Assembly: GCF_964204865.1 (NCBI RefSeq) | Contig: NC_135255.1 | Span: 3,782,001-3,846,000 of the forward strand | Direction: 5' to 3' | From: Styela clava | Lineage: Eukaryota > Chordata > Ascidiacea > Stolidobranchia > Styelidae | Length of the DNA stretch: 64,000 bases | In this document: in pieces, positions 1 to 64,000 of the stretch | Layout of the letters: every line of letters starts with the position of its first letter | How positions within the stretch are numbered: the first letter of the stretch is position 1 | Made by a program: the position numbers and the translations under genes | The notes under the pieces: model-generated | The model's database searches: none | What the model saw: only the letters and a program-made list of their open reading frames with translations | Told to the model about the DNA's origin: nothing

Positions 1-638
1 TGGGAAGATGTTTGCCACCATCCTGCCACCATGTCGACCACCTGCCCAGGGTGTGATAAATTGTGTAGGCAATGCTGAAATAGAAAGATTCTGGATCTTA
101 TTAAAAATATATCTCCTTTACATGTTGTTAGGAATAAAGGTGTGAACATCCCCTTTTAAATAAAACAGTGTGGCTTGATTTCTACATGAATTCTGTGGCA
201 GGAATTGCATCTTTCACTTTTTTCTTTCAAATTTTTGCCACTAAATTCTCCCTCAATGAGTAGGCTAACAAGGGGGATTTTCAAGAAACTTTTTCAAATA
301 AAGATGAACTAGATTCCATAAGTCTCTAACCATGTAGCGTCCCTATGCCTATTAAAATCGGATTTTCATTTTATTGTAGAAAGTTCAAGACTTATATAAT
401 ATGTCTAACAATTTCGTCTCATCAAACCGGCCCACCTTGGATATAGGATTAGTTAGAAGGTTGAGACTGCTGCAATTTATAGGGATGTTATAAGATGGAA
501 ACTGCCACTACTCAGTGCTTATTCAAACTACCCAATGAATGGCTACAATAGTTTGACAATTCTGTCATACATGACCCTACACAGAGGTGAGGTAGAGAGC
601 AAATTCTTTATAAAGTTGTTCTTATTTTACATCAACAG
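1..638 (+). other. Intron of the DAGL gene (upstream part outside window)
   Basis: The first recognisable exon begins at 639 after an acceptor (ttattttacatcaacag). It starts in phase 2, so a preceding exon must exist. I found no exon here with a matching donor phase and DAGL-like sequence; an open frame across 535-638 runs through the acceptor and is not conserved in character. The stretch is read as intron. Confidence 0.5.
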
Positions 639-3600
639 TTCCAAGAAGAAGAAAAAGTATTACATGATATATGGTGACAACGTGAATGACTTCAATCAAG
701 TTATAGTATCACATCAGATGATTTCTCATCATTTGCCACAAGAAGTTTTAAGATGTGTCAGAAAGGTGATTATAATCGTGTTATGGCGATTGAAAAATTT
801 CAGGATTAGCTCAAATTTTCAGGTCAAGGCTTGATGGTCTGAGGTTGCTGAATTTCTTTTTCCCTAATGACTGGGGATTTTAAAACAAACAATGCATTTT
901 GAAATTGCTCATTATAGCAAACCAGTATAGCGAAATTACTTGTTCATAAAACAGCACCAAACTCAAAACTTTGACTTCGCCTAAAATCATAACAGTATCT
1001 TTGTTAAACAGCTTTTGGCATGCCCTTTATTCTAAGCACGTATTTATAGTCATGACTGACTGCTTACTTGGCGTAATTAAATTTAAAGTTAACGGTGTGA
1101 TTAAGCATTTCAAAATTTTGAATATTCAATACTAATTAGTTATGCAAGTCTAATGCTTGATATATATTTTTTTCAGGCCATACACAATTTTCCTACCGAT
1201 CGTATCAACAGATCATATGCACAATCAGCAACTCTTCCATATACTGAAAATAAAAGTAATTCTATGCAAAGCAATAAAGACAAAAACAGGAACAAGGTAG
1301 CGAAATATCTGTTGAATCATAAATGACTAAAAGCAGCCTTTACTAGGCTTCCACTCTATTCTACAATGCTATATATGTACTAATGTAGTTGCAAGCAATG
1401 GTGTAGGATTCAGGGAGGGTTCACATGCCTTGGATGGTTGTGATAATCAGCTGACCTGTTCTGTTTTTTTTTTGGTTGTGAGCGTTTGACTACAGCAGCA
1501 AATGGGTAACATACCACGTAGTTGAAAACTATCATTGTATTTGGCGTTTCAAAAGTTATGTATGAAATTTATATAAAGCGAATCATGGTAATGAAACATA
1601 TGTAGTTAGTAGTTACATACATTAGTCAATATGACGTACAATTATGGTTCTAGAAGTTCGGCATTGTTTATGAAACGAAGGAACCTGTTACTGAAATTTT
1701 GTATTTTGTTTGTTTTTGTTAGTAGTACGGATAACCTAATGAATACTAGAACCACTATCAGTAATAGGTTGCTCCAGATAACTGTATTTTCAGGTCCTAG
1801 AGTTTTTACCACTCATAAAACTGATATATATTCTTTAATTTGCAGAGTTCATTTTTCTTTTGCCCCATTCACCTATTCTTCAATCTGTAATATTATACTT
1901 ATAGACCATCCCCGTAGTAGAGCAACCTCACACATCCTTGATAATAGAATCTCCTGTACAAACTCATCACCATCATGATGAGGAAGTTGATGGACATCAT
2001 GATTCAGATGTGTCGGAAGACTCAGATCATCCGTTTCTGAATACAAATCAAAATAAGTATGATTTGTATACCGTACATTGTAATCAGAAATTCTACAAAT
2101 TATAAATTTAACTTTGAATTTGATGGATTTCAAAGCAGGTATTTAACCCATGTTTTTCTGTGCAGACAAATCTTCCAGTTTTGTATGATTTATTCAGTTC
2201 TCTTCATCCTTCTTTTATGATATCACGAAAACAATTTTATAACACAAATGTTATATGCATTTGCTTTGGAGCTGTATACAGCTATTTATTGTACTGGATA
2301 AACACCTTTTCCAAACTTCTTGTTCGTACGACGCCATATTATAAGGGAAAAAACTCTTGGCGCACTTGCACGAAAAAAAAATTGCTGCCTTCGAATAAAA
2401 CAAATTTCCGTGTTTGTAACATAACACTATGTAACAGAAAGTAAACAACATTTAAAGGTGAAATAGATTTATTGATTCATATACGCAGCATTCAAAACAA
2501 AAAACAATAAAACATTTATGATAAATACAATATGTAAAATATTCAATCATATATTGGTTATGTTTAACACAATTCTGTCAATTTTGGAGAAGCACCTAGC
2601 AAATCGCTCTCTTTGGGGACTGCTGACATAGATTATTTGGGCATATGAGCAACTAATTATGAAAAGTTTTAGCATTGGACTTGACTATGTTCTTCCTAGA
2701 TTTGTTCCAAGTGAAAGCATGGAAAACATAAAAAAAAATACCCATATAAAATTTTATTCTAGTGTCAACATAACTGATGAGATTCGGGGTACTCCATTAT
2801 CCACGTCTTCATCTGCTTCCTCTATGTCTCATGATGCAACAGCACCACTTGCCAGACCTGAATCTTTTACTTTGTCTTTACCAGGACACTATGGTATGTT
2901 TGTTGTGAAGATTTAAAACCATAATGCATGGTAAACAGCGTCTCTTCGTACTCATGAAATCACCATTCTTGTAAAATCACACAACATTTTAACTATTTCT
3001 CAAAAAAATTATGTAGGATGAAATACCTGTAGACAAGGGTTTCAATCAGAGATGTTAAATTGGGGTCGGAGTTCAGCATGTTTTCTCTGTAATCAATAAT
3101 TTTTCTAGCCAATCTTAAGTCCATGAAAGAAGGCCGTCATAGACTCATATACCATAGTTTTCGTTATCGAAATTTGATTTTTTCGGATTATGTAGCTGGA
3201 GTTTAGATCAAAGTTTTTTCATGCGTCTTGAGTCGATTGTGAGTTTTTTCAGACTCTACAGCCCTGGTTTCAACAAATGAAAAAAGCGAGTTTTCACAGA
3301 TAGTTTTTAGTGAAAAATTTTCATGCATATTTGTCTGATTGCCATCACAATAAAACTTGAATGAGCGACTAATTATAATGCATAACAAAATGTTTTTCCA
3401 TTCCTCAGAATAAAACCTCAGTTGCGTAAACATTGAATGGGAATATGCCTAATATTGATTGGTAGCCAATTGGCCATGTATAAATATGACATTATGAGTC
3501 AATGTGCATTTTTCATCTTGTCTAGATAATTTCTTTTTTAATCCTTGATTGGTTTCTTATTTCTAGCACGAAGTCCAGTATCGAAGAAAACGTTTGGACT

Positions 3601-5105
3601 GTCATTCCGAAGTCCTGAAAATGTGAAAGTAAGTAATATAATATGATATTAGTTATTGTTGTATTTTTCTTGCATTGCAAAAATGTGCATGATCAACATA
3701 TATTTGTATTTATGTAAATCATAAATAAAATGTGCTGAATGTTTGTTAATATTTTTTGATTATCTAACGCAGTAGGAGATGATATTTTGATGATTTTGGG
3801 TGTTTTGGTATGTATATATGTGAAATAGAAACCAATGGATGTTCCCCCGATCCTTGACCCTATAAACTTTTTTCTATACTGCTTCGTTGTGGAATTTGTT
3901 CCGTGAGTTGGCGCTTGCAAATTGGTTCACATCTTCAAAATCATGATTTTTGCCCCAGAATGTTCAAGCTGCTGTCAAAAAAAGAACTAATTTTAAAAGT
4001 TTGGTCTATCGCACCCATTTTTCATAGTCTTTCCATTTATCTCAGCCGAGCTAAAACACTTCTGAGGACAAATGAGAGCTGAGATAACTGGTTTATATTT
4101 GCTGATTCATTTGTTAACATAACTAACAAATAACACTAACACTCGACACTACGAACAAGAGTCGAAAGTTCAAAGTTGTTCCTGAAAATCTGTCTGAGTG
4201 AAAGCGGTGTCTGAAAGAATGCTAATGACCTAATGTCAATGTCACAGAAATAAACAAGGAAGCCGATGCTCGGGGGAACTGTTTTCTTGTCGGTCGACTC
4301 TTTATAATGTTGTAATATCAAGCTTTGCAACCTAACCAATTAAACACTTGATGTTGCAGGCTGATGTTGTACCAAATGCATGTAATGAAACTACTGACAA
4401 AGATAGGTTGTTGACTCCAATACCACAAGCTTCATCAACTCCTTCCACTTCCACAAAACGTACAACGACAGACACAGCCACATCATCGCCATTCAATGGT
4501 AATGTGCTTAACATATTAAGTCGGTGTAATTTTTCATGTACTAAAATTGAGTACTGTATTTTATACCACAACTTCCCACTGCCGATTTGGTGGTTTGGAT
4601 TTGAAGTTTACTCTAAACTCCGGTTCATTTAAACACAAACAGACTCCTTGTTGACATAAAGTATGACTCTGAGCGCGACTCTAGCTTCTGACTTCATGTT
4701 GGAGGAATTTTTGATTTGGAAAAACTTGTCCTATTATTTTTTATCTGTCGAGCGTTCTTGGTTCACTTAATGCTTTTTTCAGTTCCCTCATAAGTTTCGA
4801 ATTCAATTATCCTCGTTCTTCTGCGGACTAGAATTTTTAAAAATTTTGTCTGTCTCAAATTTTGTGAATCTCAAATTTAGAAACATGCAAAACTCAGACT
4901 CTTTTAAATTTACAGAAAACTAGCGCAGATTTCACATAAATAGCTGTGTGATAAGTCGCATAAGTTGGTTTGAAATTTACCAACATTCGTCTTTTTTCTT
5001 TGGAAATTTGTAGCTGAAGGTTTTCAGATTGAAGAGCAAGATGACAGTAACATATCCTGTGATGACGTGAGTGTTGATGTACATGGAACTAATGCAGTCA
5101 GTTAA
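639..5105 (+). CDS. Diacylglycerol lipase (DAGL alpha/beta-like), 3' part: 7 exons
   Basis: DAGL hydrolyses diacylglycerol to 2-arachidonoylglycerol at the plasma membrane. Exons, each with AG/GT borders: 639-765, 1177-1296, 1905-2056, 2700-2893, 3567-3628, 4360-4498, 5014-5105 (TAA 5103-5105). Phases agree at all six junctions. The first exon encodes KKKKKYYMIYGDN, then FNQVIVSHQMISHHLPQEV and VRKAIHNF. This matches, from memory of the family, the conserved end of the DAGL catalytic region (WGDN..FNEVIIS..M..HLP..V...L.KVL.NY). The catalytic Ser and the four N-terminal membrane segments lie left of the window. The remaining roughly 250 residues are a Ser/Thr/Pro/Asp-rich tail with a His run (THHHHDEE), as expected of the regulatory tail of alpha-type DAGL; no clear Homer PPxxF motif was found. 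A hAT element lies in intron 4. Identification rests on one exon; the tail shows no detectable homology. Confidence 0.72.
2166..2415 (+). other. Possible alternative terminal exon of the DAGL gene
   Basis: A strong acceptor (ccatgtttttctgtgcag) precedes 2166. Joining the exon ending at 2056 to it keeps frame and gives a short hydrophobic C-terminus, KQIFQFCMIYSVLFILLL, then TGA at 2218-2220. An AATAAA lies at 2394-2399. The main route skips this and joins 2056 to 2700 in the same phase. Whether the exon is used cannot be told from sequence. Confidence 0.3.
3047..3266. mobile_element. Non-autonomous hAT-type element, 220 bp, in DAGL intron
   Basis: The right end reads gactctacagccctg, the terminal sequence of a widespread hAT-type family; the left end (cagagatgttaaattgggg) is diverged. 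It is flanked by GTTTCAAT (3039-3046) and GTTTCAAC (3267-3274), an 8-bp target duplication with one change. No transposase. The diverged terminus and changed duplication suggest an old insertion. Confidence 0.6.
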
Positions 5106-8100
5106 ATTCTGGTAAGTTAGGTTTAACAATTTGAAGATAATATTCAAAGCATTTCAGGGTATTGAAAATTTTTGAAAAGAGTGAAGGATCATGTTTATTC
5201 AATTTATACGGACCATTAGGCAATTTGAGCTTGAGGGTCACTGGCCTTTACAAAAATTCTCGATAACGACCTATATTTTTCATCTTTATATTTCGTTTTT
5301 TTTTTTAATTTCATTTTAATGGGTCCGTGCTTGTTTCAATTAGGGTGGTTTTTATTATTTTGCTCAATCAGAAAGTAATAATGTTCAATCACATTTTTTT
5401 ATTTCAGATGATATTTGTATGAATTTTGAAGAAATGATAGATACTGATTATCATACAAATTCAAGGCTTGTTTTTCGATGTCTCTCTCTAGTCGTAATGT
5501 GTTTTATGCATTTCCTAACAATGGATTGTTTTTAAGTACAAATACTTGACTGATTTAGTGTTTGTTGGAACTGACTGTAAAGTTGAGGATTATTGGATGT
5601 TCATAATTCATTTATAGTCAATTTTATACAATTTATCAAAAGTCTTTTATTTTTCTTAATAGAAGTGTAAGTGAGTATTTAATGTAAATATTATTCAAGG
5701 TATTTGAAAAACATGGTCAAATTAGGAAATAAAAAAAGGAAATTAGTCTTGGATATAAAAATTGAAAAATTGTGAAAATATTAAGATATGAACATTCAAG
5801 TAGTAACTCCTTTAAACAATATTTGAAATTATCAGCATATGTTGAAATTGTTGGCCATATTTTTTCCCATTTATCAATAATTAATACTGTATGTATCTTG
5901 TACTCTGATATGACTAATGTGCACTTGTCTCTTTCTATTTTCAGTACACTAACGCTGTATGTATCATTTTCATCATTTTGTTATACTACTGTATTTTAAT
6001 AATCAAACAATGGTGCCTCTGTTTGAAATGACATATATATTCAAGTTTCAGATTTTATTTAGAAAGTTTTTTTATTGAGTTTCAAACGATCAACGTTTCA
6101 ATTTTGTGTCTGCACCACTGAAGTCGACAAACAAAATTCTGGTCAACATTTCAAATTAGTTCATTGTACATTCTGTATCTTCTTATTAGTTATTTCATTC
6201 TGACTTAACCCTCTTTTTCCGCTGGTTACAATCGACTTTTTGTACCATTTTATAATATGTAATGACTAGTTAACCAAACGTGCCAGGAACACCCCTTATA
6301 TCTCTTTGAAAAGCCTATTTTCGCGTCTTCCTACTAAAACGCGCCCAGATGACGTATCCGCAAACTGTTCGACCTTACCCGGTAAGAAGAGAGAAATTTC
6401 AAAAAATTTTGAGAGATTGTGCCACACTCTCATCGCTCCGATGAACACGAGTTACAAAGAAACAAGATTTAAGCGCTCTGCTCAAAGAGCAGTCACCTTT
6501 GCAGAAAAACCAGACTCAGCTTCGCAAGCGAAGCGAAACGCGAAATATTCAATGATATGTAAGAGCATGTTCACGATAGTTGTCTGGAATCTTTGTTTGT
6601 TTATTATGTGCGCGAAATTGTTTCCCGCTCGATCAAATGACTTATCTTTGAAGTAATGACAAATACTTTCGTGTATCTCTAAGCTTTGAAATACCTACAC
6701 AAATAAAATTCACCTAGTAGTAGAATAAAAAATTTACAAAAAAAAAAATTTTGACGGATCAAGCACGGATCATAGTTGGAAGCCAAAAATGATTTTAGTT
6801 AGTGCGGGAATACTTCACAAAACATGAACATAAACGTAAAATAGTCCGAAAATAACTATTATTGTCATATTATGACCAAGGATGGTAGTACGAATATATA
6901 TATCATTAGGAAAAAGAGAGTTAAGACTGCACACATTCAATAGAATGGCTGGCATTCTAGATATTCTGTTTGCAAGTCATTTTATTATTCTGAGATATTG
7001 GGTATATTTTACTAGGTTAAATTTATCATAAACCCATAACTTTTAATTTGTAAGCTGTGAAAGTGAAATACAGGGAATCAATTATTTTTAATTTTAATCA
7101 AACAATTTGGTAGCCTCCTTCCTCTAATCATGAATTTATTCTTGTTATATTCATTGTGCTGCTGCTAAGTCTAATTATCATGAATTTTTAATTAATTTAG
7201 AAAGCTTGGTGAAATTTATAAAAATTTAGCGAAGGTTGTTACATTATCTTAACATAATTTAATTCTTAAGTATTTTTTTTCCCTGAGACAGAACTTTGAT
7301 TGTGTTTGTCACCACATCTTACAACAATGTGATAAAACCCATTTTTGTCATGGTTTTCAAACTTGTTGTAACTAAGGTAAAATGACAACCACAGTATTCC
7401 TGTTAGGAGTCGCAAATTTTTTCGTTATTGTCTAGGCCTTGCCTGCAAAGGCAATATGCTATGTGCATGGCTGCCTTATGGATTTCAACAAAAACCATTT
7501 TTGTAAATATCAAATAAAAGAACTTTAATATTTTTACAGTGCTGCTATGCGTACATTCCTGTCATTCATTTTACTTATCACTGCTAACAATATCTTGCTA
7601 TCGCTGTATTATTGTTTATATTCTGAAATACCGTCACTACTTTGCACTTATGGATCAAAAAACGCTTTCTTATAAAATCAATGTACTGTAGAATCTCTGT
7701 TGGATAACTTTCATTCATGCTATTCTTTTATAAGCTAACTGCCTCTCATACTGTATAAATTAATTATGAAACTAACTTTTTTTGTATCATTTTTTCTGCT
7801 TGCCGCTGCTCAAGTTTTGTAATTGGTGCACTCCCATTTGCCCAGTAATATTGATATTGACTTCAAACATAGCTTATTACCGATGAGTATTTCTTGATTT
7901 ACAAGTGACACTGACTTTTTTCATTTCAATGTTTTATGACTTTCAAGTTGAAATATTGAATTGTGAAACCATTGGCAAATCATATTTTTGTTTTTCAGAA
8001 GATTAAAGTCTTATTGTTACATTGTTATATCTAATGAAATGTTACAGGAGATTAGTATTTTGAAAAACCGCTCAGTTTTTAATATTAAGTTGCGATTAGA

Positions 8101-9534
8101 AAAACAGTTTTTTATGTTTACTAATTTTCATAGTTAATTACAGTAACGGATATTTTTTCTATACCCTTTGAAGTTTTCTCAACTTTTTACAATCAATTTT
8201 ACAAACAATTAGATAATCAGAAGCACTTCCTTTATATTAAAACTTGAACCTTAGTCTATATCCATACACAGTATTATACAATAGCATGGCAATATTACAG
8301 TTTTGCAATATATAATTTTAAAATCTTGATGAAACCCCAAGCCACTTGCAATCAAATCATGAATCTGTATTTTAATTTTAAGGTAATTTCCAAATTGCTG
8401 ATTTTGTTAAGAATACTTGTTTTCTCTTTTTTTTTGATGAATATTGGGGAATTGATATAAATTTGATTCTCAATGAAACTTATCATTGAAAAATTGATAA
8501 TCAACATTTATTTTCATTATGATTTGTGAATTATATTGTTTGAATTGAAAAAAAAAACTTAACATTTATAGATCCTACTGAATAAAATATATTGATTTAT
8601 ATTTTTAATTAATTGAACTACGTCAAAACACTGAATTAGCTGATACCACTGACAAGTTATTGCCTAATTGAGCATTGAGCAAATGTTCATTTTCTATGGT
8701 AGGTAACATACATGCTCATAATTTAGTTTCAAAAAATTCAGCATAGTATTCATAACAAACCTCTATAGCGATTTTAGTTGAATCGGAATTTAGAGGTCCA
8801 TGTTTTCTCATTGGTTTACAAGTTTTGAACATTACTGCGTATGCCAAGGATCCCTCTTATGACCAAAAGTCTTTTTATTTTGTTGTACGCAAAGAATATT
8901 TCGTGATATCTAATATCAGAGTTGTGTCTTGCATTGGAAATTACTTGGTTATAATATCTCGTGTTGTTTGTAATATGTGTATTCTATGTTATCTTTGATG
9001 TATACCTTAACAGCGAAACTCAAATACCCCTCCATCTCGGAAGTGGGATTTTGAATCGTAAACTCCGATCTGCTCATCAAATATATTTCAAGCATAGATG
9101 AAGTTTAGCTCTTCTCGAGGCAATGGCATTTTTCCCCTGCTAGTTTTGCAAAGTTTATTAGTAAAGTGCTTTTCAAGTTTTCACCGATACGCTGTAACTG
9201 CTGATTATGTATTGTAAATAAAGAAATGTGGCATATATATTAAGTATATTCCTAATCATGTATGATATTTGATGAAAAATGTTTCTGTGTATTTTATTGA
9301 TTGCATTCTGCTGCTTATATTTTGATTATCAACTGTTTTGTGGAATAAATTGATAAAACCAAGTGTTTGTTTGACAAGTTTGTATATGTATCGTTTTACT
9401 GAATTGGGAAAAATACACTTTCATTTTAACTCATCTGATATTGGACGGATCGTTTTTGATACTTGTAAAGATGAAACCAAAAGGCTAAAATTAACTTAAA
9501 TACTATTAATTTTATTAGCTAGAGTCTAGACTAC
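5106..9534 (+). other. DAGL 3' UTR and intergenic sequence
   Basis: About 4.4 kb of AT-rich sequence without a supportable gene. Candidate poly(A) signals include AATAAA at 5728-5733 and several near 9200-9350, so part is probably 3' UTR. A short inverted pair (atttgtatga / tcatacaaat) lies near 5412-5456. A 117-codon open frame at 6306-6659 is CpG-richer than its surroundings, but its first codon is TTG and it has no recognisable domain; it could be a degraded repeat or an unidentified exon. Confidence 0.5.
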
Positions 9535-9792
9535 TAGAGGATTGTTGGACTCTTCGCCGCCGCATGGTGATTCACTTAACTTCTGGTTGGTCACGGCTTT
9601 CCCCACCATGATTCACTTAACTGCTGGTTGGTCACGGCTTTCCCCACCATCAAGCTCCTGCATCTGAAACAAATAACTGCCTAACTAATCCCACATCCGT
9701 CATGGACTGATAACAGGACGGAGGGTTGTGGTTATTCATACGATAAACGATCGGATTCATTTCCCTCTGGATAAATATGTAAATCCTATCCT
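9535..9792 (+). repeat. tRNA-derived SINE, 5'-truncated copy with internal 41-bp duplication
   Basis: It matches the 3' two thirds of the full SINE at 54293-54629: gaggattgttggactcttcg, then the ggataaatatg segment and a tcctatcctag tail. A 41-bp segment is present twice in tandem (9568-9608 and 9609-9649) with one internal difference. The tRNA-like head is missing, as in typical 5'-truncated retroposed copies. Confidence 0.8.
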
Positions 9793-11250
9793 AGATAGTA
9801 GTATTAGCCTTCAATAGCAGTCAAAAGAATCTCATAGTAGCTTAAATTATCTTATGCATGTACGAATGATTTGAGAAATATATCGAGTAAATTTGGCGAC
9901 CGCTGCAATAAATTAATTAGTGGATGATTAAAATCCTTGACTAGGTATTTCAATTCATCCTTATAAAATTTCGAACCAGAGGCGTTTCGGGTTCCGCAAT
10001 CGTAGGCTTGCCATCAACCTCTGCTGCGCTTCGACGGTGTTCTACATATCGCCCACGGGAGTTTACGTGTGTATTTTTTTACAGATCACGTATCGCACTT
10101 TGACTTGACGAGTTAGGGATCGTAACAGAATAAACTGCCAGAAGTCTATCAGATAGTTCAACCCTACTGCAGTCTGCAATACCGTGTAACCCCGAAAATG
10201 GGACCTATCCTGAATTTTAAAAATGATTTTATAATATGCTCTCCCCTTAAAATAAGACCTAGTCGGTTTTTTATCAAATAAGAAATTGTTATTTATAAGT
10301 AAATGGATATTGATTTCATATTTTGTATATTTGAAAATTTCGTAATTGTTATTTTTCGGAAGAAATTTGAAATGAAAGCCTGTCTTTTCTTCGAGGAAAC
10401 ATAGGACATAGTCAGCATTGCCGAGGGCAAAATCAACTATAATGGAATTAAGTAGGGTTCTATCGGTTCTATATATTTAGAACGGGTTTTCATTTGTATC
10501 AAATTCACTAACACGCTTCACATAAATCACAAACGTTCAAAACGTTCGACAGGCCAAATATAGCGCTCGCTGGTCGTCAGTAGCGGTGCACGTATGCTGC
10601 GATCGTCTCATCGTCTACTCTAAAACAGTAAACAAGAACGGGTTCGCGGACTCTTCACTACATTCCAAGAACAGGTTCGTGCAAAACCCATTGAACCCCA
10701 CCACTGCTCATGTCCATAACTTGTATCTAAAACTTGACTTGCGTGCTGGTCCCGCGAGTAAATAAGTTTAGTGCGAAGCTGAGGGCCTTCGATTTTCATG
10801 AGCGGCCACGGGGTATCACTAAAGAACAAAATATTAATTGCGGAGCGGTTCAACGTTAACATATAGCAGTAATCATCAAGCCCATAACATCTGCCAACTC
10901 ATTACTTATCGACTTTAATCGGTAAGTATGTTGATAGGTATTTGTCGGTCTGTCTGTCTGTTAGATGCACGCAATATCTCACGAAAGCGAGATTGAATCT
11001 GCTCCAGATTTTGCACGTCCGTTTATCATATCTCGGACCAGAAGCCTATTTATTTTGGGCGAATTATGTCGTATAATTAGCGAGTTATTAATTAATTAGT
11101 GATGGGACACAAGGTGTCACTATGGAGTAAGAGCGCTGTTTTGGGGGATCCCCTAACTTTCGATCGATAAGTCTTCGGTCTCTGACCGATATTCTCGTTT
11201 TTTTTTGCTGAAACTGGCTTCTCTAAATCCCGTTAATACGCGCCATATAA
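9793..11250. other. Intergenic, repeat-rich
   Basis: No supportable gene. The segment near 10181-10290 (accgtgtaaccccgaaaatg, then aaaataagacctag) resembles the end of a widely dispersed animal DNA repeat. 10925-11210 (gtctgtctgtctgttagatg, agcgagattgaatctgctcc, ggacacaaggtgtcac) looks like another dispersed repeat. An 80-codon minus-strand frame at 10620-10862 has no domain and may be repeat-derived. Copy number cannot be measured from one window. Confidence 0.4.
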
Positions 11251-11482
11251 TTTATTGTCAGACTAAACTCGTCTAAGAAATGATATCGCATATTTTTATC
11301 GCATAAATTTGTAACACATACACCAGTCTGGATTACTATACTGATTCTATTTGTGTGTTAAGAAAAATTATTAATTGTTAAGAAAATGAATAGAGTCGAT
11401 ATAAATTTAGAAAAATTGTAAATACAAATTCAAGAAATTCAGTTTAATAAACTTTAGTTTAGTTTGTATCCTCATGTTGGTG

Positions 11483-14400
11483 CTATAATATTGTACAGCA
11501 TTTAGATTGGAGTTGCGTAACCTGGCCCCGGATGTCTGTAATATCTTGGCGCATACGATCACTTTCGCTCTTAAATGTTTGCGTCAAGTTTGCATCTCGA
11601 TCTGTCATTGTATCATCTATTGTCTTTTTTAGTGTTTCCTCGCATTCTTGAATTTTTTTCATATTTGAATGATCAAGTGTGTCTATTTTATCCATAAGTC
11701 GATTTTCTAAACTGTTTGTTCGCTCTTGTGTAGTTCGAACTATGTCATCGCATTGTTGTTGAGAGTCTTCCAAGCCGTGCCTGAATATATGAATCAACTT
11801 GTTAAGCCATTAAATCTAAAATCGAATAAGCAATGTTCATATCTACCCCATGTTACTGGTTATTCACTTCCTTCCACCGATACTTTGCTCTATATTGCTA
11901 AGCCGTGGCAATGCTTTAAAAGTTACATTGACCGCAATGAGATCTTACGCGAAAACATTTCACAAAGTTTTGTTCTTAACGTCAATTTTAGATTTATAGG
12001 CGTTTTCGCATTTACTGTCAAATAAGGATAGATACAATGGGATGCAAAAATACCACCATGTGTCGATGGACACCAAATACTGTACATGATTGAATGAACT
12101 TTCAAATAAATAAAGTCTTTGATCTCATGTCAAATCTTTTCTGTTTACATTTGAAATACCTAAAGCAGTGTTTATCAAACTGTGTGCCGCGGCACACTAG
12201 TGTGCCGTGAGAGATTCTCAGGTGTGCCGCAGAGCTTTTTGGAATTTTAGAAAATAAGCTTCTCATATTACACATAGGCATGCATGCAACGGGAAAAACT
12301 TGAGTGCGCATTATCCATTATTAGACTGATAACATCATTGCATTTGACTTGTCGTTGTAGTAAGGGTAATTGTCACGCTATAATTGTATTGTTATGTTAT
12401 AACGTATATTCAAACAAGACGTCCATGTTTAACCATGTTGACTTGCGCGCCTAGTTGGGCTAACAGGAAAGCAAGTTTGTACGAGTTTTGACTGTGCTAA
12501 ATTCATCGAAGTAATCTGGCCATTTGCATCTCCATATGGCTCTGTGAAAACGGTTTTTTTGCTCTGACTGAAATTAAAAGCAAAAAAGGGATCGATGGAA
12601 CCTCGTTTCAATTGTTTCTCAAAACAGGCACACACATCGAATCAACATTTGCAGAATAAAATTTGTTTAAAGCTAACTTTATTTTTTACAAGTGTGCCGC
12701 AAATTGTTTTTCATTTGCTCAGTGCGCCGCGAGCAAAAAAAGTTTGAGAACCACTGACCTAAAGTCTTGTCGGATATTTTCTTCGGCAGTTCGTACTCTC
12801 GTATCAGCTTCTCGTCGAAAATTTTCCTCCCACCGATGCTTCTCTTTGTCAATCCTCTGATCGACATCTTGTAGAATCTCACGTTGAACCTGCAAAATTG
12901 ACATATGTCCCAGGAAATGCTTAAACTCCACAAAATTTCCACTGCATATTCTACAATCAAAGTGATGACATTATTTTATTGTTTTGTTTATAAACTTTTT
13001 AATCAAACCAACGATTATTTTTTTAGATGAATTGTTTGCACGACAGTGTTAACTTTAATTAATTCCAGTCTGGAACATCAGCGCTATCTACAGACATCTT
13101 TGTTAAAATGACGACGACGATTGGCGCAATGTCGATCAATATATCATATAGCCAGTGGTGGGATTCAGTCGGTTCGCACCGGTTATATAGAACCGTCTCA
13201 CGGAATTTTAGAGATCAGCGAACCGGTTAGCATTACTGGTTACTGTCAATGACTTTATGTAACAGAACCAGGTGAAAAATATGACTTTTGTGATGAAACC
13301 GCTGACAAACCGATCCAACCACTGCATATAGCACGCTTCAACAGTAACGAGTCTCGTCAATGTAATTTTTTTAGTATAACGTTAAATTGAATATATATAT
13401 GAAATTGAGCAGATACGAGTTATTTATTCAGCATTTTGTTCGAAGATTGGTTGATTACTACAAAGATTCCCTGTGCCAATATATCCATTCCATATATCCA
13501 TTTTTTCAAAGTTCATTATAAATTTATTATTATTTTTAAATTGTTACAATCAGAACCGACTGCGATATATACACTAAATATACGGGACGCTGAAGCAAAT
13601 ATCATGTATCTCATTACTTTCCCCGCTCATGGTTATTTGTATACGGACAGCAAAAACAGCAGGCGCATAAATATTTCATTACATCTAACGAAGGTAACCC
13701 AAGTTTGCTGAACAATATTATATAATTCATTGCGGCATTAATTCATATTAAATTTATCTTAACTGCGATGTACATACGTTTTCGATACATTGAACCTGCG
13801 ATGCTTTAAAGCATTGAATATTTAATGAATTAATTGGCCGTTTCTCGATTGTCGATGAAGTAAATTTACCCGATTGATCTTAATACGGAACACAAAATAG
13901 TATCGGGCGTTGCCATAGACGCAGTGTTGTTTTCAGTCTTACGCCCACCGCAAAAACAAAGCGTCACCGCGGATCACGAAATGTACGGATGAATCGAAAT
14001 GAAAGAGTTGAAGAGCATCTAACATGATAAACGTTGTGGCATCATCTGTCCACAAATGTCATTGGTGAAAGTAATGATCGGTTGGAGTAATTTTGATCGT
14101 TAAATCGTGAAGCAAAAGCACTTGTCTTGGATTAACCTATAACTAACAACATTTTATCTTGATAAATGTAGGAGGCAAATGCGATTTATATATGGCACAT
14201 GCGACATAATATTTTTAAGTAAGAATGACTTATTTATGCGATTATGCGTAATCTAGCACCAAAATGTCGCTCCCGGCTAAAACTAGTATTTTCAAGTTGA
14301 ATAGAATTCGCGATTGATGTGTCATATTTCACAGTATATAAAAGCACGAAAACTAAATATATCTATCAAAACCATTAATCGCTTGAAAAATTTATGGTTT

Positions 14401-17400
14401 GTGATGCAATTCTTCAATTGATGAGCTCTTTTCAAATTTGTTTACGATATATTAGAATAACATAACAGTTGAATTGTCTTAAAAATAACCTTTTTTAGAG
14501 TTATATTCTTACCCTGCCCAGTTCCGATTTAAGAATTTTGTTGAAACTATCTTCAAATTCTTTTTGAACTTTTGCTACTCGGTTTTCAAAAGGTTCTCCG
14601 TTTGTCAAACGTTTTTCTAATTCTCGTGTGAGATTATCTTCCGTTTTTTCGAGGTCCACTTTTAATTCTCCTGAAAAATGAGTTTTTGTACGGTAGTTTG
14701 TAAAAATCAGTAATCTCTAGATCAAGCCGAAACACTACGTTATTTAGATGTTAATTGGAAAGCCCTCGCAAATAAGTAATGTTCTTTAAACAATTCTAAT
14801 ACATTATTTTACTTTCTTGTTGGGCATTGGTAGATTTTGTCTACTTTGATTGTAGTGGTATAGGGGATTGGTCGAACTATGTTTGGTTTTGTATGTCAAA
14901 TTGGTTATCTCGGGTACTATCCAATTATGACGGTGGACTTTGTTGATGTCACAAATATATTCTCGGGTTCAAGCCTTCATACCTGTGGAATAAATAGGGG
15001 ATGCAATGCAGACCCGGACATATTGGTGACCGGGCTTATCAAATCTAATTGATCGAAAATTTCAAAATAAATAAAAAAATATTCCAATTCTGATTTCAGA
15101 ATATAAATTATCTTCAACGCTATCTCGTACTTGTAATTGACTTTAAGTCGTGTTTAAATGGACGGCAGCCTTCATAAAATGGATCAATTTTGTGTGTTGT
15201 GAGTCGATAAATCAATATTATTTACAGCTCATTACACAGCGCAAAGTTGTTTCCTGGAGTAGTCTCATAAGTACTCGTCTGATGGTTAAATCCCTTAAAA
15301 TTAGGCGATTTTCCCTATAATTGCATGTACCACTCATCTAATTAGGTTAAGGATTATTTCTATCAGCTAAATGTATATTATATTTCGACCATAGATATTG
15401 CCATTACGCCACTGTAATATTGATCGCAAAATTTGGCTAACTTGAGGGAATAAAAACTATAAATCTCGGCACTCCAGAAATGTGTGTACCAATAAAGAGG
15501 TAATTAATTTTGATCTGATCTCAAGATAAAATAGCGTTTTTACTATTCTTATTAAAGTAATAAATTATCATGTTTGAAACTGATGTCAGCCTGTGATATA
15601 TTTGAAAAACGGTTTCAGATATTTTATCAAGTATAAGTATCGGAATAACGATCGGGATCGATATAGATTTTAGCGATATCGAGTTTGTATCAATGAAAAA
15701 TAAGTTACCGGTATATACGACAAAAAGATTGGAAAATCTATTTGTCGGTATTGAAAATAATATGTACAGCAAGAGCTAAAGTAAAAATAGTAGTAAAAAT
15801 GCTTTTTGCACTTCGCAAATTGCGTTTTTATCCTGCTCTTTCACAGAGCGCTCGTGTATCGATTTAAATTTCCTTTCTATTTTATTAGCGTCGTTTGATA
15901 ACTTAATTTCACGCTAATCTTACTACGTTTATCAAATAAAATATTCAAAGTAGTCCTCTGCGTTTAATTTAGCCGTTCCATGGCCGAGCAGTCCGATTTT
16001 AGAGATGGAAATCTTCGAGCGCCTTTGAGGCGCTTGCCCGTGACTTCCACACAAGTTAATGTACAAGCTAGCAACGTGACAAATTAGCAAGCATAAATTA
16101 AAAGCAAAAGTTAGTTTTTATGAGTGTGATTACATAGTTTTTTATGAGTTACTGCTTTGACCCAACTATGTTAAAATCAAAATGAATAGATTTCAAGAAC
16201 AAATCGCAATGCAATATATCGGGTTCGGTGGTGAGTTGGCTTGAATGTAACAAAAGATACAATTTATTATAAAAAAAACTAAACAGAACGTATATACTAA
16301 CCTTTTATTGAATGTCTTTCCTGATTTATTCTATCTTGAAGAACCAATAAGATGTCTTTTCTAGTATCGACTAATATGTTATCGAGTACCGCACGAATTT
16401 GCAATTTCAATTCTTCTTGTCTTCTCTGGGCAATCAGTGCTCTTTCTTCTTCATGTTGCTTCACTCTGGAACATATAAAAATTGAAACTTTTTTATTAAA
16501 GAGCAGACTCAATTTTTTTCGTAGAACCCGAAAAAAAATGCTTATAATCTCAAAACACCTGACCCAAATTCTTTGAGGTAGGCCACAAATTTTGAATAAT
16601 TCCATACATTGAAAAGCGATATACCTATTTGACAGAGCAATTTGTTCTACATTATATTTTTGCTAAACATTTTTTTTTACTTATTTTAAACTCAAGTCCA
16701 AACCCCAAAGGCCAGTCGACTGAGTGTAGAATGTTGTAAACGTATAAAATAAGCGATGGAAGCTTGCAATAACATGATCAAAATATTATTTCTAGTTTTA
16801 TAAGCCTTGAATTTCAATATAACCCTCCAGTTTTTCAGTTTGGGATACTCAATATTTGCAACTGAGAAATGCGCTCATTTATCATTCAAGTGTGGTCCTG
16901 TATCCTGATCAAATAATATCGACGAACTAACAAATAAGTAGGTGTTGATGGATCGGGTTATGCATGCGCGGGATGGATCAAAAGCTTCGGCTTGTTTCTA
17001 ATCAGAAACTATTATCTGAATTTGAAACAAATGCAACGTAAAATCATTTCTATCGTTTCAATCATGGCTTCAAACCCTCATCGAAGCATTTACCATCGAA
17101 TAATCTTCATAGAAAAGAGAGGGGGCGAAACATTCTGCACTAGATTAAATGTAATTGTGACCGATGGTGACTTTCTATTAACTTTCGACAGTAAAGTACA
17201 CAACAGAGTTAGGGAAAAATGGAGATTAATGCGCTATTAAATTTTTAAAACTAACTGAAGCATTGCCAAGTAAACAATACAAAAAGTTCTTATCGAGGTA
17301 TTTTATGCATGAAAATATTTTGAGCTTTAACGCATTAGAAACAAAAAAACTCACTGGCCAGAAAATCTAAATCGCAGGACTGCTGGGGTAGAATTTGAGA

Positions 17401-18456
17401 TTAAAATAGACAAACATGGGTTATACTCGAAGCATTACTTCAAATCATTAATTATTTACAATGGAGCTCACACAAGTAATTAATTAGATTATTTCAAATT
17501 TTGAACCTACTCAGCTATTCGTAATTTCAGATTTGGGCCAGCTTTTAGCTTTTCTGTTCTGGTTTTGTTCGGGTTTGGTATTCAATAAATAAACCCGCTT
17601 ATTTTTTACTGTTCTTACATTCGCTATGATTAATTTCCCATGTATATAATTTGTACATATTTAATACATACATAAATATATAATAAAAATCACCATGCTA
17701 CATTACATTTATCAATTGTACGACCGATTAAAATGAAACTATTTTAAACTTTTTTGCTTAAATTCTGTCCAAATAGGAGATTTTATTTTTACAATAATGC
17801 AACATACATGATCTTGTTTGATATAACATATTAATTGATATTGCATTTGATATCCATGCATTTACTAGGTTATATCAACTAATTACTTTAGCAAATTAGT
17901 ATTTATATTCGTAATATTATTTTTTAGTTTTAGTACAATTTCCAATAATTTGCATTCATAATAGGTTACGCTTACATCAAAGAAACCCAAACAAGAAAAT
18001 AAATTAGTTTTAACGTAACTCATTCATTTGTATTGATCGACCACCCTTAACACATAATTATAATATTTAACGGGTTTGCAGAAAATAATTGTTTGTAGCA
18101 GAAATTATTTTAGTCCTTTGCTTAGGTTTTCCATACCTTGTTTCTCGTACTTTTCTTCGTTGTTCTTCAGCTGCCTTTTTCATCGTTGAAAACCTATTTG
18201 GTGATTTGGATTCTTCAATCAAATCTCCAGATAATTGTGCACTCAGGCCATTTACTGGAGTTTCACCCCTGGATCTTCGGGCCGGGGTACCCTCTGGAGC
18301 TCCTCTTCCGGTGCGAGACCTCGCCGAATTTTGAGAACCGAATCCATCCATATTTGTTGAAGGTTCTTTGTGATCCTTGACTGTTCCTTCAGACGGAGGG
18401 AACTTCATAAGTAACTTATTGTGTTTTTGCAATTTTTTGGCATTCAGAACAAGCAC
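11483..18456 (-). CDS. Coiled-coil protein with C-terminal CaaX box (5 exons)
   Basis: Exons in transcript order: 18456-18137, 16465-16302, 14670-14513, 12889-12759, 11780-11483 (stop 11485-11483). All four junctions have GT-AG borders and matching phases (2,1,0,2). The first ATG at 18456 gives 356 residues; ATG at 18351 (MDGFGSQNSARSRTGRG) has the best context (A at -3, G at +4) and gives 321. The N-terminus is a Ser/Arg/Gly-rich disordered head. The remainder is almost continuous charged coiled coil (EEERALIAQRRQEELKLQ; KEKHRWEENFRREADTRVR). The last residues are SKCCTIL, whose final four, CTIL, form a CaaX motif of the geranylgeranyl type; the extra Cys could be acylated. A minus-strand AATAAA lies at 11256-11251. 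Head-plus-rod layout and size recall SF-assemblin/giardin-like proteins, but this is only a resemblance. Function unknown; a membrane-attached rod is inferred. Confidence 0.72.
12166..12756. mobile_element. Non-autonomous hAT-type element, 591 bp, abutting a splice donor
   Basis: The left end reads cagtgtttatcaaactgtg, followed by gtgccgcggcacactagtgt. The right end is agtttgagaaccactg. These are imperfect terminal inverted repeats of a common hAT-type family. Perfect 8-bp duplications ACCTAAAG flank it (12158-12165, 12757-12764). No transposase frame is intact. It lies in the last intron of the minus-strand coiled-coil gene, its right end two bases from the exon border at 12759. Confidence 0.85.
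13153..13324. mobile_element. Non-autonomous hAT-type element, 172 bp
   Basis: The ends are cagtggtgggattcagtcgg and accgatccaaccactg. The flanking duplication CATATAGC is perfect (13145-13152, 13325-13332). It is too short to encode a protein and sits in the third intron of the minus-strand coiled-coil gene. Confidence 0.85.
16466..18136 (-). other. First intron of the coiled-coil gene
   Basis: The donor is CAAG|GTATGG at 18137/18136 and the acceptor is before 16465. The interior is AT-rich. An 82-codon plus-strand frame at 16992-17240 has no domain or splice support. Nothing else recognised. Confidence 0.5.
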
Positions 18457-21400
18457 CGTATTGATTTTTTATAATTATGCTTATATCTATGAAAAACAAT
18501 ATTGATTAATATTTATTATGCTACAGTAACATCGAGCTTTTTGCAGTTTGCTTCAATTTTCAAGCTGATATACATTAATATGTATATGTGCGTTACTATT
18601 TTCAATCTTAGAATCTTATTGTAACAAATATATATTACCATCACAAGAAGCCAATGTTTTGTAAATTAAGCGATAAAACGCATTTCCCAAGACCTTACAA
18701 TTTTTCATTTACACGAATTAACTTGCTAATGTTACGCATTGCTACACATCGCTCCCCATTAATTTGGTATCTTTCTCTTTCGCTTGAATCAATATTGTGA
18801 TGGTGTGGTCTCACATAATTTTAAAAGTATTTTCAAAGACTCGGGCATGATACTTAACGAAGTTAATCAATATATAGAGCCACGGCATGCATCCTAGCAG
18901 CGCATCTCCTCATTATATTACCTAATAATATGCTAAGACATTATATATAATCGGGTATGCATGGCCGCACATGATTTAGTAATAAAGATTGCGTTAAAGT
19001 GGCCCCCTAACTAGCGCGATCTGTAGAAAGCATCTTTTGAACGGAAATGAATTAATTCTTGTATCAAACCATTTACAACAATTCTATTTTTATTCACCTA
19101 AAGAGTGGAGGTAATTAAGCTAACTTTTCACCACCTTGGTACCGATATTGCGTGGTAAAATATATCCATAATGCGTGAAAAGTAATTTACTCGCGTCACA
19201 ATTTTTAGACAAAATAAAAAAAAATCGAAGAAAAATTATTCAACAGTATATTATTACCAACTTGATACCAACCAAATTGGTTGGTTTTGCCACTCACCAG
19301 TCTCGATCACAGTAAACCTCACAACAGTAAACTCTTATTGTCAACCTACACGAATGGATGAAGGACAGGCCGACTACATTTCCTTCTTCGCCATACGCTC
19401 CTCACTTCATATGATATTGTTCGCTAAACATGAAGCTTCTTGCACACTGTAAATTATTTATGACGTCAAAATGTACTTTATTGTTTTACGTCACAATTGA
19501 TCAAACTTTAATAAAACGAAGAACTAAAAAATGACAAATTGAAAACTTTTTGGTGATTCATATTAAGCGATCAGGGACTTCCAAGAGATATTTGCCCATG
19601 TTCGCACTGACCCTCACGATCTATCACTAACGATGAAGCGTGAATCAATATTACCGCATCATATAGATTGTTTGTCATGAACACACAGGCGTATTTTTAG
19701 TCCCGAAAGCGTTCCGTGGATGTAGCATATGTTCATTTTATTTCATCTGCCATTGTAAACTTTGTACGTATTTTTGTCTTCATGGTTCCTAGGATAGAAC
19801 AATCTTGGTCTTTGTATAACAGACACGACTCATGAATGATCCCATATAAATTTGGAAACTTCAAATAATTAACGAAAATGAACTCTCATTGACTTAAATA
19901 CACGCCAAAAAAACTTTCAGACAGTCGAAAATTAATCGGTGAATGTAAATAGAATCGTCTCTGATTTCAATGCATATGGAGAATTAGATCCTGAACATAT
20001 ATCAGCAATGTCTGCCGTATAGCTTTACATTAGCATCGTAATAACGACGAAAAATCGATTGTTTTGGAATCTACTTTGCATGCAACAATGATACTTTACG
20101 AAAACTCACTCAACTTGTATTACAAATTTAGGAATATCTCTTATACAGATCCATGCATGTCAAAGTAAGGAAATTTGCCAAAAAAAAATTCATTATGTAT
20201 TCAAGTTTATCGGTAATTGCTCATAAAGTCTTATTTGCATTCCATGATCCTGTTGGTTCATCGGTCGCTTCTTCATTCCGCCCACTCCCCTAATGAGAAA
20301 AATTCATAAACAATATTTATATGTACTTGTTTTTATTTTGTCTGCTCCCACATTAATCACCCATCCCGTCAAAAATATTTACATAATTGTACGTAACGAC
20401 CATCAATGTGCAGCTCACCAATGAATCATTTCCGAAAATGTTACATTTTCTTTAGCCATAATTAAAAACACTTGTTTCCATGAAAATGTTCAGCAACATT
20501 GTTCAGTTTTAGCTCATTTTGATTAATGATAAACTAAAACTAGTCTACTATTGTATACACATTTTAATTCAACCATGAAATTACCGTGAAAAGTCAGTAA
20601 ATCATATGTTTTTTTCAAACTATCCCTTCTTGGCGATATACAACTAATAAATGACGACCGTGTATTCAGCAATGCCACAAAACATTTCCTACTTAATGTT
20701 GCAAGTGAGCTGCGGCTAAATTTCTTCTATGTATTCTTCATGAAGAGTAGAAGATTGCCAATTTCATTGAGAAATTCATCCACTTATTTCATTGACAATT
20801 CTGAATCCATTTAAATTAAACTATGCGTCATATTTACAGGAGCGACTGCTTTGTATTAGCATTCAAAAACATAAAAAACAAAACAGCTGTAATTGAAATA
20901 TTATCTTTGATCGTGGCTTTCAACTTGTATTTCGTTCAGTCATATACAGTATTTTAAAACTATTGTGCAAGTTTTGGTTTAAACGAGTACCCCCTGTTAT
21001 ATTATAGCGGCTTTTGGAATCGTTTTCCGCATCCCAATTAAACTAAAATGCCAGTCATATTTGTTGTCATCGGCAAAACGACATTTCCTTGTGTCATTTC
21101 AGATATTTTGCTAAATCTGAAACAATATAAAAATGCAGTTAAACGACAAACTTTATTATTTTCCAGGAATTTGTTTTTCATTGACAGACCATACATGGCC
21201 TTGTCTTCTATGCCTATGTTTAGTATTTGTTATCATATACGATCTATGCAATATCATATTTTATACTCAATCCCGTTTAAATCTAACATAGCATTAGCCT
21301 ACGGCGACATAAACATATGACAGTCTTCCTAGTATGTATGTATCAGATTTAACAGACTTTGTACGTTTTTCATATTCTTATTTAATTTTTTAATCCACTC

Positions 21401-21747
21401 TCATGAAAAAGACTCATTTCGAAATTCTTCTTAAAAGAATCGTTTTAATCGGCACCGAATACCTACAGTGTGAGGTAAATTTTGTAATGCAGGGGTTAAA
21501 GGATGCTAATGAATACAAAATGTCAGGATAGATGTAAAATCTTCTAACAGCGATCTAACCTATCATGTGAATTTGTAGTTAGTGTGGTTAAAATACCTTC
21601 ATGATGACTTATGATTCATAACACAAAAGATTGGGATATATCATCTGTATGATAAGAAATAGGGAGCCGTAGGCAAAGACGAATTCAAATAAAACCAAAA
21701 AGACGCATTTATATCGTATGACAGGATTTCGTGACACTTTTTTCTTG
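18457..21747. other. Intergenic region between divergent genes
   Basis: The coiled-coil gene leads leftward and the giant matrix gene rightward, so both promoters should lie in this 3.3 kb. No supportable exon, RNA gene or mobile element was found. A short inverted repeat (ccaaccaa-a-ttggttgg) is at 19268-19284. 5' non-coding exons of either gene could be hidden here. Confidence 0.45.
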
Positions 21748-21754
21748 TATAAAT
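21748..21754 (+). promoter_or_regulatory. Possible TATA box of the giant gene
   Basis: TATAAAT lies 135 bases upstream of the chosen ATG (21883), compatible with a 5' UTR of about 100 bases. In AT-rich DNA such matches occur by chance, so this is weak. Confidence 0.25.
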
Positions 21755-21882
21755 CCTAGCATAAAACCTCGAAATCTCATTGCGATGTTTTTAGATGTAT
21801 AACCTTTTCTGTAGAAAGTGAATTAAATTTTTTGTGCAAACGTAAAATACTCCGACCCTCACAGCCACCCGGGGCTGTTTTA

Positions 21883-22189
21883 ATGAAGATGACGTTTACT
21901 GGTGGAGGTATGCTATACCTGCTGTTCCTCATAGCATCATGCAATGCAGGAGATACCAATGGGGATTCAGTCGTCTCAAGTATTTCATCAATAGTTGAAA
22001 TTACCACAAACGATGATTCAACGAGAGAATATATTTTCATGGATAATTTTGACTTACCGGATATTGGAACACCCAAAATACAAATGCTAAAAGAGCGATT
22101 CGCGGAGTTGGCGCAGGGCGGACACCTGTCTGATTTATTGGGCGAGATGAAAGAAAGTGAATCAGGAAAAACTCGCCATCGACGTCAAG
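21883..22189 (+). CDS. Giant gene exon 1: signal peptide, acidic propeptide, furin-like site
   Basis: The start is ATG 21883 (MKMTFTGGG) or ATG 21889, which has A at -3. A hydrophobic core (MLYLLFLIASCNA) forms a signal peptide, probably cut after CNA. An acidic, Ser/Thr-rich stretch follows and the exon ends with KTRHRRQ, a proprotein-convertase type RxRR site at the exon border. The donor is CAAG|GTATGC, phase 1. The next intron (22190-24641, 2.45 kb) holds no recognised feature apart from short TA runs. Confidence 0.75.
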
Positions 22190-25100
22190 GTATGCTTTGG
22201 GAATCTGTAAAATCCATAAAACTTAACAAAACCATACTTGATTGGTAGTGTATTTAGCTGTATATATCGCAGACCAATATGCCTTCGACGGAGGAGGATA
22301 TTCACATCGCGTCAGGGACCATATAACCCTCCTTTTAACTATGATTCGGGGTTATAATGGCATATAACCTACCACTTTGCTCAAAATAAGTCCCAAATAA
22401 GAAGCCACCAGTGCACCGAAGCCGGCATATTTTGTGGAGGGATTCATTGTTATTGGCTGGTACATTCCCCAATTTGCATATAAACCTTTTGTGTGACCCA
22501 AACGATAATTTTAAAACTTGTAGATTTGTGATTGCCAGAACTCAAATCAGTATATTACGCTTTTGTGTATTAATACAAAAACAATTGACTGAAAGAACGA
22601 ACGCAAATCCACAAATTATGAGGATTACTTAATCTACTTATTAGTTAATGAGATTAAAAACAACGCAGGTGGTGTCGGTATGCAACACAAAAGTTGGTTT
22701 TAAAAATACTCAGTAAAAAATACAAATACTCAATATGCAATTAGAACATATAATTATTTTTTCATTATGTAAATTGTAAGCGTTTCGAAAATCAAGGCAA
22801 AAATTGCTTGAATGTTTTCACACAACCCGCTAAAGTAATTAGGGCGTGGCAATGAATAAAAAAATAGTAAGATTACAAGTTCGTTTGGCCCTAAATGAGA
22901 CATTTCGTTGTATAGATAGATCATATATATTGTTTCCCGTTGTTTATGAATTTGGAAGAAGGAACGAAACTTAATATGATTTTGTGATTACACGATTTTT
23001 ATCTAACATTAATTCTAGTTCTTCATTCGGCAATGCCAACTAAAGTCGTGTCACTAGGTCACTTGTTATGTCCACTAAAGCCACTAGACTGTAGATAAAA
23101 TCTAAATATCAGTTAAATCTAATACTACGTGAGTAAGCGAGACCAATTGGTTTTCTAGAATTCTCTCGCGATTACTTTAAATGAACGTGTCGCAATTTGT
23201 TACGCAATATAATAAACGACACCGCAACGGGAAATATATGTTGTGTTACCGATTTATGATATTCAAAAGTTACATATATATGTCAACAATTTATTAGGTA
23301 AACAAAACAGCAAGGCACAAATATATGGAAAAAAGTTGACGCAATTACTATTGGACATACATTACGTAGTTATACGTAAGAGAATAAATCAATCAGCGGA
23401 ATATCCATGTGGCAGCGAAATCTCGAAATAATAAAAAATTGGGGTCCAGGTAGTCCAAGGAAAATTTGGAAAAAAAAGATATACTATTATTTTATGATTT
23501 ACTCTTGTTCAAGTACTGACAAATTGAAAGCGATTCGGTTAATAGATAAAGAGGAAGCTAATTTTTTTGTTATTTTATTTAGCAAACCAAGGCCAACAGC
23601 CGATACACACTATTTAGGTTATCTTCCACAGAGGTGGCTGATGTGACACAAATAATCGCATAACACTTTTCATCAATACTGTGTATCACTAATCAAGAGC
23701 ATTACGGGCTGTCTAGCACTAAAAGTTATTATTATTCCAAGAACCAACCTCACTTATTACATAAATGAAAGAGACATTTCAAACCTTCTGGGTGTGTCTC
23801 ACGATTACAAATCATTACTTTAATGTTTCGATCGGTAATAATCTATTCTAGGTCATGAGGGTTTATTTTGTCCATTTTTTCGATGCTCTCATATGTTGAT
23901 GCATGCAAGCGTATTGTCGAAATATCCATTGCATTTTTAAGTGCAGTTTGATAAGACTGGCTTTGAAGCTATTGAAGGAACAAATTATTATATTTGGCAT
24001 AATGCGAAAGAATTTTATACGCAAGTTTCTGGCGCTGTTTTTGATGGTTGCAGATTTTACATTCCGAAAAATTTATCTTTCTATAAAAGTTTATATAGTG
24101 TTACTATCTGATAAATACAATTTTAGGAATGATCTTGATATTGACTAAGCGTTTCATAATATCAAATAAATTAGCTGGCATAGAACTCAATATTACTCTA
24201 ACCGCGTATATATATATATATGGTTGATTTAGCCGAATACCTGCGTACGACTAGGCCAAAATGTATAGTTCAAATCTGAATAACGTGGATTTGTACTGGG
24301 AGATTAAGTATTAAATGTACCGTACTCGTCATTTTTGATTTATTTCGCTGAGATATCTTTTGCAGAAACTGCGTTGATATATATATATACTATTTGCCCG
24401 GAGCGTTTAATACTAGTCCTATACAAAGGTGAGACATTACAAGTTTACCTATAAATCAAACATACACCTTTATCACCGCCTTGATCCGATTTTAATTTGT
24501 TTATAGTTTTAAGTGCTCTTTTGGCGGTTCTACTTAAACGATAAACTCCACGACAGCGCCACTGAGTAAATTTAACTTGGTTTAAAATTTTGTAAGTAAA
24601 ATATAATCGAAATGTTCGTGTATATATTGATTTGTACACAGTATCCAGCAATCGTGCCCCGGCATTTGAACGTCCATTTTCTGTTCATCTGAAAATCGGC
24701 GAGATTGGATCTGCTCAGCTGGTTGCAACGGATCCTGATGGAGACGAGCTGGTGTATTCTTTAACAAAGAAATCATCAATTGGTTCGGTAACATCAGGTT
24801 TGTAAATTTAGCTTATTATTATCACAAATATTTCGGTATCTGTTGGATTCGATTAATTACATAAATTTTATATTCAGACGGAAAGTTCACCACATACAAT
24901 CCTTTGGAAGGCAATCTTGTTGACTACTTGAAAAGTTTACTCCGACTTGAATTCAAGGTAGAGGATGGTAAAGACGGTTTCGATTACCTGTTCCCTGAAT
25001 GGAATTTATGTGGTTGCCAAAACAACGGATCTTGTAACTCAGACGTGATTTACAGCAAAAATGACAGAATACACGTGAGTATTCATTATTATTTTTGAAT

Positions 25101-28100
25101 TTTTGATGCACTATGCTGTTCATCCAAGCCCATAAATCAATCATTTTATCCCCTTCAGGAAGTGTTTCAAAAATTTCGTGTGTTACCTTTAAATCTAACT
25201 TAATATGAATACTCTAACCTTATGTCGAAGTACTATATCTATCCCAACACCGAAAATAACGTGAATACCCTAACATATAACAGTGGAACAAGCGTGTTGA
25301 AATGGGACGGCAAGTGTGGGACACGATATTTTTGCGACGTTGCCACGGACACCTCCACATCAATAAAATTCTTGAATCTCTAGCAATTTTGCCCGACTGG
25401 GATTGGTTACAGACTGTAGTTCGCCACACCAATGGGTATCTTATTGGCATTCTCCCGAGATGAATATAAATTCCATAGTTTTTTCTATATCATGTAACAC
25501 TTTGAACAGATATTAAAATGCAAGTGTCCTGACGCTTACGATGGATCAATGTGTTTGAACGATAAAAATGGATGTAGAGACGATCCTTGCTTCGAAGGAG
25601 TTGAATGTATTGACGTTCCGGCTCCTGGAACAGGATTCCAATGTGAAAAATGTCCAAGAGGATACCAAGGAGACGGAATAGTTTGTTATGGTAGGCTTTC
25701 TGTAGTGTTTAGTAGGCTACATAAGTTCCCCACATTTTTTTCTATTTGCGTATTTGAACTGTCTATCCCTCCCTCAAAGTGCATAAAAACTCCGTTTACA
25801 TTACTTGTTCAATCTTTAAAGGAGTAATCTAATCTTATTGATGGAACGTTTGTGAATCAGCGCACATTGGTTCATGTTTAGTACGTTCCCTCATTAACGA
25901 AAGTTCATAGAATACCCGATCTTTTCATCTTATCTGTAAAATGAGCCGCCAGACCAGACAATTGTTAAAGTGAAATTTTTCAAATAATTCAATATATCAT
26001 TATTAATTACTCAGTCTCAGTGTTTGTGTTTATTTCATCACCAGCTGTTTGCGATGAGCCAATTATCGACAACGGGCAAATGATTGCTGGAAATATTTCT
26101 GTCGGATCCTCTGTAACATTCGAATGCAATAAAGGATTTGAACTTGTTGGGCAGCAAACCATCACTTGTGGTAACGATAACGAGTACGATTCACCAGTCC
26201 CAACGTGTGAAGGTAAATATTGCAATACTTCAATACAAACACTTCTTGTGCCGTTAACTCGAAGTAAGCCTGAATTACATAGGCCGTTGCGCTTAACTAA
26301 ATAACTTACTAAAAGCGAAGTCATGCTGGAACGATTATTTTGAGGATTTCAATAGTGTGATGCTTACATTTACTGGCCATCAGTAACGTGCTCCCTCTCT
26401 AAGGTATGCAAGTGGATTGTCAAAATTTGTTGTCCAGTCCCATTTACATCGACTTGTCACTGAATCTAACATTCGTGAAGTAGGTCTATCGAATTTTCCT
26501 TTCGCTCAGGACAGAATTGATATGATTCCTCGATTAGTATTCAGCATTCAAAATTTGTCCATCATAGTAACATATCAGTGAAGCTGAAAGTGAAATGGCC
26601 TATTTCCGTTATACCTTTCACGGTGGTAGTAGTACAACCAACATCCAAACTCGCTATCAACACACATATAACACTGATGTTCGAACGGTTATGACTCACA
26701 ATCAGAGTTTACGTTTTCACTATTACGTTTAACTAGCATATGAGGCGTGGTGTAATTAAATCTCACATCACAGATCAAGATGAATGTCTAACCTCTCCTT
26801 GTCACGCGGATGCCAATTGTCAAAATATTGACGGAGGTTTTCTGTGTTTTTGCAAAGAAGGATACGTGGGCGATGGAACAAACTCTTGTCAAGGTAGATT
26901 GAAAGCGATATACATTCCAACACAATTGTCTTCCACAACCCTTAAATACATTAGTTTTGTTTTGGTGTTACATCGTCTATTGATTCAGTTTGGACTAGGC
27001 TAGGGGTGTGCAATCTTAATGGCAGGAGGGCCAAACACAAGTAACTGGGTGAAGATAGCTTTTCTAGCGGTTGCATGCACAATTATTTTTTTGTTTGTTA
27101 TTGATCTTACGGCATTATCAGAGGTTCTTGCAGAAATGGCGAGTTAAAACGCATAAATTGCTGAAGAAAAGTGCTATTTAAATTATTGTCACACCGACTT
27201 TAAGAGAATTAAGTGAGAAAAACGTTTTTATAACATCGTGTATTTTGCAACAGGGGTTTTCTAGCTAGTTTTGCTAATATGACGGAGGTACTCGGGTACT
27301 AGTATAGGCTTTGTGACTCAAAAGTATTGGAATTGCTCGCACATACCAGATTATCTAACAAAAACTCTTTTCGCGGGCACACCTTCAAAATTGGCGCTTC
27401 TCCGCGGGCCGGGCCGCAGTTTGCACACCCCTGTACTAGGCTATGACATTGCTATCTTCATACTGTTTCGTAGGTGCTACCTTGATATGCGTTCTCAGCG
27501 GTTGTGATATCTCACTGAGTTTAGTTTAGAAAATGAATTCTCTGAGAATGTCTTTATGAGATTAAACGCATACAAAAGTGGTAAGCGATCAAGATCACGT
27601 TGAGCAAGTGACACCTTTTCGTGTTTACCATAATAATGTTATAATTTTACTCAAAGTGATTGCTTTAATTAAAAAGTTATCATTTGAAAGATCGCATATC
27701 GAGATTTTCGTAACACGAGCCTATTTTTTTCAGCTGCCGTCTCGATCGAATATTTCAATTGTGATGTTTTGGGCAATGACACAATCCGTGTTAGCTGGCT
27801 AGTACCGCCAAAGTGGAGGAATTCTCTTGTTATCGACCAGGTAATAGGAATATGAAAGTACTTCGACGGCATTTCCCCCTATCTTTCAATTTTTGAGGGG
27901 AGATAATTTTAGAGATGAAATTTGAATTTTATATCTCAGTTCTTCTTTATGTTTTCAAAGAAGGTATAATGAAGCAGTTCAGTGGTCATTCTTTCCGAGT
28001 CATCGAAAATGGCCCCGACTAAACGGCAATAGTAGATTGGGTGAAAATAATATTTCATCATTTTAATGGCAAATAGCTGCATTGGTAGTTTGATTCTGAT

Positions 28101-31100
28101 CAAGCTAGCAAAAACGTTCTCAAAATGAACATAAAAATAGGTTAATTATAGGTATGTGAAAAATTTTCTAGGGTCGGAGAAACATTGATTTATTTTGTAA
28201 TATAGTACAATCTGTAATATTGTGATTTATCCTTGACTGTTAGATGTGATTGTCAAATGTCCACTTTATCGTACTGATGCCGATTTATTTTCAATAACTG
28301 GTTCATAAAAATCAATTGCAGTCGATTATACTCATACATAGTTGCTATTATTTTATTATTATTATTCAGTTTATCGTTTCTTGGAATCCACGCGAAGACT
28401 TGTCGTATGACACAGAGGAAGAATTGAAGACATATTTTGATGAATTCGATGACTACGAAGAAAAACTGAATGATGTCATCGAAACGGTAATCCTTAAAAA
28501 TAATTGACAAATGAACAAATCTTTTTATTTCACCTAATAATAAGGGAAATAAAACCACTGGGAGCTTTTCAGATGTTTCATTATTATAGACATTTACTTT
28601 CACCTATACTATTATTCTGCTTTTAAATGGACGGTCGAAATGACTTCAGCATGTTCAACCGGATCAAATGACTGTATATAAAACACTGTGTAGATGAATA
28701 ATGAATAATTCTATAGTTTCGTATGCCGAGACACGATTACATTTATGTCATCTTCATCTCTCATGGATTTTTCTCAGATTAGTCACAATAATTGAGTGGA
28801 TTTTACTAATGTATATTAGATAAACGAGCAAACTGAAAATCTTAAAAATATGAGGTGTTTATTACAAACATTTTATTTTTATTTTTCATCTCCAGGAAAC
28901 CGTGCCGTCTTTAAAGTACAGAGCAATTGCGCGAAATGAATCTTCATTTATCATAACCAATCTCCGCCCAAGCACGCTATATTTTATTAGACTCAGGATG
29001 CAAATCACCGAAGGGCTTGTAGAAAACCCAACTCGATCATGTGTGAAAGTAACGGGAGAAGGACGTGAGTTTGATAGCTTTTGCCACGATTTATACGGAT
29101 ATGAAATCATTTTTGTCCATTTTACTCTCTTGATTACGAATACACGAGCTTTTCGAACATAAGTTTTTAATTGTGGAGTGGGATTTTACTCACTATTTGC
29201 CTTGATTTGATTCAGGTTTCAGATTATCAAATGTTTTACAACAGTATTTTTTCGAAGTGTATTCGTTGCGACGATTGCCGCAAAGTTTTAAAGTATCTGT
29301 GAAAATATACTTATAATAAAAATAAGATCATAAAGAAGCTAACAATAAGTGTTTAATTTGTAATACATCATAGGAAACCAAATATGAATCAGGTACATTT
29401 TAATGCGATATGCAGACTCGTTTAATTTGGCAAACCTCGTCGGATCTCTGAATTAGGCGTGTCTCGTTTAGTATTAATCTTGATGTATCTTTGCGTTTAA
29501 TGACAGCCAACGCAGAAAATCTTGTCTCGTGTAGATAGGGAGTACCAACCGGGATACTAAATCGTTTATCATAGGGCGTAATGGGTTTATTAATATATGT
29601 TAGTACTTAGTAGTCACTGTATTTACGTAACAAAGAAGAAACACACGCGTGTCAGCAGTTAGTATGAATTGATGAAACTCCACCCTAACATTAATCACTG
29701 TTCTTTCATGAAGTGATTTTACTGCACTGAAACAAACATTTTCCATTTTTGAACAAGCGCGCACTTCCCCGGCCACTAGTTTGTGGCACAAAAGAGTTGA
29801 CATGATACACCATAGTGATGGTGAGTGTGTTTGGGCGGTATTTTAGGATTTTACCAAATTTGATGCTTTTTTATGAGTATAAGTAAGTATAAGTATATTT
29901 ACACGTTTTATTCGTATGCGAGGCTGTATGCTTCGTTCAATTTTCAAAACCTTCCCTTTTTATATTTTAAAGTTTCGTCGCCGCCTCAAAATCTTCTAGT
30001 TGAAAATGAAAGAGCAGATAGTATAAAAATATCTTGGGACACACCTGATGAACCAATGGGAATAATACTTGGTTACACAGTTGAATACAGACAAGCGTCT
30101 TCATGTATAGGCAATATATGCAAGGAGAGTAAAATAATACAAGTAAGTTTATCAGATTTAAATTTGTTGCTGGTGTGAAATTGATTAAATTTTAATTTCG
30201 AGTACATCATTCACCTAATGTCTGACCTATTATTGGTCCGGGTTCTCAAAAACGCAATGCTGATGACTAGGGATAAACATCATTTCAATAATTATTTGAC
30301 ACCTCATTCCAGTACGAGTTGTTGATAAAATGCTTCGGCAGTCAAGTTGATCTCCAATGCGCAATTCATTCATTGTACTATATTTAAAGTTTAATATTTC
30401 CAGTAATTTGAATACTAGATGAACAAACGCGCAAACTATTTACATTGCCTTTCATTCAGGTTCTTGCTGATCGGTTATCAACAGATATCATTCGTCTTCT
30501 GCCTTCTACAAGATATCTAATTCGGATTGCTGCTATCAATAGTGCCGGCACGGGATCTTATACTGAACAAGTTCAGGCTTCTACAAGTAATGTGTTTTAT
30601 TTCATGAAACACAAAATTAAAAAAATTCGTGACCTTGTTTTGTTCCTTTTCAGTTGTTCAAACAAATACTAGACGCTTTTTACTTATTTTCTATCAATAA
30701 ATTATTTTTCATTGTAGATTGTATTTTCCTTATAGTTTTCTAAATCTCGAAAATTTGTTGTCTAATTTTAGGAAGCGGCGAGCTAGTCAGCATAATGAAA
30801 AAGTCTGAGATTGGGAAGTCAAATAGTCTAGGTAAGTTGCGGTTGTGGGCCATATTTCAATTAGAAAATTTTCTAATTGTTATCGTTTTTATTTGAAAGG
30901 CGGGTCCTGCATCAAGATATCATTTCTCTTGAAAAGAGAATGGAAAGCTGATATTGGTCAAAGAAATCTTTTGGCTGGAAATTTGGAGAAAATGGTAAGT
31001 ACATATATATTTATATACTTATTTTCGTATGCTAATGTTTTTTCGTTATATCCAAAACTATTTTTTAAATAACATAATGAATCATCCTGTATAATGGCCT

Positions 31101-34100
31101 TATTTGCTGGGATACAACCATGAATATAACATATATATAACGTGAATGATTCGAAAGATTGGGAAAAACATTTGAGAATGTGTTTCTGGGAATTATGTTG
31201 ATCTCCAAAAAGGTCATTATTTACCGGCTAAATATAGAATTTGATTGTGTTTGTTCAGCTAACTTCCATGTTTGAAACGTTGGGAAAAGGACCTGCTCAT
31301 GTGAATGATTTGACTCTCAATGAAGTTGACGACTACACAAAAGTTTTTTTCCATCTTCAGATGCCAGATTTGACCATGATTAGTAAGATTTTCAGACGCA
31401 AATCAAATCATATATATTTTCACGTTTAGAACATTAAACACGGGATTCCTTTTAGATGGAGAGGATCATCGAGAATTGACAATAACTCTCAACACAACAA
31501 TCATAAGCAACTCGGGATCCAATTCACTGTTACAAACTTTGAATACTAAATCGATTGAAATAGAAGGTAATGATCACGATTTACATATCTTCTTTCATTA
31601 CTTATTTTATACTCTTTCTTCTTTTAGTAAATAGTTTTTTAGCAAAAATGGATTTAGAGTGCCGCCTTATGGTCCGTAAAATACGGTAATCTGAATTTAC
31701 TACAGACGAATAAATTATATTTTTCTGTTGTTTAGTGTCATATCAATTGAATATACGATACAATGCCTAATTTCTTCACTTTATACCATTGTAGAATGCG
31801 AAGCTTGTGATCGAGAAGACAGCAATAATTGCGGATCTGGTACTAAATGCTATAACTTACCCGGAAGCTATTATTGTCTCTGTTCACCCGGTTTTGAACC
31901 CGTGCCAAGAAGCAATGAGCTACCATTTCCCATTAATTGTAAAGAGAAGAGAGTATCAAAAGAGGTAATCTATTTACTGTTCTGTTTTTCATTGCTTCTA
32001 TAAATTGCGATGGTAAATTAAATATTAATATTCTATATGCAATTTTACGCGTAGTCGCATACATTGGATAATGAGTGAAAAGCAGATCGAAGAAAAACAA
32101 GCTACATATTTGTTTATCTTTGGAATATAAGTTACGTCTGATCGCTCGACTTACATAATGCTTGAGGAAATATTCAAACAATTTCAGTCACCAGTGAAGA
32201 TATAACTAGCCCCAAATTAGCATCAAATTGTACTTCTCAGTTACACAAAATGATGATCATTAGTTATAGAAAATGTTGAAATTATTATTCAAATTTAATT
32301 ATTATTCAAAATTGTCTATTACATTATTTTTCAGATGTCTTTGGTGAAGCCCGTTCGCATTCCTCCAAACTTTTTAGCGTGCGATCGTGCAAAATATGAC
32401 ATTGTAATTATGGTTGATGGAAGCAGAACAGTAACAGATCCATCGTACAGACTCGTATTACGGGCCGTCACAAAATTTATTGATTACTTGGAAATCGGAC
32501 CGTATGCAACTCAAGTAAGTAAAGATGTTTAATCTTGGTTTACATTACTTTTTCTACGTCACTTAATCACGTCTTTCGTTCTGAACAATGCCCTGTACAA
32601 GCATCAGCTGATATGTAAGGGGGACTATTTTTGAAAAGAGCGAAACCTGTCTGGTATCTTACAAACTCGAGATATTCAAACTGTGGTCATCAACACATCC
32701 AAGTCTAATGGTTTGACCGATAGATCATCTGGCCAACTGAGCTTATTAAGATAAAGTAAGATGGTTCTCCGTGTCTTAACTTTTAATGTTGGCCTTGATT
32801 TCATTCTGTAGATCTCCCTACTTCAGTGATAATATTCATCCGAGAGTCTTCATTTATCTTATATAGCCATTATGAGCAACATCTTTATTTCTCGTTCAAA
32901 CTTTCATCGCCATATCAAGCCCAAACCAACCTGTACTTATGGATAGTTTGGTATTGTTGTGTCCCATTGAATCGACGATGATCTATTCAAAGATTTGCCA
33001 TCACATATTTTACCTTACTTTTTGTCTCAGATTGCATTCGTACAATATTCAAGGAATATTAAAGTTGCTTTCCACTTGAATGACTTTGCAAACAAGAAGA
33101 GTCTTATACAAGCAGTTGGCAACATTCCGTACTCGGGATTTGGTACAAAAACTGGATTAGGTATATATATATAATTATATATATATATATATATATTTAA
33201 TCGTATTTTGAAAACTATGTAATATTTGCAGTTTTTGCTAAAGTCCATAACTCGATATATAAAATTCCTGTATTACGACTAGAACAAAAAGTTTTCATCT
33301 ATTATTATAGCGTTTTATTTGTTCAGCAATACAAAAACTCCAGGACGAGGTTTTGTTGTCTTCGCGCGGAAGAAGACAACGAAACGATCTTCATGTCATT
33401 ATTATTACTGATGGAAAAAGTGCGGACGATGTAACTTTACCTGCAAGTAATCTGCACAAGGTTTGTTTTATTTTACAATCTGAACAAAAATATTTGGTAC
33501 GAATTCCATGGACAGACACTACCTGGGTATATAAGGAGAAAAATCAAAAACACCAATATCCCCCGTCTAAAAAAAATTTAATATTGGAAATATGAAGAAA
33601 TATAATTTACTTTAAACTCGATTGCTCTTTATAAGAACCGTAAACCGTTGCGTTGAGATTGTGGTTTGTGTATTGTCGACATTTGCGCCTGGGGCGATTT
33701 AAAAAGTTGTTTTTCGAATTCATCCCATTGTTATTTTAATTTCAAAATAAAAAAAAATGTTGATACCGAATAGACTCTTTGCCAGGTTATTGTTCGAATG
33801 CGATAGTATGTTTTTCAGACAGATAACGTATTCAAGGCCCCGGGCTTTCTTATCGCTCCATGTTATTTGATACAACATACCGCGAAAAAATGTCTCGACT
33901 TCATTGCCAAACAGTCGTAATGACTTTGAAATTTTTATTAAATATAAAAAAGAGACATTGTTGATTGACCGGAATTTATAATTTACATCAACTTTTAGAT
34001 CACCTCTCATGTGCATGTCATTGGAGTGTCCAATCACGTCGATAAAAAGGAATTGAGAGATATAGCTGGCTACGATGGAAGAGTTACTACGTATCCAAAT

Positions 34101-37100
34101 TTCAAATTACTTGAACAAAAGATGCCTGCCATGTTACGTAACTCAATATGTCCATGTATGTGCTGCATTGCTTCTATAGCTTTTGACATTTTTTATTTTG
34201 ACATTTTATGTTGATTGTAGGTTCATAAATGTAGGTTATACGATTTCTAAGTATTTGAAACAAAATAGCTTAATTAGCTCATCCACTATATTATATTGAT
34301 ATAGCAAGTTTGAAATACAAACCTCTTCAATGACAGTTTATTTTACACATTTTTCATTCTTGAGTGTGTACTTATATATATAACACAGTTAGCATGGGCC
34401 ATAATTGTTGGAATGTATTTTCAATTTTTTGTTCAACGTGTAATGTTTATCATGAGGGTTTTTCGATTTTAGCATATGGCTGTTCTGAAAACAATGATTA
34501 CCTGGACGTAATTTTTGCTCTTGAAACAACACTTGCTACTTCAGGAAATTTGTTCGGTGGAATGAAAAAGTTTGCCTTAAATGTGGCCAGCCAATTTAAT
34601 GTTGGACAGCTATCAACCAAAGTAAGTCGCATACCTGGATTACCAAATCATTTAGGATAGTATGAGAAAAAAGTTATAAACGCTGCAGTTCGTCAGAAAA
34701 ACATAATAATAACATAAAAGTTCTGCAGTATGTCATAAACTGCAACTAAATACCGGTACCTATATGACAGAAACATCGACAACTTCGCAATCATCGGCAA
34801 TGAGATTAAACCATTTTGCATACCTATCCTTATTCTAAGACATAATTATTTGCCAAATTTAATATTTTTCATTGTGTCACTCGACTGAATAAATGGCATC
34901 GCCGTCCTCTGAATGAAATGGCATCGCCGTCCTCGTTGTCCTGTACACCACGTTTTTTCACTGATATGTAAAACTGTGTATTAATCGTTAATATTATATT
35001 TTTTTTACGTTAGGTTGGTGCTGTGACCATGGGCTCGACTTCATCGATAGAATTTTTTCTCGATGAACATGAAACTGGAACTGAAATTGCAAAAGCCTTG
35101 GAACAAATTACTCACAATGGAAGGGAGCCAAAGTTATTACTTGGCAAAGGTAATTTTTGTTATATCAGTTGTATTGCAAAGTTTTGTTGTTTATGTTCCT
35201 AACGCGATGAAGATATCAATTTTAGTAGTGCCAAAATGATATAAACTAATGCTCTTACTCACTAAATACGCCACTGCCACGTTGTCTAGAAATAATTGTT
35301 TTATGGGTATCCCCATTAATAAACCACTCTTGGCTATCACAAAAATAAAATGAAGCAACCATTTTAACTTTTGTCATCATAGTATATTATAGTTAAGAAT
35401 TGCATTTAAAAATTAGTTATCAAACAGTGAAGTTTTGTTATTTGAATAATGTTAGTCCGGTATTAGAATACAGATGATAAACTCTACAGCGTGCACTAAA
35501 CCAATGTGGTTTATATCATATTGAAGAGCTTATCTCCTTTTGCTTTGCCCACTTGTTCAAAGCCTCGTTCAGAGTGAGGAATCCTTCAAATTTTTTTCAG
35601 CACTACAGTTTATTGAAGCAAATTTACTGCTGAATAGAAAGGGCAGACGACCAGGAGCTGGACTGGTCATGATTGTTGTTACCAAAGGGAACCTACCGGA
35701 TGATTTTGCTTCGGCTGCAGCGTCATTAAAAAATCAAGGCGCTGTTTTACACATCGTTGGAATAGGAGTTAGTATATTTTTATGATTGTTGTTGGAAGTA
35801 GTATGGTAGGCCATATATTTATATATATATATATATATAGCTAGTCACGTGTTGCGTTTTGCAATTAGGATAGGATAGGATTTACATATTTATTCCAAGA
35901 GAGAGAGAGGAAAGCTGATAAGACGGCTTAAATATATGGCGAACCACGCCTCTCATCTGGTTACCACTCCATGTTGGTCATGGGATTAGTTGTTTTCTGA
36001 AGCATGGCCAATATATGTAAAAATAGGTCCAAATTTTCGTTGCGGCGTATTGGTTGTTATTTATTTGCTCTTGGTCATCATATGTATAATATATTTCAGC
36101 CATTGAGAAGAAAACTAATGGAAGAAATATCATTACCACAAGGCGTGGTGTTTGGTACAACCGAAGCAACGTTAAATTCTACTGAAATATCAAGAAGAGT
36201 TTCGAAAGAGATCAAAAAGGCAGCAAATTGTCCTAGTGAGTGTTCGTCTATTTTTGGTGCAATGTTTTGTTCATTTTTAAATTAAAGATATTGCAACTAA
36301 CTTTTTTCGTAGTTTCATGTAGAATTACAAGAATAAATATATATGGTCACATATTTTCATTAAAACTATTTCAGGAATCTTTCCTCCAGTTGGAATTCAA
36401 GTCCATATAATAAATGAGAAATCGATTCATGTTTCTTGGAAATCCAGAACTGGTGTGAACTCATTTATAGTCTATGTAAGTTAATCTTTCTTGACTTGCA
36501 TTTCTGTTGCTACAGACTTTAGACCAATTTTCCATCTGGGAAACTGGGATAAACTTTTATAAAATATATTCTTAGTGGAATTAGTTAAATTAAAAGTATA
36601 ACTTCTTTAGATATAATAATCTAATAGCAATAATAAAAATTTAAAATAAAAATTTGGTATAACTTAAATTGGTTGGTATTCAGCTGTATAAAGGTGATGG
36701 TCGAGATGCATCCAGCTATATCAAGCAGGTTCGAGTCACAGGAAATTCCTATGTATTTGATGAAAAAAATGGTTTTCAACCTGGAACACAATATTCTGTT
36801 ATGGTACAGACAAGACGGGGACGAGGAGGAAAAAATTCCAATGTTGTAGAGTTTTGGACAGGTTTGTTTATCATTAGGTTTCACTAAAATCGAGAAAGTT
36901 TAATTTGTTTCTTAGTGGTAAAAGTTTTGTCTAGTACTTTTTAATATTTTGTTTGGAATACCAGATCCTCCTCAATCTGTGGTAACAACATTTCTGAAAT
37001 GTAAACAAAATGAACACACTTACCTCAGAATACTGTTCAAGTAAGAATACTGTTCAAAACTGATAAAGTAATATTTTAAATATACATGCAGCAGTAGCAT

Positions 37101-40100
37101 AAATTAAGGCTTCATTCGAAAAATTTAGGATTATAATTTTATCATTAATAAAATTAGGCAAAATTCAATATATTGCATATTTTTCATAGTTAGTAATGGA
37201 ACCTTTTTATTACAGTTTGAGGGCTGCATTTCAATGAATATCCTAATTAGTATCATTCAGATATTTGTTCAAGTACTGAATTGTCGTTATGGTCCAGTGT
37301 ACTCTACGAGGATCAACTGTGCAATGATTCTTAGCTTTTCTCATTAAGAGCTACTGTGTTAATCTAAATAAAATTTTACTATTTCCATTAGATCCTGCAC
37401 AAGTTACAGGCAATGTAAAGGTAGTCAGATTGGCATCAAATTTACAAATATCATTTCCGCCTGTTGTTGGAAATGTTGACGAATATAAAACTGTATTAGT
37501 TAATGCTTCGACGATGGAAGTACTAGCTGTTGATACTATCAATGTTAAGAAACAGAAGTCTGTTAAAGATATAATTGCTGTTTTCCAAAACAATATACCT
37601 GGAAAGTAAGTACTTTTAGCTACAAATATTGGGTGCCTTTTTATGTGCTTTAGTACATAGATTACATCATTTATGTATATTCGCTCAAAGTAAAGATCAT
37701 ATTCACAAGAATTGACTGTGAAATGAATAAAACTCACTCATCAGTAAAGTTGCAAGTGTCCTTTTGAGTGTAAAAGGAGTGTGGCAAAACATTAAATGAG
37801 GTGCAATCAGATATTAGTTAGGTATTCGAGAATTTTCGAAGAATTCTGAAATTTTTAATTAGACAAGTTTTGTTCATGTAAAGTCATATTTTTTACAATA
37901 ATAGATTTTCATTATAATATCTTGAATTTGACTTGAGTCAATTCACCACGGAGTGATTACATCTTATGAATCAATGTACCTAATATCCAATTAATGACAA
38001 ACTCAAGCTTCCCTGGCATTTGCATTTTGGCAACTTCTATTACCCCCTTTGTTAGTAGCCAGGTCAATATTTTGAATATTGAAAATTGTCATCTTGCATT
38101 GGTCAATCCAAGTCTCCTACCAGAACAAGATTTTCTGTACAATGTATTTTTCAATTAAAAGTATATACAATAACCTCGTTTGAAAACAACATTTTCATTT
38201 TTAAATTACCCATATTTCTTCTTAGATACTTGTTCCTTGTTACCACTGTGAGTGGCCCAAAGTCATCAAAGCCTGTGCCATTTGATTTTTTGGTTGATGA
38301 ACTTGAAATACCGAAGAATTTGAAAACTGTGTTATCCAGGACCAACATGCTTGGTATTACGTGGGATTCTATCAAGAATGTCGAAGTGAGTTGGCAAAAA
38401 ATTGACTTTAAACTTGTATATCAGTCACTTAACTTAGACTTGCACATCAAATGAATCTGTTCATGTTTTGTACCATAACTACACAACACATCTTTAAACA
38501 AGTTCAGTAGTGGAAATCGGACCGGATTGTGTACACAGAACTCTTGCTTTTTTAATTCAGGCTTCAGCAGAAGGCTAATTATGTGATATAGAAGAAGTTT
38601 ATTTGAAATAAGAACCCAGGGTCAATTTTTTCATTATTTATGGTAATTATTGTGTAACATATCGAGATATGGCTGTGTGTTTTTGTGTGCATCAGAAACT
38701 ATATCATTTGCAATTTATTTACAGGGATATCTTGTCGAATTGACAGGCCCATTGCCAGGAGATAGTACTTTTATGATACACAAAACAAGTGATCCAAATT
38801 ATACCTTTCAAAAATTATCACCAGCAAATCAATATGAAATCAAAGTCAGATCTTTTATAAATAATATGGAGCAGACCAGTGATTATTCAAGGAAACATAT
38901 CTCCAATACCGGTTAGTAACTATTCCTTCACCTTATTATTTCCCACCATTTGAGCAACTCAGATAATGGTACTACAAAAATGGTACATGTCATGCACCAC
39001 TTGTACTCCTTATCACACTCGTACCACTTATGGTGTACTGTTATGGACATCAAAAGTACTATAGCAGAATCACTTTTGCTACACATTCGAATCATGTCTA
39101 GATAAAATAACAGTGCAATTCCTTTTGATGGTTACATCCGAGTCTAAAATCAATAAAACAAAGGAGAAAGGCACAAAGATATGGGTACAAAGTATTCTGT
39201 TACTGTAATCCTAAGGTGTTTGTTTATCACAAAATTACCAAACTCAATTGGCCGAAAATCGATGTCGTAATGTATTTCCTTCTCGCTTTTTAGCAAATTT
39301 GAATATGCTTCGGATTCTCCAGAGTAATTTTCAAGATATAGAAAAATAACTACGTTAGTTTCTAATTATTGATATTGCAAGGTTTAATTGGGCGTGTGAA
39401 AATAAGAGGATACATCTACCTACTGTACATTCTGATCTTTATGCTAAGCTGCTTGCTATATTTACTTTGACTAATAATAATAAATAAACATATTTTGGAA
39501 ATAATCAGAAGTTAAATACTGAGATACAGGAAATTTTGTTGCACTAGAACTTACTGGAAGAATGCACTGGAATTTAAAAAGTGATGTTATTTCATCTGAT
39601 AACAACAAGTTTTGTGTTTTAGCTCCACTGCCTATTACAACATTGAAACCAACAATGACTTCTGATGGTGTTCGAGTCAAGTTTGTTGGAGTGGAAAAAG
39701 TTGATCATTATATACTTTCTATCAAATTTGGAAAAGACATGGATAATAAAAACATTTTGGACAAGTTTGAGGCATATCAATTCTTACCTTTTTTTTTTCC
39801 TTCTTTTTTATTAATTAAGAACGCACAAAAGTTAGCAACAGAGTTTTAGAATGGATAAGCTCTAAATGAAACCACAAGAATTTTACTGGTATTTGAACTG
39901 ATTCAGCTAAAAAGGCATAATGAAACAATACGATTTTTACTTATCAAAATGTGATAGCTCAGTGAAACACTTGAATTTCTGCTATGGCATGTTTACAAAA
40001 TCTTTTTATACTGGGCATCCGAAAATTAGGTAAAACCATATTATCAGTGAAAGTTTTTAGAACTCTTCTCATATATGGGGATCTTGAAGTGCTAATAGAA

Positions 40101-43100
40101 AATTATAAATTTTATAGGTCCAAGCTGATGAATCTCTCGAGGGATTATTTAAGGTACCTCAACTTGCGGATACGTCATACATTATTACGGCCATGACAGT
40201 TGCTAATGGTGTCCGTGGTGAACCAGCTACTTTTATAATAGAATCTCGTAAGTTTTGAAATGTTTTATATATTAGTTTTAAATTTTTCAAACTATTTTAA
40301 AATGTTATTTTTCTGTTTTATCAAAAGTTATCAATTAAATATAATTTTTCCAAATATAATTTTAAATAGGAAATAATACCGGATCGCCCAAGAAAAAACA
40401 AGGTTGGTGGTGATAGAGAGTGGAGTTTTCTTGGTGGTTTGTGTACTGTTAGAAAAACATTGCAGTGTAACTTACAAAAATATAATATTATCAATTAAAT
40501 CAAAAATAATGCTAACATAACAAATAAAACATTAACATATAAATGAAGAAGAAGGCAAGCTGTTAATTAATCAAGTATTTTCAACATAGGCAACTGAAGG
40601 ATTTTATCACAATATATAAAAACGTAGATTGCTTATGTCTACTTTTAAAACCTTGAAGCTCATACAAGTAATTGAAATTCCATTTCATATGTATTATATT
40701 AGTTTTGGTTATTTGTGACTTCGAATCTTTGTTACAACAGTCCAAAATTGTATCTACAATCTATTATGACTTTCGATAATATAATGATGTATGAAGACGA
40801 TGGTCTGACTTTACTTCGATTTTTAAATATTTACCATTTTATAGAAGAGTTGGAGCTGATAACTTGTCTTGATAAATGAATGCCTATAATATATATAGCC
40901 TATATACAATGAATAATATTTATATACGGTTCATTGCAATGTTTTTCTAAGAGTTTTTTGACAATTTATTTTACTCATGCTCAGTCATTCATAGTTCATG
41001 CTTGTCCGACATGACTTGAAAATAAATTCTGTTTATGTACGGAAATAAATATTGCTTGACTGTTTGCCTGTGGCGTTTGGTAGAACTGAAGGTATATATG
41101 TCCTGAGGTACAATTTTGATTTCATAAATTTGTACCGCGACAACCGTGACAAAGCAGTCTTCAGCAGAGTATGTTTTTGCAAAAGCATTGAAATAAATGC
41201 TTTCATATTTCATCAGTAATAATTTTAGGTTTTATTGTAAACATACTCTGCTGAAAACTGACTTTGCTGGAAAGGTCTTTGCTGAACGCTTTGAAATCAC
41301 TAACTTGTCTAATCCTAATACCAATATTTGATCAATGTTAAAATTGTTCATTGTCAATGGGCTTGAATCACACATGTAAATTTTTTCTATATATTGTTGA
41401 TTTGATGCTTTATAAGCAACATGCTGCATGTTTAATCGGAAATTGCGCATAATGCTTTATTTGATACAAACCTATATTTTTGAAAAATATTTGTCTTCAA
41501 CAATATCAATCCATGTGATTAAGTTGATCAACGGCATGGCAATATGCTCAAAATGCAGATCAGTTCATACTTCATTTGTTCACTTCAAAAGTTCATCATC
41601 AAAACTGTCCATACACACACACTGTCACTGTCCATGTATTTGTCAATAATTGTGTTAAAATTTAATTCGCTTGAAAAATTTTATTATCATCATTTTATTA
41701 TTATAGCAGTTAGCATATGCTTTATTTCTTTATGCTTTCAGCTTTCACTTTCACTTCATTGCCATAAAAACATTTCTTGCAATTGTTTTTTAACTTTTGT
41801 TTGTATCGATTTGCATGGTGAGCTTATAGAATTCACAATTCGAATGTCGTAATTCGAATGTATGTCGAAGCTATTATTTGTTACAATCAGTAGTCATTTA
41901 TAATAGCATATGCCCATATATAGGTACAGCTGAATCACCCAAATTTTTACAAATATTCGAATCAAACTATTCCGCTAATAAAAAAAAATTGAATATAGCT
42001 TTGAAGCTATGTTATAGAGATTAGTAGGGTTATCAAGTCAATATATATGATCATACAAATAAATCCAAAAAACGGTAAAAAAGTTTGTCTGTATTTTAAT
42101 ATTATGATGCATGAAACTTCGTTCCTAAATTGTGGGGTCGCTTCTTTGACAATCAATATTGTTTCAAGGTGATATTATACATCTTTATTGTGTTCATTTC
42201 CATTCAAACTTTCATCTTTCTTCATAATATGCATGAAAATGAAACTAATCTATTATTAACATTTTGATGATAACCCCTAACTGCAAGGATCTTTTCACCA
42301 AAGTATATTATTAAGGATAGTGTTGTTTTAAAATTTAACTTTGTCTAAGACATGGTGGTTTTCAACCGGAGTTTGTTTGGTTAATCAGTAACAGGTTTGA
42401 GTTGCTTGTGTATCCCACGTAGGAAGATGTTTTCTGGTCAATTTGAATAATCCTATAGAATTGTTTTGAAAGTACATTACTAATCTACATGCATTTATGA
42501 AAATATGCTCTTTATTACCAAGATTTTTTATTTCTATTGATACATCAGCAAACAGTTGCTACACAACTATTATTTAGTACTATATTTTCTCATTCAAATG
42601 AGCTGAGTTAACTAATTTTTCATCAATAGTTATCAGCATTTGAAGAGATAATGAATCCTATATATAACATTAGCCACTGAGTCACACAGTTCACCTGTAA
42701 ACAATTTTTGGCAAAGAAAGATCCATCCCTTGATGCCCACCTATCCTAGTTCCAACTGTAAATAACTAATTATGTTAATTTCTAGCGATAACACAGTCTA
42801 TCACGGTAGACATTGAATACTCTTCTTCATCTATTACACTCAAAATAACACCATCTGACAACAACAGAGAAAGATATCGAGTTACAGTAACTAGAATTGA
42901 TGCAAACAGGTAAATTGAAGATTTGATCATATGTGTGTGCTGCATTATACTTCAATACTTCCATAATAAATGATTGTATACAAGAAACTACTTATGACTA
43001 GAAAGAATTCAAGTACAGCAGCAACAAATGCGGTTCTACAAAGGGTAAAGCTTGCATGTTCGGACTGACTAGAACTGCAATAGCATTGTAGGCATTACTA

Positions 43101-46100
43101 TCCACCAGCATATATTACATTCAGTTTTTATACCCTGATAGGCTTTTAACAGGTGTTGTATTACTGGCTCAATATAGGGTGTTCACACCTTATACCGTTT
43201 AGGACAAAAATTAAATCCGAAATTATAAGGCGTAACTAGCTTGAATCCGATTTTACAGGGGTCGGACACAAGTCGTTGCTCTTCGTAATAGAGGCCAACC
43301 AGTTCCAGTGGTTTTCAATAACTTGCAACCTGCATATTCTTACAACATTAGTATAACCGCAGTCAACCGACGTTTAAATTTCCGACCAATTAATTCAGTA
43401 GTGACTTTAAGTAAGTATAGATTATTGATCGGTAAGTAATCGATTGCAATCTGGTTAGTTAATCTTAAAAATTTTATATTCAACAAATATTGAAACAACA
43501 TATATTTCAATAAATAACAAATATTGAATTCAATTGAATATTATATGAAAGTTTATCTTGTAGTTAATAAATTTGTAGCACAAAAAATTTCAATTTTACT
43601 GTTGTTTTGTTAAAAACAAGATCAAGATATTTTATATGACCACATTTTTTCCTACTTACCGGTAATATGCAAGTGTATTTTAGCACATGGATCACCAGAA
43701 ATTTTTGATCTCCATACTTATCGTAATACATACATTGGGATTCCGTTTCTGCGTATGTTTTTATGCCGTTCCGTTTTTTGTTAACTACGTAGATACCTCT
43801 GAATTAATATATTGTCTTATGTTTATGCCACGTACTTGACTTTTAACTATCCTACTGTTATTTGTCTCCGATCTGATAAGCCCAGTGGTGTTTTCAGAAC
43901 AAATTAAAAAAAGCAGTATGACCTAATCATTTTTTAACTAATCACAGTCATTGTAATTATACTTTACACATTAATTAGATTTGAGAATTTCAACAATTTT
44001 TTATGAATTAAGGTTGTTCACTTGGTTTACGTTATATAATACAATATTGAAAAAAAATCACATATTTCGATGTGTGTTGACATTACTACATGCTAATCCT
44101 TTTTGATTCTCATTATCATCAGTTTGTTAGCTTCACCTACATGATGTAATGCAGTATGAAACTGAAGTCAATGTTAACTAAAATATAACACCAATTGGTT
44201 TGATTTATTCAATTCCAAATTATATTATTTTCTTTTAAGCTCGTCCACCAATACCACAAAATGTTAAACTTTCCCAACAAGGAGCAGATCGTATTTTTAT
44301 AACATGGAATAAAGTCACTGGAGTTGATAGGTGAGTCAATGATACAATAATTTTGAATTGTATCATAGTACATGAGGTGGTCAAAGTCGCTCATCAAAAA
44401 ATCAATTCTGTTGTGTGGCATTTTTTCTAAAAGCAACAGAATTTATTGTAAAATAACAAATGACGAAAAAAATAACAGGTTTTTGGAAAACACATTTGTT
44501 TTAATTAATGAAAATTTAAAAGTTACTGGCTTTGTATTCAGGAGAAAATCTAAATTAACAACAACAACTTGACAAAGGTCCACTTGCAGTGATATAAATA
44601 TGTTTCATTTGCTAAACTAAATAGGTATTTGATGTCAACCACTGTAAAAGGGAAGGAGAAAGTACTGCATGATTCTGACAAAACAAGTGCACTTGTCAAC
44701 TTTAGAAGACCTGATGCTTTAAGTAAACTTTTTCTTCATTCTGTAAGCAACAACACAAGAAGTTCTCGAGTGACGATAAATATACAACAACAGTGTAAGT
44801 GGTTGTTCTTTGTTTTGACTCAAATTTGAAACAATAGTTAACTAAAGTATTTTGTAAAAGCACATTATGTTTATTTTTTGATGATAACGTCAAAGTTTTT
44901 CATAATCAAATTTTATTCCTCATTTTTTTTGTTGGTATCAGTCTTTGCTGTTGTATTTTTACTTTTATATATTCAATATCAGTCAATTTGATTTACATAT
45001 TGAAAGGCAATAAAATTCTGTAGAATAAGGCATTTATGAATACCCATTGTGCATGCAATTAATTCAATAATAATGAAGATTCAAATTACTTTTAATATGC
45101 ATTATTTTTTGAATACATATATAATTTTATTATTTGGAAAGCGCCATATATGTTTCCCAATATGAGTTTTTTCAACACTATTCCCAAAAATATTAAATAT
45201 ACAATATAATTCTGCTTAGTACTTGACCTGAGAATAATATAAGTATCGATATTAATAATTAAAATAATTTTCTGACAAGTACCTATGTAATCAATTAATT
45301 CAGTGTTTGAGTCAAGGGATTTTTATGATTCAAATCATACAATTCTGATTGAGAGTGATAAATATTTCAACAAAGGATAAACTTTTTATTACTTATGTTT
45401 AAATATTATCATCAAAACAAAACTATTTGAATCATTACTATGAAATGTTGGAAATTTTTGCTCAAAATATTTTAAAAATATTTTTGCACTGATTTTTCAT
45501 GGATCGCATCTGATGAAATTTACTGTATGATTTCTAATTTGAAAATTTTGTTAAAGTCTTTCTCATACTAAATCTGAAAAAAAATCAATCTGGTATTTTT
45601 GATTTGTAACAGCTCGCCAACCAACTAGAAGAAGAATACTCAGTACTGTGTCAGTTACCAACTTGACAATCACATTTGATCCTGATGAAAGTGGTACAGT
45701 ACAACATTACACTGTTCGTGTTGCACCGATTGATAGACCAAGGCAATATATTATCACACAAGAACTTCAACCCGGCGAGAATACGGTAGGGTTTGATTGA
45801 TTGTATGCTGAACTATATATGTTTTGTAATAATATGCTTTTCATTTTTATTCAGTTTTGAAATCATGTAGAAACATTTGTTCATTGGTTGAACTGTTAAT
45901 ATTTTAGATAAGATAGATAGATTAATCACTCTACTTATTTCTGGTCTTATTTTGTGATTTTCTGTTGCACTGAAATTCAAACAGAGGTACTGGAGTTCAT
46001 TTTTACCCAAATATAGGATAGGATGTACTTATTTAAACTGGGAGAGAGGAAAGCCTATAAGATGACTTAACCCTTAACAACGGCCTGGTTACCACTGCAT

Positions 46101-49100
46101 GTCGAGTATGGGATTAGTTAGTTACTTGTTTTCAGAAGCAGGGACTTGATGGCGGAGGAAGTCGTAATCGACCAGTTGCCAATCAACCATTTTACTAGGC
46201 CATGTACATTAAATTTAGATATGTCAACTGGTCAGTCATTATTAGTCCCTGACTGCTAACCTAAACTATTTATTTTCTTCAATCCTATACACCTATCTAC
46301 ACATTGTGACTTGACAATTTGATGGTATGTGTCGCGTTTTATTAAGACACTTTTGTAAATAAAATTTGATCGAATATTTTTAACACTTTTATATAGATAA
46401 CTCTTGATTCTGACCGACTTATTCCTGGCGAGAGTTATATCGTGACAATTTCATCAAAGCTTGTAGGAAATAAAGAACAAAACACAAATGTCTTGCGAAA
46501 TGATGTCGTTTTAGGTAACTTCTCTATTTTAATCTTCTGTTTATAATTATTGCTCACTATGTTTTGTGTATATAAAATTTGTTATTATCTTTCCTTGATT
46601 AATGAGAAAACCAAGATTACCTAATATTTCAATTTTATTTTTTCACAGCCTTGCCAGAATATCCCGCAATTATTGAAGATGAAATTAATCAAAACAATGC
46701 AATATTAACACTGACTCCTCACTACGAAGGCAGTTTGTACAATATTAAGGTATGTATGAGTTAACACTTAGGTAATTTATGATAATAATATATCCAAAGC
46801 AGTCATGGTTCTGATACACAGGAAAAAGCATTTAGGCTATATCCAAAGTCTCAATTTCTGAAAATCCTTAAAGCCTAAGTCACCGTGGGTTTAAGATGGA
46901 ATAATCAATGAGGTGCGTTGCTTGCCGGCTTTGTAGATTTATACACCTTTCCTTATAACCAGTTTAGCACAAAATCAATATTATATGTTATATATTGAAA
47001 GATACATACCGTAATTTCTATCCCAAATAATTATTATAAATATCAGTGAATTTCCTTTTCTATTTTATACAGGTACATGACACAGTACAAGGAAGAGATG
47101 TTCGAGTTCTCGAAAATCAAACAGAACCTACCATCACCTTGAATCGATTGGTACCAGGACGATTGTATCATGTTTCTGTGCAAAGAAGTGTCCGAGGAAT
47201 AAAGAGTCCCTTCTCAGAATTTTTTGAACTTCAAATGAGTAAGACAATCATTGTTTTGATAATTTTTATTGCTGGGTATATCTCAGATTTAGATTAACTG
47301 TCAGATTCATCTTTTTCCAAATGCATGCTACTTTTTGCAATGTCGATCAAAAATTTTCATCTTGTGAGCATCGAACATGTAATGCATGTGAAAACAATCA
47401 AATTATTGTTTTGTCGATTCTTTAATTAGGGCAATGTACAATAAGAATAAGTACAACATTGTTAGCATCTACTGATGTTAAAATCTGCATTACTTTCTTT
47501 ATCTGCGCACATGATTTGGTAAAAAGACAAACTGAAAATAATTGCTAATATAGTATGAAGACCAGAATAATTCTTTTGTTTTTCAGAACCCAGTTCGATA
47601 GCTTCACTCGAAGCTACAGAAATCACAAGAAATTCCATTCAATTTACTGTGAATGCTGGATCTGGAGATTTTACAAGATTTATTGTAAGCTTTATAATAT
47701 AATTTCTCTCGTTTTACTTATCTTTAAGAGGCGACTGATTGGTTTCAAGGACTTTTGGGTAGTTTACTATATATAAAAAAGGCATTTTAAAACTAAATGT
47801 GATGTTACACCATTCAATTTTTTTTTTGTTTCAAATCAAAAACAAAATGAGCATTTGTTTCTAATATTTCAAGTAATCTTGGAATGCTATAATCTCATTT
47901 TTACTTAATAGATAAAAATAATAAAATATTTTTGTTTAAAGTTTAACTACTCCTTTGTAGATGACAATTATCAGTCCTAGTCATCCACAGTTGAATGGTA
48001 AAAAAGTTATCATCAGAAGAAATAGAAAAGCAACTGTGACTGGTTTAAAGCCTGGAACAACTTACAGATTTTCTGTTGTTGCTGAAAGTGGTGGAAAGAT
48101 AGTCCAGAAGAGTAGGCAGATAACTTCAGGATTCACAACAAAAAAAGGTATATAATGTCATAAGATTATTTAGAGACAGTAAGAAAATAATAAATAAATA
48201 TATGTATGATATTGGGGAATTTGAGAACGGATATTTGCTTTTATACAAGTTGTCAGAAAGATAGCACCAGTTATCTAGTTTGAAAAATTGAGATGGACAT
48301 TTTTTACATAATAAAAACTATGTCTATGTCCCAATACACTTTTTGTGTACAAAAAAGTAAATATGCCTGTCATATCTGATTCATAAGCTATCAGGTATTG
48401 GTTATCTCTTATTATCTGCTACCTAGTTTTACACCGGATTAATTGCTCTGAAATATTTTGCATCACTATTGAAATAAATCTGAAAAATTTTCCTTTCTTC
48501 TACATATTTGCATTACTAATTTCATAAATTTATAATTGTGATTCAGGACCTTCTAAACCTTCTAAACCAAAGACAACTAAAGCTCCAAAAACTACAGAGG
48601 CACCAACGATTAGAATGCCAAAGTACAGGTGATGCTAATTTACTCAGTTGCCAATTCCCTTGTTTGAAGTGTATGAAGTTGATAATTTGGATTGAACATG
48701 GATCCTGGTCTTCTTAAAAATACTTTATCTTAATACTTTCATCTTAATTTTATCTTGTAGATAACCTTGTTTAAGACAAGGGACTAAAACACTCAGAAAC
48801 CAAGAAATAGATATTTTATTATTGATGCATGGGTGTTTTGTTTACAAGTTTGAATTTAAATTCTAATATATAAGTATAAACTGAGTATTGCCTGTTTGTC
48901 AATGATTGATTGATTTATGAGACTATAGTGAAATGGAAAAGCAATTTACCATAATAAAAATTAATATAATCACCAGTCATATTACCGCTATAATCATCAG
49001 TCATGTTACCACTTAAGCATGGAAAATTTGTATATCTGTACACTAAATGTTATCAAAATAATTGGCATACACATACAATATCTAGCATTTTTTATCTGAC

Positions 49101-52100
49101 AAATGTTTTTTCTTTGAATATTCTATTTTTAATCCCTACTATCTTCAGTAGTTACTGGTATATCATCATTTTGACATCTAACTAATTAAAAATGTACTTC
49201 AGAACAATGTCATTTTGAGACTCAGATATAATCGATAGAAATTGAATATTTTTATGCACCTATGATACTAAGTACAGTTTCATCGAAAAAAAAATTCTTA
49301 GAAAATCCCTTATATTAATGCTTACTATTTTTTGCAGTTGAATTATCTCTACTTTTATTTAATTCAATTTCTAGTTTCTAACCAAGTTTCCACTTCTGTA
49401 TTCAGACCAAGATGTGTACTCAACCGTCCAAAACTTAATTTGGTCTTCCTTGTGTCGACTGCAAGAGGAGTGTCCAATAGCGATTACAATCATGTCAAAA
49501 GTTTTATTTCCAACATAGTGAGGGAAATTGCTTTCGGAACGCAGTCCGTTCTTGTTTCAGTAATTGAGTTTAATACAGAAGGATATATTCAAATTGGTTT
49601 GACCCAGTATTTGTCTAAAACTCAACTATTGAAAGCTATTGGTGATATGAGCAAAAAGGCAGCTGGAAAGAATAATGTTGTCAAAGGTATGTAAATAAGT
49701 TGGATTTTATATATTAGTTCGATCATCATGCTGATGCTTTGAAATTCTTTTTTTTTTATATATAAAAAATAAACTATTTTGATCACCTCATTATCAATTG
49801 TAAATCAACACTATTCAGTATTGTTTTTGTATGGATATATTGTAATACTGATTTATCATATTTCACAAAGCGCAACACGGATGAAATCTCTCACATAAAA
49901 ATATGTCTGATATGATACATCGTCAATTTCCCATTTTCGTATAATGTAATTTCTGGTTTCTGCCCGAAAATTTAGGAACACTAAAATATTTGGTGTTAGA
50001 GTTATACGGTTCTACTTGCTATTTTGCTTTGATTACATTCTTAAAAAAGGGCAAAGTTGTTTCTTTCAGGTTGCCTCTTATTCTAAATATGTAGAATTTT
50101 GTATCAAGTTATGATATTTTTTTAGGATTTGCACAATATATACGTGAGATACAGTCTGCAGGAAGAAATGACGCAGAGAAGATGATTTTCCTCATTACTA
50201 AAGATAATGCAGATGATGGACCTAGAGCTATTTCAACGTAAGATCATCCAAAACTTGAATTGGAAATGTATTTATAATGTATGTATTGGAAATGTCAAAC
50301 AAAATAAGCTCCATGACTACCAACTTACTCTGGGTGTAATGACTATAGTGAGCTATGCTAGCAATGGAATTCAAATTTTTTCAAACATTGTAACATGGTC
50401 GCCTGTATGTGAACTTTTATCGGCCAGACAGAATGAAAAACTATAAAAATAGGTCACTTTTTGTGCCTATAACCTTTCAGTTATTTTAACATTCATATAT
50501 TTGCATTACAGACGTGTTAAAAATGATGGCACTGTTATCACTGCTATTGCTGTTGGAAGCGAACCTGATGATAAGATACTAAATATGTTAGCCTCGAGGA
50601 ATGATCGAAGAGTGCGATTGCCAAATTATCGAGCCTTCAGAGATAGAACTTTTGTTAACAGTGTTGTTAAGGATATTGAATGTCGTCCTAAAGGTATGCA
50701 TTACTAACAGAGGCATTTTTAAACATAGTGTTAGCGACTTATACAAAGATGTTTCTTCTTTTGTTCAGGAATTGACATAATAGTAGCCTGTGGAGCCTTT
50801 ACTCATTATCAGAGAAAAATGCGGCACTAAATCATATTTGAGCAATTTATTGATAATTAGAACATGCATGATAAATGAATCCACGAATTTGAAATAGAAT
50901 AACAATGATACATCTATTGTTACTTTAAGGAGGTGGCTTGGGAGAACCTAGTGTCAGAACAACCACAGAAAGCATTGTTACAAGTCCTACTTTACCAAGC
51001 ACTGTACGAGAAAAATCTCCATCAAGTAAGTATAAATGCCAGATAAAGCCTGTTATACTGTATTTGTTTAGAACTCCTAACATATCGGTCAAGTACAAGT
51101 TGCTGGAAAACTATGGCTATAACTCCTACTTTGGGAATTATGTGAGGACTATACACTTTTCCTATTTTCTATCAAGGTGGAAAAGCATAATAAAATAAGG
51201 TGTTCTCATATTTCATAAAAAAATATCCCAATAAATTAGAGTATGAAACGACTTCTGTTGTAGTTGCTAATTAAACTAGTTAGATATTAATCTGACTCCA
51301 AACAGAATATATAATAGGTTACTTGTTCAAGTTGAGACGTCTGTTAATTTAATATAACAGCAAGGATCTAGACAATTGCCTGTATAGATTTTATTTCCTT
51401 CGATAAAGTTATTATTCATAACAGTAGCGATCATCAGATTTATTAACGATATTTATTAACGTTTGACGATAATGATGACGATCTCTTGTATGTTATGTTG
51501 AAATATTATATTGGAATCTTCTAGAACAGGGCTACTCAACTATTTTTACCGAAGATCCGCATACAAAACTTTAAAAATATTTGGGTCCGGTCTTTCCAGA
51601 AATTATATTTCGGCACCCTTAAACACGCATTTCCTCGGCCGACTAATGATTATTAACTAATCAAGATTGTTTAATATGGTGTAATAGTTGTTTTAATATA
51701 TATTTAAATCTATAAAAGTGATTTTATAAAAGGAAACTTTAAAAGTGCGGCTATTAATCCAAAATAAAGAATTAGGCGCGGTCCGAATCATATACCCGAA
51801 AGGTCCAGATTCGGACCGCGGTCTGCAAGTTGAGTAGCCCTGTTCTAGAATATTCTCCAATATTTATGACTTAAGAATTATTTTTAGTCTTGATGTCATT
51901 ATTTCCAAAATTATTGGTTAATTTGTTACAAGTAAAACAGTATTAATCTGGGTGAAATATAGGGTCCCGTAAGACTCAGAAAAACGTTAGAAATAAATAA
52001 AAAGAATAGTAACACAATCCACCACATCTCCAAGTACTGAAAATTTGAAATCGATTGATCCATTACTTGTGGAGAAAAATTATTTTGCCCAATAACAATG

Positions 52101-55100
52101 ACAATTCGACACTTCATGTCCATAAATCTTCAACTGTATAAATCAATGCTTCTTAGTCTTAGAAGTAAATAATATTTCATGCTACATTCAATGCCTTACA
52201 CAGTAATATACTGTTCAAAAGTGATGAATTACTTTTTATTCCTTTGTATCATTGATTTTGTAAGTGAGTGTATATATTACAGTATATATTTTTACTTTAA
52301 AGGCATTGCTTTCATGTGTATGACACACTTAGAAATGTGAAAATGTCAAAATATGTTTTCGCAGAACCCAAAAGAGTGAGAGCAACTACAGTCAATTCAA
52401 ACTCGATAACAGTACAGTGGGATGAAGAGGAGGATATTAAAGTGAGTTGATAAAATATGGTGCATATTGCAAGGTTAACTTCAACTCAATGAAATAGCTG
52501 TATTAAAAGAGTTTATTAATTGAATAACACCGTTTGAGATCTACAATAAGGATGTTAGGAATCTGCTTGTTTGTACACTTTGCTATTCAAAATTGTTATT
52601 TTGTAATTATTAATTGTTGTTGCGTACATTTTGAACTCTGTGAAATGTAAACAGTATTATTGTGGCTGCCATGTCATGTTTTGGCTACGATGTTGGCCGC
52701 ATATTTTTTCTAATTATGACTTTATCAACTAATATCTAATTATCTTTATATCAAATTATCAACTTTTAAATCCTAGGATCATTGCGAGAAATACATTTTC
52801 AACAATTTGATAATAATTGAAGTCACTTTCAGCTCTAGAGATCATATTTTTAATACAGATCTACAATCTCAAAATATTCTATTTCGGGAACCCGGCAAAT
52901 CCTGAAGCTCCAGTAACAGCATTTGAATATAATTTAACATCGCCTTACAAAGAAGTAAAACCATTGTTACCTGGCAGTAGTTACTCAATAATAGCAACTA
53001 ATCTTCGCGATGGAGATGCATCGGAATTTATTGAAATTTTTGAAACTACGGGTATGTGAGATGGTTTTAATTTGTGACTTGCAAATGCATGTTTTTCTGG
53101 ACATGAATTGCCATATTTTTATACTAAAAAGAGTGAAGTTAGAAACTTTTGATTCTAACTCATAATGTATTAACCTGAATGAATATTTTGATACTGGTAA
53201 TTTTTTATTCAATAACTTTGAAATGCAATGTTGCGTAACAGCGGTTATGACAATTTCCACAATGGTATCAGTGTTATTGGTTTCAATTGCTTAATTGCCA
53301 ACATTTATTTAGGTTCACTCCATAAAAAACTTTGTGTGGTTAGTTTTTCATGGAGTATTGATTATGTGGTATCATTTGTTCAACATTTTTCAAAAAAATT
53401 GGCCAATTTTATTTGATATTTAAAGTTTCTCTTTGCATCTATTATCTTGCTTGGACATTTGGAAATAGGGTATCCCATTGCATATTGGCTTATGTTTGAT
53501 TTCTTCGATTTTTTCATGATAGAATATATTAATTTATCATATTTTATGAACATTTTTTGAGAACATAATTTTTGAATCTCATTTTCAGCACCTTCACCTA
53601 TTGCATTAGAGCCAACGCTCATTGGCCCTAAAAATGTTGTGTTAAGTTTCTACTCTCTCAGTGGAAATGCTGAAGAATATATAATATCAATCGCATCGAA
53701 AGATCAGCCTGATATACCATTAAAAACTATTCTTGTGAGTATTAGAATAACTTATTTTATTGATACAGCATCTGAAGCTCATTTTCTATTTCCTTATTTT
53801 GTGTTTCTGTTTTATGATATTGCAATATTTTACCTGTTTCAGAATGAGCACATAGCTTTGGTTAAATGGCAAACTATTGCAACATTTTTAGATGTAGTAT
53901 TGTTTATTGTTATTTATATTCTAATTTACATAAGGCTTCCGAAAGTACAGACGCGGTTATATTTGAAGAATTAGACACCGACCAAGAGTACATTGTCTCA
54001 GGTTATGCTAGAAGTGGGACGAGGAATGGAAAAACTCAAACAATAACTGTGAAAACTCGTCCAGGTATTCAGATGTGTACTGTTAAACTTTTATAGGTAT
54101 TGGTAAATTTTTGCTATAAACAAGCTTCTGGTTGAAACATTTATTACATTTTTTATTTCAGCACCTTTGATGAACAAACCAAAAATAGATATGGATTGGA
54201 AGACAGCTACACCATTTAGATTTGGTAATGCATTATTTGATTAATTTCAACTACATTTTTGTACATGTTTTCATGTTAAAAAACCTTAGTAAACCGGCGT
54301 GGCGGTGTGGCTCATCGTGCTAAGCCATGGGAATACGCTCGCCACTGCACCTCTGATTACTCTGCGTGGGTTCGCAGGTTCGAATCCCATGCAGGGATGA
54401 TTATGTGCAAGAGGATTGCTGGACTCCTCGCCGCCGAAGGGTGATTCACGTAACCGCTGGTCGGTTACGGCTTCCTCCACCATCAAGTCCATGCTTGAAA
54501 CAAATAACTAACTAACCCCATACCCGACATGGAATGGTTACCGGACGAGAGGCCGTGGTTCGCCATATGGAAAAGCCATATTATCAGCTTTCCTTTCCTC
54601 GGGATAAATATGTATATCCTATCCTAACCATCATTATTACTATTGCAGATAAATACACATTCCTTGTCACTGTTACACCTGTATCAGCTGCTTTAAAAAT
54701 AACTGAGCGACCTGATGATAATGCTTTATATTATGAGATAAGTGTTGTATCATCGAATGGAGAAGTCCGAAGTAGATCATATCTGAGACCAGAGGTACCC
54801 CATGTGTTTCTAAGCATCTTGTTTTTTATAGATGGAAAATGCTTGTTAAGAGCACAATTTTGATGGCATGGTTGGCCTGGATTTTGTTTAGTCTCACCTT
54901 ATTGAGCTTCTCCATTGCTTTTGCTCTCTTTTGGTATGAATTTTTGCCCTATTTTAAACAATTGTTGTACACATTAGAGGACTGCAAGGAACACAAAAAA
55001 ATAGGCTGGTTCGTTTTTTTTGTGACCTGAATTGACTTACCGGTATACTTGTCTCTTGCCGCTTTTTGAATGGTAATTAAAAAAAAAATTTCAAATTCTC

Positions 55101-58100
55101 AGCAGGTTCAAAAGCATAATTTTATTGTAAAAGACCTTTCAATGCATATTATCTAGTTTGGTCATTTTTAGGTTTACTTGAGAGAATTCTGATCTCTTTA
55201 CTAAACGTAGTCTTTTCTTTGAAGCAATAACAAATTTTTTTCAAACTTTAGGAAGACACTTTCCAAACCAACACAATTTTAACACCTGGTGAAGTATACA
55301 CTTTGCTCGTAACTCCTATCACAGCTGAAGGACCATTAACAGAAATGGATTCACAATTCACAACTCGTTAGTTTTTATCATAAACTTATTTACTTCTAAT
55401 ATTAGTCAGATTATTTATATATTTAGTGAAAATTCATCTGTGTCCTGATAAGGGAATTTGAATTGCTGCAATTGTTATGTTGGCATCTTAGGTCACAGAT
55501 CTTGTGTTGAAGTTCGGGGGACCTTTCGCTCAAATCAAGCCTACCCTTTTCTGCAAAGTGTTGTAAACTGAAGGCTATTTTGAATTGAAAAGATTTCATT
55601 CCTCCAATCGAGTACTGTTCCTTATGCTTTAAGCAGATTTTTGCACAGAGCCTTGTTCAAAACGAATAAGCATTCAAGTAAAAAAGTACTTAAAGAAAAC
55701 ACAATTTGTCATCTTCAAAGAATAAATTTACAATTTTGTTAATCTGTTTTATATTCAGCAACGTTGACAAGACCTTATAACGTACGAGCAACAAATATTA
55801 CCATGGATTCCTTCAATATTGCGTGGGATCCTGACAATTATGCAAATGTAAGTTACACTAAGAATATCATTCTAATAAAAACTTTCAATATGTTTATTGA
55901 AGAGTAGAATGTGTTATAACTTATAGGACTATATACAAAAAAAGTCAGAAAAATTCCGAATACAGTGTGTTCATTTCAAACTGGCCTTACCGAATCTTTT
56001 TTGTGACCATTGAAAAGGTATCCTACTTATAATACTGTTTTGCAAGAATTGAACCAACACCAAAAATGATTATTGGATAATACTAAAGCAAGCTAAGCAA
56101 ATGTTATTGACAAAAGTAATTTTGCTTTACTGCTAATAAATCATGAATTGAGTATTTTCAAAATATTATGTTTACATTCTGACATCATAATCTGTCATTG
56201 GCTTTTGTTTACCTTCAATACATCTTTTATCTTTTTATCAATATATGAAAAATTTTAGGTTTATTCCGTTAAAGTCATTTATCTTGGTTATGGTGATGAC
56301 AGAGGAGAAGTTGTTGTTTACGAAAGCACTGGTTTGAATAATCCTGACATTGATGTCAAGGGACTTCCATCCGGTGGAAAGTTTAGAATTGAAGTTGCCA
56401 ACAGAGCGAATGGTGCAACATCGAGAACAACATCTATTGAGGAAACTATATGTATGACAATATATGATCATTTCATCTAAACACTTTTCAACATGGCTTA
56501 TCAGAACTATTGTTATTTTAGATCCAGCACCTTTAGCCAGTTTAGAGCAACTAGGAAGAAATTTGGACAATGTTCGGATGACATTTATTCCTGGACCTGG
56601 TGATGCAGATCAATTTATATTCACAATTGCCGAAGAAAATAATCCTACTGTTGTGTTAAAAACTGTTACGGTAAACGTTTAAGGTTTATTACAATAGGTA
56701 ATAAGATATAGGCAGTTTTTAAAATAACTCATAGATGTAGATGGTTGTAATTATTTTAGACATTATGCTAATACAAGTTTAAAATAAGATACATTTTTTT
56801 AATATTTCAACATTTCAATATAGGTACCGTTGACAGATGACAGGGATATAAACAACATTGTTTCATTTACTAACTTATCCCCTAATGAAAAATTCATCGT
56901 CACTGGATATGCACAACGTGGAGATCTTAGAAGTTCAGAAACTACTAGTCCAGCTCAAACAGGTGCGAATAGAATATTCAGGATTCATTTTGAGATGTAT
57001 GTTAATGTGTTGTTCGTTTATAATTCATTGTTATTGGGTACAAAGTCTTCTCAATGATTACTCTAAAACATTGTTATTGATGTCTGTATTCATGTTGTTG
57101 TTGCTGACACAAAATATCTTTTTGCTCTCTGACTGATTGACCAGTCGCTTTTTACTGTTTATTAGAAGAAGGACAAATTTTTACAGTTATTTATTTTGTT
57201 CTGTATGTATTGGACCTAACACAATATGTATGTTTTCAGTAAAACAATAAGCATTCATTTTTATAGAGTTGAGCATTGATCACTTTTTATTTTTTGTTCA
57301 AATTTCAATCATTTCATCAATATACAGAATCAGCTGGTGCTCCAACAAATCTTCGGGTAGAGGACAAAACCACATCATCATTTGTCATTAAATGGGATAG
57401 AGATGACAGCGCTGATGTGAGTACATTTTATTCTTTATTACTACATTTGTTGAAGGTCTTTATTGTTGTTGGAATTTGGATGAAATTATACAACATAAGT
57501 TAAAATAGTAAAATCAGGCTAAAAGGAACTTTTATCCTATATTATTGATTTAGTAAGTTTTTCTTTATAATGATGTAACTGGTAAGCTTGGCAACATTTT
57601 TCAGTCATATTACCTGCAAGTCTTCCGTCTTGGTGAGGAAGGGCAATTCAGAATATATGGCAACAATGGTCTGACAGAACCACAACAAACACTGGATAGA
57701 CTAACACCTGGAAGAACATATAGGATACAGCTTGCTAGTGTTCGCAGAGGAGTAACTTCAGATACAACAACTATTGAGGAAACTGTCGGTGAGATTAAAT
57801 ACTTTCATTTCGACATGACCTTTGATCTATGAGACGAAAATACTGGAGTGGGCGCAATGTCATAAAGATTTGGTATAAAAATATTAGCCAAACAATATTA
57901 TCTCCAGCATTTCAATGGTATCGACGTTTTGTGGCACTTTCATGGAAATCGAAATATTGGCTCAGTATATATACGGTATATTAAATTGTCTAGCACAGTG
58001 GTTCTCGAACTTTTTAAGCCGCGTCCCGATTTTTAGAATTTGACAAGTCTCCTGCCCCACCTCAAGAATAACTAGCTAACAATAAGCTACAAATAACAGA

Positions 58101-61100
58101 TAGTAAGGCGAAAACATGTTTTATTCGAAAAGCACATTGAAAATATGTGGATGGATCGTAAATATCCAAAATAAGGTGGTTCACCTCTCACCGTTTGACA
58201 ACCACTGGTCTAGCAGGTATTGCCCCTTTATAGACATAACACAATGTTGATATCCACTGACTTTAGATAGATATTTATAGAAAGAGAAGAAATGCTAACT
58301 GTCATAACACTGGTAAAATAACATGAATCGACTTGCTTTTGTCTGCAGTTGATACAAGATATATTAAAGTTGAAAATCATTATATACTGGATATAATTTT
58401 TTCTTAATTTAAAAACAAGTACAAATTAAAACATCTCATATTTTCAGATCTCATACCACCTCAAAACTTAAGACTTCAAGAAGTTGGAGAGGATTATATC
58501 ATTGTCAGATTCGACATTGCACCTAGTTATTTTGACGGTATTACCTTTCAACTTGCATCTAAAGTATTTCCGGATTCTATTATTGACGGCACAACGGTAT
58601 GTATATGTTACTCTGAATGAAGCATGAGCCGAAACATCGTTATTTTATTGCATCAAGTTTTAAATAGGAATTTTAATGGAAAAACTAAGCGTTTTGTTCA
58701 TATCATAATTTTGAATCAAAATTTTTGTACAACTACCGTAATACTCCAAGCGTATTCCATACGTGATGACAAATGCTATAGAATGGATTGGGTTCTTTTT
58801 ACTTTAGGCTCGTTTGATGTCTTCAAATATTTATTTTTATTCCCTGTATTTGAACAAACTGCAAATTCGTATTTTTAGAATACTTTTACTCTTTTTTTTG
58901 TCATAGAATTAAAGTTCACATACTTTGTGTCAGTATCTTTGTTTTATATATTTCGTTTTTTCCATTTTATTCTTTTTGTTTTTTGTTTTTTCATGTTGTT
59001 TCAATTTAATTCCGTTGACAGGTAAAAGTAGTTGATGGGAAATACAATCCTTTGGTTAGATTTTCTAATCTTGAACCAGGAACAGAATACCTCATTACCG
59101 GATTTTCTTATGTTGAAGGATATGAAAGTGAACCAGTAACATTGGAGGTCCAGACTGGTATGTCATTTTTCAAAATAATATAAGTTAATAATGATGACTC
59201 TGCATTTGTATACAATATGATTTACTCAAATAACTCAAGTAACTGATATATTTTCTGATATATTTTTTACACTCGTGCATTTCTTGTTAATAAGCAATTT
59301 AAATGGATGTTATCAATTTTAGAACAACCTCCACCACGCCCAACTAACGTTCGAGTGGATGATTTGGCAACAACTTCATTTACTGTTAGATGGGATGAAC
59401 ACGAAGATGTTGATGTGAGTATTGAATTCATCTTGTATTCATTTTTAATTCTATAATTGAACTTCTCACAATAATCTGGCTTAGTTATAATCCATTAAAT
59501 CTGCTAACACTACAAAACTGTTTCATTTATTTGATTTCAACAAGGCCCTGTAAAAACTCTTAAGTATAGTTGTTCATTCTCACATTATTTTTATGAAAGT
59601 ATTCAATCTCAGCAACATTGTTTTATTATTTCAGCTGTACTCATGTGAAGTATTCTTTGAGCCACAGCCTGGTGTAATAGGCACTCGGGGTAGAGTATAT
59701 CGCAATACTGCACTTGAATCACCAGAAGTTATTTTGACTGAACTTACTCCCGGAGCTCGGTATACGATTGTAGTTGCTAACATTGTAGGACGAAGAACAT
59801 CTGAAACTGTTGAACTATCAGAAAGAACATGTGAATGTTTTATATTTTATTTATACGACAGGCATTGTTCTATTTATATTATTTTTATTTGGTATTCAGT
59901 ACAAGATATGGTTACAGGCAAAGTAGACTACATGGTAGCAGTTCTTTTTCAAAATTCACTAACAAATGTTTTGAAACGCACACAATAAAATTAACAGTTC
60001 ACTTTCAAAGATTTCCCACTAGGTACACATTTTTTGGCTTAATACAATTAGATACAAGGTAGTCACTGTCTTTCTCATATCAAGTGATCATATATTGCCG
60101 GATTATTTTGAAAAGGTTACTCTCTTACTAGCTTTATAGACAGTAAGATACTTAATGCTGTGATTAGAAATGCTATCTTTCATTTCATGTGTGGGAGATT
60201 TCATTATATCTAAAATTATTTCAGCATGATCATCATATCTTAAAATTTATTTTGTGAAAGATAGGTTCAATCATAATTTGAGAGCAAAATAATTGAATTG
60301 GGTTTGTTCTAAACTTTTTTAATTAGTATAGTTTAATTTGAGCGAATTTGAATACCTGATTTCAATTCAGCTTCATTCTCTTTCAAACATTTGCTTAGCT
60401 TTTATAGTCCTCCAATTATTTTACCACTCTTTTTAACTTTCAATTTGTTCTTTTTTAAGATCCTTTGCAGCTGAAAAGTTTCGAACAAACTGGTGAAGGT
60501 TTTGATTTCGTCAGATTACAATTTCTACCTGGAGAAGGAGTTGTTGATGATTTCACATTCACTATTGCACGAGCTGATAACATAGAAACAATATTAGAAT
60601 CTACAAGGGTAAACTAAAGACTATATGATTGATTTCTTTTTGTTGGCTCCACTATTATATTCTACAGTCTCTAACTTTGCATTATTTTTAGGTTGACATT
60701 ATAAATGGAAGAGTGAACAATGTTGTTACATTTAATGATTTATCTCCTAATACGCAATATGTTGTATCTGGATATTCAACAAGTGGAAATAAGAATAGCG
60801 CAGTAACCAATATCATGGCCAAAACAAGTACATTTTATTTATTCAAGTTGGTTTATAGTTGATGTTATTCTGGATTCTGGGAGGATAACACAAGTCTATA
60901 AATATATCTTTTTTGTTGATCGAATTATACTACTTTGTATTGCATGCCCTATATTCTTTAGATACCGTTATTATGTAGTACATGTGCAAGAGTGATATGT
61001 CACAGATGCCTGTTGCATGTAATTGGGTAGTATATGTTAAATACTAAATTATAGTATCTTCTTATCATTTTTATAAAATATTTTCCATTACTACAGGAGG

Positions 61101-63786
61101 TGAATTAGCCAGCCCATCTAATCTACGCATTGAAGATGTTACAACTAATTCTTTTACTGTCAAATGGGATCAAGCAGATAATGTTGATGTGAGTATTTGT
61201 TGCTTTTCTATTCGAGGTAATCTTAATGTCTTATAATTCTATCAAGATGTCACAGATAATACATAGGCTTTTTTTTAAATGATCATCCGAATTCGTAAAA
61301 GGGAGTTATGAGGTTTCGAATGGTAAGAATAGAATCGGATCATAGCTTATTGTTTATTGTGATGTACTTGGTTCCCTAACGGATTTATAAGCTATAAGCT
61401 CAAGCTTTTCATTTTTGATTTTCTATTCCCATTTTAGTTCTACTTTGCCGAAATTTTCTTACTGGGCGAAGATTCGAGTCAAAGAGTATTTTTCACTAAT
61501 GCATCAAAAGTACCTGAAATAAAATCACCTCCTTTAACACCTGGTGGAAGATATAGAATTGATGTTGCAAATATTGGTGGTGGAAGAATGTCGGACAAAA
61601 TGGGCATTGAAGAAACAACAAGTGAGAGGAAATGATTGAACAAATAGGGCTGACTAAATTGAATATCTACTGACTTGGGAATGAAACAATTTGTTCAAAT
61701 TGAATTAATTGTCTGTTTGGATAAGATCAAGCAATTAAATCATTCTATTTACTGTAACAACCACGAGCAAATAAGCAATAGAAAATATGAAAGAGTGGAT
61801 ATGATCATGGACAATTTTATCTATTGTACAATTACTTTTTCTCTGCAATATAAAATTACTAGCTGTATGAGTTATTGTTTTGGCGATGAGTGGAGACAAA
61901 TAATATTACTGAAATGTTCAAGAATCTTTATGTACGTTTTGTAATTTGGGACTAGTTTAGTGTAACATACCTTTATATGAGGTAAACAGATAATTCGATA
62001 AAATTTATTGCGTTAAGCACTAGCTTCAGACAAGAATATGCAGAATATGTATCCGATACCTACCTTCAATATTAAAAAGTGACCGACGTGATTGGGATAT
62101 TTGATACTGATGGAGTTCATTGGTGTTTTTAAAAATGTTCATAAAAAATCACAGTTACCGGTATTACAAAAATTATATGCTTCTTAGAAGAACTGATACT
62201 GTTTCAATATGGCTTGCCACTCAATATGGCTTGAGGAGAAACAATATTTGCGTCGATTCCAACAAGGATAGGCTTCAAACATCTAAAAACCTATTCACCA
62301 TTTCATTTCAGCTCCGATGCCGATACAAAATCTGAGAATTTTAAATCTGAATACTAATTCTGCAACAATTACATTCGATGTTTTACCTGGAATCGTGGAT
62401 TCATTTGATATAAGAATTGCTCTCAAAGAAGTTCCCGATTTACCTTTTGAATTCAAAGAGGTATGAATCATCATTTCAATGAAAATGAATTAAAAATTAA
62501 AATGACATTCAAATTAATTAATTCATTTTACAAGGTTAAAGTTGAGAATGGCAGAGTTAATGCACTGGTTAGATTTTCTGATCTTGAACCTGGAAGGGAA
62601 TATGAAGTGACTGGAATCGCGAAAAGTGGAGAATCGGAAAGCAGACCCGCAAAAATTCAATTCAGCACAGGTATTGAATATTGATTCTCTGTGGACCATC
62701 CTTTGAGTTAAATTTTATGAGTGTCTTTGAGTTATACCATTCTATTATGTTATATCTGTTAGCTTAAATATTACAGCACGGTAACTTATATAGCTGATAG
62801 AGGTAGTTTAAAGATGAAATATTTTGTTTTACCTTTGAAGATATCTCTACCCCAGCACCAATCAATGTTCGAGTGGATGATGTAGAAACAACTTCATTTA
62901 CTGTTCGATGGAATGAGCAAGATGATGTGGATGTATGTTTTTTCTTTGATAATAAGCGTTTTCTAGGCAATCAAAAAAAAAAACCAGTATATCCAATGCT
63001 TATTATTAATGATTTATAACAAATCATGTCACTATGCAATTATCAGTTTATTTTTTAAGCAATTACAAAGAAATGAAAATCATAGAAAGCTGGCAAATAT
63101 TTGCTAATTATTGAACTTGCTTCCATGCTTCCGAAAACAAACAATACAGTAAAACTAACTTGCTTCCATGCTTCCGAAAACAAACAATACAGTAAAACTA
63201 ATCCCATACCCGACTTGGAATGGTAACCGGACGAGAGACCGTGGTTCGCCATATGGATAAGCCGTCTTATCGACTTTCCTCTCCCCCGGGATAAATATGT
63301 AAATCCTATCCTATCCTATCCTTGAGCAAAATATTTAGAGGCCTGCTAAACAATAAATAATCTTGGTTTAAAATAAAGATATTGCTTACCGAGTAGTGGG
63401 ATTGGTAATCAATTTAGTCAGTTTATTATGTAATCTGAAATTTGATAATATACGGTAGGCCATCCATGTTTCTACTGTAGTATATCTGTATATTCATTAA
63501 TAGCCTACGTGTTTTGAGTAGATATTTTATATATATAAGTAAATTATATATAATTAAACTGACTAATGGAAACTACTCTTTGTTTTTCAGTTTTATTCTT
63601 GTGTTGTTTTCCTCCTGCCACCCCCAGGCAGTTTAGGAGCACCTGCTCCAATATATAGTAACTCACAACTGAGTTCGCCGGAAGCGATCATTACTGGTTT
63701 AACCCCTGGTGCTCGTTATGGAATTGAAGTCGCAAATATTGTTGGAGACAAAACATCTGGAATGGTAGATTTGGAACAACGCACCA
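21883..63786 (+). CDS. Giant multidomain extracellular protein (cadherin-like/EGF/Sushi/FN3/SEA/vWA), 72 exons, incomplete at the right edge
   Basis: One unbroken chain of exons whose phases agree at all 71 junctions; about 3,424 residues without a stop. Order by residue: signal peptide 1-22; furin-like site 98-101; cadherin-like 103-195; EGF-like 200-280; Sushi 281-336; EGF 337-376; FN3 377-606; linker; SEA-like 627-736; EGF 737-793; vWA1 794-993; vWA2 994-1189; nine FN3 1190-2033; Pro/Thr/Lys linker; vWA3 2061-2252; Thr/Ser linker; at least twelve FN3 from 2285. Alternating vWA and FN3 recalls collagen XII/XIV, undulin and tenascin-type matrix proteins, but SEA, Sushi and cadherin-like parts make it unlike any named gene I know. 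It should act outside the cell as an adhesive or structural protein; whether it is membrane-anchored depends on the unseen end. Introns are unusually uniform at phase 1 between modules. Exon borders appear in the entries below. Two-gene readings were considered and not needed. Confidence 0.85.
24642..25074 (+). CDS. Giant gene exons 2-3: cadherin-like segment and start of an EGF
   Basis: Exons 24642-24797 and 24878-25074. NRAPAFERPFSVHLKIGE and LVATDPDGDELVYSL, then DGKFT and FKVEDGKDG, follow the pattern of cadherin-like (DPDGD.L.YSL ... DG.F ... V.DG) repeats. The exon pair ends with CGCQNNGSC, the first cysteines of an EGF-like module completed in the next exon. The calcium motifs are only partly classical, so a generic cadherin-like beta-sandwich is safer than a true cadherin repeat. 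Confidence 0.6.
25510..25690 (+). CDS. Giant gene exon 4: EGF-like module(s)
   Basis: It begins with CKCPDAYDGSMC, closing the EGF started upstream, then CRDDPCFEGVECIDV and CEKCPRGYQGDGIVC, a second EGF-like module with a typical GYxGDG turn. The exon enters in phase 0 and leaves in phase 1. Confidence 0.75.
26045..26212 (+). CDS. Giant gene exon 5: Sushi (CCP) domain
   Basis: A single 1-1 exon encodes one complete Sushi module: CDEPIIDNGQMIAGNISVG, then FECNKGFELVGQQTITC and a final TCE. It has four cysteines in the expected spacing, with the NG and GF.L.G signatures, but the usual late Trp before the last Cys is replaced (SPVPTC). Confidence 0.85.
26774..26893 (+). CDS. Giant gene exon 6: calcium-binding EGF
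   Basis: A 1-1 exon with DQDECLTSPCHADANC, then CFCKEGYVGDGTNSC. The DxDEC start and the N-rich middle (CQNIDGGFLC) fit cbEGF. Confidence 0.85.
27001..27433. mobile_element. Non-autonomous hAT-type element, 433 bp, in the giant gene's intron 6
   Basis: The ends are taggggtgtgcaatc and agtttgcacacccctg, inverted copies of a caggggtgtgcaaact terminus. The flanking GACTAGGC (26993-27000) and TACTAGGC (27434-27441) are an 8-bp duplication with one difference. The interior carries ggcaggagggcca and gcgggccgggccgc subterminal motifs. Confidence 0.75.
27734..29064 (+). CDS. Giant gene exons 7-9: FN3 domain 1 with acidic insert
   Basis: Exons 27734-27840, 28370-28486 and 28896-29064. The Trp strand is IRVSWLVPP and the later FIITNLRPSTLYFIRLRM is the typical L.P.T.Y corner. 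The middle exon (117 nt, phase 0-0) adds a very acidic stretch (YDTEEELKTYFDEFDDYEEK) not normal for FN3. It can be removed without a frameshift, so it may be a cassette. Confidence 0.65.
29973..30586 (+). CDS. Giant gene exons 10-11: FN3 domain 2
   Basis: Exons 29973-30142 and 30460-30586. SSPPQNLLVENERADSIKIS, then WDTP, YTVEYR, LLPSTRYLIRIAAINSAGTG give a textbook FN3. A Cys pair (CIGNIC) lies in the C'-E region. Confidence 0.85.
30772..30831 (+). CDS. Giant gene exon 12: short linker exon
   Basis: A 60-nt exon, phase 1-1, encoding RSGELVSIMKKSEIGKSNSL. No domain. It joins FN3-2 to the SEA-like module and is skippable in frame. Confidence 0.55.
30900..31566 (+). CDS. Giant gene exons 13-15: SEA-like domain
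   Basis: Exons 30900-30994, 31259-31382 and 31456-31566. CIKISFLLKREWKADIGQRN, then LLAGNLEKMLTSMFETLG, KVFFHLQMPD and LLQTLNTKSIEIE follow the SEA pattern (F-strand, W..DL..., long helix, second strand pair). SEA modules often self-cleave at GSVVV-type sites; no such site is seen. SEA is inferred from pattern, not alignment. Confidence 0.5.
31795..31964 (+). CDS. Giant gene exon 16: EGF-like module before vWA1
   Basis: CEACDREDSNNCGSGTKC, then YNLPGSYYCLCSPGFEP. Y.LPGSY.C.C..GF is a strong EGF signature. The exon leaves in phase 0, one of the few module borders not in phase 1; EGF and vWA1 may therefore have been joined as one unit. Confidence 0.8.
32335..34155 (+). CDS. Giant gene exons 17-20: vWA domain 1
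   Basis: Exons 32335-32514, 33031-33160, 33327-33460 and 33999-34155. KYDIVIMVDGSRTVTDPSY carries the first MIDAS motif as DGSRT (DxSxT instead of DxSxS). GTKTGL gives the MIDAS Thr and VIIITDGKSADD the MIDAS Asp. HVHVIGVSN is the next beta strand. Metal binding is likely retained. A TA microsatellite follows exon 18 near 33163-33196. Confidence 0.85.
34473..36235 (+). CDS. Giant gene exons 21-24: vWA domain 2 with degenerate MIDAS
   Basis: Exons 34473-34621, 35014-35149, 35601-35767 and 36100-36235. The exon plan copies vWA1. LDVIFALETTLATSGN replaces DxSxS, and MIVVTKGNLPDD has Lys in place of the MIDAS Asp. Fold residues remain (VLHIVGIG), so this is a structural vWA unlikely to bind metal. 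Confidence 0.75.
35866..36007 (-). repeat. SINE copy (5'-truncated), antisense, 90 bases before exon 24
   Basis: Starts with the reversed tail (aggataggatagga), continues through ggtatgg-type 3' body sequence and stops at tagttgttttctgaagcatg, matching the reverse complement of the full copy at 54293-54629. A TA microsatellite lies just left of it. Confidence 0.75.
36375..36861 (+). CDS. Giant gene exons 25-26: FN3 domain 3
   Basis: Exons 36375-36475 and 36684-36861. FPPVGIQVHIINEKSIHVSW, then NSFIVYLYKGDG and FQPGTQYSVMVQTRRG. Complete FN3, phases 1-0-1. Confidence 0.8.
36965..37040 (+). pseudogene. Frame-incompatible FN3-like exon (dead or poison exon)
   Basis: AG/GT-bordered 76-nt exon: it enters in phase 1 like its neighbours and reads DPPQSVVTTFLKCKQNEHTY, an FN3 first-half pattern. 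It leaves in phase 2 while the next exon needs phase 1. Including it produces a stop early in the following exon. A direct repeat (agaatactgttcaa) overlaps its donor. Skipping it keeps frame, so it is left out of the main model. Confidence 0.45.
37392..38911 (+). CDS. Giant gene: FN3 domains 4 and 5
   Basis: Exons 37392-37605, 38226-38385 and 38725-38911. FN3-4 is DPAQVTGNVKVVRLASNLQI, then SFPPVVGNVDEY and GKYLFLVTTVSGPKSS. FN3-5 is IPKNLKTVLSRTNMLGITWD, then GYLVELTG and LSPANQYEIKVRSFINN. The middle exon carries the end of one domain and the start of the next, with no phase-1 intron between them: the border intron has been lost. The intron inside FN3-4 is phase 2. Confidence 0.75.
39623..40247 (+). 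CDS. Giant gene: FN3 domain 6 (probable GC-AG intron)
   Basis: Exons 39623-39771 and 40118-40247. The first half is APLPITTLKPTMTSDGVRVK, then VDHYILSIKFGKD; the second is VQADESLEGLFKVPQLADTS and YIITAMTVANGVRGE. The only acceptor entry that stays open is phase 0, which requires the donor TTTGAG|GCATAT, a GC donor. The nearby GT donor at 39765 breaks the frame. Both are Trp-less B-type halves. Confidence 0.6.
40370..40402 (+). CDS. Giant gene: 33-nt basic linker exon
   Basis: Phase 1-1 micro-exon encoding RNNTGSPKKKQ between FN3-6 and FN3-7, with an N-glycosylation sequon (NNT). It has good AG and GT borders but is too short to be certain, and it can be skipped in frame. Confidence 0.45.
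40403..42785 (+). other. Long intron with a 27-bp inverted repeat
   Basis: 2.4 kb without coding exon. An inverted repeat has arms at 41150-41176 and 41239-41266 (core ttcagcagagtatgttt perfect, one mismatch and one indel outside), spacer about 62 bases. Otherwise AT-rich with short poly-A/T runs. Confidence 0.6.
42786..43410 (+). CDS. Giant gene: FN3 domain 7
   Basis: Exons 42786-42909 and 43259-43410. SITVDIEYSSSSITLKITPS, then ERYRVTVTRID and LQPAYSYNISITAVNRR. The internal intron is phase 2. The B-strand Trp is replaced by Ile (LKITPS). Confidence 0.7.
44240..44794 (+). CDS. Giant gene: FN3 domain 8
   Basis: Exons 44240-44330 and 44625-44794. RPPIPQNVKLSQQGADRIFI, then TWNKVTGVDRYLMSTTVKG and LSKLFLHSVSNNTRSSRVT. 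Strand pattern is FN3, with internal phase-2 intron; the second half is diverged and the L.P..Y corner is not recognisable. Confidence 0.6.
45613..46514 (+). CDS. Giant gene: FN3 domain 9 (B-type)
   Basis: Exons 45613-45785 and 46397-46514. RRRILSTVSVTNLTITFDPD, then QHYTVRVAP and RLIPGESYIVTISSKLVGN. Phe in place of Trp (ITFDP). Confidence 0.7.
46014..46181 (-). repeat. SINE copy (5'-truncated), antisense, in the intron of FN3 domain 9
   Basis: The reversed tail (ataggataggatg) is followed by gggagagaggaaagcc, gttaccactgcatg and cttgatggcggaggaagtcg, the reverse complement of the SINE body. It extends further 5' than the copy at 35866. Confidence 0.7.
46649..47238 (+). CDS. Giant gene: FN3 domain 10 (A-type)
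   Basis: Exons 46649-46749 and 47073-47238. LPEYPAIIEDEINQNNAILT and then VHDTVQGRD, LNRLVPGRLYHVSVQRSVRG. The Trp position is occupied by L/T; the L.PG..Y corner is intact. Confidence 0.7.
47587..48147 (+). CDS. Giant gene: FN3 domain 11
   Basis: Exons 47587-47684 and 47961-48147. SIASLEATEITRNSIQFTVN, then GLKPGTTYRFSVVAESGGK and the Ser/Thr/Lys-rich end FTTKK. Phases 1-0-1. Confidence 0.75.
48547..48628 (+). CDS. Giant gene: Pro/Thr/Lys linker exon
   Basis: Encodes GPSKPSKPKTTKAPKTTEAP, a mucin-like, O-glycosylation-prone stalk before vWA3. It enters in phase 1 and leaves in phase 2; the vWA3 exon accepts phase 2 only if its acceptor is at 49404-49405, which decides that border. Confidence 0.65.
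49406..50693 (+). CDS. Giant gene: vWA domain 3 with degenerate MIDAS
   Basis: Exons 49406-49686, 50126-50237 and 50512-50693. RPKLNLVFLVSTARGVSNSD replaces the DxSxS motif; SVLVSVIEFNTEGYIQIGLT, then EKMIFLITKDNADDG and TVITAIAVGSEPDD are the usual vWA strands. Only three exons, where vWA1 and vWA2 have four. Acceptor at 49405 chosen by phase; two nearer upstream AGs would put a stop or a phase clash. Confidence 0.75.
50930..51025 (+). CDS. Giant gene: Thr/Ser linker exon
   Basis: Phase 1-1 exon of 96 nt encoding GGGLGEPSVRTTTESIVTSP and on to REKSPS. A low-complexity stalk joining vWA3 to the distal FN3 array; skippable in frame. Confidence 0.6.
51527..51842. mobile_element. Non-autonomous hAT-type element, 316 bp, perfect ends
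   Basis: The termini cagggctactcaact and agttgagtagccctg are perfect inverted repeats. Perfect 8-bp duplication TTCTAGAA (itself a palindrome) on both sides (51519-51526, 51843-51850). Subterminal ggtccgg / ttcggaccgcgg motifs. In the intron before the distal FN3 array. Confidence 0.88.
52365..54064 (+). CDS. Giant gene: FN3 domains 12 (A) and 13 (B)
   Basis: A: exons 52365-52441 and 52859-53051 (SITVQWDEEEDIK, then IYNLKIFYFGNP and LLPGSSYSIIATNLRDG). B: exons 53589-53734 and 53935-54064 (NVVLSFYSLSGNAEEYIISI, then ELDTDQEYIVSGYARSG). This begins the alternating A-B array. Confidence 0.8.
54162..55366 (+). CDS. Giant gene: FN3 domain 14, diverged, split into three exons
   Basis: Exons 54162-54224, 54649-54794 and 55252-55366. 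PKIDMDWKTATPFRF, then DKYTFLVTVTPVSAALKI and ILTPGEVYTLLVTPITAEG. All other distal FN3 domains use two exons; this one has an extra phase-1 intron, which contains the full-length SINE. The domain has no B-type partner after it. Confidence 0.65.
54293..54629 (+). repeat. Full-length tRNA-derived SINE
   Basis: A-box-like tggctcatcgtg at 54308-54319 and a perfect B box ggttcgaatcc at 54377-54387 define a tRNA-related head with a pol III internal promoter. A body of about 240 bases follows, and the tail is tatcctatcctaacc. It is the reference copy for the four truncated ones at 9535, 35866, 46014 and 63114. No protein is encoded; mobility would need a partner LINE. Confidence 0.85.
55759..56962 (+). 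CDS. Giant gene: FN3 domains 15 (A) and 16 (B, with RGD)
   Basis: A: exons 55759-55847 and 56259-56451 (MDSFNIAWDPDNYAN, then VYSVKVIYLGYGDD, GLPSGGKFRIEVANRANG). B: exons 56522-56670 and 56824-56962 (NVRMTFIPGPGDADQFIFTI, then NLSPNEKFIVTGYAQRGDLR). RGD at 56917-56925 falls in the F-G loop. Confidence 0.82.
57328..59157 (+). CDS. Giant gene: FN3 domains 17 (A) and 18 (B)
   Basis: A: exons 57328-57416 and 57605-57788 (TSSFVIKWDRDDSAD, then SYYLQVFRLGEEG, LTPGRTYRIQLASVRRG). B: exons 58448-58596 and 59022-59157 (PPQNLRLQEVGEDYIIVRFD, then NLEPGTEYLITGFSYVEG). Closest relatives are domains 21 and 22 downstream. Confidence 0.82.
57996..58207. mobile_element. Non-autonomous hAT-type element, 212 bp
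   Basis: Ends cagtggttctcgaactttt and gtttgacaaccactg. Perfect 8-bp duplication GTCTAGCA (57988-57995, 58208-58215). In the intron between FN3-17 and FN3-18. Confidence 0.85.
59323..60827 (+). CDS. Giant gene: FN3 domains 19 (A) and 20 (B)
   Basis: A: exons 59323-59414 and 59635-59830 (TNVRVDDLATTSFTVRWDE, then LYSCEVFFEPQPG, LTPGARYTIVVANIVG). B: exons 60460-60608 and 60692-60827 (FDFVRLQFLPGEGVVDDFTF, then DLSPNTQYVVSGYSTSGN). A unpaired Cys (YSCEV) is shared with domain 23. Confidence 0.82.
61097..62670 (+). CDS. Giant gene: FN3 domains 21 (A) and 22 (B)
   Basis: A: exons 61097-61188 and 61438-61621 (NLRIEDVTTNSFTVKWDQ, then FYFAEIFLLGEDS, LTPGGRYRIDVANIGG). B: exons 62312-62460 and 62535-62670 (NLRILNLNTNSATITFDVLP, then DLEPGREYEVTGIAKSGE). 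Exon lengths 92/184/149/136 match domains 17-18 (89/184/149/136). Confidence 0.82.
62841..63786 (+). CDS. Giant gene: FN3 domain 23 (A); gene continues past the window
   Basis: Exons 62841-62932 and 63591-63786 (NVRVDDVETTSFTVRWNEQD, then FYSCVVFLLPPPG, LTPGARYGIEVANIVGDKTS). The donor after 63786 (CACCA|GTAAGT, phase 1) is strong, so further exons, presumably a B domain, follow. The intron between the two exons contains a SINE copy. Confidence 0.82.
63114..63322 (+). repeat. SINE copy, 5'-truncated, with 43-bp tandem duplication
   Basis: Two tandem copies of a 43-bp unit (63114-63156, 63157-63199; core ccatgcttccgaaaacaaac) correspond to the ccatgcttgaaacaaataac part of the full SINE. The 3' body (cccatacccgacttggaatgg) and a tatcctatcctatcc tail follow. 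Confidence 0.8.
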
Positions 63787-64000
63787 GTAAGTACCTGTTT
63801 TGGATCTCTATAAGATAAGGTCGTCATATTTATTCAGCGGAGAGAAAAGTTGATGAGTCAAATTTATTATATGCTGAACCACGGGCTCCCAGATGTCCCA
63901 GATGCATAGACCTAATGGTGGATGTGCAAGGAAAGCATGTTGTAACGATTAGCACAATGTTGACATTTTTTGTTCAATAAATTAGCAGGTTATAGTATTT

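What the first reader, a model, noticed from the sequence alone, without database searches (positions are those of the whole stretch)
12157..12765. A hAT-type insertion rebuilt a 5' splice site
On the minus strand, exon 4 of the coiled-coil gene ends GACTTTAG at 12759. The duplication ACCTAAAG spans this border. The present donor is TTTAG|GTCAGT: its GT comes from the target duplication and the next bases, CAGT, are the transposon terminus. The other duplication copy, 590 bases further into the intron, still carries the old donor TTTAG|GTATTT, now detached from its exon. So the element landed on a splice donor, duplicated it, and its own conserved CAGTG end now supplies intron positions +3 to +6. 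Because hAT ends of this family begin CAGTG, insertion after GT would make a GTCAGT donor in general, a possible recurrent route. Seen in sequence: duplication, ends, phases. Inferred: the ancestral donor and present use.
Basis: partly seen in the sequence, partly recalled or inferred. Interest (0 to 1): 0.78.

Follow-up and report, generated by a model that had tools for sequence, protein, structure and literature searches.

The report
Young transposon sits on splice donor
A small "jumping" DNA element landed exactly on the end of an exon, duplicated the splice signal there, and probably supplies part of the replacement signal; it looks like a neat one-off result of a common kind of insertion and has not been checked in RNA.

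Summary
The sequence observation holds. A 591-bp element (12166-12756) with imperfect inverted ends (14 of 16) is flanked by an exact 8-bp duplication on the exon 4 border of a minus-strand coiled-coil gene. The duplication copies are 599 bases apart, not 590. The present donor is TAG|GTCAGT; the detached copy reads TAG|GTATTT. A splice at 12759 keeps the frame open to the stop; the distal donor or retention meets a stop 13 codons on. The element is a hAT-type MITE: 12 of 13 readable family duplications, this one included, fit the Buster pattern nnnTAnnn. It looks young (5 private changes in 533 sites), so it may be polymorphic.

The "recurrent route" is only half supported. The donor-like junction occurs at 107 places. 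AGGT targets are not preferred (7 of 1244 exact ends). Of 88 nonredundant junctions read, only the window's could be tied to an exon end, by tests that could miss others. Use of the donor was not observed: no RNA, empty allele or related species was available. One bold alternative remains open: the duplicated AG|GT makes a recursive-splicing point.

The parts
12759..12889 (-). exon 4 of the coiled-coil gene (131 nt, starts phase 0, ends phase 2)
   Evidence: open frame, flanked by TTTTGCAG and GTCAGT
12757..12764 (-). proximal target-site duplication CTTTAG|GT, spanning the exon|intron border
12753..12758 (-). present 5' splice site GTCAGT: GT from the duplication, CAGT from the element end
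   Evidence: for letters; use inferred from frame
12166..12756 (-). 591-bp nonautonomous hAT-type element (MITE), inverted ends CAGTGGTTCTCAAACT / CAGTGTTTATCAAACT
12158..12165 (-). distal target-site duplication CTTTAG|GT
12154..12159 (-). detached, presumed ancestral donor GTATTT; with the CTTTAG before it, a potential zero-length-exon (recursive splicing) point
   Evidence: ancestral role inferred
11483..11780 (-). exon 5 with stop codon (acceptor ATATTCAG before 11780)
   Evidence: positions read
14513..14670 (-). exon 3, donor AGG|GTAAGA
   Evidence: read; acceptor
16302..16465 (-). an upstream exon, donor AAAAG|GTTAGT
   Evidence: read; acceptor
18137..18410 (-). approximate first coding exon seen, donor ACAAG|GTATGG; its 5' end was not determined
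   Evidence: read

Best explanation
A nonautonomous hAT element with Buster-type target preference (TA-centred 8-bp target) inserted into the site CTTTAG^GT at the end of exon 4 and duplicated it. The exon-side copy keeps the exon end and intron bases +1 and +2; the element's own end CAGTG now gives +3 to +6, making TAG|GTCAGT. Shown: insertion, duplication, letters, phases. Inferred: the spliceosome uses this donor in one step to the old exon 5 acceptor, so the mRNA is unchanged and the intron grew by 599 bp. The insertion looks recent and may be polymorphic. The target was probably hit by chance and tolerated because the junction still makes a donor.
For: Exact 8-bp duplication and matching ends. 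The element belongs to a repeat family: 50 matching stretches from the 40 scored of 391 candidates, two relatives at 95%. 12 of 13 readable family duplications, window copy included, have TA at positions 4-5, the Buster consensus given in PMC3517528 (passages). Splicing at 12759 gives an open frame to the stop; the distal donor or retention stops 13 codons into the element. Among candidates from exon 4 to just past the distal copy, the new donor scores highest with a recalled human-like matrix: 2.95, against 0.52 for the old donor and 0.17 for the only other phase-2 candidate inside exon 4. The window copy has 5 private changes in 533 gap-free sites against five relatives.
Against: No RNA was seen. 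C at +3 is unusual (recalled). The three other donors of the gene score higher in the same matrix (4.41-4.83). Predicted RNA folds pair much of the new donor, both in a 200-nt early transcript and in the whole element, where the two inverted ends pair; no other donor was folded as a control. The protein matches no Pfam family above cut-off and no solved structure, so the exon border rests on frame and splice motifs alone.
Confidence: 0.78

Rival explanations
1. The insertion damaged splicing: much RNA uses the distal or a cryptic donor (for example TCG|GTGGGA at 12834, which keeps the frame but drops 25 codons) or retains the element, so this is a partly broken, probably polymorphic allele.
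For: C at +3; predicted pairing of the new donor with the opposite element end; few private changes, so little time for selection.
Against: The cryptic and distal donors score lower (0.17 and 0.52 against 2.95), and the distal product is truncated.
Confidence: 0.12
2. Two-step (recursive) splicing: because the duplication contains AG|GT, the distal copy CTTTAG|GTATTT is a joined 3' and 5' splice site. GTCAGT...CTTTAG (599 nt) is removed first, restoring the old donor, then the old intron is removed. The mRNA is the same.
For: Geometry read from the sequence. The distal AG scores -1.29 in a crude recalled acceptor matrix, close to the exon 5 acceptor at -0.77.
Against: That score is no better than 23% of all AGs in the window, and there is no strong pyrimidine tract. 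One-step splicing needs nothing extra.
Confidence: 0.07
3. The exon border is misassigned and the element lies in an ordinary intron or untranslated stretch.
For: No homologue, paralogue or transcript supports the gene model.
Against: Exons 3, 4 and 5 join in matching phases with canonical GT and AG, and skipping exon 4 (131 nt) would shift the frame (and by eye).
Confidence: 0.03

Closest known systems
Introners derived from DNA transposons (PMC9860276; passages seen)
   Same: Splice sites recruited partly from the target duplication and partly from the element ends; 8-bp duplications are among the examples.
   Different: Introners create a new intron in an exon, in many copies. Here an existing intron's donor is replaced, and one case was found.
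Maize Ds1, a hAT element spliced as an intron (titles for Adh1-Fm335 and for 'De novo synthesis of an intron by Dissociation' seen only in the reference list of PMC3260210; the papers are not held)
   Same: A hAT element in a transcribed gene removed by splicing; use of sequence in the element end or duplication is recalled, not read.
   Different: Ds1 is Ac-type and exonic; here the element has Buster-type duplications and sits on an existing donor.
Mar, a Buster-group hAT MITE of Drosophila (PMC3517528; passages seen)
   Same: Nonautonomous hAT with 8-bp duplication nnnTAnnn.
   Different: Different host and sequence; no splice-donor replacement appears in the passages seen.
Stwintrons (PMC12403724; start of abstract in listing only)
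   Same: An internal intron interrupts the donor of an external intron.
   Different: Stwintrons split the donor between bases 1 and 2; here the 599-nt GT-AG unit would sit exactly between exon and donor, and one-step splicing is as good.

Membership tests
hAT superfamily MITE | 8-bp target-site duplication | tested here: met
   Exact ACCTAAAG on both sides; 13 of 30 family loci gave a readable 8-bp duplication, 7 exact and 6 with one mismatch.
hAT superfamily MITE | short terminal inverted repeats of CANNG type | tested here: met
   CAGTG ends, 14 of 16 positions; the CA/TG requirement was built into the TSD search.
hAT superfamily MITE | dispersed repeat family without coding capacity | tested here: met
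   50 matching stretches in the genome; the element is 591 bp, too short for a hAT transposase (recalled size).
hAT, Buster group | target consensus nnnTAnnn | tested here: met
   12 of 13 duplications; the exception is CCTAAGAA.
hAT, Buster group | mobilising transposase in the Buster clade with the same ends | not tested
   The PF05699 search did not complete.
Introner / transposon-derived intron | element spliced out so that the mRNA is unchanged | not testable with these tools
   No RNA; the frame is consistent.
Introner / transposon-derived intron | many copies creating introns at new positions | tested here: inconclusive
   88 nonredundant TAG|GTCAGnG junctions read; only the window's was tied to an exon end, but short exons without Pfam domains would be missed.

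The most novel reading that the evidence does not exclude
A TA-targeting hAT element that lands on TAG|GT automatically duplicates a complete AG|GT. It therefore turns an ordinary intron into a compound one with a ready-made recursive-splicing point (CTTTAG|GTATTT) while its end supplies a working outer donor. Such insertions at donors would be buffered against harm by their own duplication.
Probability: 0.08. Interest if true: 0.62.

Novelty: new variant of a known kind. Interest (0 to 1): 0.36.

Why it matters
If the donor is used, this is a clean, recent example of how an 8-bp target duplication plus a transposon end can replace a splice donor without changing the mRNA. That would bear on why some splice-site insertions are tolerated. 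The general version predicts that hAT ends beginning CAGTG next to a duplicated TAG|GT make a donor. The raw junction is common in this genome (107 places), so the prediction is testable with RNA from the same species.

Tried and rejected
Preference for splice donors as targets: rejected as unsupported. 7 of 1244 exact ends (CAGTGKTTCTCAAACT) follow AGGT. Base composition alone predicts about 3-4, and TA-centred targeting about 10-11.

Other exon-end cases. One search counted 107 TAGGT junctions and listed 100. I read 94: 93 of the listed places, plus L046, which was already held. I did not fetch 7 listed places, as presumed local duplicates. I dropped 6 as redundant, leaving 88. Longest open frame upstream: median 20 codons against 21 for 98 TAGGT sites of the window; 40 or more in 18 of 88 against 19 of 98. 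Four other sites have longer frames than the window copy. Of the 17 other sites with 40 or more codons, 16 were scanned with Pfam (L108 was not), and none reached a cut-off. This filter is weak: the window's own gene has no Pfam match either.

L074 (C2:20855454) first looked like a second case. It lies after a PP2A subunit A exon, but that exon has its own donor CAG|GTAAGT 33 nt upstream, so it is an ordinary intronic insertion.

L083 carries TAG|GTAAGTGG (one base differs from the usual end); no exon was recognised there, and its peptide was not scanned with Pfam.

Empty allele or paralogue: none. The exon 4 region matches only itself, and the exon 4-5 protein matches only itself.

Viral contigs: one scan with a 26-base stretch of the element, 0 matches. 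Rfam and tRNA scans of the window: none. One search was a self-comparison and told nothing.

Paper searches that bear on novelty. Their listings showed no title on a hAT insertion replacing a donor; most papers were not opened, and subscription papers are not held. [quoted passage not shown]

Full report
What is there. The window lies at C6:3782001-3846000 of an unnamed 376.6-Mb genome; the species was not identified. On the minus strand, a gene with coiled-coil-like protein sequence has exon 4 at 12889..12759 and exon 5 from 11780. Between them lies a 591-bp element, 12166-12756, with ends CAGTGGTTCTCAAACT and CAGTGTTTATCAAACT (14 of 16 alike) and an exact 8-bp duplication, CTTTAGGT on the gene strand. 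The duplication covers six exon bases and intron bases +1 and +2. The present donor is therefore TAG|GTCAGT and the detached copy TAG|GTATTT, 599 bases further in.

Is it a real transposon? Yes. The genome search gave 50 matching stretches (40 of 391 candidates were scored); two relatives are 95% identical. Of the 30 loci fetched, 13, including the window copy, gave a readable 8-bp duplication (7 exact, 6 with one mismatch), and 12 of these 13 have TA at positions 4-5. PMC3517528 gives nnnTAnnn as the Buster-group consensus (passages). The exact 16-base end CAGTGKTTCTCAAACT occurs 1244 times in the genome, against 2 for the reversed control. Three more hAT-like insertions with exact 8-bp duplications lie in the window.

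Age. Aligned with five relatives, the window copy has 5 private substitutions in 533 gap-free columns. The insertion is probably recent and could be polymorphic; no second allele is visible in the assembly.

Is the new donor used? Not observed, but likely. Splicing at 12759 joins phase 2 to phase 2 and the frame stays open to the stop in exon 5; the distal donor or retention stops 13 codons past the border. Exon 4 has 131 nt, so skipping it would shift the frame. With a human-like matrix recalled from memory, the new donor scores 2.95, the old 0.52, and the only other phase-2 candidate in exon 4 scores 0.17. The gene's other three donors score 4.41-4.83. Against use: C at +3 is unusual (recalled), and RNA folding pairs much of the donor, in the full transcript with the opposite end of the element (the 651-nt fold has z = -2.31 on 20 shuffles; no control donors were folded). 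The protein matches no Pfam family above cut-off and no solved structure, so no homologue confirms the border.

Is it a recurrent route? The junction is recurrent, the outcome is not shown. TAG|GTCAGnG plus a related end occurs at 107 places, control 0. This follows from the TA-centred target: an AGGT-ending duplication nearly always reads TAGGT. But AGGT is not preferred: 7 of 1244 exact ends, against about 3-4 expected from base composition and 10-11 given a TA. Upstream of 88 nonredundant junctions read, open frames are like those upstream of 98 TAGGT sites in the window (median 20 against 21 codons; 40 or more in 18 of 88 against 19 of 98). Pfam found no family above cut-off in 16 of the 17 other long frames, though it would have missed the window's own gene. 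One copy (L074) lies 33 nt inside an intron, after a PP2A subunit A exon with its own donor. The single window case is what chance and survival could produce.

A bolder reading. Because the duplication holds AG|GT, the distal copy is a joined acceptor and donor. GTCAGT...CTTTAG could be removed first, restoring the old donor. The distal AG scores -1.29 in a crude recalled acceptor matrix, close to exon 5's -0.77, but 23% of all AGs in the window score as well. Both routes give the same mRNA, so only nascent RNA could tell them apart.

Known relatives. Transposon-derived introns that take splice sites from the target duplication and from element ends are established (PMC9860276, passages), and hAT Ds1 acting as an intron in maize is in print (titles seen in the reference list of PMC3260210). 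What differs here is that an existing donor is replaced. I found no such hAT case in nine paper searches of an open-licence library, judged mostly from listings, so absence from print is not established.

Noticed in passing
window 13153-13324: A second hAT-like element (duplication CATATAGC, ends CAGTGGTG.../CAGTGGTT...) lies in intron 3, so exon 4 is flanked by two such elements.
   Followed up: no
window 51527-51842: Element with perfect 14-bp inverted ends CAGGGCTACTCAAC and duplication TTCTAGAA.
   Followed up: no
window 57996-58207: Another short hAT-like element, duplication GTCTAGCA, ends like the main element's.
   Followed up: no
window about 25500-50000, + strand (part of a possibly larger gene): Exons with EGF, sushi, fibronectin III and von Willebrand A domains (Pfam, six exon pieces).
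   Followed up: partly
G000 C13:13877092-13937308: The end pattern CAGTGTTTCCCAAACT repeats about every 5015 bases (13 listed places), suggesting a tandem array.
   Followed up: no
L083 (G000 C4:19112911): A hAT-like copy whose junction reads TAG|GTAAGTGG, a consensus donor made by one base change in the element end.
   Followed up: partly
L074 (G000 C2:20855454-20855913): A related element inserted 33 nt after the donor of a PP2A subunit A exon.
   Followed up: yes
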